This document shows, in pieces, positions 1 to 64,000 of a stretch of DNA of 64,000 nucleotides. The first letter of the stretch is position 1; each line of letters opens with the position of its first letter. Both the position numbers and the translations under genes were made by a program. Origin of the DNA: Periplaneta americana (lineage: Eukaryota > Arthropoda > Insecta > Blattodea > Blattidae); assembly GCF_040183065.1 (NCBI RefSeq), contig NC_091120.1, forward strand, positions 20,939,208 to 21,003,207, given 5' to 3'. The notes beneath the pieces are model-generated. The model was not told the origin of the DNA. It saw only the letters and a program-made list of their open reading frames with translations, and searched no databases.

Positions 1-325
1 AAATCTGTACTTCTGATTGCATAATACAACGTATGTTATTAAACACAACAGATTAATAATAAAAATTAATAGGTATTAATAATTATTATTATAATAATAA
101 ACAATTAGACCAAATATTGGGGGACACGCTCTCTTTGTGCCCCTACTGATAACGGCGCCCCTGCTCCCTCCGCATGATGTGATGAAGGAGCATATTTTTA
201 AGATGCTTTTAATGAGAGACTCCATCTGTTCCTCTGCTGACAATACAATTTTGTTCAATTGTATGTTATTTTTTGTGCAGTCTTCCAAATGTATATGTCT
301 GAAGAGAGATTATTAATTTATTTTC

Positions 326-368
<43 letters not shown>

Positions 369-654
369 ATTACAGTTTAATAATATTTATTTTCTTTTAA
401 GCTTTCATTTTACCGTAGTTTTAATCATACAATCAACGTTTGCAACGCTGAAATATTTTGATACTGTATTGCTGTTACTTTCAAAAAAGAAATGTTGTGA
501 TAAATAAACACTGGCCTACAGTAAGTAATGTAACATCATATTTCCCTAAAATCAGTTATTCTTTAAGAGGAAATAATTACCGCATAAGTATATATTCCTC
601 AAAGTTAAATAGTACTGATTTTCTGATTATATCTTTGCATCAGCTTTCCTCTCC
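1..654. other. AT-rich leader, no gene recognised
   Basis: AT-rich sequence with a TTA microsatellite at about 328-366. Short frames on both strands (70-82 codons) are low complexity or match no family I know. I see no promoter or RNA gene. Confidence 0.5.
328..366. repeat. (TTA)n microsatellite
   Basis: About 13 perfect TTA trinucleotides. This is one of many ATT/TTA tracts in the window, several of which border retrotransposon ends. Confidence 0.9.
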
Positions 655-3116
655 ATCTCAAATGAACTAATCGAACTAAATGATTAATTGCATAAGCTTT
701 TCTCAAACGAACTAAGCGAACTAAATGATTAATTGCATAAGTTTTTCTCAAACGAACTAAGCGAACTAAATGATTAATTGCATAAGCTTTTCTCAAACGA
801 ACTAAGCGAACTAAATGATTAATTGCATAAGTTTTTCTCAAACGAACTAAGCGAACTAAATGATTAATTGCATAAGCTTTTCTCAAACGAACTAAGCGAA
901 CTAAATGATTAATTGCATAAGCTTTTCTCGAACTAAGCGAACTAAATGATTAATTGCATAAGCTTTTCTCAAACGAACTAAGCGAACTAAATGATTAATT
1001 GCATAAGTTTTTCTCAAACGAACTAATCGAACTAAATGATTAATTGCATAAGCTTTTCTCGAACTAAGCGAACTAAATGATTAATTGCATAAGCTTTTCT
1101 CGAACTAAGCGAACTAAATGATTAATTGCATAAGCTTTTCTCAAACGAACTAAGCGAACTAAATGATTAATTGCATAAGTTTTTCTCAAACGAACTAATC
1201 GAACTAAATGATTAATTGCATAAGCTTTTCTCGAACTAAGCGAACTAAATGATTAATTGCATAAGCTTTTCTCAAACGAACTAAGCGAACTAAATGATTA
1301 ATTGCATAAGTTTTTCTCAAACGAACTAATCGAACTAAATGATTAATTGCATAAGTTTTTCTCAAACGAACTAAGCGAACTAAATGATTAATTGCATAAG
1401 TTTTTCTCAAACGAACTAAGCGAACTAAATGATTAATTGCATAAGCTTTTCTCAAACGAACTAAGCGAACTAAATGATTAATTGCATAAGTTTTTCTCAA
1501 ACGAACTAATCGAACTAAATGATTAATTGCATAAGTTTTTCTCAAACGAACTAAGCGAACTAAATGATTAATTGCATAAGTTTTTCTCAAACGAACTAAG
1601 CGAACTAAATGATTAATTGCATAAGTTTTTCTCAAACGAACTAAGCGAACTAAATGATTAATTGCATAAGCTTTTCTCGAACTAAGCGAACTAAATGATT
1701 AATTGCATAAGCTTTTCTCAAACGAACTAAGCGAACTAAATGATTAATTGCATAAGTTTTTCTCAAACGAACTAAGCGAACTAAATGATTAATTGCATAA
1801 GCTTTTCTCAAACGAACTAAGCGAACTAAATGATTAATTGCATAAGTTTTTCTCAAACGAACTAAGCGAACTAAATGATTAATTGCATAAGCTTTTCTCG
1901 AACTAAGCGAACTAAATGATTAATTGCATAAGCTTTTCTCAAACGAACTAAGCGAACTAAATGATTAATTGCATAAGTTTTTCTCAAACGAACTAATCGA
2001 ACTAAATGATTAATTGCATAAGCTTTTCTCGAACTAAGCGAACTAAATGATTAATTGCATAAGCTTTTCTCAAACGAACTAAGCGAACTAAATGATTAAT
2101 TGCATAAGTTTTTCTCAAACGAACTAATCGAACTAAATGATTAATTGCATAAGTTTTTCTCAAACGAACTAAGCGAACTAAATGATTAATTGCATAAGTT
2201 TTTCTCAAACGAACTAAGCGAACTAAATGATTAATTGCATAAGCTTTTCTCGAACTAAGCGAACTAAATGATTAATTGCATAAGCTTTTCTCAAACGAAC
2301 TAAGCGAACTAAATGATTAATTGCATAAGTTTTTCTCAAACGAACTAAGCGAACTAAATGATTAATTGCATAAGTTTTTCTCAAACGAACTAAGCGAACT
2401 AAATGATTAATTGCATAAGCTTTTCTCGAACTAAGCGAACTAAATGATTAATTGCATAAGCTTTTCTCAAACGAACTAAGCGAACTAAATGATTAATTGC
2501 ATAAGTTTTTCTCAAACGAACTAAGCGAACTAAATGATTAATTGCATAAGTTTTTCTCAAACGAACTAAGCGAACTAAATGATTAATTGCATAAGCTTTT
2601 CTCAAACGAACTAAGCGAACTAAATGATTAATTGCATAAGTTTTTCTCAAACGAACTAATCGAACTAAATGATTAATTGCATAAGTTTTTCTCAAACGAA
2701 CTAAGCGAACTAAATGATTAATTGCATAAGTTTTTCTCAAACGAACTAAGCGAACTAAATGATTAATTGCATAAGCTTTTCTCGAACTAAGCGAACTAAA
2801 TGATTAATTGCATAAGCTTTTCTCAAACGAACTAAGCGAACTAAATGATTAATTGCATAAGTTTTTCTCAAACGAACTAAGCGAACTAAATGATTAATTG
2901 CATAAGTTTTTCTCAAACGAACTAAGCGAACTAAATGATTAATTGCATAAGCTTTTCTCGAACTAAGCGAACTAAATGATTAATTGCATAAGCTTTTCTC
3001 AAACGAACTAAGCGAACTAAATGATTAATTGCATAAGTTTTTCTCAAACGAACTAAGCGAACTAAATGATTAATTGCATAAGCTTTTCTCAAACGAACTA
3101 AGCGAACTAAATGATT
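655..3116. repeat. 45-bp satellite array with 41-bp variants
   Basis: About 55 head-to-tail copies of a 45-bp unit containing CGAACTAAATGATTAATTGC. Linked variants are AAGCTT versus AAGTTT (a gained or lost HindIII site), AATCG versus AAGCG, and a 41-bp form lacking AAAC after TTCTC. Variants recur in blocks (41-mer, CTT unit, then GTTT units), so a higher-order repeat is present. 45 is a multiple of 3, so the minus strand shows pseudo-frames of a 15-residue repeat (RKTYAINHLVRLVRL), each broken at a 41-bp unit. I do not call these genes. The unit resembles the hAT end at 5488-5603. Confidence 0.95.
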
Positions 3117-3227
3117 GTATGTATGTATGTATGTATGTATGTATGTATGTATGTATGTATGTATGTATGTATGTATGTATGTATGTATGTATGTATGTAT
3201 GTATGTATGTATTTATTTATTTATTTA
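3117..3227. repeat. (GTAT)n then (TTTA)n microsatellite
   Basis: About 24 GTAT units directly follow the last satellite unit and change to TTTA repeats. The tract then joins a short unidentified segment that ends at the Helitron insertion point. Confidence 0.95.
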
Positions 3228-3681
3228 CACTGCAAGTGGGCAAGCACCCGGTGGCAGTGGTATATACAATATAAACAATCTAATATATAAAAGTGAATGT
3301 GGGTATGTATGTATATATGTATGTATGTTCCCTATACAAATGTACACACTTTGACCAATATGTACCAAAGTTTTCACATTTAGTTTTCATAACCAGGAGA
3401 AGAACATAGGCTATATTAAAATTGTTAAAATGGACGTTAAATGGATTAAAAAAGTAAAAAATAAAAATAAATACCATCACACATTCATGTATAATACTAA
3501 AATGCAATCTTCTATAGTCAATTGTTCTTTATTATTGTCTGTTGTATTCAACATCGACTTTCATGAGGCCATGGAAAAAGCAAAACGATAGAAAATAGCA
3601 TTGTAGATACATCATGAAGGCCAAAATCTAGACAATTTATTCATGCAGTAAGTATCCTTATGCAGTCCAGAACCGTATTAT

Positions 3682-4056
3682 ATGTTTCTAGAGACAGTTG
3701 TAGATAGTGAGCAGACTGTGTTTTATCAAACTGAGTTCTTAAATTCTTTGAAATCACAAGAATCACCAACAGATAATTTAATACTTAATATTGAATCACC
3801 AATAGTACTTTTGCGAAATATTGATCCACAAGAATTATGCAATGGAATAGGAATTGGTGTGAAAAAACTCATGACAAACGTAATAGAAGTGACAGTATTA
3901 ACTGGCAAAACGAAAGGAAAAGATGTTTTTATCCCACATATTCTTATGATAGCCAGTAACATGCCATTCGATTTTAAGCAACTGCCATTTCAGTGCAACT
4001 AGCATTCGTAATGACCGTAGTAAAATAAAGCTCAAGGATAGTCGCTCAAAGTTGCA
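3682..4056 (+). pseudogene. Helitron Pif1-type helicase, C-terminal fragment
   Basis: The reading frame 3682-4002 (106 residues) matches the late part of Helitron-encoded Pif1 helicases. Visible blocks are YQTEFLNSL, then PIVLLRNIDPQELCNGIG, then KKLMTNVIEVTVLTGK, and later a PHILMIASNMPF segment. In the family this strand-separation domain is followed by a conserved AFAMTINK-type motif. Here the equivalent (LAFVMTVV) lies in another frame from about 3990 and is followed by a stop, so there is a frameshift plus nonsense mutation. The ATP-binding part and the Rep nuclease are absent. It cannot be functional alone. The assignment rests on family knowledge of the motif order. Confidence 0.85.
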
Positions 4057-5342
4057 GACATTCACCTAAATCTCCATGTTTTTCATATTGTCAATAATTG
4101 CGTAACTTGCTTTCAAGTGAGCACACCTAAACATATATAAATATTTATACAAAAGACGGGAAAACGAATTGTATGCATATCAATGATACTTTTGTCATGT
4201 TCCTAATGTAGTATGTGAATATACGTAAGCCCACTAAAAATAAGACATTCATTTACATTTTCTTTATTTTTGTTCATTTGAATTGATTGGGATGCCGATA
4301 TTTTAAATCCAAGATTTGGACGGCTATCATTTCGATATACTACTTAATTCTAAAATATATATCTTTCAAAATATTATTGCCCATGTCCAATAATGTGTTA
4401 TTGCTAAATTTTATCTGTGTAATCAGGTTGCCAGTGTAGTATGTCAAGCGTTGTGGAAAGAAAGGTGACTTCATTTTCTATAACATAGGATGTCTTTCAG
4501 AATATTATTATTTATGCTGAACAATGACTTCTTGCAAAATTATACTCTATCTGCATTCTGTATATAAAATAAAAAGTAATATATTTAATATGTTCTAAAT
4601 TTGTTAGATATTATAACTTAAGTCATATTTTAAAAAGCCCTGGTATGATATAAGCGGGCGTACAGCTGTCAAGGGGTAAAAAATATTCCAATATAAATTT
4701 AATTACATACGTACAGTATATATTGATTCTTTGGTACGACCGATAGATAAATTTAGGCTCACGATGACACCCCAACGATTCAGACTGGGAACAAGGGAAT
4801 TCTCTAATTACCATCAGCTGTCTCTGAAGTTCAAGTGAAAGCACACATAGACATGAAATGACGTGAAATGTATGTCAGCACAGCTTCAGTTAAATGCACA
4901 GATCTTATAATTATTTTTTCTCTGCCTCTGTACAACGTCACATTTATGGCGGGGAGGAAAGGAGACAGCAGAAAAATTAATGGTGTTTAATATGCTGACA
5001 GCCACGACTAAGATAAAGCACTTGAAATTTAGCGGTAACTGACCGGTAGAGATAAATAAACAAAACAAATAAATATATAAATTTAAAACAAAGTTGAACG
5101 TCAGGCACATGATGAAATATTTTCTTTTCGGTGCCTGATCTACAATTGTTTTAAATTTAGTTAAACCTGGCAGGCATTTGGCTAAGGAGTATTAATTCAT
5201 TTAAGTGAAGTTAAGTAAAGATTCATCTTTATGTGCGAGGAAAGCTTAGTAAAACAATTCGTTTTGGTTGTCTATAGTTGGGTTTCCGAAATTTTCGAAA
5301 ATTTAACAAACAGTTCATTTGAAAACAGAAGCAGAAAGGAAA
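4057..5342. other. Helitron interior without recognisable gene
   Basis: AT-rich filler between the helicase remnant and the 3' hairpin. Frames of 70-80 codons occur on the minus strand but have no recognisable motifs. It may be captured or eroded sequence. Confidence 0.5.
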
Positions 5343-5360
5343 ACCCGGGCAACGCCGGGT
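5343..5360 (+). repeat. Helitron 3' subterminal hairpin
   Basis: Perfect 6-bp stem ACCCGG/CCGGGT around the loop GCAACG, ending 8 nt before the terminal CTAG. This is the rolling-circle termination signal position in Helitrons. Confidence 0.85.
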
Positions 5361-5372
5361 ACTTTCAGCTAG

Positions 5373-5487
5373 TACACAATAAAATGATAAGCAATACACA
5401 ATAAAATTTACAATACACAATACAATTTTACAACACATATACAATTTTATACACAATATAATAAGAATACACAATAAAATTTAACAG
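5373..5487. repeat. degenerate ACACAATAAAAT repeats
   Basis: Low-complexity tract built from variants of TACACAATAAAAT/ATACACAAT. It continues the sequence style seen left of the Helitron (TATACAATATAAACAA), so it was probably one tract before Helitron insertion. Confidence 0.6.
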
Positions 5488-5603
5488 TCAGTTTTTCTCA
5501 GATGAACTAAATGAACTAAACGAACTAGAGTACTGAACTAATCTCACTATCGAACTAGTTCGCCGCGAACGAATCTGTCAATTGAACTGAATTTCCCATC
5601 ACT
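5488..5603 (-). mobile_element. hAT-type element terminus (fragment)
   Basis: Read on the minus strand it begins TAGTGATGGGAAATTCAG, a hAT-style terminus, followed by subterminal repeats of AGTTCRTTTAGTTC and then GAGAAAAACT. The second terminus is not seen. The AGTTC-type repeats plus GAGAAAAACT recur in the 45-bp satellite at 655-3116. Attribution to hAT is inference from the end sequence. Confidence 0.5.
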
Positions 5604-5614
5604 ATTATCAAGGT

Positions 5615-6382
5615 TGGTGCAGAACTACAATATGTATCTGAATACGTATACCTAGGACAGCTAGTCTCCTTTCATCAGAAGACAGAGAAGGAAATAAAAC
5701 GAAGGATTTCTCTCGCGTGGAAGGCATTCTGGAGTCTCAAGTTCATCGTACTGGAGGGAACACTCAGCAAGAAACTCAGAGTAGAAATATTGGAGACCTG
5801 CGTAACTCCTGTACTGCTATATGGGTGCCAGACGTGGTCTCTTACTGCCAAACTTCGTAACAGTCTCCAAATATGCCAAAGAAAGATACTGAGAAAAATA
5901 CTAGGCTTATCACTGAGGGACAGAGTTCCAAACGAAGTGCTACAAAAGATGGCAGCAATTAAAGATCCAGCACTGCAAGCCACCAACACCAAATGGAAGT
6001 GGGGAGGCCATGTTGCACGACTTAGAGACGGAAAATGGACGCAGAAAGTCACACTATGGATCCCCGCATTGGCAAGAGATCACCCGGAAGACCAAGAAGA
6101 AGATGGGCAGACCTCTTCAGTGAACAAGTAGGAAGCCATTGGTCAAGCAGAGCAAGACATAGGGAAGACTGGAAAAACCTAAGAAGACAAGTGAACAGCG
6201 ACTAAAACCAGCGCGACAGAAACAAGCGAACAATACCAAACTGTGCAGAATGTGAACCAAGTGAACAATTCCACTCTTACGCGGAGTAGCTCACCGCGTG
6301 AGACAAATAGAGCTCTCCCTCTATAGGAGGAGGCCTTTGCCCTTAACGGGACATTTTTAGGCTAATCATTTCATTTCATTTC
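5615..6382 (+). mobile_element. RTE-like retrotransposon, 5'-truncated (family C)
   Basis: Flanked by an 11-bp target duplication ATTATCAAGGT (5604-5614 and 6383-6393). The 3' end carries a GGAGGCCTTTGCCC motif, a TTAGGCTAATC stretch and an (ATTTC)n tail, typical of RTE-type endonuclease/reverse-transcriptase elements. Only the last 0.77 kb is present. Confidence 0.8.
5616..6205 (+). pseudogene. reverse-transcriptase C-terminal fragment (family C)
   Basis: Open from the truncation point to 6131. It shows YVYLGQLVS, then VEILETCVTPVLLYGCQTW, RKILRKILGLSLRDRVPNE and WGGHVARLRDGKW, the standard tail after the RT thumb in these elements. Near 6055 the frame shifts, and the expected RRRWADLFSEQ block lies in the next frame, ending at 6203-6205. 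The RT core with YADD is missing because of 5' truncation. The polymerase is dead. Confidence 0.8.
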
Positions 6383-6580
6383 ATTATCAAGGTGTAGTGC
6401 TGTTCATTGGAGTGACTACTACCGCGGAGGAATCGGAGATTACGAATAAAGCTCTCCGCCGGTGATCTCCGGTACTATCGTAGTTGGAACAGGGGACATA
6501 CGGAGGGATGCGGTGGTTCGGAGCGAAGCGACAGTTAGCTCAAGGACGACCGACGCGTACGGACTGACTGCAGTTGTGAG

Positions 6581-6760
6581 TGGAATAAAATCGCACCAAA
6601 TCGGATATCCGTCGCATGGAAATTCTTTAATTTAGTTGAAGATAGTAATAAAGTCGCACACTGTAAACTTTGTGGGCGAATTTACTCTAAGGGTGGTGGA
6701 ACTTCGAATTTGTTAGACCATTTGAAGTGATCACACAGTCGCGAACTTGATGAAAACGCC
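6581..6760 (+). pseudogene. BED zinc finger of hAT transposase
   Basis: The frame reads SVAWKFFNLVED, then HCKLCGRIYS, GGTSNLLDHLK, a stop (6728-6730), and SHSRELDE. This is the C-x2-C ... H-x(3-5)-H BED finger that contacts transposon ends in hAT transposases (ZBED type). The stop falls between the two zinc-binding histidines, so the finger is broken. Confidence 0.8.
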
Positions 6761-6912
6761 GACAAAAACAATTACGCAAAGCATTTTATACGATTTCTAT
6801 TTAATTTTTTTTAGTACTATTGTTCCCTAAGGCCCACAGTATAGGAAAAAGTCTTCAAATTTCTCTAAAACGTAACTTTCGAGGCAATACAAATATATAT
6901 GAAATATTTAAA

Positions 6913-7024
6913 AGACAACTTGAGTTATATTTTACTGTTTAGACAACTTGAGTTATATTTTACTGTTTAGACAACTTGAGTTATATTTTACTGTTTAGAC
7001 AACTTGAGTTATATTTTACTGTTT
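6913..7024. repeat. 28-bp tandem repeat, 4 copies
   Basis: Four perfect copies of AGACAACTTGAGTTATATTT plus TACTGTTT, inside the hAT element between its two transposase remnants. The identity of the copies implies recent amplification. Confidence 0.95.
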
Positions 7025-7122
7025 AGATTAAAATATCGAGTTTCTGAATGAAACTAAAGAAACGTGTGATAATAATATAATTACAGTTATCCTTAAGTTG
7101 ATATCCGCTTATATTTTTATTA

Positions 7123-7217
7123 CAGGGAAAGAGTGGCGCGTTTTAGAAGAGGCAGTTCAAATACTGACACCCTTTAACACAGTGATCACAATCGTGTCCG
7201 GTGAAGAATATGAATAA
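7123..7217 (+). pseudogene. hAT transposase internal fragment
   Basis: After TTTTTATTACAG (acceptor-like) the frame reads EWRVLEEAVQILTPFNTV then ITIVSGEEYE and a stop. This is the conserved block before the hATC domain in ZBED-like transposases (W..LE....L.PF......S.E.Y). Nothing further of the catalytic domain is seen, and the C-terminal dimerisation domain is absent. Confidence 0.7.
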
Positions 7218-7854
7218 ATTATTTTGGACAGTAAACTTTAACCCACTGATAACACACGTTTCTTTTGTTCCATTCTTAAACTCCCTTAATATTTTTACGT
7301 CAAACTAAACCGATTAGAATAATAATTGACAGAAACTGTTTGCGAATAAACGAGTGTTTCCGGGAGAACTACAGAATAAATGTTTACATTACCTACTGAA
7401 AAGCTTTACTTCTGCGATAGTTTTGCAGTTAGATTGAATGTTATTAATTTGATCAATGACATAAAACTAATACGTCTTTCCACATATACTATGAATTTCA
7501 AAACTAGAAAAAAAATTGTCAGCTAACGTAGCACTTCAAGCAAAACAAGAAAAAAAAGAGCCGAAGAAATAGAGAGAGATAAACATAAAAGAGAGTATAA
7601 ACAACTTATTTTAAAAGATACGCGGGCGTCAACAGACTCGAATCACTACCTGATCCGATTAAAGGAATGCTCAGCGGAAAATGTATGTCTGCGCCACAGC
7701 ACATATACAACCTGCGCGGCATCAATCGGAGATAACCGAATGAAAGCGCGCAAAAAACCGCTCCGGAGAAAAACCTAATCATAAGCAGCACTATCAAGGT
7801 GGCTTATCCCTTACTATAGCTAAGTCCTGTGAAAGTGTCTTGTCCCTTACTATA

Positions 7855-7918
<64 letters not shown>

Positions 7919-7919
7919 T
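7855..7919. repeat. (ATT)n microsatellite
   Basis: About 21 uninterrupted ATT/TTA units ending where the 383-bp repeat begins. Confidence 0.95.
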
Positions 7920-8303
7920 CTCCGTTCCATTACTCTTTCATCGTATGATGACGCAGAATATCTGCATGGAAATGCCATATGTACTTCGGTACATTATAAT
8001 AATATATATATGATAAGCGTAAATCACTTCGTGATTTAAGACGGTGCTTATTCCGTCGGATCCCGGCCAACTAGCCACTCATTACGAGTGCACCTCAGCA
8101 CATGTGTGGACTTCGGTCTTAAGTTCATAGATATCTATGACGTAGTGCAGAGGGCGGCCACTAGAGGGAACCCAAGAGTTGGAACTTAAAACTGAGACGA
8201 TTCTTCCGACGCCGGGGTGGAATCCGGTGTGGCTTAGTGGATAAAGCGTCAGCACGTAGAGCTGAAAACCCGGGTTCAAATCCCGGCGCCGGAGAGAATT
8301 TTT
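7920..8303 (+). repeat. 383-bp tRNA-like repeat, unit 1
   Basis: First of two tandem units (third truncated from 8686). The unit starts TCCGTTCCATTACTCTTTC and ends with a tRNA-like domain at 8223-8293. That domain has box A (TGGCTTAGTGG), box B (GGTTCAAATCC), a 7-bp acceptor pairing (TCCGGTG/CGCCGGA), D, anticodon and T stems. The loop would present GTA but position 33 is C, so this is tRNA-derived rather than a working tRNA. A third dispersed copy lies at 41,013-43,150. A SINE-like or satellite-like nature is inference. Confidence 0.75.
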
Positions 8304-8685
8304 CTACGTTCCATTACTCTTTCATCGTATGATGACGCAGAATATCTACATGGAAATATCATATGTACTTCGGTACATTAAAATAATATATATGATATGC
8401 GTAAAACACTTCGTGATTTAAGACGGCGCTTATTCCGTCGGATCCCGGCCAACTAGTCACTCATTACGAGTGCACCTCAGCACATGTGTGGACTTCGGTC
8501 TTAGGTTCATAGATATCTATGACGTAGTGCAGAGGGCGGCCACTAGAGGGAACCCAAGAGTTGGAACTTAAAACTGAGACGATTCTTCCGACGCCGGGAT
8601 GGAATCCGGTGTGGCTTAGTGGATAAAGCGTCAGCACGTAGAGCTGAAAACCCGGGTTCAAATCCCGGCGCCGGAGAGAATTTTT
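8304..8685 (+). repeat. 383-bp tRNA-like repeat, unit 2
   Basis: Nearly identical to unit 1, with its tRNA-like domain at 8605-8675. A third unit starts at 8686 and stops after about 35 bp. Confidence 0.75.
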
Positions 8686-8721
8686 CTCCGTTCCATTACT
8701 TTTTCATCGTACTCTTTCATT

Positions 8722-9146
8722 GTCCCTTACTGTTTTCTTACTTAGGGCGACCACTGTCTTGAAAATTCATTATCAATATCATAACCATTTTCTCATCATT
8801 TGCAAATCTGCCTCCACTTCATTCTGTCTTCCCATGCCCTTTCACTCACACATGCATATCCTCTTCCTGCTAAGTCCTTCTTGATCTGATCTATCCTTTG
8901 CGTTTGTAGCATATTAGTGGATTTATTTCCTCTTAAATTTGTGGAATGGTAAACTTGATTAACATTATAATTGCAACTAATGCATTTTACGTTACAGTTA
9001 CTTGTTGTTTAACAATATCTCTGATATTTTCATTAACCAGCCATTGTACTCTGTATTGAGGAATATAAATCCAGTTCTGTCTACTCACATACCACAGCTT
9101 CCTTAAATATAACCTACTCTTTTATGATTTGTACCTTTAATTGCCA
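8722..9146. other. no recognisable feature
   Basis: AT-rich, with no coding motif. It precedes the dead reverse transcriptase and could include its eroded 5' portion. Confidence 0.4.
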
Positions 9147-9800
9147 TGATAAAAGGCTTTTGACAGAATAAAGAAAATGGGTGTGGATCGGAAGTAGAGG
9201 AAGTTATTCAGGAATCTTTATATGAAATGACTGAAAGTCAGGATGGTAGAGGAAATGTCAGATGGAAGTGGAATGGAGAGAGAAGTACGACAGGATGACC
9301 TCTATCAGCTACACTGTTCAACGTCTACTTGAAGGATTTAGTGAAGAACTGTTTTCAGAACATGGGAGGAGGGGTTATAGTAGGAGGAAGAAGAATAAAG
9401 TGCATAAGATTTCTGATAATAGGGCGTTGTTAGCATGAGAGGAGATGATATTAAGGAATATGCTACTTGAGCTAAATGACAGCTGTGAGCAGTGTGGGAT
9501 GAAGATAAAGCCAAACAAGGAAAAGACCATGTTTATAGGGAAAAACATGAACGTAAAGATACGTATTCAAATTGAGACAGTATAAAACGTAGACAGCTTC
9601 AAATACTTGGGGTGTACTATAAGTAGTAACATGAGCTGCTGTAAGGAAGTCAACAGGAGGACAGTAATGACAAAGGAAGTTTTTAATAAATAAAAAAAAC
9701 TATTTTCTGCGGATCTCTGGGAAAAGAACTAAGGAAGAGACTAGTGAAGTGCTTTGTGTGGAGTGGCGAAGAAACATGGGCATTACATTACGACAAAATT
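9147..9800 (+). pseudogene. reverse-transcriptase remnant (family B)
   Basis: Frame-broken RT. The block AFDRIKK is the motif-A region, and G*PLSATLFNVYLKDLVKN is motif B with a stop replacing the residue after the glycine. A later FKYLGCTIS-like stretch follows in shifting frames, then the segment encoding FCGSLGKELRKRLVKCFVW and a WALHYDK-like tail. At least five stops or frameshifts are visible. The copy ends abruptly at about 9800, where the winged-helix-like segment begins. Family B recurs at 13.5-18.0 kb. Confidence 0.75.
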
Positions 9801-9829
9801 TTAGCAGCCATATTTGCATTATTGCACTG

Positions 9830-10030
9830 ATGCCGAGAGCAAGAAAAGTCGTCATGGCTATCATGAAGCCCCTTCGCTGCTACGGCAGCGAAGGGCTAAC
9901 GAAATTTACGATTTTACAATCATTGAAATTAGATGCTAGTGTAAAATTTCGACGAAACATTGATACAGTTTTGAAAAAATGCATTCAAGAAGGCATCATA
10001 CGGAAACAGGGGGTCCGGTACTTCGCAATG
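9830..10030 (+). pseudogene. winged-helix (H15-like) exon candidate
   Basis: The frame starting MPRARKVVMAIMKPLRCYG encodes 66 residues ending IDTVLKKCIQEGIIRKQGVR then YFAM. The spacing of FTILQSLKLD, the LKKCIQEGII helix and a final strand resembles the globular (H15) winged helix of linker histones, but residue-level identity is modest. A consensus donor GTAAGT begins at 10030, as in an exon end, and the start is preceded by TTTTAG. No basic H1-type tail follows. Similar starting sequence (MPRGRKVVAGIIKG) recurs at 10171 and runs straight into the 60-bp array. Either an exon of an unknown gene or a captured fragment. Confidence 0.35.
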
Positions 10031-10210
10031 TAAGTAACTCGGATTACATGTTCAATTTACCAGTTTCTTTATACGCAAAATGTAGACAATAGAACAGGCA
10101 GTATATGTTTCAGACGGCAGTGACAGTATCACTAGGCAACGGCCAAACCTTTAGCTGCCATATTTGAGAGATGCCAAGAGGAAGGAAAGTTGTGGCTGGC
10201 ATCATTAAGG

Positions 10211-12640
10211 GCTTCGTTTTGATCACCCGACTTTCCGCCCAGCGCTACATTGACTGTCAGGTGCAAACAAACTTCGTCTGGATCACCCGACTTTCTTCCC
10301 ATAGCTACATTGACTGTCAGGTGCAAACAAACTTCGTCTGGATCACCCGACTTTCTTCCCATAGCTACATTGACTGTCAGGTGCAAACAAACTTCGTCTG
10401 GATCACCCGACTTTCTTCCCATAGCTACATTGACTGTCAGGTGCAAACAAACTTCGTCTGGATCACCCGACTTTCCTCCCATAGCTACCCTGACTGTCAG
10501 ATGCAAACAAACTTCGTTTTGATCACCCGACTTTCCGCCCAGCGCTACATTGACTGTCAGGTGCAAACAAACTTCGTCTGGATCACCCGACTTTCTTCCC
10601 ATAGCTACATTGACTGTCAGGTGCAAACAAACTTCGTCTGGATCACCCGACTTTCTTCCCATAGCTACATTGACTGTCAGGTGCAAACAAACTTCGTCTG
10701 GATCACCCGACTTTCCTCCCATAGCTACCCTGACTGTCAGATGCAAACAAACTTCGTTTCGATCACCCGACTTTCCGCCCAGCGCTACATTGACTGTCAG
10801 ATGCAAACAAACTTCGTCTGGATCACCCGACTTTCCTCCCATAGCCACATTAACTGTCAGGTGCAAACAAACTTCGTTTTGATCACCCGACTTTCCGCCC
10901 AGCGCTACGTTGACTGTCAGATGCAAACAAACTTCGTCTGGATCACCCGACTTTCCTCCCATAGCTACATTGACTGTCAGGTGCAAACAAACTTCGTTTT
11001 GTTCACCCGACTTTCCACCCAGCGCTACATGACTGTCAGGTGCAAACAAACTTCGTTTCGATCACCCGACTTTCCACCCAGCGCTACATTGACTGTCAGG
11101 TGCAAACAAACTTCGTTTTGATCACCCGACTTTCCGCCCAGCGCTACATTGACTGTCAGGTGCAAACAAACTTCGTTTTGATCACCCGACTTTCCACCCA
11201 GCGCTACATTGACTGTCAGGTGCAAACAAACTTCGTTTTGATCACCCGACTTTCCGCCCAGCGCTACATTGACTGTCAGGTGCAAACAAACTTCGTTTTG
11301 ATCTCCCGACTTTCCGCCCAGCGCTACATTGACTGTCAGGTGCAAACAAACTTCGTCTGAATCACCCGACTTTCCTCCCATAGCCACATTGACTGTCAGG
11401 TGCAAACAAACTTCGTTTTGATCACCCGACTTTCCACCCAGCGCTACATTAACTGTCAGGTGCAAACAAACTTCGTCTGGATCACCCGACTTTCTTCCCA
11501 TAGCTACATTGACTGTCAGGTGCAAACAAACTTCGTCTGGATCACCCGACTTTCTTCCCATAGCTACATTGACTGTCAGGTGCAAACAAACTTCGTCTGG
11601 ATCACCCGACTTTCTTCCCATAGCTACATTGACTGTCAGGTGCAAAAAAACTTCGTCTGGATCACCCGACTTTCCTCCCATAGCTACCCTGACTGTCAGA
11701 TGCAAACAAACTTCGTTTCGATCACCCGACTTTCCGCCCAGCGCTACATTGACTGTTAGGTGCAAACAAACTTCGTTTTGATCTCCCGACTTTCCGCCCA
11801 GCGCTACATTGACTGTCAGGTGCAAACAAACTTCGTTTCGATCACCCGACTTTCCGCCCAGCGCTACATTGACTGTCAGGTGCAAACAAACTTCGTTTCG
11901 ATCACCCGACTTTCCACCCAGCGCTACATTGACTGTCAGGTGCAAACAAACTTCGTTTTGATCACCCGACTTTCCGCCCAGCGCTACATTGACTGTCAGG
12001 TGCAAACAAACTTCGTTTTGATCACCCGACTTTCCACCCAGCGCTACATGACTATCAGGTGCAAACAAACTTCGTTTTGATCACCCGACTTTCCGCCCAG
12101 CGCTACATTGACTGTCAGGTGCAAACAAACTTCGTTTTGATCACCCGACTTTCCACCCAGCGCTACATTGACTGTCAGGTGCAAACAAACTTCGTTTTGA
12201 TCACCCGACTTTCCGCCCAGCGCTACATTGACTGTCAGGTGCAAACAAACTTCGTTTTGATCACCCGACTTTCCACCCAGCGCTACATGACTATCAGGTG
12301 CAAACAAACTTCGTTTTGATCACCCGACTTTCTGCCCAGCGCTACATTGACTGTCAGATGCAAACAAACTTCCTTTCGATCACCCGACTTTCCTCCCAGC
12401 GCTACATTGACTGTCAGGTGCAAACAAACTTTGTTTTGATCACCTGACTTTCCGCCCAGCGCTACATTGACTGTCAGGTGCAAACAAACTTCCTTTCGAT
12501 CACCCGACTTTCCGCCCAGCGCTACATTGACTGTCAGGTGCAAACAAACTTCGTTTTGATCACCCGACTTTCCGACCAGCGCTACATTGACTGTCAGGTG
12601 CAAACAAACTTCGTTTTGATCACCCGACTTTCTGCCCAGA
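10211..12640. repeat. 60-bp minisatellite, about 40 copies
   Basis: Head-to-tail 60-bp units (GTGCAAACAAACTTCG ... GATCACCCGACTTTC ... ACATTGACTGTCAG). Two linked subtypes exist: A with GTCTGG and CTTCCCATAGC, and B with GTTTTG/GTTTCG and CCGCCCAGCGC. A-rich and B-rich blocks alternate. Three 59-bp units (near 11030, 12050 and 12288) lack one T and shift the phase. Since 60 = 3 x 20, long stop-free frames of 300+ codons exist on both strands (plus: ITRLSSHSYIDCQVQTNFVW repeat; minus: VCLHLTVNVALGGKSGDQNE repeat). I treat these as consequences of the period, not as genes. Confidence 0.95.
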
Positions 12641-12674
12641 GTTAGAGAACAGCTACATTACCAGCCTAATAGTT

Positions 12675-12840
12675 CGTGGAATTTCGCGTAACATATTCAC
12701 GTCATCCGCATAAACAAGCAGCGGATGTAATCTGTTCAATTCCAAACACTCTGTTTTCCTGGACTTCCCTAATGGCATATTCTAGAGCAAAGTTAAAAAG
12801 GAAAGGTGATATTGCATCTCCTTATTTTACCGTGTAAGTC
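12675..12840 (-). pseudogene. RTE-like RT fragment (family A)
   Basis: The reverse strand encodes a decayed piece around the [15 protein letters not shown] and YADDVNM region of family A (compare 60,749-61,989). The catalytic YADD has become unreadable, with stops. Only about 165 bp survive, abutting the minisatellite. Confidence 0.7.
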
Positions 12841-13140
12841 ATAAGCTAATCGCGGGTGATTCGCGCATTAAAGTTGGCAGGTCTGTAATTTAACACAAAC
12901 TGATGGCAACAAACTTGCAGCAGCGACCTCCTTTCGATACGACTCATCTCTTGTCCGCACAGTAGGCCTATAGTATGACAGACATTGCTAATTGTCTGTG
13001 GGTCAAAAACAAATTTTTATTGTCATCTTAATAGAACACTTTGTTTCAATGCATTATTGGAGTACTGGTTGTTATGCACAGCTAATTTCATGGAGGTCTA
13101 TAACATACCAGTTTATTAAAAAAACACTTAAATCTTACAG
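12841..13140. other. no recognisable feature
   Basis: Unassigned AT-rich spacer before the MITE at 13,143. Confidence 0.4.
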
Positions 13141-13142
13141 TA

Positions 13143-13373
13143 GGGGAGAGTCGGGTAGTATCGGACATCGGGTAATATCGGACAGTGAGTTTCTTTCATC
13201 TACCTTACGATGATAGTATCTGATTGACATGGCTACGTTTCTGTGATGTCGCATAGAGAAACGTAACCATGTCATTCAGGTACTACCATATGGTGGTACA
13301 TGAAAGAAACGCACTGTCCGATAATACCCGATGTCCGATACTACCCGATGTCCGATACTACCCGACTCTCCCC
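13143..13373. mobile_element. pogo/mariner-type MITE, palindromic
   Basis: Terminal inverted repeats start GGGGAGAGTCGGGTAGTATC and contain repeated CGGACATCGGGTA units. Both arms are nearly complementary over most of the 231 bp. Flanked by TA (13141-13142 and 13374-13375), the Tc1/mariner/pogo target. The first eight bases match the ends of the pogo-like element at 15,079. No coding capacity. Confidence 0.85.
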
Positions 13374-13537
13374 TAAGTTGAATTTATTTATCGTCATTTC
13401 TGTAAAGAAGTTGCAACTAATCGTAGGAATTTCCTCAAATCCGCTGTTACTTCTCCCGTTCCTGGTATAATAAAAGAGAAGAATATGGGCCACAGACAAG
13501 ACGGTGCACCATTTCCCAATCCATTAATGGCACATAT

Positions 13538-13752
13538 TTAGGGTATCAACAGTAACATGAGTTGCTGCCAGGAAGTCAAAAGGAGGATAGCAATGGCAAA
13601 GGAAGGTTTTAATAGAAAAAGGAGCATCTTCTGCGGTCCTCTGGAGAAAGAACTAAGGAAGATACTAGTTAAGCGCTTTGTGTGGAGTGTGGCATTGTAA
13701 GGGGCAGAAACATGAACATTACGACAAAGTGAAGAGAAGCTATTAGAAGCAC
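13538..13752 (+). pseudogene. family B RT C-terminal fragment, copy 1a
   Basis: Encodes KRRIAMAKEGFNRKRSIFCG then PLEKELRKILVKRFVWS, interrupted by a stop at the expected YGAET position. It is cut at about 13750 by the hammerhead-like segment and resumes at 14,206. Confidence 0.75.
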
Positions 13753-14205
13753 CCACACAACAGGCAGCGAAGTTCCAGATGACGCCGAGATCTAGTAGGC
13801 TCTGAGGATGGTGTGATGAAGCACCGAAACAGCTGTAAGCCGCACATGCTGACACAATTAACACGAGTAAGATCGCCATTTAATCAATTATTTATATTCA
13901 ACAATATGAAATATACAAACACACTAAAACACACCCTGATCAAATTCTCAACACACAGATCAATTTCAGAACACACACACTATTTGACACCACACTTCGA
14001 CACTTTTCAACAATCTAACGCACCCACACAACAGGCAGCGAAGTTCGAGATGACGCCGAGATCTAGTAGGCTCTGAGGTTGGTGTGAAGAAGCACTGAAA
14101 CAGCTGTAAGCCTCACATGCTTACACAATTAACACGAGTAAGATCACCATTTAATCAATTATTTATATTCAAGTGTTAAAAGTAGTGTACGAAAGATTTA
14201 ACATG
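13749..14205 (+). mobile_element. duplicated segment with hammerhead-like motif (Penelope-like?)
   Basis: Two direct copies (13749-13904 and 14024-14175) of a segment containing GATCTAGTAGGCTCTGAGG, a short hairpin, GAAACAGCTGTAAGC, and ending CAATTATTTATATTCAA. The copies flank about 120 bp. The direct-repeat arrangement around an insertion in a host RT resembles Penelope-like pseudo-LTRs, which commonly carry hammerhead motifs. No Penelope RT or GIY-YIG nuclease is present. Family is inference. Confidence 0.45.
13798..13841 (+). ncRNA. hammerhead-ribozyme-like core
   Basis: Stem I GGCT/AGCC (13798-13801 and 13838-13841); core CTGAGGA (13802-13808); stem II GGTG/CACC with an 8-nt loop; core GAA (13826-13828); self-complementary stem III ACAG/CTGT; predicted cleavage 3' of A13837 (GUA). 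The parts are in canonical order. An extra U (13809) sits between the core and stem II, so activity is uncertain. The second copy near 14078-14121 has changes in the core (CTGAGGT, CACT). Confidence 0.45.
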
Positions 14206-14640
14206 GCCTATTAGAAGTATTTGAAATGTGGATATGGAGAAGAATGGAGCGTGTGAAATAGACAGACGGAATAAGAAATGAAGGTGTGTTGAAAAGAATG
14301 GGTGAAGAAAGAATATTATGTTGAAACTGATCAGGTAGAGAGAAAGATATTGGTTGGGTCACTGGCTGAGAAGAAACTGCCTACTGAAAGATGCACTGGA
14401 AGGAATTGTGAACGGGAGAAGAGCTCGGGGCAGAAGAAGATATCACATGATAGATGACATTAAGATATATGGATCACCTAAGCGGAGACTAAGAGGAAGG
14501 CAGAAAATAGGAAAGATTGGGGAAAACTGGGTTTGCAGTGAAAGATCTGCCCTTGAAGGCAGAACACTATGTAGTAATGGCACATATGGACTCGTTCATT
14601 GGACTTACGGCAAAAGTGAGTCAGGAAGAAGGGTATCAAC
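14206..14640 (+). pseudogene. family B RT C-terminal fragment, copy 1b
   Basis: Continues copy 1a after the inserted segment. The frame from 14354 reads GHWLRRNCLLKDALEGIVNG, RRARGRRRYHMIDDIKIYG and then KIGKIGENWVCSERSALEGR, the distinctive end of this endonuclease/RT family. Upstream part is frame-broken. Its end joins directly to a second copy (14,636), so a segment of about 0.64 kb is duplicated in tandem. Confidence 0.75.
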
Positions 14641-15078
14641 AGTAACATGTGTTGGTGCCAGGAAATCAAAAGGAGGATAGCAATGGCAAAGGAAGGTTTT
14701 AATAGAAAAAGGAGCATCCTCTGCGGTCCTCTGGAGAAAGAACTAAGGAAGATACTAGTGAAGCGCTTTGTGTGGAGTGTGGCATTGTAAGGGGCAGAAA
14801 CATGAACATTACGGCAAAGCGATTAGAAGCATTTGAAATGTGGAATGGAGAAGAATGGAGCGTGTGAAATGGACAGACGGAATAAGAAATGAAGGTGTGT
14901 TGAAAAGAGTGGGTGAAGAAAGAATATTATGTTGAAACTGATCAGGAATAGAGAAAAGTATTGGTTGGGTCACTGGCTGAGAAGAAACTGCCTACTGAAA
15001 GATGCACTGGAAGGAATTGTGAACGGGAGAAGAGCTCGGGGCAGAAGAAGATATCACATGATAGATGATATTAAGATA
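14636..15078 (+). pseudogene. family B RT C-terminal fragment, copy 2 (first part)
   Basis: Same coding blocks as copy 1. Split by a pogo-like element at 15,079 and by a Harbinger element at 16,794. The remaining pieces are 16,769-16,790 and 17,861-18,000. All pieces together are colinear with copy 1. Confidence 0.75.
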
Positions 15079-16766
15079 GGGGAGAGTTGAGTAATTTGTA
15101 CCGTTGCCTAAATTGTACCACCATCTTGAAAATTAGTTCCTTGATAAGTGTTGCCATATACGTCAAACATTGCGAACTACATCTATAAACATGCCATTTT
15201 ATGAGAGACGAAGCCTGTGGGTTGTGTTGTGCAGACGTGAAGTGAAAAAACTTGTTTTAGATAGTTTCAATCTAGTTTTTGCGTTACATGGCTACAACAA
15301 TTAATTCCGGAAGGTAAGTGAAAATCCACAATGCTATATATTATTTAAAATTAAATTTATATGTTGTAATTGTCATTAAGTTACAGACTTCTGTTAGAAA
15401 CCGTTAACCCTTTCCAGCCCAAATTAAATTGAAAATTAAAAAAAAATATGTCGACATGAAGGAGAAACGCTGCCCGATAGTGTTCTATTTCGGGATTTCA
15501 GGGGTGCCAGCTATCTTAAATTAACTAAGAATATGGCTATGATAACATATGGAGTCATTTGGCATTTTACATGCATTCTCAGAGCAGGGAATGTGTATGA
15601 TGCCATATGGAATCATTGGGCTGGAAAGGATTAAGCAGCAAGAATTTAACAAAGAAAACATTGCGAGGTTGCGTATTTTGTACCGGATTCAGTTGCCTAT
15701 AATGTACCGGTACAATATAGGGAATTTTCATTATAAATGTTTCAAATTATAGTGACGTATGAAGAAAAACATACCCAAGCCTAATTTAAATCAGCAATTA
15801 TAATTTATTTACTTCTAATCATTTCAATATGAATATAATACTGTAATATTTATTTTTAGGAAATAAAACACATTCAATTCTGAATTTAAAATTAGTCTTA
15901 TCAGACTTTCATTACATATAATAAAAATTACCGTGACATAAAAATAGCATAGCTTAAACACACTAAATTATGCATTTAGAATTTAATCGAATAATTTCCA
16001 CATTTCATATTCTGGCGTTTTTAAGTTTCTTCCCCTGTAACAAATTATAATTGCATTTTACATTAATTCCAGAATGGCAAAGAAGCTTCAATACGGGACA
16101 TGGTCACAGGATGCACTAAGTCCTGCTGTTGCTGCATATACGAATGACGATCATGGAATAAATGAATGTGCCCGAATGTGCAATGTACCTAAGTCTACAA
16201 TAAGAAGAATGCGAAAAACAAAAACGTAGTTGCTAATGGAGGTGTGAAATCGTTTGGAAGAACCACAGTATTTTCGGCAGAAATTGAAAATGAACTTGAA
16301 AATCACATTCTGAAGTTTGAAGAAATGATGTTTAGATTAACTCCAACAGATGTTAGGAAACTTGCTTTTGATATAGCTCAGAAAAATGGACTGCCACATC
16401 ATTTCAATCAGTAAAAAAATTCTTCTGTACTAACTGCAAGTGAAAATAAATAAAATTGTTTGTGCAAAAAATGTATGTGGTACAATTTAGGAACCCAATG
16501 GTACAATTTATGAAACCAGTTGCCTAATTTGTACTCATTGCAGACATTTAGAAAACTGAACCTAATGAATTTATGTTAACTTCAAATAAACTAAACTTTT
16601 TAGGAAATTCTTCCCAACATACTATATCCATTTTTGTCTGGAAATGTAGCAAAAAAATGGTTACCGTAAACCGATAAAAGGGGGCGATTGAAATAATTCA
16701 ACAGTTGTCAGTTAAAATTAGAAAAAATGAAATGTGTAAAATGGTACAAATTAGGCAACTCTCCCC
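15079..16766 (+). mobile_element. pogo-like DNA transposon, decayed
   Basis: Ends GGGGAGAGTTG / CAACTCTCCCC with TA on each side (15077-15078 and 16767-16768). Removing it and one TA reconstitutes the reading GATATATGG seen at 14,465, so the empty site is visible in the sister copy. Subterminal TTGCCTAAATTGTACCA is repeated inverted at the right end. Carries a transposase N-terminus with pipsqueak and CENP-B-type helix-turn-helix regions. The catalytic DDE domain is absent. Confidence 0.88.
16074..16416 (+). pseudogene. pogo-like transposase N-terminus
   Basis: Residues 1-51 (MAKKLQYGTWSQDALSPAVA ... CARMCNVPKSTIRRMRKTK) form a pipsqueak-type helix-turn-helix. After a stop at 16227 a shifted frame continues GVKSFGRTTVFSAEIENELE and FRLTPTDVRKLAFDIAQKNG, matching the CENP-B-type second DNA-binding domain, then stops near 16414. 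DNA-binding half only, with one frameshift. In intact relatives a DDD catalytic core follows. Confidence 0.8.
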
Positions 16767-16793
16767 TATATGGATCACCTAAGCGGAGATTAA

Positions 16794-17857
16794 GGGTCGA
16801 ATTCATAGTCGTCACTTATAAAATGAGGAAATACTTAAGTAATGAGCATTTCCTTAGCACTTATTTCAGATCGTATTGCAGAGACGCTACTCATTCATAT
16901 GCCCTGAGCATTCCCTTGACATCGAAAGAAATATGGCACATGGCTAGACGTGAGCGCTTTCCTACATTTAATTGTTTTCCAGCGCCTTCAAATTGTTAAA
17001 TCAGCATTATTGTCATACACAAATACAGAAGTAAATATTATAGAGCTAAAAATTATACAAGATGTCCAGAAAGCATTTTACAGAAAAGAAAGAAGTGAGC
17101 TAAGATAACTAGTTATGAAATATGGAGATATCGTCGAAAGTAAAAAAAAAATTGATAATTGTTCTCTCCAAAAGAAGAAATTGACATGGAACAAAATTGC
17201 AGTTGAGTTTAATGCAAACTCCGGAAATATTCCTGTAAGTAAATCATTTTAATTTATTTTTCAGTTGCTTTTATGCTAAACAAAGTGGAAAAGATATAAT
17301 TACGCAAATTTTAACAGCTTATTCCTTGGGTAGAATACAAACGAAAATGCAAATGACATCTTTGTTGGGACGTGAATACTTTTCGAAAAAAAAAAAATGC
17401 CACTTAAATCTACCTGAAATGCTGCTGTATCATAAGATTTCAAAGCAACCAGTACTTTCAGCAGTGGCGAAATCGGTAGGCCTCATGGTTGTGTTGTGAA
17501 TTGAAATGAGAGACACCAGAATATTCACAACAGTGTTCTTGTCGAAATGGTATCTCCTCTTAAATTGTTGATCATTATATATCTTTAAAGGGTTTTCCAT
17601 ATCTCTGATATATCTTTTGCTTGCCGGAACTCATTTTCATTTTAATTACAGAACTCAATAAATTAAATTAAATCATAATCATCATCTATTGTATACCGAA
17701 TCAGCTGATTAAAATGCCTATGAGGAAACGCTTGAGTAAGTGACAAGCTACCTTATTTGAATAAGTGTTCACTTCAGTGGGATTTATGAATTGGAAATTA
17801 TTATAAGCAACTGCTTAAGTGTTTCCTTACGATAAGTGTTGACTATGAATTCGGCCC
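16794..17857 (+). mobile_element. PIF/Harbinger-like element
   Basis: Inverted ends GGGTCGAATTCATAGTC / GGGCCGAATTCATAGTC with 3-bp target duplication TAA (16791-16793 and 17858-17860). Excision in silico restores the family B sequence (GCGGAGATTAAGAGGAAG). Contains a Myb/SANT-like exon, the accessory DNA-binding protein typical of PIF/Harbinger. No DDE nuclease is seen. Confidence 0.85.
17060..17340 (+). pseudogene. Myb/SANT-like domain of Harbinger accessory protein
   Basis: The frame reads LVMKYGDIVESKKKIDNCSL and then KKKLTWNKIAVEFNANSGN, the Myb/SANT-like fold (regularly spaced W/Y positions) found in insect Harbinger MYB proteins. A stop at 17106-17108 precedes it in frame. A donor GTAAGT follows directly (about 17233) and TTATTTTTCAG marks an acceptor about 30 bp later, after which the frame soon stops. 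Short intron plus nonsense changes suggest a decayed gene. Confidence 0.6.
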
Positions 17858-17860
17858 TAA

Positions 17861-18000
17861 GAGGAAGCTAGAAAATAGGAAAGATTGGGGAAAACTGGGT
17901 TTGCAGTGAAAGGTCTGCCCTTGACAGCAGAACACTATGTAGTAATGGCACATATGGACTCGTTCATTGGACTTACGGCAAAAGTGAGTCAAGAAGAAGG
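17861..18000 (+). pseudogene. family B RT fragment, copy 2 (last part)
   Basis: Resumes copy 2 after the Harbinger element with KIGKIGENWVCSERSALDS-type coding sequence, ending like the 14,630 junction. Confidence 0.7.
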
Positions 18001-18452
18001 AACTTCCAAGGTAACAAGCGGCAAGTAGACAGCTTTGCCATCCCGTGTGATAACATCAACTGTATATCGTGAAAGTGCTTCGTTATCTCATATTTTAATG
18101 TACGATGGAATGTATTCAGACTTTGGAAGGGTTAACTAATATAAAAACTTCATTGGTAGGTAGCGTTATACAGCAAGTTACTGCTTACTGCTTGTTCCTG
18201 GCATATGTCTAATATTTAAACCGCAGTCATTACATTACACTGCACTCCTTACTATCTCATGCAGATCAATTATCACTTGCCGAACTTCCTGGCTTTATTA
18301 ATGCATTTGCTCTCTCAAATGCTGCCATGCTTCCGTTGCTAACTGCAGAGTACGTTATTCAGCATACACATGTGGAAGTGCAAAAGGCTGCAGATCTCAC
18401 ATTTTTTACATTTATAATTCATTATTTAAAGACATGTTACCACAAAGTTACA
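18001..18452. other. no recognisable feature
   Basis: Unassigned sequence between the family B copy and the mariner-type element. A 60-codon frame from 18327 has no known motif. Confidence 0.4.
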
Positions 18453-18764
18453 CAGGGTGTTAAAAAAAGGTGTCATATTTTTACAGGAATTAGTAAAGAT
18501 CGAAAATAGAAAACAAAATTTCTTATAAAAATGTGTCCGGAAAGAAATATCTATTGAGATATGGGGCTTCCAAATTAAATTTTCCACTTCAAAATGACCA
18601 GAGGAAAAATGTCAACAAACAAAAATGTCCAGAGCAAAATTTCCAAGCGAAAAGTCCAGTATAAAAAAATCCTCATTAAAAATGCCCATTAATAACTTAA
18701 ATGAATCCATAATTGAAAAAAAAATTCCATTACATATTTTTTTAAAGAAGCAGTAACTAGGAGA

Positions 18765-19409
18765 ATAAAAATTGGAGATTTATCCTTCGAAGAGGTGGAA
18801 AAATTCAAATATCTTTGAGCAACAGTAACAAATATAAATGACACTCGGGAGGAAATTAAACGCAGAATAAATATGGGAAATGCGTGTTATTATTCCGTTG
18901 AGAAGCTTTTGTCATCTAGTCTGCTGTCAAAAAATCTGAAAGTTAGAATTTATAAAACAGTTATATTACCGGTTGTTCTGTATGGTTGTGAAACTTCGAC
19001 TCTCACTTTGAGAGAGGAACAGAGATTAAGGGTGTTTGAGAATAAGGTTCTTAGGAAAATATTTGGGGCTAAGAGGGATGAAGTTACAGGAGAATGGAAA
19101 AAGTTACACAACGCAGAACTGCACGCATTGTATACTTCACCTGACATAATTAGGAACATAAAATCCAGCCGTTTGAGATGGGCAGGACATGTAGCACGTA
19201 TGGGCGAATCCAGAAATGCATATAGAGTGTTAGTTGGGAGGCCGGATGGAAAAAGACATTTGGGGAGGCCGAGACGTAGATGGGAAGATAATATTAAAAT
19301 GGATTTGAGGGAGGTGGGATATGATGATAGAGACTGGATTAATCTTGCAGATCATAGGGACCAATGGCGGGCTTATGTGAGGGCGGCAATGAACCTCCGG
19401 GTTCCTTAA
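18765..19409 (+). pseudogene. family A RT C-terminal region
   Basis: Continuous from 18873 to 19409 (178 codons). It carries [60 protein letters not shown] and [19 protein letters not shown] and ends MNLRVP. This is the region after the RT thumb in endonuclease/RT elements, and the catalytic core is missing through truncation. A stop in place of the G of YLGA lies upstream (about 18818). Confidence 0.85.
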
Positions 19410-19426
19410 AAGCCAGTAAGTAAGTA
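18765..19426 (+). mobile_element. RTE-like retrotransposon 3' end (family A)
   Basis: 5'-truncated insertion of 662 bp with a 13-bp target duplication AGTAACTAGGAGA (18752-18764 and 19427-19439) and a TAAG-type tail. It sits between the arms of the foldback element. Confidence 0.9.
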
Positions 19427-19578
19427 AGTAACTAGGAGAAAGACTACAATGCAAAATGTTTTATTGAGATTGCTAAGCGACGTACCAAATTTTAAATCAA
19501 GAGTGACAGGAAAGCTGAAATTATACGTTGACAAAAAAGGAGAAACATTCTAGTACACAATGGCTTTTCATATCACTT

Positions 19579-20100
19579 TCATTGTATTGTATTGTATTTA
19601 TTAACATTCCATGGTATTCATACATGCTTACAGCTAGAATATTGAACAAGTAAAAAAACTTAATATTATTATAAAATCTTAATTTATAGTCACAGTCTAG
19701 ATGAAATATATACAGACGAGATTTACAATATAGTCTACTAGTGCAACACAAAGTTTTAGTATCAATTTCATGAAGTGTTATTGAATGTCATGAATTCACC
19801 TACAGAATAGAAGGCGTGAGAAATTAGGTACCGGTACTTCTTTAATTTGGCCCTAAATAATTTTATGTTTTGAGTTTCATTTTTTATATCTACAGGGAGG
19901 CTATAAAAATTTTTACTGCCATATAACGCACTCCTTTTTGATAGCACGACAGACTTGCCGATGGAGTATGAAAGTCATTTTTTGACGTGTATTTATGCTA
20001 TGAACTGTTGAATTAGTTAACAAGTTTTCACGATTACATACGAGGAAGATTATTAATGAAAAGATATACTGACAAGCCATGGGCAAAGGAGCAAAAATGG
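19579..20100 (-). mobile_element. jockey-type retrotransposon 3' end (family D)
   Basis: On the minus strand it encodes CQYIFSLIIFLVCNRENLLT, HSINTRQKMTFILHRQVCRA and GVxYxG-like sequence with frameshifts. This is the C-terminal tail of jockey/R1-type RT proteins, followed by a short 3' UTR and a (TACAA)n tail at 19579-19600. A sister copy lies at 38,490-38,996. Confidence 0.75.
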
Positions 20101-20559
20101 TAATAAATTCTATTGGAGGTGTGTGGAAAGAAGCACCTGTGGTGCGAGATGTGTGACCAAAGCTTATATGGGTAACATACATGTAGATATTGGATATTTA
20201 ATTTATGAACATTTATATCAGTTGACATTTAATTTTACGGACATTTATGTAAGTGGATATTGTATTTGTGGACATTTAATTTTTTACGGACACTTATGTA
20301 AGTGGACATTTTGCTAGTGGACATATTGAAATGGACATTTTAACCTCCAACAGATATGGGCCATGCTGTATTGTGGCCTATGATCGTCATTCGTTTAAAA
20401 ACACAAAACAATGGTGCATGTTTTAAGAGTGGATAATATCCCTCAACACAAGTAAACAGAGAATGTACTAAACAAAGGTCCAGGATACTACGAACTCCAT
20501 CATTCTACTTCTGTTAGTAAGTACGTACACTGGTATTCAGTGGTGTAGGGTGTCTTTCT

Positions 20560-20628
20560 GTTTATACACGACGGTTCACCACCACATTTTCTAAGCCTCG
20601 TGCGATAATATCTAACTCGGAGGTTTAA
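20560..20628 (+). pseudogene. mariner-type transposase, middle fragment
   Basis: The frame includes FIHDGSPPHFLSLVR, a stop, then YLTRR. HDG...PHF carries the second catalytic aspartate in mariner-like transposases. Reading continues across the TTAA element as FNGRWI at 21,513 onward, so the TTAA insertion split this gene. Confidence 0.75.
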
Positions 20629-21512
20629 GGGGAGAGGATGGTATTTTTTGGTGAAAAATGAGTGAATTAAAAAAAAAATTGTTTTGTTTAAAATGCTCTG
20701 TGATATGTGTGGAATGCATAGCAAAATATTTTGTGGGTATTTGTGTCATCAGATGTTGAGACGCCATTTTTGAACTTCCTGCGTTAGGTATATTTAAATC
20801 ACTCGCCCCCTTTTATTGTTGTATCCGGTAATTTGAATTTAAAAAAATAAATAAATAAATTTTTTTCTTTAAAATACTCTTTGATGTGTGTGAAATGCAT
20901 TGCATAACATTTCGTGGGTATTTGTGCCCTTATCGGATGTTGAGACGCTATTTTTAAACTTCCTGCGCTATGGACTTTTAAATCACTCGCCCCCTTTTAA
21001 CGGTTTACGGTAACCATTTTTTTTTTGCTACATTTCCAGACAAAAATGGATATCATTTCTGAACTATTAAAGATACATGCATGAAATTTAGACCACATTC
21101 TTTCGACTATTAAGAAACTTTTCTCTATAACAGAATTTTGTTAATTGATTTCATTTTAAAACTATGTCCGTTTGTTTGCAAGAAAGGAATTCGGAAAAGT
21201 GTTATTAAATTTTAATTGTTTATTTTACAAACGGACTAATATCAAAATTCTGTTACAGACAATTCGTAGAGCATGCTTTTGCAAGTATAATGCAAAAAAC
21301 GGGATAAATCTACCTTTAAAAATGGTTTAGATATATCGGTTTTAGTAAAATCCTGCATTGGGTATATTTTTTTCAAATCTGAGCCCCCAGATTTTTTTTT
21401 TCAAAATATTTATTTTTGGTTGAGTTGCTACAGGTATGAGCTCTCTACATACAAAAAATTAATATTTTACACCAAATAGGAAAAAAGTTTTAAAAAATAC
21501 CATCCTCTACCC
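20629..21512. mobile_element. TTAA-targeting DNA element, non-coding
   Basis: Terminal inverted repeats GGGGAGAGGATGGTATTTTT / GGGTAGAGGATGGTATTTTT. TTAA on both sides (20625-20628 and 21513-21516). Removal with one TTAA restores the host mariner coding phase. Interior has two direct repeats of about 185 bp (from about 20664 and 20852) sharing GATGTTGAGACGC and AAATCACTCGCCCCCTTTTA. piggyBac and Kolobok both use TTAA; the end sequence does not let me choose. Confidence 0.8.
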
Positions 21513-21755
21513 TTAATGGGCGATGGATTTAGGTCACCTGACCTAAATCCTTTGGATTTTTGGCTATGGGGACATTTAAAGACATTGGTGTATGCTGCAC
21601 CCGTCGACAAAGTACAAACGTTACAGGAGCGTGTATTCAATGCATGTGAGCAAATCCGACAACAGCCAGGTGTGGTAGCAAGAATTCGTGATTCACTGAG
21701 AAGGGCTGAAGCATGCGTAACAATGCATGGTAACCACATAAAGTACCTTCTGTAG
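21513..21755 (+). pseudogene. mariner-type transposase, C-terminal fragment
   Basis: Contains RSPDLNPLDFWLWGHLKTLV, then a C-terminal helix region ending MHGNHIKYLL and a stop at 21753-21755. SPDLNPLDF carries the conserved catalytic-core ending of IS630/mariner transposases. A 2-nt frameshift separates it from the FNGRWI block just upstream. Confidence 0.82.
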
Positions 21756-22088
21756 TGTCTACGTAACAGAAAGGTAGGTATCGCAGGCCACAATACAGCA
21801 TGGCCCACACCTCAACAGGTATTTGTTTCCGGAGACATGTTTATAGAACTTATTTTATAGTTTCGACTAATGGTATCTCCTGTAAAAATATGCGACACAT
21901 TTTTAAACACCCTGTATATTGTCGGTGGAATTGTGATAGAGAAATGAATCTAAGTGTCAGCCATGGCATTACCCGACATTCACAATTACAGTTGGGGAAA
22001 GTTGCATTAATAGCACAGCTGGAAGGGCGCTGTCTTGTCACCTTTATAATATATTATAAAATACTAATTTTACTCCATTCATATTGCA

Positions 22089-22159
22089 TTTTTGGTCCAA
22101 GGAAAATACTAGTCTTTTACAAAAACACATTTTTACTAGTATTTTCCCTGGACCAAAAA
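22089..22159. repeat. inverted repeat, 25-bp arms
   Basis: Arms 22089-22113 and 22135-22159 (TTTTTGGTCCAAGGAAAATA ...) pair at 24 of 25 positions around a 21-nt loop. Not a terminator in this context; possibly a minimal foldback element. Confidence 0.8.
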
Positions 22160-22632
22160 ATTACATAAAAGACTGGTGTAAAAATCAGCATTTTACCATG
22201 GACCTCACCGGAGGTATTCAGTTTCATTTTCTCCGTTATCCGAGTGATTTCACAAAGTGCTACGACACGACGTTCCTGTGTTTATCATTTAATATCTTGT
22301 AATTTCCGATGACATCTCCACGAGTTCATCTCGTTTACTTTTACATTTTTTCAATCTCATCCCAGAATTACATGTTTCACAGAATATTTAACTCCTAAGT
22401 AAACCACAATCGCATAAAGCACCATAGAACATACATGTATGTTTTCATGGAAAAGCAACTAAAAAGTTTATATTTATAATTCCATAATTTCCATTTTGAG
22501 TCCTACATTTTAAATCAAGAGGGAGAATTTGATCCACTTCTATTTTATGTTTAACTATAGCATTCAAAATTGCCACCATGATTATGATCAAACTAATTTA
22601 CAAGAATATTGATTGGTTGGCAACATAATGAA

Positions 22633-22636
<4 letters not shown>
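22160..22636. other. no recognisable feature
   Basis: AT-rich spacer. No coding or repeat family recognised. Confidence 0.4.
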
Positions 22637-22706
<70 letters not shown>

Positions 22707-22766
22707 AATTTAATTGATCGAAACGCTACTTCCGTTACCTTGTTTTTTTTTTTTTTTTTTTTTTTT
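22637..22766. repeat. (AT)n and poly-T tracts
   Basis: (AT)33 at 22637-22702, short spacer, then a T tract of 24 at 22743-22766. Confidence 0.95.
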
Positions 22767-23162
22767 AGGGTGGGTCCTATAATACATCTGTTCCGTATAC
22801 ACACCATGGGATCGAAATACATTTTCCCCTCAGTACCGTAGAAGAGGGTAAAGTCGATCAAAATTTTGCAATTTTTTAACGATATTGAGGTTATGCAATG
22901 GAGCGAAGTTCCTCAGAAAATAGCATTTTGTCGTCATATCCATCACTTATGAAGACACGTTACAAGAATTGAATTACATATATAAAAAACTGTTCTTGTT
23001 ATTTGACTTGTGATCGAAGTTACCTGCTTAAATAGGGTAAAGTCGATCACTATTGAATTTTTAGTTTAAGGTCGATTTTAAAATATTGCGGAGTAAAGTC
23101 GATCACTGTTTATGTTTTTTAAAAAACAAATTAAGTGTATTAAATATATTTTATTTGTTATT

Positions 23163-23588
23163 TCTTCCTTTCTTTCTTCCTCTCAGTTTAACCTCTCCCT
23201 TCTAGGTTCATTTACACGACCCACGCCACCCGGGCCTTACAGGGCCGCGACCTGTCGGGAGAGGAATTAATCTATGGATCACATACATACTTTTTTGACC
23301 ACACAAGGACATGGAGGGCCTCCCCGGATGAGGGATCAGCTCTATGCCAGGGCCACCTCCGATACAACACAAACATTTAAGACATTACACAGCATTCACT
23401 CACACATACGAAAGGATTAAGGGAAGGATCGCCGTCCATGGCCGGACTTTCAAGAGGTACAATCCCGGCATTTGCCTGGAAATAACTGAGGAAACCATGG
23501 AAAACCTCAGTTAGTATTGCCGGCCCCTGGGATCGAACCCCGGACCTCCCGAATGCGAGGCCAGCCCTCTACCACGCCGCTAGCCCGC
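23163..23588 (-). mobile_element. tRNA-derived SINE
   Basis: 13-bp target duplication TTTATTTGTTATT (23150-23162 and 23589-23601). On the minus strand the head has GCGTGGTAGAGGGCTGG (box A region) and GGGGTTCGATCCC (box B), followed by a CAGTTATTTCCAGGCAAATG body. Pol III promoter boxes are in order. Confidence 0.9.
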
Positions 23589-23882
23589 TTTATTTGTTAT
23601 TAGGGGCGTAAAAACAATAATAATCTTCAATATATGCCTATAGCATTATATAGTGTATCTTTTGTTACTGTGATCATACTATTGGATACAATTAGGCCTA
23701 TAGGTCTCCTCTGTACAATGACTATGATTTCCAACTTATAAAACATAAAAACACAATTTAATACTTCACATACCAACAAACAAACATTTAAGAATTCAAA
23801 ATTTACATTGAAATACCACCCTTCAATTATAATCTAAAATGCAATTCAACATTACTTACGTTTCTCTGAAATCTTCCCCTCC

Positions 23883-24110
23883 TCATGTCACTTTAGAAAC
23901 TACGTTGTTCCCATAGTCAGGTACAGAGGGGTGTATAAAATATGTTCCTTTGGCAGTGCTTCTCTTACGCAAGAAATTCACCATAATTTCGTCTTCCTCT
24001 TTCCCCACTATCCCATCAATATAAGCTATACTATGACACTTTTCTGTTTATAAGTGTTATTTGGAGGTATTTCGGTGAACAATTTATTCTTCCTGCTGAT
24101 CCTACCTGTT
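23883..24110 (-). pseudogene. pogo-like transposase C-terminal fragment
   Basis: Minus-strand frame reads YIDGIVGKEEDEIMVNFLRK then KGTYFIHPSVPDYGNN and a stop at 23883. This resembles the small beta-rich region after the DDD core of Tigger/Jerky-type transposases. Upstream is broken. Assignment fits the element's TA target but is modest. Confidence 0.5.
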
Positions 24111-24540
24111 TCGAGTAGGTCGATGGCATGATCGACTTAACCCTACAAAGGTACAAGTTTTCTTAAAATAATAAGTTTCAATACTAACATTTACGAACTG
24201 CAAAACTATATTTCAGGATACAATCTCAACGAAAAGTACTTACGTATACTTCCTGTCTCCTTTCACTGCCGACTATAATTTAGAGTTTGTAAGACTTTTG
24301 TTTTCATTTAAAAGAAAAAGTTGAGAATAGCAATTTTCACTTCAACGGTAATTACACAGTGTTCCCATTGTTGACATTCGCAGGCTTTTTGTTGTCTCTC
24401 TCGCGTACATTTGCAATGTAAGGCAATGAAGTCAGCATAACAAAATTTTAACAAGTAACTGAGAAAATATATAATTTTCAATAAAAATCGCAAATGATCG
24501 ATTTTACACCCACTGATTGACTTTACCCACTTCTACGGTA

Positions 24541-25288
24541 CATCTGTAGCCCTAGGAATAAAAGCCTCGGGCTCCAATTATGTACCTCGCGGAAAATCAT
24601 GCGTTCCTTTCCCTTAATGCATAATATACTATTTATCTCGAAAAGGAAGTAAAAGCGAGCAAAATTACCGTTTATTAAACTTTTCTTGTTTGAAATATCT
24701 GAAAGAATAACCCCTAAGAAATTAATACCATTATAATACGGCGGTTCCAGACTTTTGATTCATTCCGTACATACATGAACAATATTTTTTGCTCGCATTT
24801 AGGTTTTCTATTCACCTCTCGAGGTATTCTCATTTATTCTGTATAAACGATCAAGTCTATTTCGTAAATTTCTAGGTCTATTATAGGCCTACATGTGCAT
24901 TCATCATGCTCGACAAAATTTGCCAGGTGACTATCGTGGACAGTAATTAAGGCTTTTTCAATACCCAATTACTTGTTCTTTAGTAAATGAGAACCCCTGT
25001 GGTTTCGTTTTAGTGCAAATTAGTTCACCTTCCTGCACCGTGTTATTATCATTATCAGTTCTAATATTAAAATTATCTCGGAAAGATGTTATTATATGAA
25101 CCGACGGCTGACAAGTAAACACGCAGGATGCCAGTATGTGGTCGACTGAATTATGTTCACTTTATAATAATGAGTTTTCAGTCCTCCATGATAAAGCGGT
25201 TACTACGTCAGCAGACAGATCCCAGTTTCAAAAGTTCAAAAGTGGTACGAAACTCAGGATTTGCAAGATAGTCAGAGTGACTTCTTTC
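24541..25288. other. no recognisable feature
   Basis: Unassigned; a few short frames without motifs. Confidence 0.4.
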
Positions 25289-25289
25289 T

Positions 25290-25378
25290 GGAATAGACCA
25301 TCTCTGTGATGTAGAGGTCAGCATGCTGGTCTCTTACGCAGAGGGCAGGGGCTCGATTCCCGGTTGAGATTTCAGGAC
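25290..25378 (+). mobile_element. tRNA-derived SINE fragment
   Basis: ATCTCTGTGATGTAGAGGTC ... GGGCTCGATTCCCGG has A- and B-box order and resembles the SINE head at 31,845. The body is collapsed to GGTTGAGATTTCAGG. Confidence 0.7.
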
Positions 25379-25394
25379 ACACCTGCACACGAAG

Positions 25395-27810
25395 ACAGTC
25401 TCTGTACTTTATTTTCAATGTCTCACAATCGTAACCGAAAACATGATAAGTTCTCAATCTAGGAGAAATGCTCGTGATAAGCGATAAAGTTGCAGAACTT
25501 ATAGCTTCAAAGCTGAAAGAGAAAAATCTGCTAGCTGCAGGACCCTACGTAACCTTTTACAGAAATCGAGAGAAAGATCTACAACAGTATTTTAGCAAGA
25601 AGACACTTTAGTGCATTGCACTGACATTCCAAACCCCATAAAATTTTAAGAGCTGAGCACAAAACAAATGAATGAAGGCTCTTCGTCGATTCAAGTATGA
25701 GAAGTTTAACAGTCTCTATACTTTATTTTCAATGTCTCACAATCGTAACCGAAAACATGACAAGTTCTCAATCAAGGAGAAATGCTCGTGATAAGCGATA
25801 AAGTTGCAGAACTTATAGCTTCAAAGTTGAAAGAGAAGAATCTGCTAGCTGCAGGAACACACGTAACCTTTTACAGAAATCGAGAGAAAGATCTACAACA
25901 GTATTTTAGCCAAGAAGACACTTTAGTATATTGCACTGACATTCCAAACCCCGTAAAATGTTAAGAGCTGAGTACAAAACAAATGAATGAAGGCTCTTCG
26001 TCGATTCAAGTATGAGAAGTTTAACAGTCTCTATACTTTATTTTCAATGTCTCACAATCGTAACCGAAAACATGACAAGTTCTCAATCTAGGAGAAATGC
26101 TCGTGATAAGCGATAAAGTTGCAGAACTTATAGCTTCAAAGCTGAAAGAGAAGAATCTGCTCGCTGCAGGAACCCACGTAACCTTTTACAGAAATCGAGA
26201 GAAAGATCTACAACAGTATTTTAGCCAAGAAGACACTTTAGTATATTGCACTGACATTCCAAACCCCATAAAATGTTAAGAGCTGAGTACAAAACAAATG
26301 AATGGAGGCTCTTCATCGATTCAAGTATGAGAAGTTTAACAGTCTCTATACTTTATTTTCAATGTCTCACAATCGTAACCGAAAACATGACAAGTTCTCA
26401 ATCTAGGAGAAATGCTCGTGATAAGCGATAAAGTTGCAGAACTTATAGCTTCAAAGCTGAAAGAGAAGAATCTGCTCGCTGCAGAAACCCACGTAACCTT
26501 TTACAGAAATCGAGAGAAAGATCTACAACAGTATTTTAGCCAAGAAGACACTTTAGAATATTGCACTGACATTCCAAACCCCATAAAATGTTAAGAGCTG
26601 AGTACAAAACAAATTAATGAAGGCTCTTCATCGATTCAAGTATGAGAAGTTTAAAAGGTGTGTTACTACATAATGGTAAACTTCTATCTCACCTACGATG
26701 AAGATTTCAAATATGTCTCTTTAACTTACAGGCTGAGGTGTAGAAGAAAGTGCTTCGCACAGCATTCCCATAAACACACCTGCACACCAAGACAGTCTCT
26801 GTACTTTATTTTCAATGTCTCACAATCGTAACCGAAGACATGACAAGTTCTTAATCTAGGAGAAATACTCGTGATAAGCGATAAAGTTGCAGAACTTATA
26901 GCTTCAAAGCTGAAAGAGAAGAATCTGCTAGCTGCAGGAATCTACGTAACCTTTTACAGAAATCGAGAGAAAGATCTACAACAGTATTTTAGCCAAGAAG
27001 ACACTTTAGTACATTGCACTGACATTCCAAACCCCATAAAATGTTAAGCGCTGAGTACAAAGCAAATGAATGAAGGCTCTTCATCGATTCAAGTATGAGA
27101 AGTTTAAAAGGTGTGTTACTACATAATGGTAACCTTCTATCTCACCTACGATGAAGATTTCAAATAGGGTAAACTAGGGTCTGTTGGACAGTCGGACATG
27201 TTGGACGCTCTGTACTTTAACGTGTTACCTCGCCACTTGTGGGCACCACATTCTGCTAGAAGTCAATGACGGAAATAGTCACGAGTGGGGCTACTTCCGT
27301 CATTGACTTCTAGCAGAATGTGATGCCCACAAGTGGCGAGGTAACACGTTAACGTACAGAGTGTCCAACATGCCCGGCTGTCCAACAGACAATAGTTTAC
27401 CCTATGTCTCTTTAACTTACAGTCTGAGATGTAGAAAAAAGTGCTTCGCACAGCATTCCCATAAACACACCTGCACACCAAGACAGTCTCTGTACTTTAT
27501 CTTCAATGTCTCACAATCGTAACCGAAAACATGACAAGTTCTCAATCTAGGAGAAATGCTCGTGATAAGCGATAAAGTTGCAGAACTTATAGCTTCAAAG
27601 CTGAAAGAGAAGAATCTGCTAGCTGTAGGAACCTACGTAACCTTTTACAGAAATCGAGAGAAAGATCTACAACAGTATTTTAGCCAAGAAGACACTTTAG
27701 TACATTGCACTGACATTCCAAACCCAATAAAATGTTAAGAGCTGAGTACAAAACAAATGAATGAAGGTTCTTCATCGATTCAAGGATGAGAAGTTTAAAA
27801 GGTGTGTTAC
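25395..27810 (+). repeat. six tandem copies of a coding segment (315 and 453 bp periods)
   Basis: Copies start at 25395, 25710, 26024, 26339, 26792 and 27483. The first four are spaced about 315 bp. The last two carry an extra 138 bp (containing AAGATTTCAAATATGTCTC) giving 453, and the final spacing of 691 equals 453 plus the 236-bp MITE and its TA. Each copy encodes LVISDKVAELIASKLKEKNL and FYRNREKDLQQYF. Confidence 0.92.
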
Positions 27811-28187
27811 TACTAGTATCAGTTCCAGTCGCTCATTCTATCCATCTCAAGAAAACGTATGAAAATCTTTAGCGGCTACTCGAAAAAGTCAAGTACAAGG
27901 AACATCAATGGATGCTCTGCGTGATTTGAAGATTTTGTGCATGTTGTTAGGACAACAACAGTGTTACGCCCAGTACCCATGTTACATATGTGAATGGGAC
28001 AGTCGACATAGACAGAATCACTGGACAAAACGAGAATGGCCTACAAGACACACACTGTTCCAAGAACATAATGAAGAAGAGCTTAGTAAATCCTAAAAAA
28101 AAATTCTGTTACCGCCCCCTACATATAAAATTTAGCTTAAGGAAGCAATTTACTAAGGCACTGAATAAAATGTATTTCCATATATGA
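25782..28187 (+). pseudogene. repetitive gene family of unknown function, amplified and decayed
   Basis: Intact 60-codon frames lie at 25782, 26097, 26412 and 27556. Copy 1 has a 1-nt deletion and copy 5 lacks the ATG. In all copies the frame ends at IPNP(I/V)KC, and the expected continuation (RAEYKTNE, RLFIDSS, SLKGVLLHNGN) lies in another frame, so one shared frameshift predates amplification. After the last copy, decayed blocks follow: HSIHLKKTYENL, EKVKYKEHQWMLC, MLLGQQQCYAQYPCYICEWD, TKREWPTRHTLF and, frame-shifted, PLHIKFSLRKQFTKALNK. I recognise the block order from multicopy insect and cnidarian proteins without assigned function. I name no activity. Confidence 0.6.
27167..27402. mobile_element. 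palindromic MITE, TA target
   Basis: Ends GGGTAAACTAGGGTCTGTTG / GGGTAAACTATTGTCTGTTG, arms complementary for about 110 bp. TA at 27165-27166 and 27403-27404. The uninterrupted target (CAAATATGTCTC) is present in the previous repeat unit near 26,710, proving the insertion boundaries. Confidence 0.95.
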
Positions 28188-28190
28188 TTT

Positions 28191-28446
28191 TCCTTTGAAC
28201 ATTTTTTATTAAAATAAGTCATAAGTTAATGTATTAATAATTTTGATGTTCTAAAATCTAAGGTGTATTTATATTAAGGAAAAACTGAATCCAATGTGTA
28301 TTTGTATGTTGGTCATATGGTTCCCATATATTGAATATCGTCAATTTAAACATGTTATAAAGATTTGTATTACATGTAATTTTTTAGAAACGTGATGTGA
28401 TACAGGAAAATGGAAGTCATTTCTGTAATCCATACAGTCTGAATAT
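28191..28446. other. no recognisable feature
   Basis: AT-rich sequence after the gene-family remnant. Confidence 0.4.
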
Positions 28447-28459
28447 ACAAAATCAGTTA

Positions 28460-28653
28460 CTACTTACTTACTTACAAATGGCTTTTAAGGAACCCGTACG
28501 TTCATTGCCGCCCTCACATAAGCCCGCCATTGGTCCCTATCCTGAGCAAGATTAATCCAGTCTCTACCATCATAACCTACCGCCCTCAAATCCATTTTAA
28601 TATTATCTTCCCATCTACGTCTCGGCCTCCCCAAAGGTCTTTTTCCCTCCGGC
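28460..28653 (-). mobile_element. RTE-like retrotransposon 3' end (family A), 194 bp
   Basis: 13-bp target duplication ACAAAATCAGTTA (28447-28459 and 28654-28666), TAAG-type tail at the left. Encodes the last part ([16 protein letters not shown] ... RAAMN) with small changes. Extreme 5' truncation. Confidence 0.92.
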
Positions 28654-28666
28654 ACAAAATCAGTTA

Positions 28667-29641
28667 TTAGATTTCAAAAAGCTCTCAATTTTTTTTCTTT
28701 GTAGACCTGTGTTATTGTAGTCATATTTCTGATATATACGAGTATTATCATCATATCAAAATTATCTGTTTTAATTTTATATTTAAGCCATCTTTCATTG
28801 TTGGTGATTGTTGGCATAGTGTGAGTCTGCAGTGTCTTATTGGCGAAAAGAAAACGCGCTAAAACTTCAACGCTACTACAGACGCTCATATTTAAAGTTA
28901 TGAAGCCTGCATTTTAAAGCCTGACACAGATGTTCATTTTTAAAGTTATTTGGTGGACAGTGAAATTTCCCCGGGTGAAGATTTCTTGTATGCCGGAGAT
29001 GGATTCATAAACCGGGCACTCCGGATTGAGCCCGGAGATCTGGCAACCCTGCTTTACAAACGAAAGTGGATATGTATTTCCTATAACCTTTTGTTGAGTC
29101 ACAGCTTCACATTTATAATGACGACTCTCGTGCATAATTATTTTCCTGTACTGCAATTTGAGAATTGGTTCTATAGATTCTGTACAGCGAGCTTTCCGTC
29201 GAAATTTATAATTGATCTGCCACAGTGGCGGCTCGTGACCAAATTATTTGGCGGGGCACAACTAAAAACACTGCTATTATTTTATTTGAACCCATAGGTT
29301 CCTCACTACACGAACATAGGGTTGCCATACTGAATAATCGCTGAATATTTCAATAGCAAAATGTATGCATTACACACTAACCTTTCTATTTTTAGATGAA
29401 GTCCATTCTTCGATCCTTAGTTCGTACACATACTTCGATAACTCGTTGGTTGAAGTTAGGAATCAAACGCACCATTTTACTTTCAATTGAAAGCAATGCT
29501 ACTGGAGGTACGTTAACAGAAAGCCACAATTTAAAGTCACACAGTAATTGTGTGCACTCACAGTTGAGTTCTGGCGTCTTGTCAGCTCATGTGAGTTGTG
29601 TGGATATAAAAAGGAAAAATTGTGACGGTGTCGTGTGTAGG
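28667..29641. other. no recognisable gene
   Basis: Unassigned. At 29223 CAGTGGCGGCTCGTGACC looks like a hAT terminus, but I find no partner end. Frames of 80-115 codons (28914-29156 minus, 28950-29297 plus) lack motifs. Confidence 0.4.
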
Positions 29642-29750
29642 TCCTGGGGTAGCTCAGTCGGTAGAGCGTTCGCGCGCTAAGCGAAGGGTCCCGGGATCGA
29701 TACCCGGCCCCGGAACAATTTTTCCTTGAAATTATTCAAACCTGTTTTAC
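29642..29750 (+). mobile_element. tRNA-derived SINE (short)
   Basis: tRNA-like domain 29642-29714: box A GGTAGCTCAGTCGG, box B GGGATCGATACC, anticodon stem TTCGC/GCGAA, T stem CCGGG/CCCGG, acceptor with one mismatch. The loop would expose GCT with C at position 33. Followed by ACAATTTTTCCTTG, as in dispersed insect SINEs. Not a clean tRNA. Confidence 0.7.
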
Positions 29751-30867
29751 AGGGAGCTACTACCTGAAAGCCAGATTTGTATAATGCTAATGCTGTCATT
29801 CCAGACAGTAGGCAATCGGCCGCCATTGTTATTCCTTTTCAACACGCTTGGGATATGAACATTTAAAGTAAAACTCAATTTAGGCCAGTGTCCGTGGTCC
29901 TTAAAATTAAAAATATTTGATTCTGATATAGGCTACGTAAGCTACATTCATTCTCTATACAACTACATATATATAGGTCAAATAGCGCGAGCTGGAACAA
30001 TGGCGCAAAGGATTGCGGTATCTGGATACCCACGGACTCTGTGTCAGTCCTTCTGCTGTCGAAATCTATAGTCGCGACGCTGTTATTCCCGGCATGACCT
30101 CCTCTTTGCTTACGTCTTAGGAAGTGAAGGCTCTATAAAGTCTAGGTAGGTAGTATCGTTCGCCATTTTTGTTCTTTCGTTGCCCAGCTACCATACGAGG
30201 AATCTATTTGCCCACCGTTAAACATTATCATGTCGTAGCTCCTATGATAATAAATCAAACGCACTGTAATTGAGCAAATAATTGAGCGGCAAATAACGTC
30301 TTCGTGTGCTTTCTGCGAACGCCAACGAAAGAGCCAAAATGGCGGGCGATTATATTAAGTATTTATCGAGCATTAAGAAATGAATGACGTCTTCGTAAGC
30401 GAATCACAAGACGCACACGTTTAAATGTAGCCCACTTGCAACGCGATTGGCTGCCGGAAATTAGAGCGACGGGACTATAACTGTCCTCGAATTAGTTCAT
30501 ATTGAAATGAACAACTACACATGCACACAAAGAACACTGATATAACTAACCTCACACTTAAAATAGAAAGGAAAAGAATTATTAATAACACTCAGAATTT
30601 TATTATTGCCGCTATGAATACAAACGCGGGAACCAATAACATGTATTTCGTACGGTTGTCAATGTTGCCAGCACTCTTAATGAAAAAGTAGTCTACCATA
30701 ATTTTGAATATAGCTAAACTTCTATATTAATAATGTTAAACGTTTTAATTTTAATAGCTAAATTAATCGGAAAACATAGTGAAACATTACTACTGATATG
30801 AAATATAGCAATTATAGTAAATAATTAGAAGTACTAAAGTACTCTAATACAATAAAATATTAACTTA
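29751..30867. other. no recognisable gene
   Basis: Unassigned sequence, mixed GC, no coding motifs. Confidence 0.4.
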
Positions 30868-31020
30868 CTCACTAAAATTCTGTTTCACTAATGTTAGCTT
30901 CACTAAAACGTTTGAAGCGAGCCGCCATTTTCAGTTGACTAAGCAGTAAACAAATGACGATCGCAAGTTTATAGTAGACCTACCGTAGAGAATTTGCAGT
31001 TTGTAATGTTGGCAAACAAA
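30868..31020. repeat. diverged direct repeat, copy 1
   Basis: Shares CTAATGTTAGCTTCAC, AAAACGTTTGAA, GCCATTTTCAGT, ATGACGATCGCAA and GAATTTGCAGTTTG with 32,323-32,665. Family unknown. Confidence 0.75.
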
Positions 31021-31447
31021 GATCGCAGCTTCAATCCGTCAGAATGCTTCCTATGAGGTTTATGAGGAGGTTGGTTGCGTCTCTTCTGATGGCTCTACTA
31101 GACGGGCTGATATCATCATAAATGATCGGCAGAAGGATAAGGGTGTCATGCTTGATCCCACAATCCGTTTTGAGATGCATGAGCAACAGCCACAAGAGGT
31201 GTGTCGTGAAAAACAAGTCATATATGAGCCTTGTTGTCAGCATCTCGGAGCACAATACCACATCACACATTGGACAGTTTTTGGGCTCATGTTCGGTGCC
31301 CGTGGCACGATCCCACGTGAAACTTTAAATCAACTTAAACAATATAAAATTTCTGATGCAACGATTGATGCCATAGGCTCTCACGTGTTAAAATCATCCT
31401 TAGCTATAATTAATAATCATTTGTACCCAACAAAATTTTTATTGTAA
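31017..31447 (+). pseudogene. non-LTR retrotransposon C-terminus with restriction-like endonuclease
   Basis: Open from 31019 to the stop at 31445. Blocks: EVYEEVGCVSSDGSTRRADI, GVMLDPTIRFEMHE, EKQVIYEPC, GLMFGARGTIP and LKSSLAIINNHLY. The RRADI ... LDPTIRFE ... EK arrangement is the PD-(D/E)XK-like endonuclease at the C-terminus of R2/R4/NeSL-type non-LTR elements. RT and zinc fingers are absent because of 5' truncation. The retained end is uninterrupted, about 142 residues. Confidence 0.7.
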
Positions 31448-31791
31448 ATGATTTCCTACGTTTTCTTATCTTAATGTTTTTTTCTTTTTCTTTCCAAGCG
31501 TAACAAAATTGTTTTGTTTACTTATTATTCTTTATGAATTGATTAGTAGGCCGATCTATTGAACCCTTATTTAGGGCGGCTTTTATTGCTACAAATTATC
31601 TATGGTAGGGAGGTCATAAAAATAGAAACAAGTATATAAAGATTGTAAGAAATAAAGTAGTCTAGTACAATAGAATAGAATCCTGCAATAACTCCTATGT
31701 GCAAAATATAACATTTTTCAGTAGGAAGAAAAAACACATTTATTCATTCTATTGCAGTGGTACATAAGAGATTATGAATTCTTACGTTTTC

Positions 31792-31797
31792 GAAAAA

Positions 31798-31841
<44 letters not shown>

Positions 31842-31843
31842 AA
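31792..31843. repeat. (GAAA)n microsatellite
   Basis: About 12 GAAA units just upstream of the SINE head. Confidence 0.95.
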
Positions 31844-31844
31844 T

Positions 31845-32175
31845 AGACCACCTCTGTGGTGTAGGGGTCAGCATACTGGTTTCTTACTCAGAGGGCCCGG
31901 GTTCGATTCCCGGTCGGGTAGAATTTCCTGGTTGAGGTTTTTCAGGGTTTTTCCTCAACCGTAAGGCAAATGCCAGGAAATTCGGGCCACAACATCCCTG
32001 AAAATCACAGGCCTCATTCATCACCGAAATCATATTCATAACAAATCAGTCATACATATACAGTCGCCATCTAGTTCACAACAATAGAACCAGTCTCAAC
32101 AATAGTACAGAGGCCTTCGGATTTCAACCAAAGATTAACTCGCAATATGACCAAAGATGTTAAAGCGAGTATAAA
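31845..32175 (+). mobile_element. tRNA-derived SINE
   Basis: Head CTCTGTGGTGTAGGGGTCAG (box A region) and GGGTTCGATTCCCGG (box B), then GAATTTCCTGGTTGAGG and a GGCAAATGCCAGGAAATTC body. Similar head at 25,290. Confidence 0.85.
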
Positions 32176-32322
32176 TAACATGGAGGGGGAAATATATATA
32201 TATATAATTACATATAGGAGATTTTATTATTTGCTATATCACTATTTAAGTTATTTAATAGAGCAAAAATCTGAAAATCGATAAATATGCCACATAGGAG
32301 TTATTGCAGGAACGACGACGAG

Positions 32323-32422
32323 ATATTAATTGACTTACTAAAATTCTATTTCACTAATGTTAGCTTCACCAAAACGTTTGAACGAAGCTGCCATTTTCAG
32401 TCGACTATCTACGCAAATAACA

Positions 32423-32454
<32 letters not shown>

Positions 32455-32665
32455 TTTATTTAACCTGGCAGAGTTAAGGCCATACGGCCTTCTCTAACAC
32501 TCAACCAGGAGTAAAGACTGCGTTACAAAAACATTACAAATTTACAAATTACACTACAATTTTACGCACAAAATTGAATAAGATAATAATAATAAAAATG
32601 ACGATCGCAAAGCATGTTTTATAGTATCGTAAAGAATTTGCAGTTTGAAATGTCGGCAAACAAAG
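32323..32665. repeat. diverged direct repeat, copy 2
   Basis: Same family as 30,868-31,020, interrupted by a retroelement end at about 32,424-32,600 that lies between ACAAAT and AAATGACGATCGC. Confidence 0.75.
32424..32600 (-). mobile_element. retroelement 3' end with (ATT)n tail
   Basis: On the minus strand the sequence ends GCCAGGTTAAATAAATC followed by (ATT)n, a recognisable dispersed 3' end. It contains the inverted pair AAGGCC...GGCCTT. No coding part is left, so the clade cannot be given. Confidence 0.6.
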
Positions 32666-33318
32666 AATGAAATGCTAGGGAAGTGATAAAATTGTAGCGA
32701 TAAGCAGCCATGATTGGTTGAAACACGTTCTTTCGTGCCGTTTTATTGGTCAAAAATAGTGTGACGTAGTAAAAGTGTAATAGCCAATGAAAAAAAAATT
32801 GTCAACCGCTCTGTGAAATTTTAAATTTATTTAACCGGTTGTATACATAAAGGTGTGTTACACATGCCCTATTTTTTTCTACATTTCTATCTTTTATAAC
32901 TTCTGAGAAAAGTGAACCCAAAATTGAGGAATTTAACATTCTAAGATATGGAAGTACAGTCTCCCCTTAAACAACTTTGAAACCAGATAATCATTTAGGG
33001 ACACGCTGTATATTGCTGCTCTAAAAGTGACGGTAAATATTTTCTCATTTCTCAGAAGGTATTAATTTTATGACCCATGTTTGTAGGACTTTTATTTCTT
33101 GTATTGGTGCATACTATCTTCTCTCTAAATATTGGAACCTTTTCCCGGAACATTCTGTATAATTAATGTGAAAAATTATTATGGAGCAATAAAGAGTTAA
33201 AAATAATGCTTAAAAATAAATGTTAGCTATGCCGTAGAGCTGTACTGCGAAAGACATCATGCGCGTGACTTTTACTCTAGCGACCTATGTCGGCTTAAGT
33301 TATTGAACCCCCTGTATA
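32666..33318. other. no recognisable gene
   Basis: Unassigned. AGGGACACGCTGTAT near 32997 and GGAACATTCTGTATA near 33150 look like mariner ends but do not pair convincingly. Confidence 0.4.
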
Positions 33319-34054
33319 CAGGGTGTTTAAAAAATACGGGGCATAATTTCAGGTATGTATTTCCCACACGTAGACAATCAAAATAGTTAATTACAACATG
33401 TGTCCGGAAATGCTTTATTTCCGAGTTATGGCCTTCACAACATTGAAATTCACCAGAACGATTTTCTTTCCGCAGGTCGTTGCCGTCAAAGGAGACATTA
33501 AGAGGGCACTCTGACAGTTCATTCCGAGGCGAAGGTTACATTCAATGTTGTGTAGGCGTTAGACTGTGCGACATGTATTCAAATCAAGAGCTGGCAGAGA
33601 TACACTTCATGTACGGTAAGGCGGACGGCAGTGCTGCGTTGGCTCGTCGTTTGTACCAGGAGAGGTACCCACAGCGACAATGTCCAGATTATTTGTGGGG
33701 CTATTTAAAATCATTGGTTTATTCGTCTCCGGTGCCTAATTTGGAATCCCTTCGGAATCGAATTGTGGCATGTTCTGAGGACATACGCAATACTCCTGGA
33801 GTTTGGGATCGTGTTCGCAGGTCAATGAGACATCGATGTGAGGTCTGTATTCAAGCAGGAGGTGGACATTTTGAACATCTTCTGTAATGACAACGACTTG
33901 CGGAAAGAAAAACGTTCCGGTGAATTTCAATGTTGTGAAGGCCATAACTCGGAAATGAAGCATTTCCGGATACATGTTGTAATGAACTATTTTGATTGTC
34001 TACATGTGGGAAATACATACCTGAAATTATGCCCCGTATTTTTGAAACACCCTG
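33319..34054 (+). mobile_element. mariner-type element, internally deleted, about 170-bp inverted repeats
   Basis: Ends CAGGGTGTTTAAAAAATACG and inverted CAGGGTGTTTCAAAAATACG, flanked by TA. The inverted repeats run to about 33487 and from about 33884. Only a 0.4-kb centre remains, carrying a fused short transposase frame. Confidence 0.92.
33573..33887 (+). CDS. short mariner-type protein: N-terminal HTH joined to C-terminal tail
   Basis: 104-residue frame starting MYSNQELAEIHFMYG (an upstream in-frame ATG at 33480 lies in the inverted repeat). Residues 1-37 match the first helix-turn-helix of a mariner-type transposase (IHFMYGKADGSAALARRLYQ, RYPQRQCPD). At about residue 38 they join YLWGYLKSLVYSSPVPNLES, the C-terminal tail that normally follows the last catalytic residue, ending GGGHFEHLL. 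The whole catalytic core and second HTH are deleted without breaking the frame. It cannot catalyse transposition. It might bind the element's ends or be neutral. Transcription is unknown. Confidence 0.6.
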   Translation: MYSNQELAEIHFMYGKADGSAALARRLYQERYPQRQCPDYLWGYLKSLVYSSPVPNLESLRNRIVACSEDIRNTPGVWDRVRRSMRHRCEVCIQAGGGHFEHLL

Positions 34055-34056
34055 TA

Positions 34057-35450
34057 TAGGTGCTTTTATCTTCCGAACAAATGCTGTGTGAGTTCGAAGA
34101 GCTTTCATCTGCCCGCCTTGTAATCACAACCGAGCATGATGTCTGTCCTGCAGCAACATATGGTTCGTCTGTCTCTTGTCTTTATGACGATTCAGTTTTT
34201 TCGAGAGGTAGTTGTACTTAAACGCCATCAAGCTAATAGGCAGGGAGGGAGATAAACGGTGGCTAAAGCTCACTGTTGCGATGCGCACACGACGTACAGG
34301 GAGATAAGGGTCGTACAGGAAGGGAGGGGGGTTGAGCCTCGCTGCATATAATTGACTGTAAATCATTGGGTAAACATGTGCCATACCACACGCTGCCTTC
34401 TCCCTTCTGTCATTATTATGTCATAAGTAGGCGAGTTTTATTGATTCAATTAATTTACCTCCACTTGCACCCTCCTAAGTGAAAAAAGAAGGAAATGATG
34501 CCCGAGTAAATTGTTTTCGGCTGCTGTCCAAAAGGAAATTGCTGCTGCATACCTCATGAATACATAAAACGCACATCTTGACCGCAGTTAAGAAGGAAAA
34601 GGCCAGTACGTGACGTCACACAGGACAGTTTAATGTTCCTCTCACACTACGACGCTTATTTATAAGCATTGAAGTGATCGTGTGCTGATATTGATGTAAC
34701 GGTGGAAGTAAAATGACAGAGGTACCCAAACTGCTGTCAGTACAGCTGTTTTCCTACTAAGAACTTTGCAGGATACGAACCCCAGTCCGTTGAATGAGAA
34801 ATCGCCAGCTGACTGCTTACTCGACTACATTTCAGCCATTTTCGAGAATGATAACTAAGGAGCGGATTTCTATGTAATTAAATATTATTTTTGCGTGTGA
34901 TAAAACACAATTAACAAAGTTAAAAATTCCGAACATGAAGTTTCAAGTTTAAAACCCGAATTTTATTTCACATAAAAACGCATATTTTCACAAAAAAAAT
35001 ACGTAAATACATATTTTCAGGAAATCTATTATAAACATATAAATCCTGGAGTTTTTTTACTTAAATAATTTTTTTACAAGAACTTTTAAACATTTTAAAA
35101 CTAAATCAATTATGTCACTCAGAAGTACGTTATCTTTTTAAGAATTCTTGGTTGCTTCGTGTGTCTAAGCGCTGTGTGGTGTATCCGTGATCCATTTTTG
35201 TAATAGTATCGCCTCAAGTTCTGAGAACTGCTAGGCAGCATATCAGTGTTATTATTAGAGAATAAATTAACATTGACAAGGAGGAGAGATCTTGCAACAC
35301 ATAATTAGGAATGTTTATTGTTGCTGAAGATGATTTCATTCCACGCTTTGTTTGTGAAACACAACAGATAAGAACCTGGGTATGAACATTATTTAATTTA
35401 AACAAATCTCTCGCCTCTCGCTCATGTCTATCAAGTAAGGCAATATGTTT
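34057..35450. other. no recognisable gene
   Basis: Unassigned. A perfect CRE-type palindrome TGACGTCA occurs at 34611-34618 but has no associated gene. Frames up to 86 codons lack motifs. Confidence 0.4.
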
Positions 35451-35973
35451 TGTTGTGATTCCCTGTTATCGGGCTTGGTCAATCGATATCCTTCAAGATA
35501 TACTGAAAGATGGTTGTTTAAAAAACGATTTGGCCTTCCTATTAGCAAATCTAAGCTTTTTGTGTGACACCATAAAAAACTCGAAACATCCAAAAACCTG
35601 TTGTCTGAAACAGGGAGGTGGGTGCCGTGAAAATTAAACTAGACTCGCTACAAGGTTCAGAAGCACAATTACTAAGGGACAAATTCAGAATGTGTTTGGG
35701 AAAAACAGTGGATATAAAAAAATGTGTAAAGTTGCTCAAGTATTGGAGGATGTGCCTGTAGGTGAAATTGACGTTGTATGTATTTGTGACATTCCTCTCT
35801 TTAAATATGCACGTCTGACGTCCTGTGATGTGGAAAGATCGTTTTCACAGTATAAGTCGTTGTTCAGAGATAATCGGCATGCATTTGTGATGGAGAATTT
35901 GGAGATGACCTTTGTTGTTCACTGCAATTCTCGGCCAACTACTAGCACTCAAGTGTGGTTGGTGAGTACCTAG
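35451..35973 (+). pseudogene. hAT-derived (CGGBP1-like) gene, C-terminal part
   Basis: Broken upstream segments (KNDLAFLLANLSFLCDTI, then ETGRWVP) lead into an open stretch from 35692 with YKKMCKVAQVLEDVPVGEID then FKYARLTSCDVERSFSQYKS and MENLEMTFVVHCN. SCDVERSFSxYK...NL....VV.CN is the hAT C-terminal dimerisation signature in this insect transposase-like family. A GTGAGT donor-like site follows at about 35961. At least two frameshifts. The N-terminal half of the same type occurs separately at 51,405-51,860. Confidence 0.65.
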
Positions 35974-36552
35974 TAACATTTTTTTTTTCCAAGCTAAGTA
36001 AGGTATTTTTGTCATATTTAAAACAAATATTTTTTTGTTTTTAGCACATAAAAATCCGCTCCCTAATGATAACACTGAACAACAAGAATTTTGCTCCGAC
36101 TTAAAACAATGTGTCGCTTATGATTTGGTGTGCGCTGAATCCTTCGTATCACTTAAGGTTTTTAAGATATAGGCTACTATGATTTCACTATTCTATAAGC
36201 GTTCCCCAAGTAAACATCTGGTGTAGGTTGGGAGTTGTAAACCAAAACAAAACCTAATGGATTTTATGAGTTTATGACTTATTTCCAGTTTCTTACGGTT
36301 GTTGGCATCTTCTTTTGTACTTCTAATAAATAAACAGTTATTGGTCCCTTCTATTCAGTTAATTTCATAACAGTTCAAATTGTGGCCTAAGCACTGAACA
36401 AACAAGGGTGTGGTTTTCATTATTTAAAAGAAAAGTTTACCATTTTGAGTGAAGGCAAATTAAAATAAGGCATTTTCATCGGTCCACAAATTCACAAAGT
36501 TATGTCTGACTCTTTGAAGAAAAACTTTCCGTTACAGAAAAAATGGCATGGC
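35974..36552. other. no recognisable gene
   Basis: AT-rich spacer between the hAT remnant and the SINE. Confidence 0.4.
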
Positions 36553-36564
36553 GCGCTTTCAAAG

Positions 36565-36798
36565 AAATGTTAAATGTTATGTTTTATTTAACGACGCTCG
36601 CAACTGCAGAGGTTATATCAGCGTCGCCGGATGTGCCGGAATTTTGTCCCGCAGGAGTTCTTATACATGCCAGTAAATCTACTGACATGAGCATGTCGCA
36701 TTTAAGCACACTTAAATGCCATCGACCTGGCCCGGGATCGAACCCGCAACCTTGGGCATAGAAGGCCAGCGCTATACCAACTCGCCAACCAGGTCGAA
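36565..36798 (-). mobile_element. tRNA-derived SINE
   Basis: 12-bp target duplication GCGCTTTCAAAG (36553-36564 and 36799-36810). Minus-strand head GACCTGGTTGGCGAGTTGG (box A) and GCGGGTTCGATCCCGG (box B), body with CCGGCGACGCTGATATAACC, and an A-rich tail AAATAAAACATAAC. Complete. Confidence 0.93.
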
Positions 36799-36810
36799 GC
36801 GCTTTCAAAG

Positions 36811-37063
36811 ATGTTTGCTCAAATTTTCTTGGAAATTCTAGGGCAGACAACTAGAACTTGTTGTGGAAATCATGATAAGTGCATATGAGAAAATGGAGTA
36901 TAATATGCCTCTCAAAGTACACCTTTTACGTTCTCATTTGGATTTTTTCCTCCTAATCTTAGAGCGGTAAGCGACGAGCACGGAGAAAGATTTCAACAAG
37001 AAATATCTGAAATGCAAAAGCGATCATAGATCATCATCCAGCATGCTTGCAGACTATTGATTC
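36811..37063. other. no recognisable feature
   Basis: Short spacer between the SINE and the hAT element. Confidence 0.4.
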
Positions 37064-37827
37064 CTTGTAAACAGTGTTGCCAGGTTTTTACGAAAGAAAA
37101 TCCCTCAAAGTTAGAAAAAAATCCCCCTTTTGGGGTTGTCTGGTCTAAACTCCAAAATACACATTTTAAAAACGAATTAAAATAATAAATTAGAACAAGA
37201 CAATGTTCCTAATAAATATCACAGTGGAACAGAGCACTCACTCTCAGATCGGCATATTATTGATGATTCTGTTCAGATTCTTCTTCTTCTCCCTCTTCTT
37301 CTGCAACCAGCAGCCCAGCTATTTTGTTGTCTCTTCAATCCTTAATGAAGAAATAATATAATTTTAGTTTTGTTTCCGTCTTGACTTATTTTAATGTTAA
37401 CCCAGAAGTATATTTCGATCATCCAGTTCAAAAGTGAGACAACTCAAACATTGTCATTTTTTAGTTGTTTATATACTACTGAAAGCCCATTTCGGTGCTC
37501 TTTCCGCTTCAACATTGAGATAAGTCATATTTACAACCAAAAAGAAAAAAAAAACGAAATAAACTGCTTCAGAAGTAATTATAACTATGGAATTTAATAG
37601 TTCATTATTAGTACATTTCAAAATCTATTAATAATGAACTGGAAGATTGTGATATATTCGTCTGAATACTGACTCATTTCTAATTGTCGTGATTATGAAC
37701 CAGAAATCTGTTCCTTCCTAGGTGATTTAATTTGAAACTTTCAACTGAAGATATCTCAAAACTTGTTTTTTTGAGTTGTCGCATTTTTGAACCAGACGAT
37801 CGATTTAACACATTTTAATATTTTGAT

Positions 37828-37876
37828 TGTGAACGTTTTCGCCCATTTTGGGCATCTTCAGATCATAAAGATATCT
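37828..37876 (-). ncRNA. hammerhead-like motif
   Basis: Minus strand reads CTGAAGA, U, stem GCCC/GGGC with an AAAAT loop, GAAA, then a self-complementary AACGTT and C. Same layout as the motif at 13,798 including the extra U after the first core. Flanking stem I is weak (TGAT/ATCA, offset). Such motifs are common in Penelope-like elements. No other Penelope sequence recognised. Confidence 0.35.
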
Positions 37877-38489
37877 GTACATAATTGCATAATACATATT
37901 GAAATTCTACAAACAATTAATGGAAATTTATAAATACACTAGAAACATTTTCTAAAAAGGTACATTAAATACAGCAACAAATGGGACTTGTATGATAAAT
38001 ATGCATATTATTTAATATCATATTATAATCATTCATGACAGCTAGAGATCGCGAACGAGTTATTATATTGGAACAATAAAGTGTATAATGACTCAAAAGT
38101 GAATACCGGTACTTGTTTGACAATAATACTCTTAGGTTAAATGTGCATATTTTAACAGAAAGTCACATGAAAATATTACATATCAAAAGAACTTAATATC
38201 ATTAAAAAAAATCAAAAAAATTCAGAAAGGTGTAAGGGATCCTAGTTGACTGTTAATATTGAAGTTGGTGTAAATAGAAAGGATGTGGATTGAAGGAGAA
38301 AAGTTTGGAATGACAAAATGAATATTAAATGTAGTTTATATAAACTTAGGTGACCCTGTGATAATCTATTAAACAACATATGTTGTGAATATGCACTATT
38401 GTGAAAGTTGCAGTATAAAATACAGTCAAATTGTTACAAGTATGTGTCGTTATGATGGATCCTGGAATCCTTGTTGTAGGCTACATATT

Positions 38490-38996
38490 TTCACTTGTCA
38501 GTATATCTTTTCATTAATAGTCTTCCTCGTATGTAATCGTGAAAACTTTGTAACTAATTCAGCAGTTCATAGCATAGATACACGTCAAAAAATGACTTTC
38601 ATACTCCATCGGCAAGTCTATCGTGCTATCAAAAAGGAGTGGGTTATATGGCAGTAAAAATTTTTAATAGCCTCCCTATCGATATAAAAAATGAAACTCA
38701 AAACATAAAATTATTTAGGGCCAAATTAAAGAAGTACCTAATTTCTCACGCCTTCTATTCTGTTGGTGAATTCATGACATTCAATAACACTTCATGAAAT
38801 TGATACTAAAACTATGTGTTGTACTAGAAGACTATATTGTAAATCTCGTCTGTATATATTTCATCTAGACTGTGACTATAAATTAAGATTTTATAATAGT
38901 ATTAAGTTTTTTGACTTGTTCCATATTCTAGCTGTAAGCATGTATGAATACCATGGAATGTTAATAAATACAATACAATACAATACAATACTGAAC
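38490..38996 (+). mobile_element. jockey-type retrotransposon 3' end (family D)
   Basis: Encodes CQYIFSLIVFLVCNRENFVT, HSIDTRQKMTFILHRQVYRA and, after frameshift, MAVKIFNSLPIDIKNETQN, ending in a short UTR and (TACAA)n tail at 38967-38991. Homologous to 19,579-20,100. Lies inside the hAT element in the opposite orientation. Confidence 0.78.
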
Positions 38997-39039
38997 AGTT
39001 TCAACATTTCGTCGGTGATTGGATAGTTGTAACACTTTT

Positions 39040-39847
39040 TGATCATGTTGCTCATGTCAAATTTCACCCCCACTAGACACGACAGTGTTTTTGGTCATAG
39101 TTTATTTCTTTTCTTCGTTTTATATCACTAACCATTGAAAATATGCACTCTACAGCTGAATTAGAATGGGGCAAAGAAAGGCAAATTTTGGCTAGTTTTC
39201 CTCAACTTTTTAACAAAAATTCAGAATTGAAATTGTGACATTCTTCTATTCGCTTCCAAAATTCTAGTACAGGAAAATTTAGATAAGCAGTTTTCTCTTC
39301 AGAAAAAAAAAGTAATTGAGTAAAAGACTCCATTCATTTAATACTGATTCTTGGTTTACTTTTGTCTTATATTTAACAACTATTGAAATAAGTGTGTTAC
39401 TAGATCTTTCAACAATCTTACTGACACCTAATGCAATTTTTGGATCTAAAGAAGTCAAATTACTTATAACATCTTGTTGAAGGGGCAATCTTTTCAAGGA
39501 CTCATTGAAAGCTACTTGATATAACTCCAAACATCGTAATCTGAACTTTTACTTTGTCATCAGATGGCTTTCTTGTAAAACACGGTAATTCTGGAGACAT
39601 TTTTCAACTGTAATGCATTTTTTATGCCGTGTCTTTCTAATTCACTCTTACTGGCCGATAGTTTCTTTTTGCAACACAAACATTTTACTTTACAGGGATT
39701 ATTAGATTTAGCCAACCAACCTTTAAAATGAGGATCCTCCAACCATGATTCAACGAATGATTGTTTCTGCCAAGATTTCTCACTTCTAGATAACTCTTTC
39801 CTGATTTTACTTTTTTTTCGGCGTGGACGGCCCTTCTTGAGGATCAC
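39040..39847 (-). pseudogene. hAT transposase remnant
   Basis: From the start at 39847: basic segment GRPRRKKSKIRKELSRSEK, zinc-finger region SFVESWLEDPHFKGWLAKSN with CKVKCLCCKKKLSASKSELE and RHGIKNALQ (C-x2-C then H), then ESLKRLPLQQDVISNLTSLD and SVLNEWSLLL in the next frame, and finally LPHSNSAVECIFSMVSDIKR, the hATC dimerisation signature. Frameshifts and stops separate the blocks and most of the catalytic domain is missing. It would have bound the CAGTGTTG ends. Confidence 0.8.
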
Positions 39848-40601
39848 TCATTGTACGAATAAAATAAACACACGCTTAAAAATATCAGTAATTTAAAACT
39901 AAGAAAATAAACAGGCACTTAACAAATATCAACTTAAAACTATGGTCATTTATCCCGGCTCTTAACACAAGAACTGAAACTACAGTATATTCCCTACCGA
40001 AGTACTGAATCGATTTGAATATAAAGCGGGAAGACGCAAACGACAATGGTAAATGGCAGCCAACAAGCAGTAAAATTAAATCTCATTGGCCGTTTCTATA
40101 TGAATCACTCAACTCTTTGAATTAAAATATTATATGTTATAACAACCCATTATTGACAAAAAAATATATATATTGTTAAAGGAGTCCGATCTATTGTAAT
40201 CAATCTATTCTTTAACAGACTCCATGCACCTTCTACCCTCAAAATTGTATAATAATATGTTTTGTACAATCTTTTTTTATAAATATTAAAATGCAAAATC
40301 TTCTACAGGAAAGATTTAAATGAGTGAAAAAAGTTACAAGTTATTGACAAACCAAATATTAAGCATATAACAGAGTTTTCAGTGTTAAATCACTTTTATG
40401 TGGTTTTAATAAAAATTAAGAAACTTATTTCATATCTGAGAAATAAAAATATTTTGAAAAATATAAAAAAATAGAAAAATTGGAAAGGTAAAAATCCCTA
40501 CATATTGTGTCATTCTGTCAAAAAATCCCTCAATCCCTTTTCGATCAAAAAATCCCTACGCCGAGGGATAAATCCCTCAACCTGACAACACTGCTTGTAA
40601 A

Positions 40602-41012
40602 AAACAGTCCCGGGTCTAGTTATAAACACAAGTCATCCAGAAAATTCTTTTAAATATAAATTCAAATTCCCAGATTTTTCTCATTATACGCGTAAAATAT
40701 TTTTATTGTTGTTGTGTTTTAAACTTGTAACATCATTTTTGTATCCAGCACAATTTTTCAAGTATTATTAGTCATTTCGAATCCTAATGTGTTGTAATTT
40801 TATCAATAGCAGAGAAAAATAAAAAAGTAGCTCTTTTTTTCATTAAAAACTTCAAATAATTTGGAATTTTAAATTGAGATTTAGGGCACACATATTAGTA
40901 ATATTCACATATTTTTTTTTTCGGAGCAAGACAAAAAGTGAAAATTTGTTGTTCTGTGTAATGTAAGCATAAAGGCCCACTTTTAAACGCTTTGGTTAAC
41001 GTCTAAGTCTAG
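40602..41012. other. no recognisable gene
   Basis: AT-rich spacer. Confidence 0.4.
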
Positions 41013-41209
41013 CTCTGGATGTAGGTTCCATTGTGCCACTGTCATACATCTGTGACGCAGTGCATGAGGGTAGGCCACTAGAGGGAACCCAAGAGGTGGA
41101 ACTTAAACTGAGAGGATTCAATCCGACATCGGAATGGGAATCCGGTGTGGCTTAGTGGATAGAGCGTCAGCACGTAGAGCTGAAAACCCGGGTTCAAATC
41201 CCGGTGCCG
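41013..41209 (+). repeat. 383-bp-type tRNA-like repeat, left part
   Basis: Third copy of the repeat seen at 7920-8685, including GGCCACTAGAGGGAACCCAA and the tRNA-like domain from 41141. Cut at 41,209 in its acceptor region by the Transib-like element. The rest is at 43,051. Confidence 0.85.
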
Positions 41210-41224
41210 CACAGTGGTCTAGAA

Positions 41225-42330
41225 TGCAAATTTAGCGGGACATTATTAATAACTTTTCAGCTACCTAACAGATTTTTATGAAATTTTACACAGTAGTTAC
41301 TGGTAGCATATATGTTTTGTATGCAAGCTCTCGTTACGTTGGTATAAGGGGAACTACCCCTTATAGGGGGGCGCAATAAGACAAAATTAGAAACTTTTCT
41401 CTTATCTGACAGATTTTTATGAAATTTTAGAAAACAGTTACAAGTAGCATTTATGTTTTGTATTAAAGCTCTGATTACGTTGGTATAAGGGGAACTACCC
41501 CTTATAGGGGGCGCAATTAGACAAAATTAGTAACTTTTCTTCTATTTAACAGATTTTTATGAAATTTTACACAGCAGTTACAGGTAGCATATATGTTTTG
41601 TATACAAGCTCTCGTTACGTTGGTATAAGGAGAACTTAACAGATTTTTATAAAATTTTACAAAGCAGTTACAAGAAGCATATATGTTTTGTATACAAGCT
41701 CTGATTACGTTCGTATAAGGGGAACTACCCCTTATAGAGGGCGCAATTAGACAAAATTAGTAACTTTTCTCCTATTTAACAGATTTTTATGAAATTTTAC
41801 AAAGTAGTTACAGGTAGCATGTATGTTTTGTATACAAGTTCTCGTAACGTTGGTATAAAGGGAACTACCCCTTATAGGGGGGCGTAATTAAACAAAATTA
41901 GTAACTTTTCTCCTATTTGATAGATTTGCATGAAATTTTACGAAACAGTTACAAGGAACATATATGTTTTGAACACAAGCTCTGATTACGTTGGTATAAG
42001 GAGAACTACCCCTTATAGGGGGCTCAATTAGACAAAATTAGTAACTTTTCTCCTATTTAACAGATTTTTATGAAATTTTACAAAGTAGTTATAGGTAGCA
42101 TGTATGTTTTGTATACAGGCTCTCATTACGTTGGTCTACGTGAAGCTACCCTTTATAGGGGGGCGCAATTAGACAAAATTAGTAACTTTTGTCCTATCTA
42201 ACAGATTTTTATGTAATTTTATACAGTAGTTACACTTAGTACATTTGTTTTGTGTACAAACTCTGTTTACGTTGGTATGAGCAGACGTGCCCCTTACAGG
42301 GGGATGCATTTAGACAAAATCTTATAGGGG
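41225..42330. repeat. 141-bp tandem repeat, about 7.5 copies
   Basis: Units contain AACAGATTTTTATGAAATTT, GCATATATGTTTTGTATACA and GGGGAACTACCCCTTATAGG (the last is a short palindrome). Landmarks at 41351, 41492, 41722, 41862 and 42003 give the 141-bp period. One unit (about 41630) lacks the GAACTACCCC segment. Confined to the Transib-like element. Confidence 0.9.
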
Positions 42331-42514
42331 GGGGGGGAAATGTAACATTTTAGGTACTATTGCACCTTTTGGGCACTCGGGAAACTTATTTGGTACATAA
42401 TTAACAAGCTGTCATCTTGAATTCCCTGAATTATGCTGCGGAAGCAGATTCGGTTCACAGATATTGAAATAATTGTAACCGAGAAAAATTGCACTACTGC
42501 ACCTCGAAAGAATA

Positions 42515-42927
42515 GTGCTCATAAATTATTACTTCCGCAAATCTGCGCACCTTAAGACTAGATTTAAAATAGAGGTAAATAGTGGAGGAAGTGAAAAAAA
42601 AATCATTTTTGGACGAACCAAAGGGGTTTTTTTTCTCTACCTTAGCAAAGTCTGCACTCAATGGTTATATTTATATTTTGTCCCGTGTCCATTCATGCTA
42701 ATTTTACATACTATAATGGCATTAAATGTAACAAAAACAAACAGTGTTACATACCTAAAGAATTACTTGACATGTTGATACCAAATATGAATGGAATCGA
42801 CCACTTACAACAGAGTTACAGAACAAGGAAAACGGCAGACTCTCGGCGCTTGCTGAGTAAGAATGCTGGGTGGCGAAATGTGGCATGTTACCGGCTTCTT
42901 ATCTCGCTATGCAGCCACCTCCGCTGA
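42515..42927 (+). other. unrecognised frames inside the Transib-like element
   Basis: Two overlapping frames (42515-42778, 87 codons; 42661-42927, 88 codons). The second contains KQCYIPKELLDMLIPNMNGI and SYRTRKTADSRRLLSKNAGW. I cannot match either to a transposase. The change of frame near 42,700 may reflect a frameshift in one ancestral gene. Confidence 0.3.
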
Positions 42928-43050
42928 TTAACATAATCAATTGAGTGTTACTCAGTTATATAGGAAAAATAATTTAAGGGTTTAATTTCATTTTTTTATG
43001 TGTCATTTTTCTGCATTTGTCCTCCTAAATATGGATTTTAAACCACTGTG

Positions 43051-43150
43051 TGCCGGAGGGAATTTTTCTCAGTTCCACTCATCCTTCATCACATGATGAC
43101 GCAGAATTACTGCATTGTACTTCGGTACATCGTAATATATTCCGATATCT
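43051..43150 (+). repeat. 383-bp-type tRNA-like repeat, right part
   Basis: Resumes with TGCCGGAGGGAATTTTTCTC and continues through ATGATGACGCAGAAT and GTACTTCGGTACAT as in the 7.9-8.7 kb copies. Note GTACTTCGGTAC, a small palindrome conserved in all copies. Confidence 0.85.
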
Positions 43151-43994
43151 AGTCATAACTTCCTCCCTCAATGGACTTCTCAATTCAGGCAACATTACAG
43201 TCCGGACATTCGAAACACATCCTCAATCCTTTCGTTATAGACCTATACTGCGTCCACCGTACATTTCAAAGAAGCCGTGAAGCATGAACCCAGATGTGTT
43301 TCGCTAAATGGCCGAGCTATGACTGGACTCATGAAATTAGTATCGTGAACAAATGCCTGTGAGCTGTGCGAAACGAAGTTCCGTGTCTCAACAAATGACC
43401 ACTCGACAACAGCAACGAACAGAATTTATAAACTGCAACGGTTTATCTACGATCGCTTTAAACATTCTCACATAAAAATGTTTAGCAATATCTTAATGGT
43501 CAGTCTTCTGTCTTAAGCGTACTTCGTTACTTCAAGTAAAGGAAATTGGATTTATGACCCCATTGTGTTGTCTGCGTGGGGTTGTCGACTTGACATCAAG
43601 TACGGAGCTCGTTTCAGTAATAACTTTGGAACAGGTGGGGGGCCAACCATCAGTAAGAGAGTCATATTACCACACGCACAGCCGAAACAGTCATTGTGTT
43701 GTACAAATTAACATGTAAAAATTCATATATTATACCGAACACAGGGAATTTCTTCAAATTATCTTGATTGTGACATATCTACGCTCAGAGTAGGCCTAAT
43801 AACCTACGGAAACATCTGCGACCTCATTACATGTGCGCAAATGAAAATTAACACACAGAAATAAAATTAGAGAAGAAATTTAAATTAAATTCTCTAAAAT
43901 GATGACCACATTAGTGCACTACGTTAGCGACATCGGAGCCTTCATTCAAGGGAAGAACTGCAACCAAAGAAATAGAATCTATACTTACTTACTT
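43151..43994. other. no recognisable gene
   Basis: Unassigned sequence; a 76-codon frame from 43050 spans the repeat and has no motif. Confidence 0.4.
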
Positions 43995-44007
43995 ACTCAC
44001 TCAAATT

Positions 44008-44356
44008 AATAATAATCTGTGGTGCTACAGCCCGTGAAGGGCCTAGACCGACCAGCCGGCTGTTGGCCTCACGCCCACATGCCGAAGCAGAGGTGGCCGA
44101 TCATCCAACCAGAATGGAGGTATCGTGTGGTTAGCACGATGATCCCCCCCAGCCGTTATAGCTGGTATTCGCAACCGGATTTCGCTACTTATCGTAGCTC
44201 CCCAAGTGCATCACGATGCTGGGTGGGCACAGGTCCCATATACTGGCCGAAATGTCACGAGAAAATTTCTTCCCCCATGAGGATTCGAACCAGCGCGCAT
44301 TCCGTAACGCGAGTCCTAGGCGGGATGCCTTAGACCGCGACGCCACGGCGCGGGAC
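44008..44356 (-). mobile_element. tRNA-derived SINE
   Basis: 13-bp target duplication ACTCACTCAAATT (43995-44007 and 44357-44369). Minus-strand head CGTGGCGTCGCGGTCTAAGG (box A) and GCTGGTTCGAATCC (box B), tail AATAATAATC-type. Complete 349-bp copy. Confidence 0.93.
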
Positions 44357-44369
44357 ACTCACTCAAATT

Positions 44370-44794
44370 GTATCATCATAAATATGGAACTGAAAGATCC
44401 GATTTTATACGACTAGAGGAACCAAAGTGTTTCACAAGCACAGCTCTTAGTCATGGTCTTTGGTCCAATAATAAAATAATTGAAAACTACCAAAATTTGG
44501 AAAATTTTAGTATCAGAAATTTAAAAAATAGCGTTAGGAATTTACTTTTTAAAGAATATATACTGGTTTAATACGTCTCCCATATCTATTTGTATGAATT
44601 AAATTGTTGAAATTGTATTTTTTAAAGTTAATTTATTCCTACAATTTTTTTTTTCCTTGAACCACTTTGTGCCAACAATAAAATTATCTTTATTTGTGTT
44701 AAGTATAACTCCCTGAGCACGAGTTTTTACTCCTTCAGGGAAGAATTAAGATTGTCTTTTTGTATATGTTATTTTACTAACAATAAATTATGAT
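44370..44794. other. no recognisable gene
   Basis: A 67-codon frame 44368-44571 ends NLKNSVRNLLFKEYIL, reminiscent of the extreme C-terminus of jockey-type proteins. Too short to assign. Confidence 0.35.
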
Positions 44795-44798
44795 AAAC

Positions 44799-45955
44799 AA
44801 CTTATGGCTTTTAAGGAACCCGGAGATTCATTGCCGCTCTTATATAAGCCCGCCATCGGTCCCTATCCTGAACAAGATTAATCCAGTCTCTACAATCATA
44901 TCCCACCCCCATCAAATCAATTTTATATTATCCTCCCATCTACGTCTCGATCTCCCCAAAGGTTTTATTCCCTCCGGCCTTCCAATTAACGTTCTATATG
45001 CATTTCATCCATACATGCTACATGCTCTGCCCATCTCAAACGTCTGGATTTAATGTTCCTAATTATGTCAGGTGAAGAATACAACGCGTGCAGTTCTGTG
45101 TTGTGTAACTTTCTCCATTCTCCTGTAACTTCATCCCTCTTAGCCCCAAATATTTCCTAAGCATATTATTCTCGAACACCCTTAACCTCTGTTTCACTCT
45201 CAAAGTGAAAGTCCAAGTTTCACAACCATACAGAACAACCAGTAATATAACTGTGTTATAAATTCTAAATTTCAGATTTTTTGACAGCAGACTAGATGAC
45301 AAAAGCTTCTCAATAGAATAATAACAAACATTTTCTCATATTTATTCTTAGTTTAATTTCCTCCCGAGTGTCATTTATATTTTTATTGTTGCTCCAAGAT
45401 ATTTGAACATTTTTACCATTTCAAAGGATAAATTTCCAATTTTTATATTTCCATTTCTTACTATGTTTTGGTCACGAGACAAAATCATATACTTTTTCTT
45501 TTCGGGATTTACTTTCAAACCTATTCCATTACTTGCTTCAAGTAAGATTCCCGTGTTTTCCCTAATATTTTGTGGATTTTCTCCGAACATATTCACGTCA
45601 TCCGCATAGACAAGCAGCTGATGTAACCCGCTCAATTCCAAACCCTCTCCGTTATCTTGGACTTTCCTAATGACATATTCTAGAGCAAAGTTAAAAAGCA
45701 AAGGTGATAGTTGACCTCCTTGCTTTAGCCCGCAGTGAATTGGAAAAGCATCCGACAGAAACTGGCCTATACTGACTCTGCTGTACGTTTAACTGAGACA
45801 CATTTTAATTAATCGAACTAGTTTCTTGGGAATATCAAATTCAATAAGAATATCATGTAAAGCTTCTCTCTAAATCAAGTCAAATGACTTTTTGAAATCT
45901 ATGAATAACTGATGTATTGTACCCATACATTTCCATTTTTTCTCCAACATCTGTC
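44799..45955 (-). mobile_element. RTE-like retrotransposon (family A), 1.16 kb
   Basis: Minus-strand 5'-truncated copy running from the [13 protein letters not shown]-like motif-A region (right end) through the YADD region to the C-terminus near 44,810. An (AAT)n tract borders its 5' end. It has little of the usual TAAG tail. Confidence 0.85.
44815..45930 (-). pseudogene. family A reverse transcriptase, decayed
   Basis: Blocks in order: FIDFKKSFDL (motif A altered), a [20 protein letters not shown]-type motif B at 45.7 kb, [15 protein letters not shown] (YADD intact, 45375-45701 frame), [12 protein letters not shown], and [39 protein letters not shown] (45063-45302). Several frame changes and stops, including after the YLGA block. 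Catalytically dead as a whole. Confidence 0.82.
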
Positions 45956-45957
45956 GA

Positions 45958-45960
45958 ATA

Positions 45961-46015
<55 letters not shown>

Positions 46016-46037
46016 TAATAATAATAATAACAACAAC
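45958..46037. repeat. (AAT)n microsatellite
   Basis: About 24 AAT/AAC units at the 5' side of the family A copy. Confidence 0.95.
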
Positions 46038-46564
46038 TTATTGCTAGAACAAACATACATGTTGTTTTTTATATACAAAAATTACTCTAGCATCCCCCAC
46101 AAAGATAACATACTCGTGTTCAGGGACATTCAACAAATGTTTAATATACTTAAGTATTTTATTAATTAACAGAATAAGAAGTAAAAAGATAAAAAGAGAA
46201 ACACAGATATTAAATAATTTAAACTTTACAGTTCTCCCTAACAATAGTTTTTAATTAATTAATTTTTTTAATAAGGAGTATTAGCAAATTGAATGTTTGT
46301 GAGTTTAGTTGTTATCTTGTTACAGAGCTTTGGACCGTAGTAATTTCAAATATTTTGTCCCTCTGTTAGTTCAGTACAACTTTCACTTCTATTCTAAAAA
46401 CTCGAGTTCAGTCCCCTGAGTCGACACCCACAGTGGACAAGATAGGACGAAATTTCTTCCCGGAAAACTCCCGTTTTCCTCAACTATCCACATTTAATTT
46501 ATCTAATAAGTCTACATTTAAATTAACTTACTTCTATCCACATTTCAATTCAGCTCATTTAAAG
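46038..46564. other. no recognisable gene
   Basis: AT-rich; unassigned. Confidence 0.4.
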
Positions 46565-47180
46565 CAGCGGTGGCGAAAATGTAGTTGTGCCCCGAGCCAC
46601 TGTGTAACCTGCAACGTGCATAGCACCTATGGAGGGGGCGGACACCCGAAGGGGAAGTGAAGCAACTGTCTGAGTTATTAACGGATTTTCATTTTCCTTA
46701 CGTCAAGCGCTTAAATATAATTTTATACGGTACAAGGCTACAAACTAATGTTTAGTACCTGTAACGAAGAAAGAAATGAACAATAAATTAACAATATCAC
46801 AACCTAAAATTAACTGTCTTCAGAATGTCTCTGCGACAAAGTTTCAAAACCAGGAATTATGTCACTTACTGCCAGTCGTTGTTCATCACGAAGGTATTTG
46901 TCTGTCAGTCGTGATCTAAATTTGGTTTTACTATTTTCATTGTTGAAAATAATTTTTCATAAACGTAAGTTGTAGCGAACATGGCTTCAACAGAGCAAGC
47001 GAAAGAACGAAGCTTCGGATATTTATTTTTTGGCAAAGATTTGAAAGTTCAACATTTGTCAAGTCCTTACATCTAGCTTTCATTTGACATCACATAGTAA
47101 ATCAGTGAGTTCAAATTGAAGAGCTAACCGCATTATTCGCACATCTGCTGAAAAAGGTTCGACGTACAGAGATGATGATG
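46565..47180 (-). mobile_element. hAT element, C-terminal end
   Basis: Left boundary CAGCGGTGGCGAAAATG fits a hAT terminus. The transposase remnant reads toward it on the minus strand. The other end is lost at the (ATT)n tract and family A copy at 47.2 kb, so no target duplication can be checked. Confidence 0.55.
46810..47180 (-). pseudogene. hAT transposase C-terminus (GTF2IRD2/ZBED-like)
   Basis: Minus-strand blocks: EPFSADVRIMRLALQFELTD, LLCDVK, then after stops FFRLLC, YNLRL and SKTKFRSRLTDKYLRDEQRL, ending HSEDS and a stop at 46810-46812. This order is the hATC region of SCAN/ZBED/GTF2IRD2-type transposases, where RSRLTDxxL is highly conserved. About five stops or frameshifts. Non-functional. 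Confidence 0.75.
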
Positions 47181-47187
47181 ATGATGA

Positions 47188-47189
<2 letters not shown>

Positions 47190-47235
<46 letters not shown>
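47190..47235. repeat. (ATT)n microsatellite
   Basis: About 14 ATT units preceded by (GATGAT)n. Confidence 0.93.
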
Positions 47236-47237
<2 letters not shown>

Positions 47238-47240
47238 TAT

Positions 47241-47896
47241 TGGAACTATAAAAGTTGGAGATATATCCTTCGAAGAGGTGGAAAAATTCAAATAACTTGA
47301 AGCAACAGTAACAAAGATAAATGACACTCGGGAGGAAATTAAACGCAGAATAAATATGGGAAATGCCTGTTATTATTCGGTTGAGGAGCTTTTGACATCT
47401 AGTCTGCTGTCAAAAAATGTGAAAGTCAGAATTTATAAAACAGTTATAGGCTATTACCGGTTGTTCTGTATGGTCGTGAAACTTGGACTCTCACTTTGAA
47501 AGAGGAACAGAGATTGAGGGTTTTGGAGAATAAGGTTCTTAGGAAAATATTTGGGGCTATGAGGGATGAAGTTACAGGAGAATGGACAAAGTTACACAAC
47601 GCAGAGCTGCACGCATTGCATCCTTCACCCGACATAATTAGGAACATTAAATCCAGACGTTTGAGATGGGCAGGGCATGTAGCACGTATGGGCGAATCCA
47701 GAAATGCATATAGAGTGTTAGTTGGGAGGCCAGAGGGGAAAAGACCTTTGGGAGGCCGAGACGTAGATGGGAGGATAATATTAAAATGGATTTGAGGGAG
47801 GTGGGATATGATGGTAGAGACTGGATTAATCTTGCTCAGGATAGGGGCCGATGGCGGGCTTATGTGAGGGCGGCAATGAACCTCCGGGTTCCTTAA
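47241..47896 (+). pseudogene. family A RT C-terminal region
   Basis: Includes KVGDISFEEVEKFK, a stop, then [20 protein letters not shown] and, from 47496, [20 protein letters not shown] and [20 protein letters not shown], then frame change before the WEDNIKMD-type end and NLRVP. An AGGC insertion near 47447 disrupts the TVILPVV block. Dead. Confidence 0.82.
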
Positions 47897-47919
47897 AAGC
47901 CAGTAAGTAAGTAAGTAAT
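47241..47919 (+). mobile_element. RTE-like retrotransposon 3' end (family A)
   Basis: 5'-truncated copy starting in the region coding for the YLGA block and ending with the TAAG-type tail; target duplication not evident because both sides are simple sequence. Confidence 0.85.
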
Positions 47920-49352
47920 AATAACAATAATAATAATCATCATCATCATATTAGATTGTTTGATTAATGTTAAAATATGTTAAAAAAGGAAGTACATTAT
48001 ATTTTTCTTCTATTTGTGTTACCTCATCAGTCATCATTTTATTTGTACGAATTGTTACCTAGTTACTTTAATTTATCAATAATATTACTCTTCACCAAAA
48101 AGAACATGGTTGTATTGAAGGATAGTAATGTTATAATATGAATAAACATTATGTTCTTCAGTTTAAGATTCTACGTTTTATTGATTATTTTATCCACTTT
48201 CCGTAATAGTATGTAATTCTGTGTGTTATTTTTAAGTGTTTTAGGCAGCGCTTCATGGAGCCCGTCTCTTTCTATCTTCTTTTTTACTTAGCTGCAGTGT
48301 TTAACGTTTACCTCACATGTTAATTTATTAGTTGTTAGTATTATAAATTATTTTATCAATTTTATTTCGTCTGTCATATATAACAACACTGAAAGTTAAA
48401 TAGGCCTTTCGTACAAAGTAACTCCTCCAATAGTTGTAACCACGCAAATAAAATTTGCAACCGCCAGTTTGCAATGAAGAGAAGCACTTTTTTGTCGTCA
48501 ATTGGCAAAGCGAAAGCGCTTTACTACAATGCTTTTAAAACGCGCTTGGTTTCACTTTCAAAGTACGTTCTAAAATCGACTCAATCCATCTAAATTTTAA
48601 ATCTGCCGCCACAAATTTGTACTCGGATCAACCGAGTAATGACGTCACAGTAACTGCTCCGAACCGAACCGCTCCGTCCCCAGCCATAGTTCTATGTGCT
48701 GTAGTTAAGGAGAGAGAGTATCACTTCTTCATAAACTAAATAAGTACTTTCGAAATTAGAAAAACAGAACCCTGTCTCTGACAGCGGGCTTCAAGTAAAA
48801 TTAGGTTTCTCTTTCCTCGTTTTCCTTAATGATGAGTGATAGAATACTCATAAACGTTGGATGGTTTTTGACAGGAACCTAAAATTTCGTATCACGCTGA
48901 TAATAGTGAAATTCTCAAACAATATTTGGCTCAAGCTGCGTTTATATTGGAAGTCTGGTTCAAGTCGAAGCGCACAGGAAGCAGTGTCAGAGATCGCTAT
49001 CCTTCCCACTTAATGTCACTCACTCAAGGCTCTCAGTCGTTGACAAGCGCCAAGTGCTCAGCGATCCGTGTAGTATACTTTAGAAAATTGCATCCCTTCC
49101 CCTAAACGATGTTAAGAAAACAAACAGCAGCAGACACAACGCCTTCTTTCCTCTCTTCAGTCCTCCTACCCTCAGGTCATCACGATATGCCACAATATAA
49201 TTACAGCTTGGGCGTTGTTTCTAAACAACTACGATTAAAACCACAATCATCAGTAATATCACTACCGAGCAGAACCACGAAAATCGCCAATAAAACTACA
49301 CAATAGAAAGAAAATGGCCGAAATCATAAGCAAAACTACCACAACAATCAAA
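47920..49352. other. no recognisable gene
   Basis: Mixed sequence. A CRE-type palindrome TGACGTCA lies at 48640-48647 near a GC-rich stretch (CCGAACCGAACCGCTCCGTC). A 65-codon frame at 49109 has no motif. Confidence 0.4.
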
Positions 49353-49424
49353 TTTATCACTAGAGCCCGGATTTCATGTAATTACATATTCTGTTTCTAT
49401 TGTATTATGTAGCTATAAGGAAAG

Positions 49425-49670
49425 GTCCACACCTGCGGAGTAACGGTCAGCGCGTCTGGCCGCGAAACCAGGTGATCCGGGTTGGAATACCGGTCGGAGC
49501 AAGTTACCTGGTTGAGGTTTTTTCCGGGGTTTTCCCCTCAACTCAATAGGAGCAAATGCTGGGTAACTTTCGGTGCTGGACCCCGGACTCATCGGCATTA
49601 TCACCTTAATTTCATTCAGACGCTAAATAACCTAGATGTTGATACAGCGTCGTAAAATAGCCCAATAAAA
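49425..49670 (+). mobile_element. tRNA-derived SINE
   Basis: 11-bp target duplication TATAAGGAAAG (49414-49424 and 49671-49681). Head GCGGAGTAACGGTCAGCGCG (box A) and ATCCGGGTTGGAATACC (box B), body GGTTGAGGTTTTTTCC, tail region CAGACGCTAAATAACCTAG and ATAAAA. Complete. Confidence 0.93.
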
Positions 49671-49987
49671 TATAAGGAAAGCTAAAATGTCGGCGAATCA
49701 TATCAAATAAATCATTATTCCGAAGTTTTAAGTTACATAATGTTATATATTTAGGTGCATAATAAATATTTTGGCATATATTACATATTTTGAAAGAATA
49801 AACATTTTGTTCGCCAATTTTCCCCCTACTTAATTCTTAAGTTATACGTTTTAAAATGGTTTATAAAGCTTATCGCTTCGTCTCTAGTACATAAATATAA
49901 TTTAATAATTGAAAATCATAACGTATTCTGTCAAAAAATGGACATCTCTTTGCAATGCTAATAATTTGTATATCCCTTAAGAAGTAA

Positions 49988-50362
49988 AGGCCCATTCACA
50001 ATGACAATTAAGCATAACCGTAACCTAAACACAGAAGTTTGCGACCAGGTTATCAAATGGGATCATTCACAATGATTCACATAAACACTGACATTAACAT
50101 TGCCGTTAGACGTTAACATGAAAGTTTCGAACTCCAAAATGTCATGCTTATGTGATTTGCAAGCAGTAGGCCTACACAATCGTTGAGCGCTGAAGTGTAC
50201 GACAAAATATGAGGAAATGGCGTCGTTGCTATGTTTCCATAGTTACAAAGTATCTTTGCGGTTATGCTTATGTCCCCATCATGAATGATGTGATTTTACC
50301 GTAACGTTTACATTCTTAAGTTAACGCTTACGTTATGTTTAATTCTGATTGTGAATGGACCT
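49988..50362. mobile_element. Harbinger-type MITE, 375 bp
   Basis: Ends AGGCCCATTCACAATGACAA / AGGTCCATTCACAATCAGAA with TAA on both sides (49985-49987 and 50363-50365). Internal CATTCACAATGATTCACATA repeats the terminal motif. Confidence 0.85.
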
Positions 50363-50577
50363 TAACGGTAAAGTAGGAACAAATACCAATGCGAGGGGTG
50401 GGTCACTGTGCTGTTAACGCTGTGGTGAAGGAAAGAGTGAAAATTACCTTGTAGGCACGACCGTTTCGCACCCCCACTTAGTTGCTCTAAAAGATACCAA
50501 CAGATTTGTCTGTTTTCTTGAGAATCTTATTTTGACATCAGGTGATACAAGTAGCTAGTCTACTGTCATTCGCATCC

Positions 50578-50578
<1 letters not shown>

Positions 50579-50622
<44 letters not shown>
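50579..50622. repeat. (TAG)n microsatellite tail
   Basis: About 14 TAG units forming the 3' tail of the minus-strand retroelement. Confidence 0.95.
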
Positions 50623-51013
50623 GGTTTAAGAAGGGCGCGTCAGCTACTATGGCTATTTGCGCCCTTATCTAAAATTCTTAATATAACAAATACATAAATA
50701 ATATAATAATCAGAGTGCTAAAAGAACTAAAAAGCGTTGTCACGATAAAACGAGGCACACAAATGCAGTATACATAAGGTGATTTCTACACAATCATAAA
50801 AGTGAGCAATTCTACGACCCTAGGTGGTATTCAAGACGAACAAATAAAACTAATGCCACCAGAGATAAATTGTGAATCATATTTTAAAAACAATAAAATT
50901 ATATAAAATGTTCGGATGTATAAAGTCAACAATGTAAAATCAAACATAAAACAACAAATGTAACCTCCGGATGTAAAGGGTCCGGAGGATAAGTAAAACG
51001 GGACAATAAAAAA

Positions 51014-51370
51014 CTAAATCACCTTTTCCAAACCAGTAGACGACAAAAATCTCAGAACTGCATTTGTACAATTAAAATCATTTCCAAGAGCGTCACGTAG
51101 TGTCGGCCGAATTCCATATTGCCTGCAGGCGCGGTCATATTTCCTGCAACGCAATAAAAAATGTTCCACCGTAAGTGGAACATGGCACATATCGCACTCC
51201 GGCTGAGAGTCGCCACGTAGGAGATGGCCGTGTGTCAGATGACAGTGGCCAATCCTCAACCGGGTGAGTAAAACCTCCTCGTGTCGTGATGCTCTTGTGG
51301 ACGAATCCCAAACTCTAACAGTATCTTTTATGTTTCGTAATTTGTTTCCCTCTTGTGCAGACCATTCTCC
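51014..51370 (-). pseudogene. I/LOA-like ORF2 C-terminus after RNase H
   Basis: Reads GNKLRNIKDTVRVWDSSTRA, then LTRLRIGHCHLTHGHLLRGD, PECDMCHVPLTVEHFLLRCR and ends FLSSTGLEKVI. The RIGH..LTHG.LL ... C..C...LTVEHFLL.C sequence is the conserved zinc-knuckle-like tail of RNase H-containing non-LTR elements (I, LOA, R1 relatives). Only the last 120 or so residues remain, nearly uninterrupted. Confidence 0.78.
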
Positions 51371-51404
51371 AAGTCAAAGGACTGGTTTTCAATTGACGAT
51401 TCCT

Positions 51405-51860
51405 TCACTACGATGGTATAATCGTGCTGTACAAAGTGTGTGACAAAAGCATTGGGTGCTCCATGAAGTCACAATTAGAATAGCATTTAAAAATTGGACA
51501 TCATGCGAGAAATAAAAAACGTGCTCCGTCTAAAAGAAACAAGTTCTTCTTAGACAAGTGGTGCTGAAACATTCTTCGTCTTCTACCAGTGAATTTAATA
51601 CAGATTTGTGCATGGTAATGGTTGCTGCAAACATATCGTGGTATAAACTTGGAGTTCCAAAGTTCCAAGCATTCCTACGCAAATACTGCAACTTCAGTAT
51701 TTCGCATGAATCAACACTCCGGAAAAAAATATTTGAACTCCTGCTACACTGACACAATGGAAACGATTAGAGATGGACTTGATGATTCCTACGTATGGGT
51801 TGCCGTTGACGAGATGATCAAAGACAGCAGAAAATATGGAAAAATATTCAATTATTAATT
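51405..51860 (+). pseudogene. CGGBP1-like hAT transposase, N-terminal part
   Basis: BED-like finger VCDKSIGCSMKSQLE, stop, HLKIGHHARNKKR (the first cysteine of the C-x2-C pair is a tyrosine), then in another frame EFNTDLCMVMVAANISWYKL, KFQAFLRKYCNFSISHESTL, and from about 51700 TMETIRDGLDDSYVWVAVDE, where VAVDE holds the first catalytic Asp. It then ends after KYGKIFNY. Frameshifts and a stop. Complements the C-terminal half at 35,451. Confidence 0.68.
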
Positions 51861-52123
51861 GCATCTCCAAACAATAATTAAATGTGGTTGAATCACATGT
51901 GCACCTGTTGTAATTTTTATTAGTGTGCAAAAATATATCTAATAAAGCTTAGATTTTAAATTACATATTTTTTAAATTTATTACATACTGTATTTATCTA
52001 CATATTTTTCCATTTTTAGCTACATATTTATGTACATATTTCTCATTTTTATATTACATAAAATCCGGGCCCTATTTATCGCTACCAATATTACCGTTAT
52101 CAAAGCACTCAACACTAGCACTA

Positions 52124-52513
52124 TAGAATGGAATGGAATTTTGGGAGGGGACACTACGACTCAGCACTGCGACCTTTCCTGATCTGTTGCGATAACCCTC
52201 AAGCTAGGTGCATTCCCAAACTCGCACCGGCTGACTACACAAAGATTCGGAGAGACAATCTCACTCGTTCCTAGGCCAGGCGTTCGGGGAATACTGTGGA
52301 ATGATGGCGAAATGGAGAAATGTTGACGGAATGGTATAGAAGCCTAATATGGGGAAACAGGAGAACCCCGAGAAAAAACCGAATTGCGACCTTATCCGTC
52401 ACAAGTGTCACTATGGACTTTCCAATGAAAAATCCCAAGCCTGACCAGGACTCGAACCCCGACTGTCTGCGAGACAGGCTGAAGATCTGATCACTCAGTG
52501 ACCGCATAAGATT
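52124..52513 (-). mobile_element. tRNA-derived SINE
   Basis: 12-bp target duplication ACACTAGCACTA (52112-52123 and 52514-52525). Minus-strand head GCGGTCACTGAGTGATCAGA (box A) and GGGGTTCGAGTCC (box B), 390 bp, tail-side GGAATGGAATTTTGGG region. Complete. Confidence 0.92.
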
Positions 52514-52525
52514 ACACTAGCACTA

Positions 52526-53388
52526 ATAAATGCACAAGCGTGGTAACCACTTTATCAAAGACCACAACTGCGAAAACAATCACCAACAAAACCACAAACA
52601 ATAAAATAACCGCAAGTTATATACAGGGTAGAAGTGAAATAGCCTACAGATTTTCAGAGCGCATAGCACATATTGTATGTAACAAAAACTATAATATCAT
52701 ATTGGTGGAAAGTTAATACATATTTTTTTTCTTTTAGAAAAAAATGTTTTTTTCTCAAATATTTAACAACTTCTTATTCGGTAACTATTGCGAGTAGGAT
52801 CGTGATTTTTGTCCATATCGACAGGAAAAGTAATAAAGAATAATTTGGACGGAGTTACGCAATAAGAGACCAAGCGCCAAAAACCTGTTTCGAGATATTG
52901 ACCATTGAAATAAATCTGTTTTTTATAAAACATTTTATGCAAGAAGTGTTATAACATTTATACTATTACAAAAAATAGCGCAAATAATACTAGAAAAGGC
53001 TAACCGATTTTTAATAAGAGACCAGTAATTGAATTAATACTTCAAAGCAAAATAAATAAATAAATTTTATCCAATAAACGAATTGTTTCTTATAAATAGC
53101 AGCAAAATTCAGATATCGCATTCTTGGTTGTTTCTGAGTTAGACTAAATTAGCAGATTGTGCAAATATCTCTCTCTTTTATTAATTGTCGGTTGGTCTAT
53201 TATTGCATAACTCCGTCCATTTATCCCTCTGCCGTATTTCAATATTGTGGACGGTTTTAGTGTAAATTTAATTTGAAAACCTCTAAAGTCAAGCCACTGC
53301 GCGCTACAATTTAGCTGCAACACAGCACCTCTCATCTGTCGACACACACCGAGGTACCGAGTTCGTTGACCTCTTACATCTGTATCTG
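52526..53388. other. no recognisable gene
   Basis: At 52624 CAGGGTAGAAGTGAAATAGC resembles a mariner-type end but no partner is found. Rest unassigned AT-rich DNA. Confidence 0.4.
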
Positions 53389-53633
53389 TGTCTCTACCAC
53401 CATATCTCACCTCCTTCAAATTCATTTAATATTACCCTCCCATCTACGTATCGGTCTTCCCAAAGGTCTTTTTCCCTCTGGCCTCCCAACTAACACTCTA
53501 TATGCATTTCTGGATTCGCCCATAACTGCTACATGCCCTGCCCATCTCAAACGTCTGGACTTAATATTCCTAATTATATAAGGTAAAGAATACAATGCGT
53601 GCAGTTCTGCGTCGTGTAACTTCATCCCTCTTA

Positions 53634-54227
53634 CAAGCAAACGTTCTGATGGGGGCAGATAAAAAAGTTAATTTTTTTTCTTCCACCATGTTAATAATGT
53701 CAAAAGAAGTGCTTATACAAATTTTGGCCACTCGACTGCAATTATGAGGGCCGTAAAAATAAGTTTTCCAGGGGCCGTTAACAGAAAAAAAACACAATTT
53801 CATTGGACAAATTTATTGAAAGAGACACAGCAATTGTTGAGCAATTTTTCAACATATTTTCCATCGGAATTGAGACATTTCTCACGTCATGAGATCGACA
53901 GAGAGAGATTCAGACGCAGTCAAACGCTGGTTCCGATCTGAGGCGACTGACTTCTGCGACACAAAAATTGATTCCATGGTATGGCAAATGTCTCAATTCC
54001 AGTGGGGGATATGTTGACAAATAGCGCAACAATTGCTGTATCTGTTTCAATAAATATGTCCATAAAATTGTGCTTTTTTCTATAAACGGACCCAAGGAAA
54101 ATCACTTTCTGGACTGCCTCGTAATTGCGGTCGAGTGGCCAAAATTTGTATAAGCATTCTTTTGACATTATTAACATGGTGGAAGAAAAAAAAAATTTTT
54201 ATCTGCCCCCATCAGAACGTTTGCTTG
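53634..54227. mobile_element. foldback element, about 245-bp arms, TTA target
   Basis: Ends CAAGCAAACGTTCTGATGGG inverted exactly at the right. TTA on both sides (53631-53633 and 54228-54230), consistent with PIF/Harbinger-type targeting. Arms remain complementary through ACATTATTAACATGG-type and GAATTGAGACATTT blocks, leaving a centre of about 100 bp. Short frames in the arms are not convincing genes. Confidence 0.85.
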
Positions 54228-54514
54228 TTAGCCCCAAATAATTTCCTCAGCATCTTATTTTCAAACCCATGTATTGTAGGTCCCTATCACCACGGCATGG
54301 CGCGTCCTCAGGTTGCGGATCGAGGAGACGGCCTCCAGATATGGTGGGTAGCTGTGAATATATTGAATAAGCAGTCGCGGACAGCCAATGAGGGGTGGTC
54401 CTCCAGCTTGGGGGTTGGGCTAACATCCCTTCACCGTAAAAAACAGCTTGTTACGAATCCTTCAAATAAGCCTCGGAATGGGACTGATTCTCTGGCACGA
54501 CCACAGCATTAAAT

Positions 54515-55327
54515 ACAGAATAAATATGGGAAATGCCTGTTATTATTCGGTTGAGAAACTTTTATCATCCAGTCTGCTGTCGAAAAATCTGAAAGTTAGA
54601 ATTTATAAAACAGTTATATTACCGGTTGTTCTGTATGGTTGTGAAACTTGGACTCTCACTTTGAGGGAGGAACAGAGATTAAAGATGTTTGAGAATAAGA
54701 TGCTTAGGAAAATATCTGGGGCTAAGAGGGATGAAGTTACAGGAGAATGGAGAAAGTTACACAACGCAGAACTGCACGCATTGTATTCTTCACCTGACAT
54801 AATTAGGAACATTAAATCCAGACGTTTGAGATGGGCAGGGCATGTAGCAGGAGTGGATCAGGACAGCACATTTGCACATCTCCTTTTTATGTTAGGTTAG
54901 GTTCTTTTCAAACTGAAATGACGAGTGAAGCGTACAGTTAAAAAAATTACTCTAACCTAACCTATCCTAACCTAACTTAACATAAAAAGGTTAGGTTAGG
55001 TTAGAGTAATTTTAACTGTACGCTTCACTCGTCATTTCAGTTTGAAAAGAACCTAACCTAACATAAAAAGGAGATGTGCAAACGTGCTGTCCTGATCCAC
55101 TCCTGCATGTAGCACATATGGGCGAATCCAGAAATGCATATAGAGTGTTAGTTGGGAGGCCGGAGGGAAAAAGACCTTTGGGAAGGCCGAGACGTAGATG
55201 AGAAGATAATATTAAAATGGATTTGAGGGAGGTGGGATATGATGATAGAGAATGGATTAATTTTGCTCAGGATAGGGACCAATGGCGGGCTTATGTGAGG
55301 GCGGAAATGAACCTCCGGGTTCCTTAA
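54515..55327 (+). pseudogene. family A RT C-terminal region in the derivative
   Basis: [20 protein letters not shown] through [10 protein letters not shown] is open (54448-54900 frame), cut by the MITE, and resumes at 55,114 with [20 protein letters not shown] and a stop replacing the W of RRRW. Ends NLRVP. Confidence 0.82.
54849..55104. mobile_element. palindromic MITE containing TTAGG-type motifs
   Basis: Ends AGGAGTGGATCAGGACAGCA inverted at the right, 9-bp target duplication GCATGTAGC (54840-54848 and 55105-55113), which suits Mutator-like elements. The two halves are complementary almost throughout. Both arms and the centre contain TTAGGTTAGG / CCTAACCTAA, the insect telomeric motif. 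Confidence 0.85.
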
Positions 55328-55436
55328 AAGCCAGTAAGTAAGTATCTTTTTCTCAAACATCCTTAACCTCTGTTCCTCTCTCAAAGTGAGAGTCCAAGTT
55401 TCACAAGCATACAAACAAAAAATACTTAAATATATC

Positions 55437-55492
55437 TCATTATTATTATTATTGTTATTATTATTATTATATCATCATCATCATCATCATTC
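55437..55492. repeat. (ATT)n and (ATC)n microsatellites
   Basis: Short trinucleotide tracts next to the 5' end of the split family A copy. Confidence 0.85.
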
Positions 55493-56120
55493 TGGATTGA
55501 ATATTTTAACCTGGAAGCAAGAAAGCAAAGGACATCGCTTTATCATGAACTGAACGAGATTCGAACTCACGCTCATGGCCTCACTAAAGCGTTAAAAATC
55601 TATGGACGGCGGATATCATGGGCACTAAGGTTCAATAATGCAGGTAAGTGACAAGGCGCGTTAGTTTAAAATGCGAGGTAATGGCTTTAATTAGCATACA
55701 AAGAGAATTCAATCAGCGGTGAATACTTAAGACAGGTTCTGTTTATTGTCTCATTACAATGCTGAGTCACCGAACTCCTGGACGTCCATTAAGCGTGAGC
55801 AGACCTCCCATTGCATGTCGATGTACATAAATATGCACTAAACCAGATGTGCGAACTCTTGATATTGCATCTATTACGTTGTTTATTAGCGTCCGAGCTG
55901 TTGTATTTTGCATATATATCGCCATCGACAGCAAAGGCGCTCGTTTATATTTGTCATAACCGTTAGGTGACAAGATGTTCACCAATTAATAAAAAGCACA
56001 AATTAATCTGTATGTTTTAGACATGTCTTACTTGCCAAGGTTTACCTTCAACTTCTAGACGATCTATACACACTTGTCCGACTCTTGACATGTGGTGTCA
56101 GCATTACTTTGAATGTCAAG
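55493..56120. other. no recognisable gene
   Basis: Unassigned. GAGATTCGAACTCACGC near 55560 resembles an inverted box B; no head or tail is found. Confidence 0.35.
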
Positions 56121-56334
56121 CGATCTTGGTAGCTCAATTGGCACAGCACTAGATTACGACTACGTGCACCCAAGTTCAAATCTAGGCGATGACAGACTAT
56201 CTCCGTCTGAAAAATAGATTACTACTTTTGCTTGCATGACGCGGAATTGATCGTGTGTCATGGTGGATGATCCCAAAAACAAATCTTGACAATGACGGAA
56301 ATGTATTCGTGGTGGACAAAGCCATTATTATATT
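56121..56334 (+). mobile_element. tRNA-derived SINE, divergent
   Basis: tRNA-like head 56121-56195 with GGTAGCTCAATTGGC (box A) and AGTTCAAATCTAGG (box B), then a body with TGCATGACGCGGAATTGATC. The body is repeated at about 56,795-56,935 and 56,990-57,110, giving tandem tails separated by another insertion. Confidence 0.65.
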
Positions 56335-56701
56335 ATATAATTCCATTGCCGCTGTAATTTAAATTTTAGTTTCTATTTTATTTTACTTATTTATTTTTAT
56401 TTTTTTTTTCTATATTCCTCTTATATTAATATTGTATTATATCATTTCTGTAACTGTGATTTTAAATTTTATTTCCTATTTTATTTTATTTTATATTCTC
56501 TTATAGGCCTATTAATATTAAATCTGAACTGCGACCGAACACGAGCGCTGCTCATTTGGTCTCAGATTTTGTTAATACTACTGTATCTCCTTTTTTATAT
56601 TGATTGTATTATTTTATTTCTATTTCTCTTGTTTGTTTGTAATTATATTCTTTATTCTGTATATTTAAATTAAAATAAATAAATAAAATAAAATAAAATA
56701 A
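56335..56701 (+). mobile_element. retroelement 3' UTR with (AAATA)n tail
   Basis: AT-rich segment containing ACTGCGACCGAACACGAGCG and ending in repeated AAATAAAATA. It looks like the 3' UTR of a non-LTR element. It separates two copies of the SINE body. No coding part. Confidence 0.5.
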
Positions 56702-57118
56702 ATACATTCCTAGAGCTTTTTCCAGATGCTCACGTTTTTCCTCACCATTTCACAAACACTCTACACAAGTTTCCTTTCAATATAATCTTTTTCTCCAAAA
56801 TAGGGTACCAGTAACTACTTGTGCTTGCGTGACGCCGAAATGTTCGTCTGTCATAGTAGACGATTGCAAATATAAATCTTGACGATGATGGAGATGTATA
56901 CGTGTTGGACAAAGCCAAAGTTATGAGAGAAATTTCCTACGTTTTTTCCTGAGATTTTCACGTTTTCCTTCATCATTTCACCAACGCTCTTCATAATTCC
57001 CCTTTTAACTTCATCTCCGTCTCAAAAATAGGGTACCACTTGTGCTTGCGTGACGCTGAATCGATTGTCTATCATGATAGAAGATTCCAAATACAAATTT
57101 TGATGTTTTACAGTAATA
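56702..57118 (+). repeat. two tandem copies of the SINE body, about 195 bp
   Basis: Copies share CACGTTTTTCCT / CACGTTTTCCTT, CATTTCACMAAC, AAAATAGGGTACCA and CTTGTGCTTGCGTGACGC, and match the body at 56,200-56,334. Confidence 0.75.
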
Positions 57119-57123
57119 ATATA

Positions 57124-57500
57124 CTTACTTACGGCTTTTAAGGAACCCGGAGGTTCATTGCCGCCCTCACATAAGCCCGCCATCGGTCCCTATCCTGACT
57201 AAGATTAATCCAATCTCTATAATCATATCCCACCTCCCTAAAACCCATTTTTATATTATCCTCTCAACTATATCTCGGCCTCTCCAAAGGTTTTTTCTCC
57301 CTCAGGTCTCCCAACTAACACTCTATATGCATTTCTGGATTCGCCCATACGTGCTACATGATCTGCTCATCATAAACGTCTGGATTTAATGTTTCTATTT
57401 ATGTCAGGTGAAGAATATAATGAGTGCAGTTTTGCGTTGTGTAACTTTCTCCATTCTCCTGTAACATCATCCCTCTTAGCCCGAAATATTTTTCTAAGAT
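57124..57500 (-). pseudogene. RTE-like 3' end (family A), C-terminal fragment
   Basis: Minus strand encodes the stretch from the FRAKRDDVTGEWRKLHN-like region to the C-terminus, with CTTACTTAC tail at the left. Altered residues and stops (the MDL region is changed). 5'-truncated. Confidence 0.82.
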
Positions 57501-57950
57501 ATGTTTAAGAGGCTTGGAATACCTACATCTATTATTCCGATTGTAACCTTAGCTGCATTGGAAGGATCAATTGCTCTACTGAAGCTTCACCTATATTCGA
57601 AATGAAACTAAGTTCATTAGCATTCTTTAATTTTTTGTAACACTTACCTCTCTAAAACTAAGTATATTTCCACTAATCTCAAAATGTATTTGCAGCTATG
57701 TACTTGTAGGAGTTTCATTGTCAAAACAAAATCAATGGTTAAATGAACTTGTAAACATTTATATGGTTAAGTACTCTTTGTCCATTGTGGCAGATCACGA
57801 ATGGTGAGATTTCTAAATTAGTATTGTACATACTAGTTCAATATTATTATCAATCTAATTATATTTTCTGTAACATGTAGCACTAATATTTTGTACAGGT
57901 GGAACGGATCTTATGGTCCATACCGTAATGCAGATGAAGATGATGATGAT
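57501..57950. other. no recognisable gene
   Basis: Unassigned spacer between two minus-strand family A copies. Confidence 0.4.
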
Positions 57951-57964
57951 GATTACTATTATTA

Positions 57965-57999
<35 letters not shown>

Positions 58000-58002
58000 G
58001 AC
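57951..58002. repeat. (ATT)n microsatellite
   Basis: ATT-rich tract ending at the TAAG-type tail of the next family A copy. Confidence 0.9.
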
Positions 58003-58019
58003 TTACTTACTGGCTTTTA

Positions 58020-58731
58020 AGGAACCCGGAGATTCATTGCCGCCCCCACATAAGCCCGCCATTGGTCCCTATCCTGAGCAAGATTAATCCATTCTCTACC
58101 ATCATATCCCACCTCCCTCAAATCCATTTTAATATTATCTTCTCATCTACGTCTCGGCCTCCCTAAAGGTCTTTCTCCCTCCGGCCTCCGAACTAACAGT
58201 CTATATGCCTTTCTGGATTCGCCCATACGTGCTACATGCCCTGCCCATCAAAAACGTCTGGATTTAATGTTCCTAATTATGTCAGGTGAAGAATACAATG
58301 CGTGCAGTTCTGCGTTGTTTAACTTTCTCCATTCTCCTGTAATTTCATCCCTCTTAGCCCCAAATATTTTCCTAAGCACCTTATTCCCAAACACCCTTAA
58401 CCTATGTTCCTCTCTCAAAGTGAGAGTCCAAGCTTCACAACCATAAGGAACAACCGGTAATACAACTGTTTTATAAATTCTAACTTTCAGATTTTTTGAC
58501 AGCAGACTACATGACAAAAGCTTCTCAACCGAATAATAACAGGCATTTCCCATATTTATTCTGTGTTTAATTTCCTCCCGAGTATAATTTATATTTGTTA
58601 CTGTTGCTCCATGATATTTGAACTTCTCCACCTCTTCAAAAGATTAATTTCCAATTTTTATATTTCCATTTCGCACAATATTCCCGTCACGAGACATAAT
58701 CATATACTTTGTCTTTTCGGGATTTACTTCC
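58020..58731 (-). pseudogene. family A RT C-terminal half
   Basis: Minus frame 58248-58631 (127 codons) holds [20 protein letters not shown], then [40 protein letters not shown] and IFGAKRDEITGEWRKLNNAE. Upstream of it LSFEE is followed by a stop. The C-terminal remainder to 58,020 is frame-broken. The rest of the RT lies beyond the jockey-type insertion. Confidence 0.83.
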
Positions 58732-58740
58732 AAACCTATC

Positions 58741-59370
58741 ACTTGACTTGATGAAGCTGTAAAATATCTTGGAGTGCACTTAGATCGCCGTCTATCATGG
58801 AAACATCACATCAACAACAAACTTAAATTGGCCTACTCAAGACTCGCTAAATTATATCCGCTCCTTAACAAGAAATCATCTCTAAAGCTACAAAACTGCA
58901 TGCTACTTTACACATCTCTATTACGACCTCTACTGCTTTATGCCTGTCCTGTCTGGGGAGGAGCTGCAATAAGTGAAATTAAACACATCCAGTCATTTCA
59001 AAATAAAGTCCTACGAATTTCACTCAATTCTCCTTGGTTTGTCCGTAACAGCCAACTACACAGAGAAACTGGTATTGACACAATCAAACAGTTTATTCAT
59101 TCACAAGCTAAGAAGTTCTGTAACAACCTAGAAAATGTTCCAGGCCCCATCCATTACTCTCTCGGAAGGAAGTCCACATTTCCCACCAGAATCAAGAGCC
59201 GACTTCCAAAGGACCTCATATTATAATCAAAATTTATCATCACACCAACCTATGTAAACAATTACTTATTAACAATTATTTTTGTTCATTGAGGAGCCCA
59301 ATCTAGGCAATCTAGAAATGATCTACATAGCGCTAAATGCGCTGATCTATCAATAAATTGTTAAAAAAAA
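58741..59370 (+). mobile_element. jockey-type retrotransposon 3' end (family E)
   Basis: 9-bp target duplication AAACCTATC (58732-58740 and 59371-59379) and a poly-A end. Inserted into the minus-strand family A copy in opposite orientation. Confidence 0.92.
58744..59226 (+). pseudogene. jockey-type RT C-terminal region
   Basis: Open to the stop at 59224-59226 (in-frame ATG at 58774, 150 codons). Reads AVKYLGVHLDRRLSWKHHIN, then KLKLAYSRLAKLYPLLNKKS, LLRPLLLYACPVWGGAAISE, IQSFQNKVLRISLNSPWFVR and THRETG-like LHRETGIDTIKQ, ending KSRLPKDLIL. This is the classic jockey ORF2 tail after the RT core. Uninterrupted but 5'-truncated, so it lacks catalysis. Confidence 0.85.
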
Positions 59371-59499
59371 AAACCTATCTCTTTACTTGCTTCCAGTAAA
59401 ATTCCCGTGTTTTCCCTAATCGTTTGTGGATTTTCTCCTAACATATTCACGTCATCCGCATAGACAAGCAGCTGATGTAACCAGTTCAATTCCAAGCCC

Positions 59500-59500
<1 letters not shown>

Positions 59501-59565
<65 letters not shown>

Positions 59566-59566
59566 T
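59501..59566. repeat. (ATT)n microsatellite
   Basis: About 22 ATT units. A second such tract lies at 60,686-60,747. Confidence 0.95.
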
Positions 59567-60683
59567 AGCCGTACCCGTGCGCTTCGCTGCACCCGTTAGA
59601 AATAAATATAAAGTAATTACATAATTAAAATAGGACATTTGATCCAGGAAACATTCGTGTTTGATAGAAGGATAAATCGTTTAATATGTTACTTAATTTA
59701 AATTGCATCCAAATAATTAAAATACGATCATTTTGGCCCAGAGACACTCATTTGGTGCAATGATAATTCCTTTAACATGTTTCTTAATTTTTATTACATG
59801 CAACCATAGTTTAATGAAGCTTGATATCATTTAGATTTAATGTGTATATTTTATTTTACTTGTTATAGGTTTCCATTGAATTATGGTAATAACTTAATTT
59901 TAACCCTTGTTTTCTACGTATTCAGTAAATGGCGTTTGGCCCACTATGGTTCTGAATCCTTTAAATAACTTAAATTATATTATATAATATTATATCAGAA
60001 GTTACTGTAATAACATTATAGCATTATGTCCATCTAGAGAAACTACACTTTCCAATGGTGAAATAATAATTAACTATACAAATCGGTTAATTTAGCTTCC
60101 GATATTACTTCATACAAACACAGAAACATTCTCTGTAGGCTATCTTTCATAGCTTTCGATTGTTGTGTTCAAGGCCCCTTATAGACGAAGTCATTTGTTT
60201 TTTAATTCATTACACGGCCTTAGATGGCAGTTATTTTAATTTTAAAACTCATTTATATCATTAAATATCAGTCCTATCAAAATTTTTCAAGGAATAAAAC
60301 TTATCGGACATTATTTTTAAAGAAACTTTTGTTATGTAACATTTTTCACAAAAATCAATAATAAGCTAGATATTTCGATCTATTCAATTCTGGCCCCTTA
60401 GGCTATAACCCCCCTTTTAAATAATGTATTTTGAATTCCATATAGCCTAAAATCTAAGTTACAACGAACTTAATTTATATTCCAATTTTCATCGAAATCC
60501 GTTCAGCTATTATCGCGTGAAAAGGTAACAAACATACAGACAGACAGACAGACATAGAAACAAAAATTTCAAAAAAGCGATTTTCGGTTTCAGGGTCGTT
60601 AATTATATATCTTAGGATCAATTATTTTTGTAAAATCGAAAATTACCAGAAAAATTTCGGCTACAGATTTATTATTAGTATGG

Positions 60684-60685
<2 letters not shown>
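59567..60685. repeat. dispersed repeat of unassigned family between two ATT tracts
   Basis: Starts CTAGCCGTACCCGTGCGCTT and ends TTATTATTAGTATGGATT. Near the right end it has CATCGAAATCCGTTCAGC, a short (CAGA)n tract at 60536-60555 and TTTCGGTTTCAGGGTCG. These motifs are typical of dispersed insect repeats, but I cannot name the class. No coding sequence. Confidence 0.5.
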
Positions 60686-60746
<61 letters not shown>

Positions 60747-60747
60747 G
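60686..60747. repeat. (ATT)n microsatellite
   Basis: About 20 ATT units abutting the 5' truncation of the family A copy. Confidence 0.95.
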
Positions 60748-62009
60748 AAGATTAACTCCGTACGTAGATGAAATTATTGGGGATCATCAGTGCGGTTTTC
60801 GACGTAATAGATCGACTATTGATAAGATTTTTTGTATTCGACAGATAATGGAGAAAAAATTGAAGTATAAGGGTACAGTACATCAGTTATTCATAGATTT
60901 CAAAAAGGCATATGACTCGGTTAAGAGGGAAGTATTATATGATATTCTTATTGAATTTGGTATTCCCACGAAACTAGTTCGATTAATTAAAATGTGTCTC
61001 AGTGAAACATACAGCAGAGTCGGTATAGGTCAGTTTCTATCTGATGCTTTTCCAATTCACTGCGGGCTAAAGCAGGGAGATGCACTATCACCTTTACTTT
61101 TTAACTTCGCTTTACAATATGCCATTAGGAAAGTTCAGGATAACAGGCAGGGTTTGGAATTGAACGGGTTACATCAGCTGCTTGTCTATGCGGATGACGT
61201 GAATATGTTAGGAGAAAATACACAAACGATTAGGGAAAACACGAAAATTTTACTTGAAGCAAGTAAAGCGATCTGTTTGGAAGTAAATCCCGAAAAGACA
61301 AAGCATATGATTATGTCTCGTGACCAGAATATTGTACGAAATAGAAATATAAAAATTGGAGATTTATCCTTCGAAGAGCAGGAAAAATTCAAATATCTTG
61401 GAGCAACAGTAACAAATATAAATGATACTCGGGAGGAAATTAAACGCAGAATAAATATGGGAAATGCGTGTTATTATTCGGTTGAGAAGCTCTTATCCAG
61501 TCTGCTGTCCAAAAATCTGAAAGTTAGAATTTATAAAACAGTATATTACCGGTTGTTCTGTATGGTTGTGAAACTTGGACTCTCACTCTGAGAGAGGAAC
61601 ATAGGTTCAGGGTGTTTGAGAATAAGGTGCTTAGGAAAATATTTGGGGCTAAGCGGGATGAAGTTACAGGAGAATGGAGAAAGTTAAACAACACAGAACT
61701 GCACGCATTGTATTCTTCACCTGACATAATTAGGAACATTAAATCCAGACGTTTGAGATGGGCAGGGTATGTAGCACGTATGGGCGAATCCAGAAATGCA
61801 TATAGAGTGTTAGTTGGGAGACCGGAGGGAAAAAGACCTTTAGGGAGGCCGAGACGTAGATGGGAGGATAATATTAAAATGGATTTGAGGGAGGTGGGAT
61901 ATGATGATAGAGACTGGATTAATCTTGCACAGGATAGGGACCGATGGCGGGCTTATGTGAGGGCGGCAATGAACCTTCGGGTTCCTTAAAACCCATTAGT
62001 AAGTAAGTA
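60748..62009 (+). mobile_element. RTE-like retrotransposon (family A), best-preserved copy
   Basis: 5'-truncated in the RT finger region and complete at the 3' end with a TAAG-type tail. Other copies in the window appear as fragments of this sequence. Confidence 0.9.
60749..61989 (+). pseudogene. family A reverse transcriptase, one frameshift
   Basis: Open from 60749 to 61591. [20 protein letters not shown] precedes the ATG at 60848. From that [13 protein letters not shown] (residues 15-24, motif A Asp17), [17 protein letters not shown] (73-89, motif B), VYADDVNM (113-120, motif C), [24 protein letters not shown] and [12 protein letters not shown] single missing T near 61542 (TVILPV block) shifts the frame. 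The second part (to 61989) carries [25 protein letters not shown]-type (altered to GYVAR) and MNLRVP. The N-terminal endonuclease is absent. All RT motifs are intact before the frameshift. Confidence 0.9.
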
Positions 62010-62011
62010 CT

Positions 62012-62796
62012 ATGTACCGGAGCTAGGTTATACTTTTCGTAGCGTCCTGAGGTAAGCATTTAGGGTCCGTTCGAACTCTAAAACTCCAGGACATACTAAC
62101 CGATAACTTGCCTAACTTGTTTGCGCTGCCTGGTCGTCACGTCCCAAGGAGCAGCTGGACACGTCGTACGATATGACGTCTCCCAAGCATGCGCGCGCCT
62201 TCTCTCGCTGTCACATTAGTCTTATCTGCCAAATCGTTTCAAGGGGGTAGCAATGCGCGTGCGTGTAACGTGTTCGTGACGGGGTTATGCCGAGCACTGC
62301 GCTTGCGTGTTGGTAATGATGCTATTTTATTATCTGAACTTATGTAACGCGTGTGTGTTTTATGTAATGTTATTTTCACGTAATTAACTTTTCCTACTTC
62401 GTTTTAGTTTGCTACATTTTATTCCCTCCCCTGCCACCGCTCTTCCTCAAATATTATAATCACTCTATCTTCTTTGTGTGCGTGTGCGGAGTGATAAAGT
62501 CATGTTTTGTTTAGCCTAACAGGCCTTATTAACTCCTCCCTAACCCGCGGTGTTACAACCCCTCTTTATTTTCGATATGGAAGTTCTTTAGCACAAAATT
62601 GGGAGCTCGTTCCCATTGCGATGCAGCTACACCCTACATTCCGTTACTTTCAATGCACTTTTCTTAATATACGTCACTCATTCCTAATAGAGTGGAACCT
62701 GTCTGAAGCGATCGCAAGACATTATAAAAAGTGACCGTTACATACTGCAGGTGGCGGACACCGACGTGTTCCGAGGATTACCGAGCGAGACCCGTG
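62012..62796. other. GC-richer spacer, no gene recognised
   Basis: Contains CpG-rich stretches (about 62110-62300) unlike the surrounding DNA, which could be an eroded promoter region or unmethylated repeat. A 75-codon frame at 62507 lacks motifs. Confidence 0.4.
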
Positions 62797-62998
62797 TCTA
62801 ATATTTATTTATTTACTTTTTAATTTATTTATGCATTTACGCATTTATTTTTTATTTTTTTATTTATTTACGCATTTATTTATTTATTTACCTATTTTAT
62901 TTTTTATTATTTATTTACGTATTTACGTAATTACTCACTTATTTGTTTATTTATTTATTCATTTAATTAACTTATTTGTGTATTTGTTTATTTATACA

Positions 62999-63039
<41 letters not shown>

Positions 63040-63283
63040 TTTCTTTAGTTATTTACTTATTCATTCATTAATTTTATTTATTTATTTATCCATTCATTTT
63101 ATTTATTTATTTATCCATTCATTTTGTTTATTTATTTACATATTCATTCATTTTATTTAATTATTTATTTACTTATTTATTTATATATTTATTTACGTAT
63201 TCACCTATTTTATTTATTTATTTATCTATTTATTTACTAATTTATTTATTAACTTATTCATTCATTTTATTTATTTATTTTAT
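62797..63283. repeat. ATTT-rich low-complexity tract with (AT)n core
   Basis: Degenerate TTTA/ATTT repeats with an (AT)n tract at about 63005-63036. The 109-codon frame within it encodes only I/F/Y/L and is not a gene. Confidence 0.93.
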
Positions 63284-63814
63284 GCTCGACCATGCCGAAA
63301 TGTAGTAATTATACACCTGGTAGCAGTCTTTTAATGCAAGTCATTAAAGTACAGGTGTTTTCAGCCAATGACAACTCAGCTTACAGGTGTTCAGCCAATG
63401 ACAAGTCAGCTTTGTACCGTTGTAAAACCGCAAGTATCGATTATTCTCGGATATACAATCGAAAGAGAATTAGCGAAAAGTCACGGAGACTGGAAATCCA
63501 ATACTGTCGCAGAAGGTTATGTTCTGTTACTATAATAATTAGCGTTAATTGTAACTAATATTCAAATAAATTCAATTTGTCATCTCGTTTTTCAATGTCG
63601 AATTCAATAATCAAGGTTATACCAAGTTTAACGGGATTACACAAGGTCAATGACATTATTGTTCCTCGGAAAAAAAATCAATAATTTCGCATCTGCGCAC
63701 ATCTCACAATTCACGACCTAGAACAAGGTCACTTCCGATCTTGTCAGATACAAATAAAATGTATACATCTGAATACTGTAATTTCAAGTTAGAAATATGG
63801 TCGAGTATAAAAAG
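63284..63814. other. unrecognised frame and spacer
   Basis: An 88-codon frame 63292-63558 contains a short internal repeat (FSANDNSAYRC, CSANDKSALYRC) derived from TTCAGCCAATGACAA duplicates at about 63359 and 63388. No homologue recognised; possibly chance. Confidence 0.3.
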
Positions 63815-63825
63815 TCGTATGAAAC

Positions 63826-63941
63826 TCGCCTATAATGGTAATTAAGAAGCTCGTATGAAAATTATGAAACTCGCTTGCGCTCGTTTCATAAATATCCATA
63901 CTCGCTCCTTAATTACCATCATTATAGGCTCGTTGCATAAT
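63826..63941. repeat. small foldback element
   Basis: GAAACTCGCCTATAATGGTA at the left is inverted near 63915-63941 (CCTTAATTACCATCATTATA then GGCTCG). Interior keeps further CTCG/CGAG symmetry. A MITE-like palindrome; no target duplication is clear. Confidence 0.7.
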
Positions 63942-64000
63942 GTACTATATACTGACAGAGTTATGGCCTTAAACCTCCTGAGACCTGAGACTAGAGTATA

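Follow-up and report, generated by a model that had tools for sequence, protein, structure and literature searches.

A gene-less element in a Periplaneta americana genome window is very probably a copy of a non-autonomous Transib family

In a 64,000-nt stretch of Periplaneta americana DNA (NC_091120.1), here called the window, the element at positions 41210–43050 belongs, with a probability of about 0.95, to a Transib family that is non-autonomous and gene-less; transposons of this kind are known. We make this assignment because the ends of the element, its 5-bp target duplication, the CGNCG target of the family and the Transib transposases encoded by the host all agree with the Transib membership claimed in the original prediction. 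The vertebrate antibody-gene recombinase RAG1 is believed to have its origin in the Transib group of transposons. Many hundreds of copies, apparently without genes, are present in the host genome, the window element among them.

Both ends of the element start with CACAGTG, and when the left end (from 41210) is aligned with the reverse complement of the right end (from 43050), 27 of 33 positions match. On re-check, the coordinates, the heptamer, this match count and the TGCCG duplication all proved to be exact as originally given. A degenerate 18-base pattern of the ends, allowed up to three mismatches, matched the window at the two ends of the element and nowhere else; shuffled versions of the window gave a mean of 0.20 matches, with two matches in 2 of 100 shuffles. 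The window is rich in repeats and contains further inverted pairs that match at 27 or more of 33 positions, so the case for the element rests jointly on its ends, the duplication and the empty site. Among the stop-to-stop frames of the element, of which the longest spans 99 codons, we saw none that resembles a transposase, in keeping with the earlier statement that no transposase is recognisable there.

Table 1. Coordinates of the element, its parts and the interrupted SINE in the window
Feature	Position	Strand	Basis and remarks
5′ part of interrupted tRNA-derived SINE	41048..41209	+	ARAGORN fold; 90% identity to 8515–8673; gap-free junction
TGCCG, left copy of 5-bp target duplication	41205..41209	+	Flank sequence
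Non-autonomous element, very probably Transib-type	41210..43050	+	1,841 bp; ends, 5-bp duplication, family relatives
Left terminal inverted repeat, begins CACAGTGG	41210..41242	+	27/33 match to right end; conserved in 52 family left ends
Internal minisatellite, unit about 141 bp	41245..42320	+	Tandem Repeats Finder
Non-repetitive right part, 721 bp, common to the family	42330..43050	+	74 matching rows in fetched DNA, counting the window's own copy and some overlapping loci (long segments, n = 49)
Right terminal inverted repeat, starts CACAGTGG read inward	43018..43050	-	27/33 match to left end; conserved in 47 family right ends
TGCCG, right copy of 5-bp target duplication	43051..43055	+	Flank sequence
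3′ part of interrupted SINE	43056..43130	+	Similarity to window SINE copies; empty-site alignment

The element interrupts a tRNA-derived SINE, in whose 5′ part ARAGORN recognised a tRNA-Tyr-like fold at 41141–41212. When the two flanks were joined with a single TGCCG and compared with the SINE copies at 8133–8378 and 8515–8708, the junction was free of gaps, and the identities were 83.6% and 88.4%, respectively. The original prediction held that splicing the flanks restores the repeat exactly; the restoration itself stands on the gap-free junction, but the word exactly is slightly strong for these identities and for uninterrupted copies that carry CGCCG where both flanks of the element have TGCCG. 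Because the empty SINE copies have CGCCG and both flanks share the T, this base was probably present in the SINE copy before insertion. The empty-site copies come from a tandem of a 382-bp SINE-holding unit at 7917–8711 (2.1 copies, 96% matches).

Other features of the window include long tandem arrays at 656–3116, 10212–12639 and 25395–26654, with units of 45, 60 and 315 bp. In the 60-bp array both strands have long open frames, which a unit length divisible by three can produce by itself. The open frames at 60749–61591 (+) and 45375–45788 (-) resemble reverse transcriptase and contain a YADD motif; they probably belong to a non-LTR retrotransposon.

The original prediction had proposed searching the host genome for other copies, and we did so over 3.23 Gb (91 contigs) with a 26-base end pattern that was allowed up to three mismatches, using the reversed pattern as a control. 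The end pattern occurred at 1,539 places (773 + 766), compared with 3 (1 + 2) for the control. An end-pattern search of viral contigs gave 0 matches. The 100 places that were listed out of the 1,539 come from C1, C2 and the beginning of C3 and are all free of mismatches, so the sample favours young copies. From these we fetched 50 loci covering 55 of the 100 places, without any SINE sequence in the query (the ends-only sample), and obtained 25 two-ended copies, of which 20 are independent after removal of 5 with a flank that had already been counted.

Total length differs between copies, the measured ones being 1.3–2.6 kb long. Among neighbouring listed ends no more than 20 kb apart there were 30 pairs, 28 of them at 1.3–2.3 kb, one at 2.95 kb and one at 14.5 kb. 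Taking 770 elements at about 1.85 kb each, we estimate that the family perhaps totals about 1.4 Mb. Over the right 721 bp, 49 copies have a median pairwise identity of 95.25%; assuming a star-like burst, independent copies would lie about 2.4% from their common source. The closest pairs without common flanks are about 98% identical, and the four pairs above 98% have common flanks. Two loci about 70 kb apart on C1 (L053 and L055) are 99.9% identical over the 721 bp and have the same flanks, and are probably a recent segmental duplication. Five further copies (L069–L073) have identical flanks, ...GGCAACG/CAACGGTAC..., so that either the locus was duplicated afterwards or the insertions struck another repeat. 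The titles and abstract openings of literature on Transib contained no description of the family, a faint hint that it is unpublished.

We next consider the transposases. Searched with the Pfam RAG1 profile, the host genome showed 32 weak matches, none above the cut-off, and 15 of them lie within 519-codon open frames; the same profile had no matches in 14 control genomes. Translation of one transposase copy (L079) yielded a protein of 504 aa, P0001, whose residues 20–473 match one PDB sequence (6pqn, 6pqr, 6pqu, 6pqx, 6pqy, 6pr5) with E = 3.4e-109. We take the solved protein of 6pqn, 6pqx, 6pqy and 6pr5 to be HzTransib. A figure legend in PMC11844651 names 6PQX, 6PQY and 6PR5 as Transib complexes. 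Against the Pfam RAG1 profile P0001 scores 25.5 bits (cut-off 25). Its residues D99, D205 and E413 align with D, D and E of RAG1, presumably the catalytic residues of that protein.

A search of the genome with P0001 gave at least 91 matches (85 of 3,852 candidates scored); at least 17 of the 91 cover residues 1–504 without a stop, and at least 7 further stop-free matches have 44–50% identity. Transib frames in the 44–51% identity range include those at C9:51623056 and C9:94326823 and a group of three copies on C3, C14 and C13. The host thus encodes many Transib transposases, the kind of protein that the original prediction had proposed to look for. The first residues of P0001 adjoin other repeat sequence, so the true start may be elsewhere. 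At the downstream end of the L079 copy (L080:38 onwards), the P0001 element reads CACAGTGGGGTATTTGCATC inward and adjoins CGTCG. This single end read, which starts CACAGTGGGG..., has CACAGTGG in common with the window family at its start, and the sequence beyond differs. With its CACAGTGG end and CGTCG flank, the P0001 element is thus a Transib that has, at the one end read, the heptamer and target of the window family. Among viral contigs, P0001 yielded 5 pattern matches, none of which was confirmed as a relative.

Target site duplications were assessed in the 20 independent copies of the ends-only sample. The 5-bp flanks are identical in 13, differ by one mismatch in 5 and are unmatched in 2; one of the unmatched copies (L074) has 4 bp (AGGC) common to both sides, possibly a 4-bp duplication. 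When the right flanks were permuted (20,000 shuffles), a mean of 2.6 and a maximum of 11 identical 5-bp flanks were obtained, compared with the 13 observed. With the boundary placed at CACAGTGG, identical flanks of 6–10 bp occurred in 0/20 copies. Among 52 distinct flanks from 68 ends, the base frequencies of the target are C 0.92, G 0.83, any base at the middle position (each at 0.23–0.27), C 0.87 and G 0.87, and 32 of the 52 are exactly CGNCG. The window copy's own target, TGCCG, is one base off. The Transib target site is likewise given as CGNCG in the text of PMC4735498 and in a table row of PMC5704228. Alignment of the duplications over copies, as had been proposed, therefore yields 5 bp with the consensus CGNCG and none of 8 bp.

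These data bear directly on the other classes to which such ends could be assigned. The sequence CAGTGG within the ends resembles hAT termini, and a hAT element would be bounded at CAGTGG, make 8-bp duplications and be moved by a hAT transposase. Duplications of 8 bp, exact or with one mismatch, were found in 0/20 copies with the boundary at CAGTGG and in 0/20 with the boundary at CACAGTGG, whereas the latter boundary gave 5-bp duplications in 13/20 exactly and in 18/20 within one mismatch; the target, moreover, is CGNCG. The original prediction had named 8-bp duplications in other copies, together with a hAT transposase partner, as grounds for abandoning Transib; none of the 20 copies has such a duplication, and a hAT origin is left with next to no probability. 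A relic of a RAGL transposon (RAG1L + RAG2L), as opposed to Transib proper, would also fit the ends and the duplication length, since a passage of PMC7204232 describes heptamer-like ends and 5-bp duplications for RAGL elements. However, the one fetched transposase scores 369 bits with the Transib structure, its closest match, and 28 bits with RAG1L, from which it is remote. RAG1 chains also scored weakly, and we consider such a relic highly improbable.

The insertion into a SINE raised two further readings. Our first genome query consisted of 151 bases, 60 from the SINE and 91 from the element. Of its 1,044 candidates 40 places were scored, every one spanning the SINE–element junction; all 20 loci fetched from it had tRNA-like left flanks. 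In this SINE-rich set (the window plus 20 loci), both ends lay within the fetched stretch in 17 of 21, and the 5-bp flanks of these 17 were identical in 13, one base off in 2 and further off in 2. A DNA transposon of the Dada kind, specific for tRNA-like sequence and striking one place in SINE heads, would account for the shared junction and the tRNA-like flanks. The apparent specificity arose because the query, with its 60 bp of SINE, selected SINE insertions: in the ends-only sample SINE- or tRNA-like flanks occur at 10 of 68 ends (7 of 50 loci), as scored against three reference heads, one of which (L032) came from the sample itself, and the common target feature is CGNCG. Strict SINE/tRNA specificity is refuted, and we have rejected SINE-specific targeting; given 10/68 SINE-like ends and the CGNCG consensus, the SINE is one common carrier of CGNCG-like sites. 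Dada elements also lack terminal inverted repeats and make 6–7 bp duplications, according to a passage of PMC3706591, and a Dada-like origin is very unlikely.

Alternatively, the SINE and the element could have been copied jointly as one composite instead of by many insertions. Many loci do have the same junction, the right flanks of L019 and L023 are alike, and L053/L055 and L069–L073 each have both flanks in common. Against this stand the 5-bp flanks, which covary on the two sides (TGCCG, CGCCG, TGGCG), the different tRNA-like heads that were struck (L026–L028) and the 58 of 68 ends in the ends-only sample that have no SINE-like flank. Composite copying explains a few loci only and is refuted as the main mode by the independent flanks, so that as a general account it has almost no probability left. 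L019 and L023 are diverged copies whose right side is similar non-SINE sequence and not the SINE remainder, as if a rearranged composite was copied.

Returning to the reading of the element as a non-autonomous Transib, its mobilisation in trans, as originally proposed, can fairly be inferred because no gene is seen in it. A Transib transposase supplied by another locus of the genome would recognise the CACAGTGG ends and would excise the element by RAG-like cut-and-paste chemistry; joining into a GC-rich CGNCG-like site would then produce the 5-bp duplication, the site in the window copy being TGCCG within the tRNA-like head of a SINE.

We therefore looked for a transposase copy with the family's whole terminal inverted repeat (TIR) and found none among 100 of the 1,539 end places and one transposase-element end. 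We compared the 100 listed ends with 10 transposase copies on C1 and C2, setting aside two second fragments that belonged to copies already counted. One copy is 1.4 kb from an element, on its outside, and the rest are at least 300 kb from any listed end. The near one (G000:C2:73127347-73131811), a disrupted Transib transposase frame with 47% identity to P0001, lies 1.4 kb outside the left end of a family copy, either by chance or as an old neighbour. We also used a pattern that joins the TIR core of the family to another interior and that is blind to a partner with a divergent TIR or with more than about 40 bp of end in common with the family; it matched 7 places in the genome compared with 12 for the control, and by eye none of the 7 is near a match of the P0001 protein search. 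Transib transposases, as anticipated in the original prediction, are in the genome; this limited search revealed none with the same whole TIR.

It is conceivable, though unlikely, that no dedicated partner exists and that the family is mobilised by a Transib transposase whose requirements hardly go beyond CACAGTGG. The P0001 family would be an example; the one known end of its element has only CACAGTGG (8 bases) at its start in common with the family. If true, this would be a natural case of the RAG1 lineage recognising ends by little beyond the heptamer. The family is a large natural substrate set (1,539 end matches) for a RAG1-related transposase and, together with the host transposases (at least 17 copies of one transposase without a stop over the whole query, and at least 7 stop-free matches at 44–50% identity), forms a good dataset on the end and target bases that the RAG1 lineage needs.

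The heptamer of the element ends, CACAGTG, is identical to the consensus heptamer of the V(D)J recombination signal sequence (RSS), as stated in an excerpt of PMC8289069. A nonamer at 23 bp had also been claimed. ACA is indeed present 23 bp from each heptamer; with a 23-bp spacer, consensus ends built from 52 left and 47 right family ends match the RSS nonamer ACAAAAACC at 4/9 positions on the left and 6/9 on the right. However, shuffled subterminal consensus sequence reaches 6/9 with P = 0.067 at spacer 23 and P = 0.33 over spacers of 12 and 23 ± 1, so the resemblance at one end is within chance and we rejected an RSS nonamer. The element is RSS-like by its heptamer, with no nonamer demonstrated, and in lacking a significant nonamer it resembles Hztransib, whose ends are described in the same excerpt (PMC8289069) as having heptamer similarity and little or no nonamer similarity.

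Compared with known systems, the window family has the CACAGTG-type ends, 5-bp duplication and CGNCG target of the Transib superfamily, and such a transposase is present in its host. It differs in having no visible gene, a length of 1.3–2.6 kb and, in the window copy, a minisatellite; Hztransib of Helicoverpa zea, by comparison, is given in a passage of PMC1852546 as 3,518 bp with a 489-aa frame. The end of the P0001 Transib and the TIR of the family differ beyond CACAGTGG. With Dada the window copy shares residence of a DNA transposon in tRNA-type sequence, the Dada sites being tRNA genes, but Dada combines the absence of TIRs and 6–7 bp duplications with strict RNA-gene targets (PMC3706591), whereas the family has TIRs, 5-bp duplications and 10/68 SINE/tRNA-like ends. 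Further parallels are insect Transib-type MITEs, which are likewise gene-less with inverted ends (passages of PMC9033116 and PMC5199201) and for which a passage of the Helicoverpa MITE survey reports 5-bp duplications (PMC9033116). In an excerpt on iMITEdb, Transib-type MITEs are rare, with a mean length of about 482 bp and 0.19 Mb over 98 insect genomes (PMC5199201); the window family, at about 1.8 kb, 1,539 end matches and perhaps 1.4 Mb, exceeds these values, the length limits of iMITEdb aside. Taken by itself, the element is typical of its class, and the amount of the family seems high for Transib-type non-autonomous elements.
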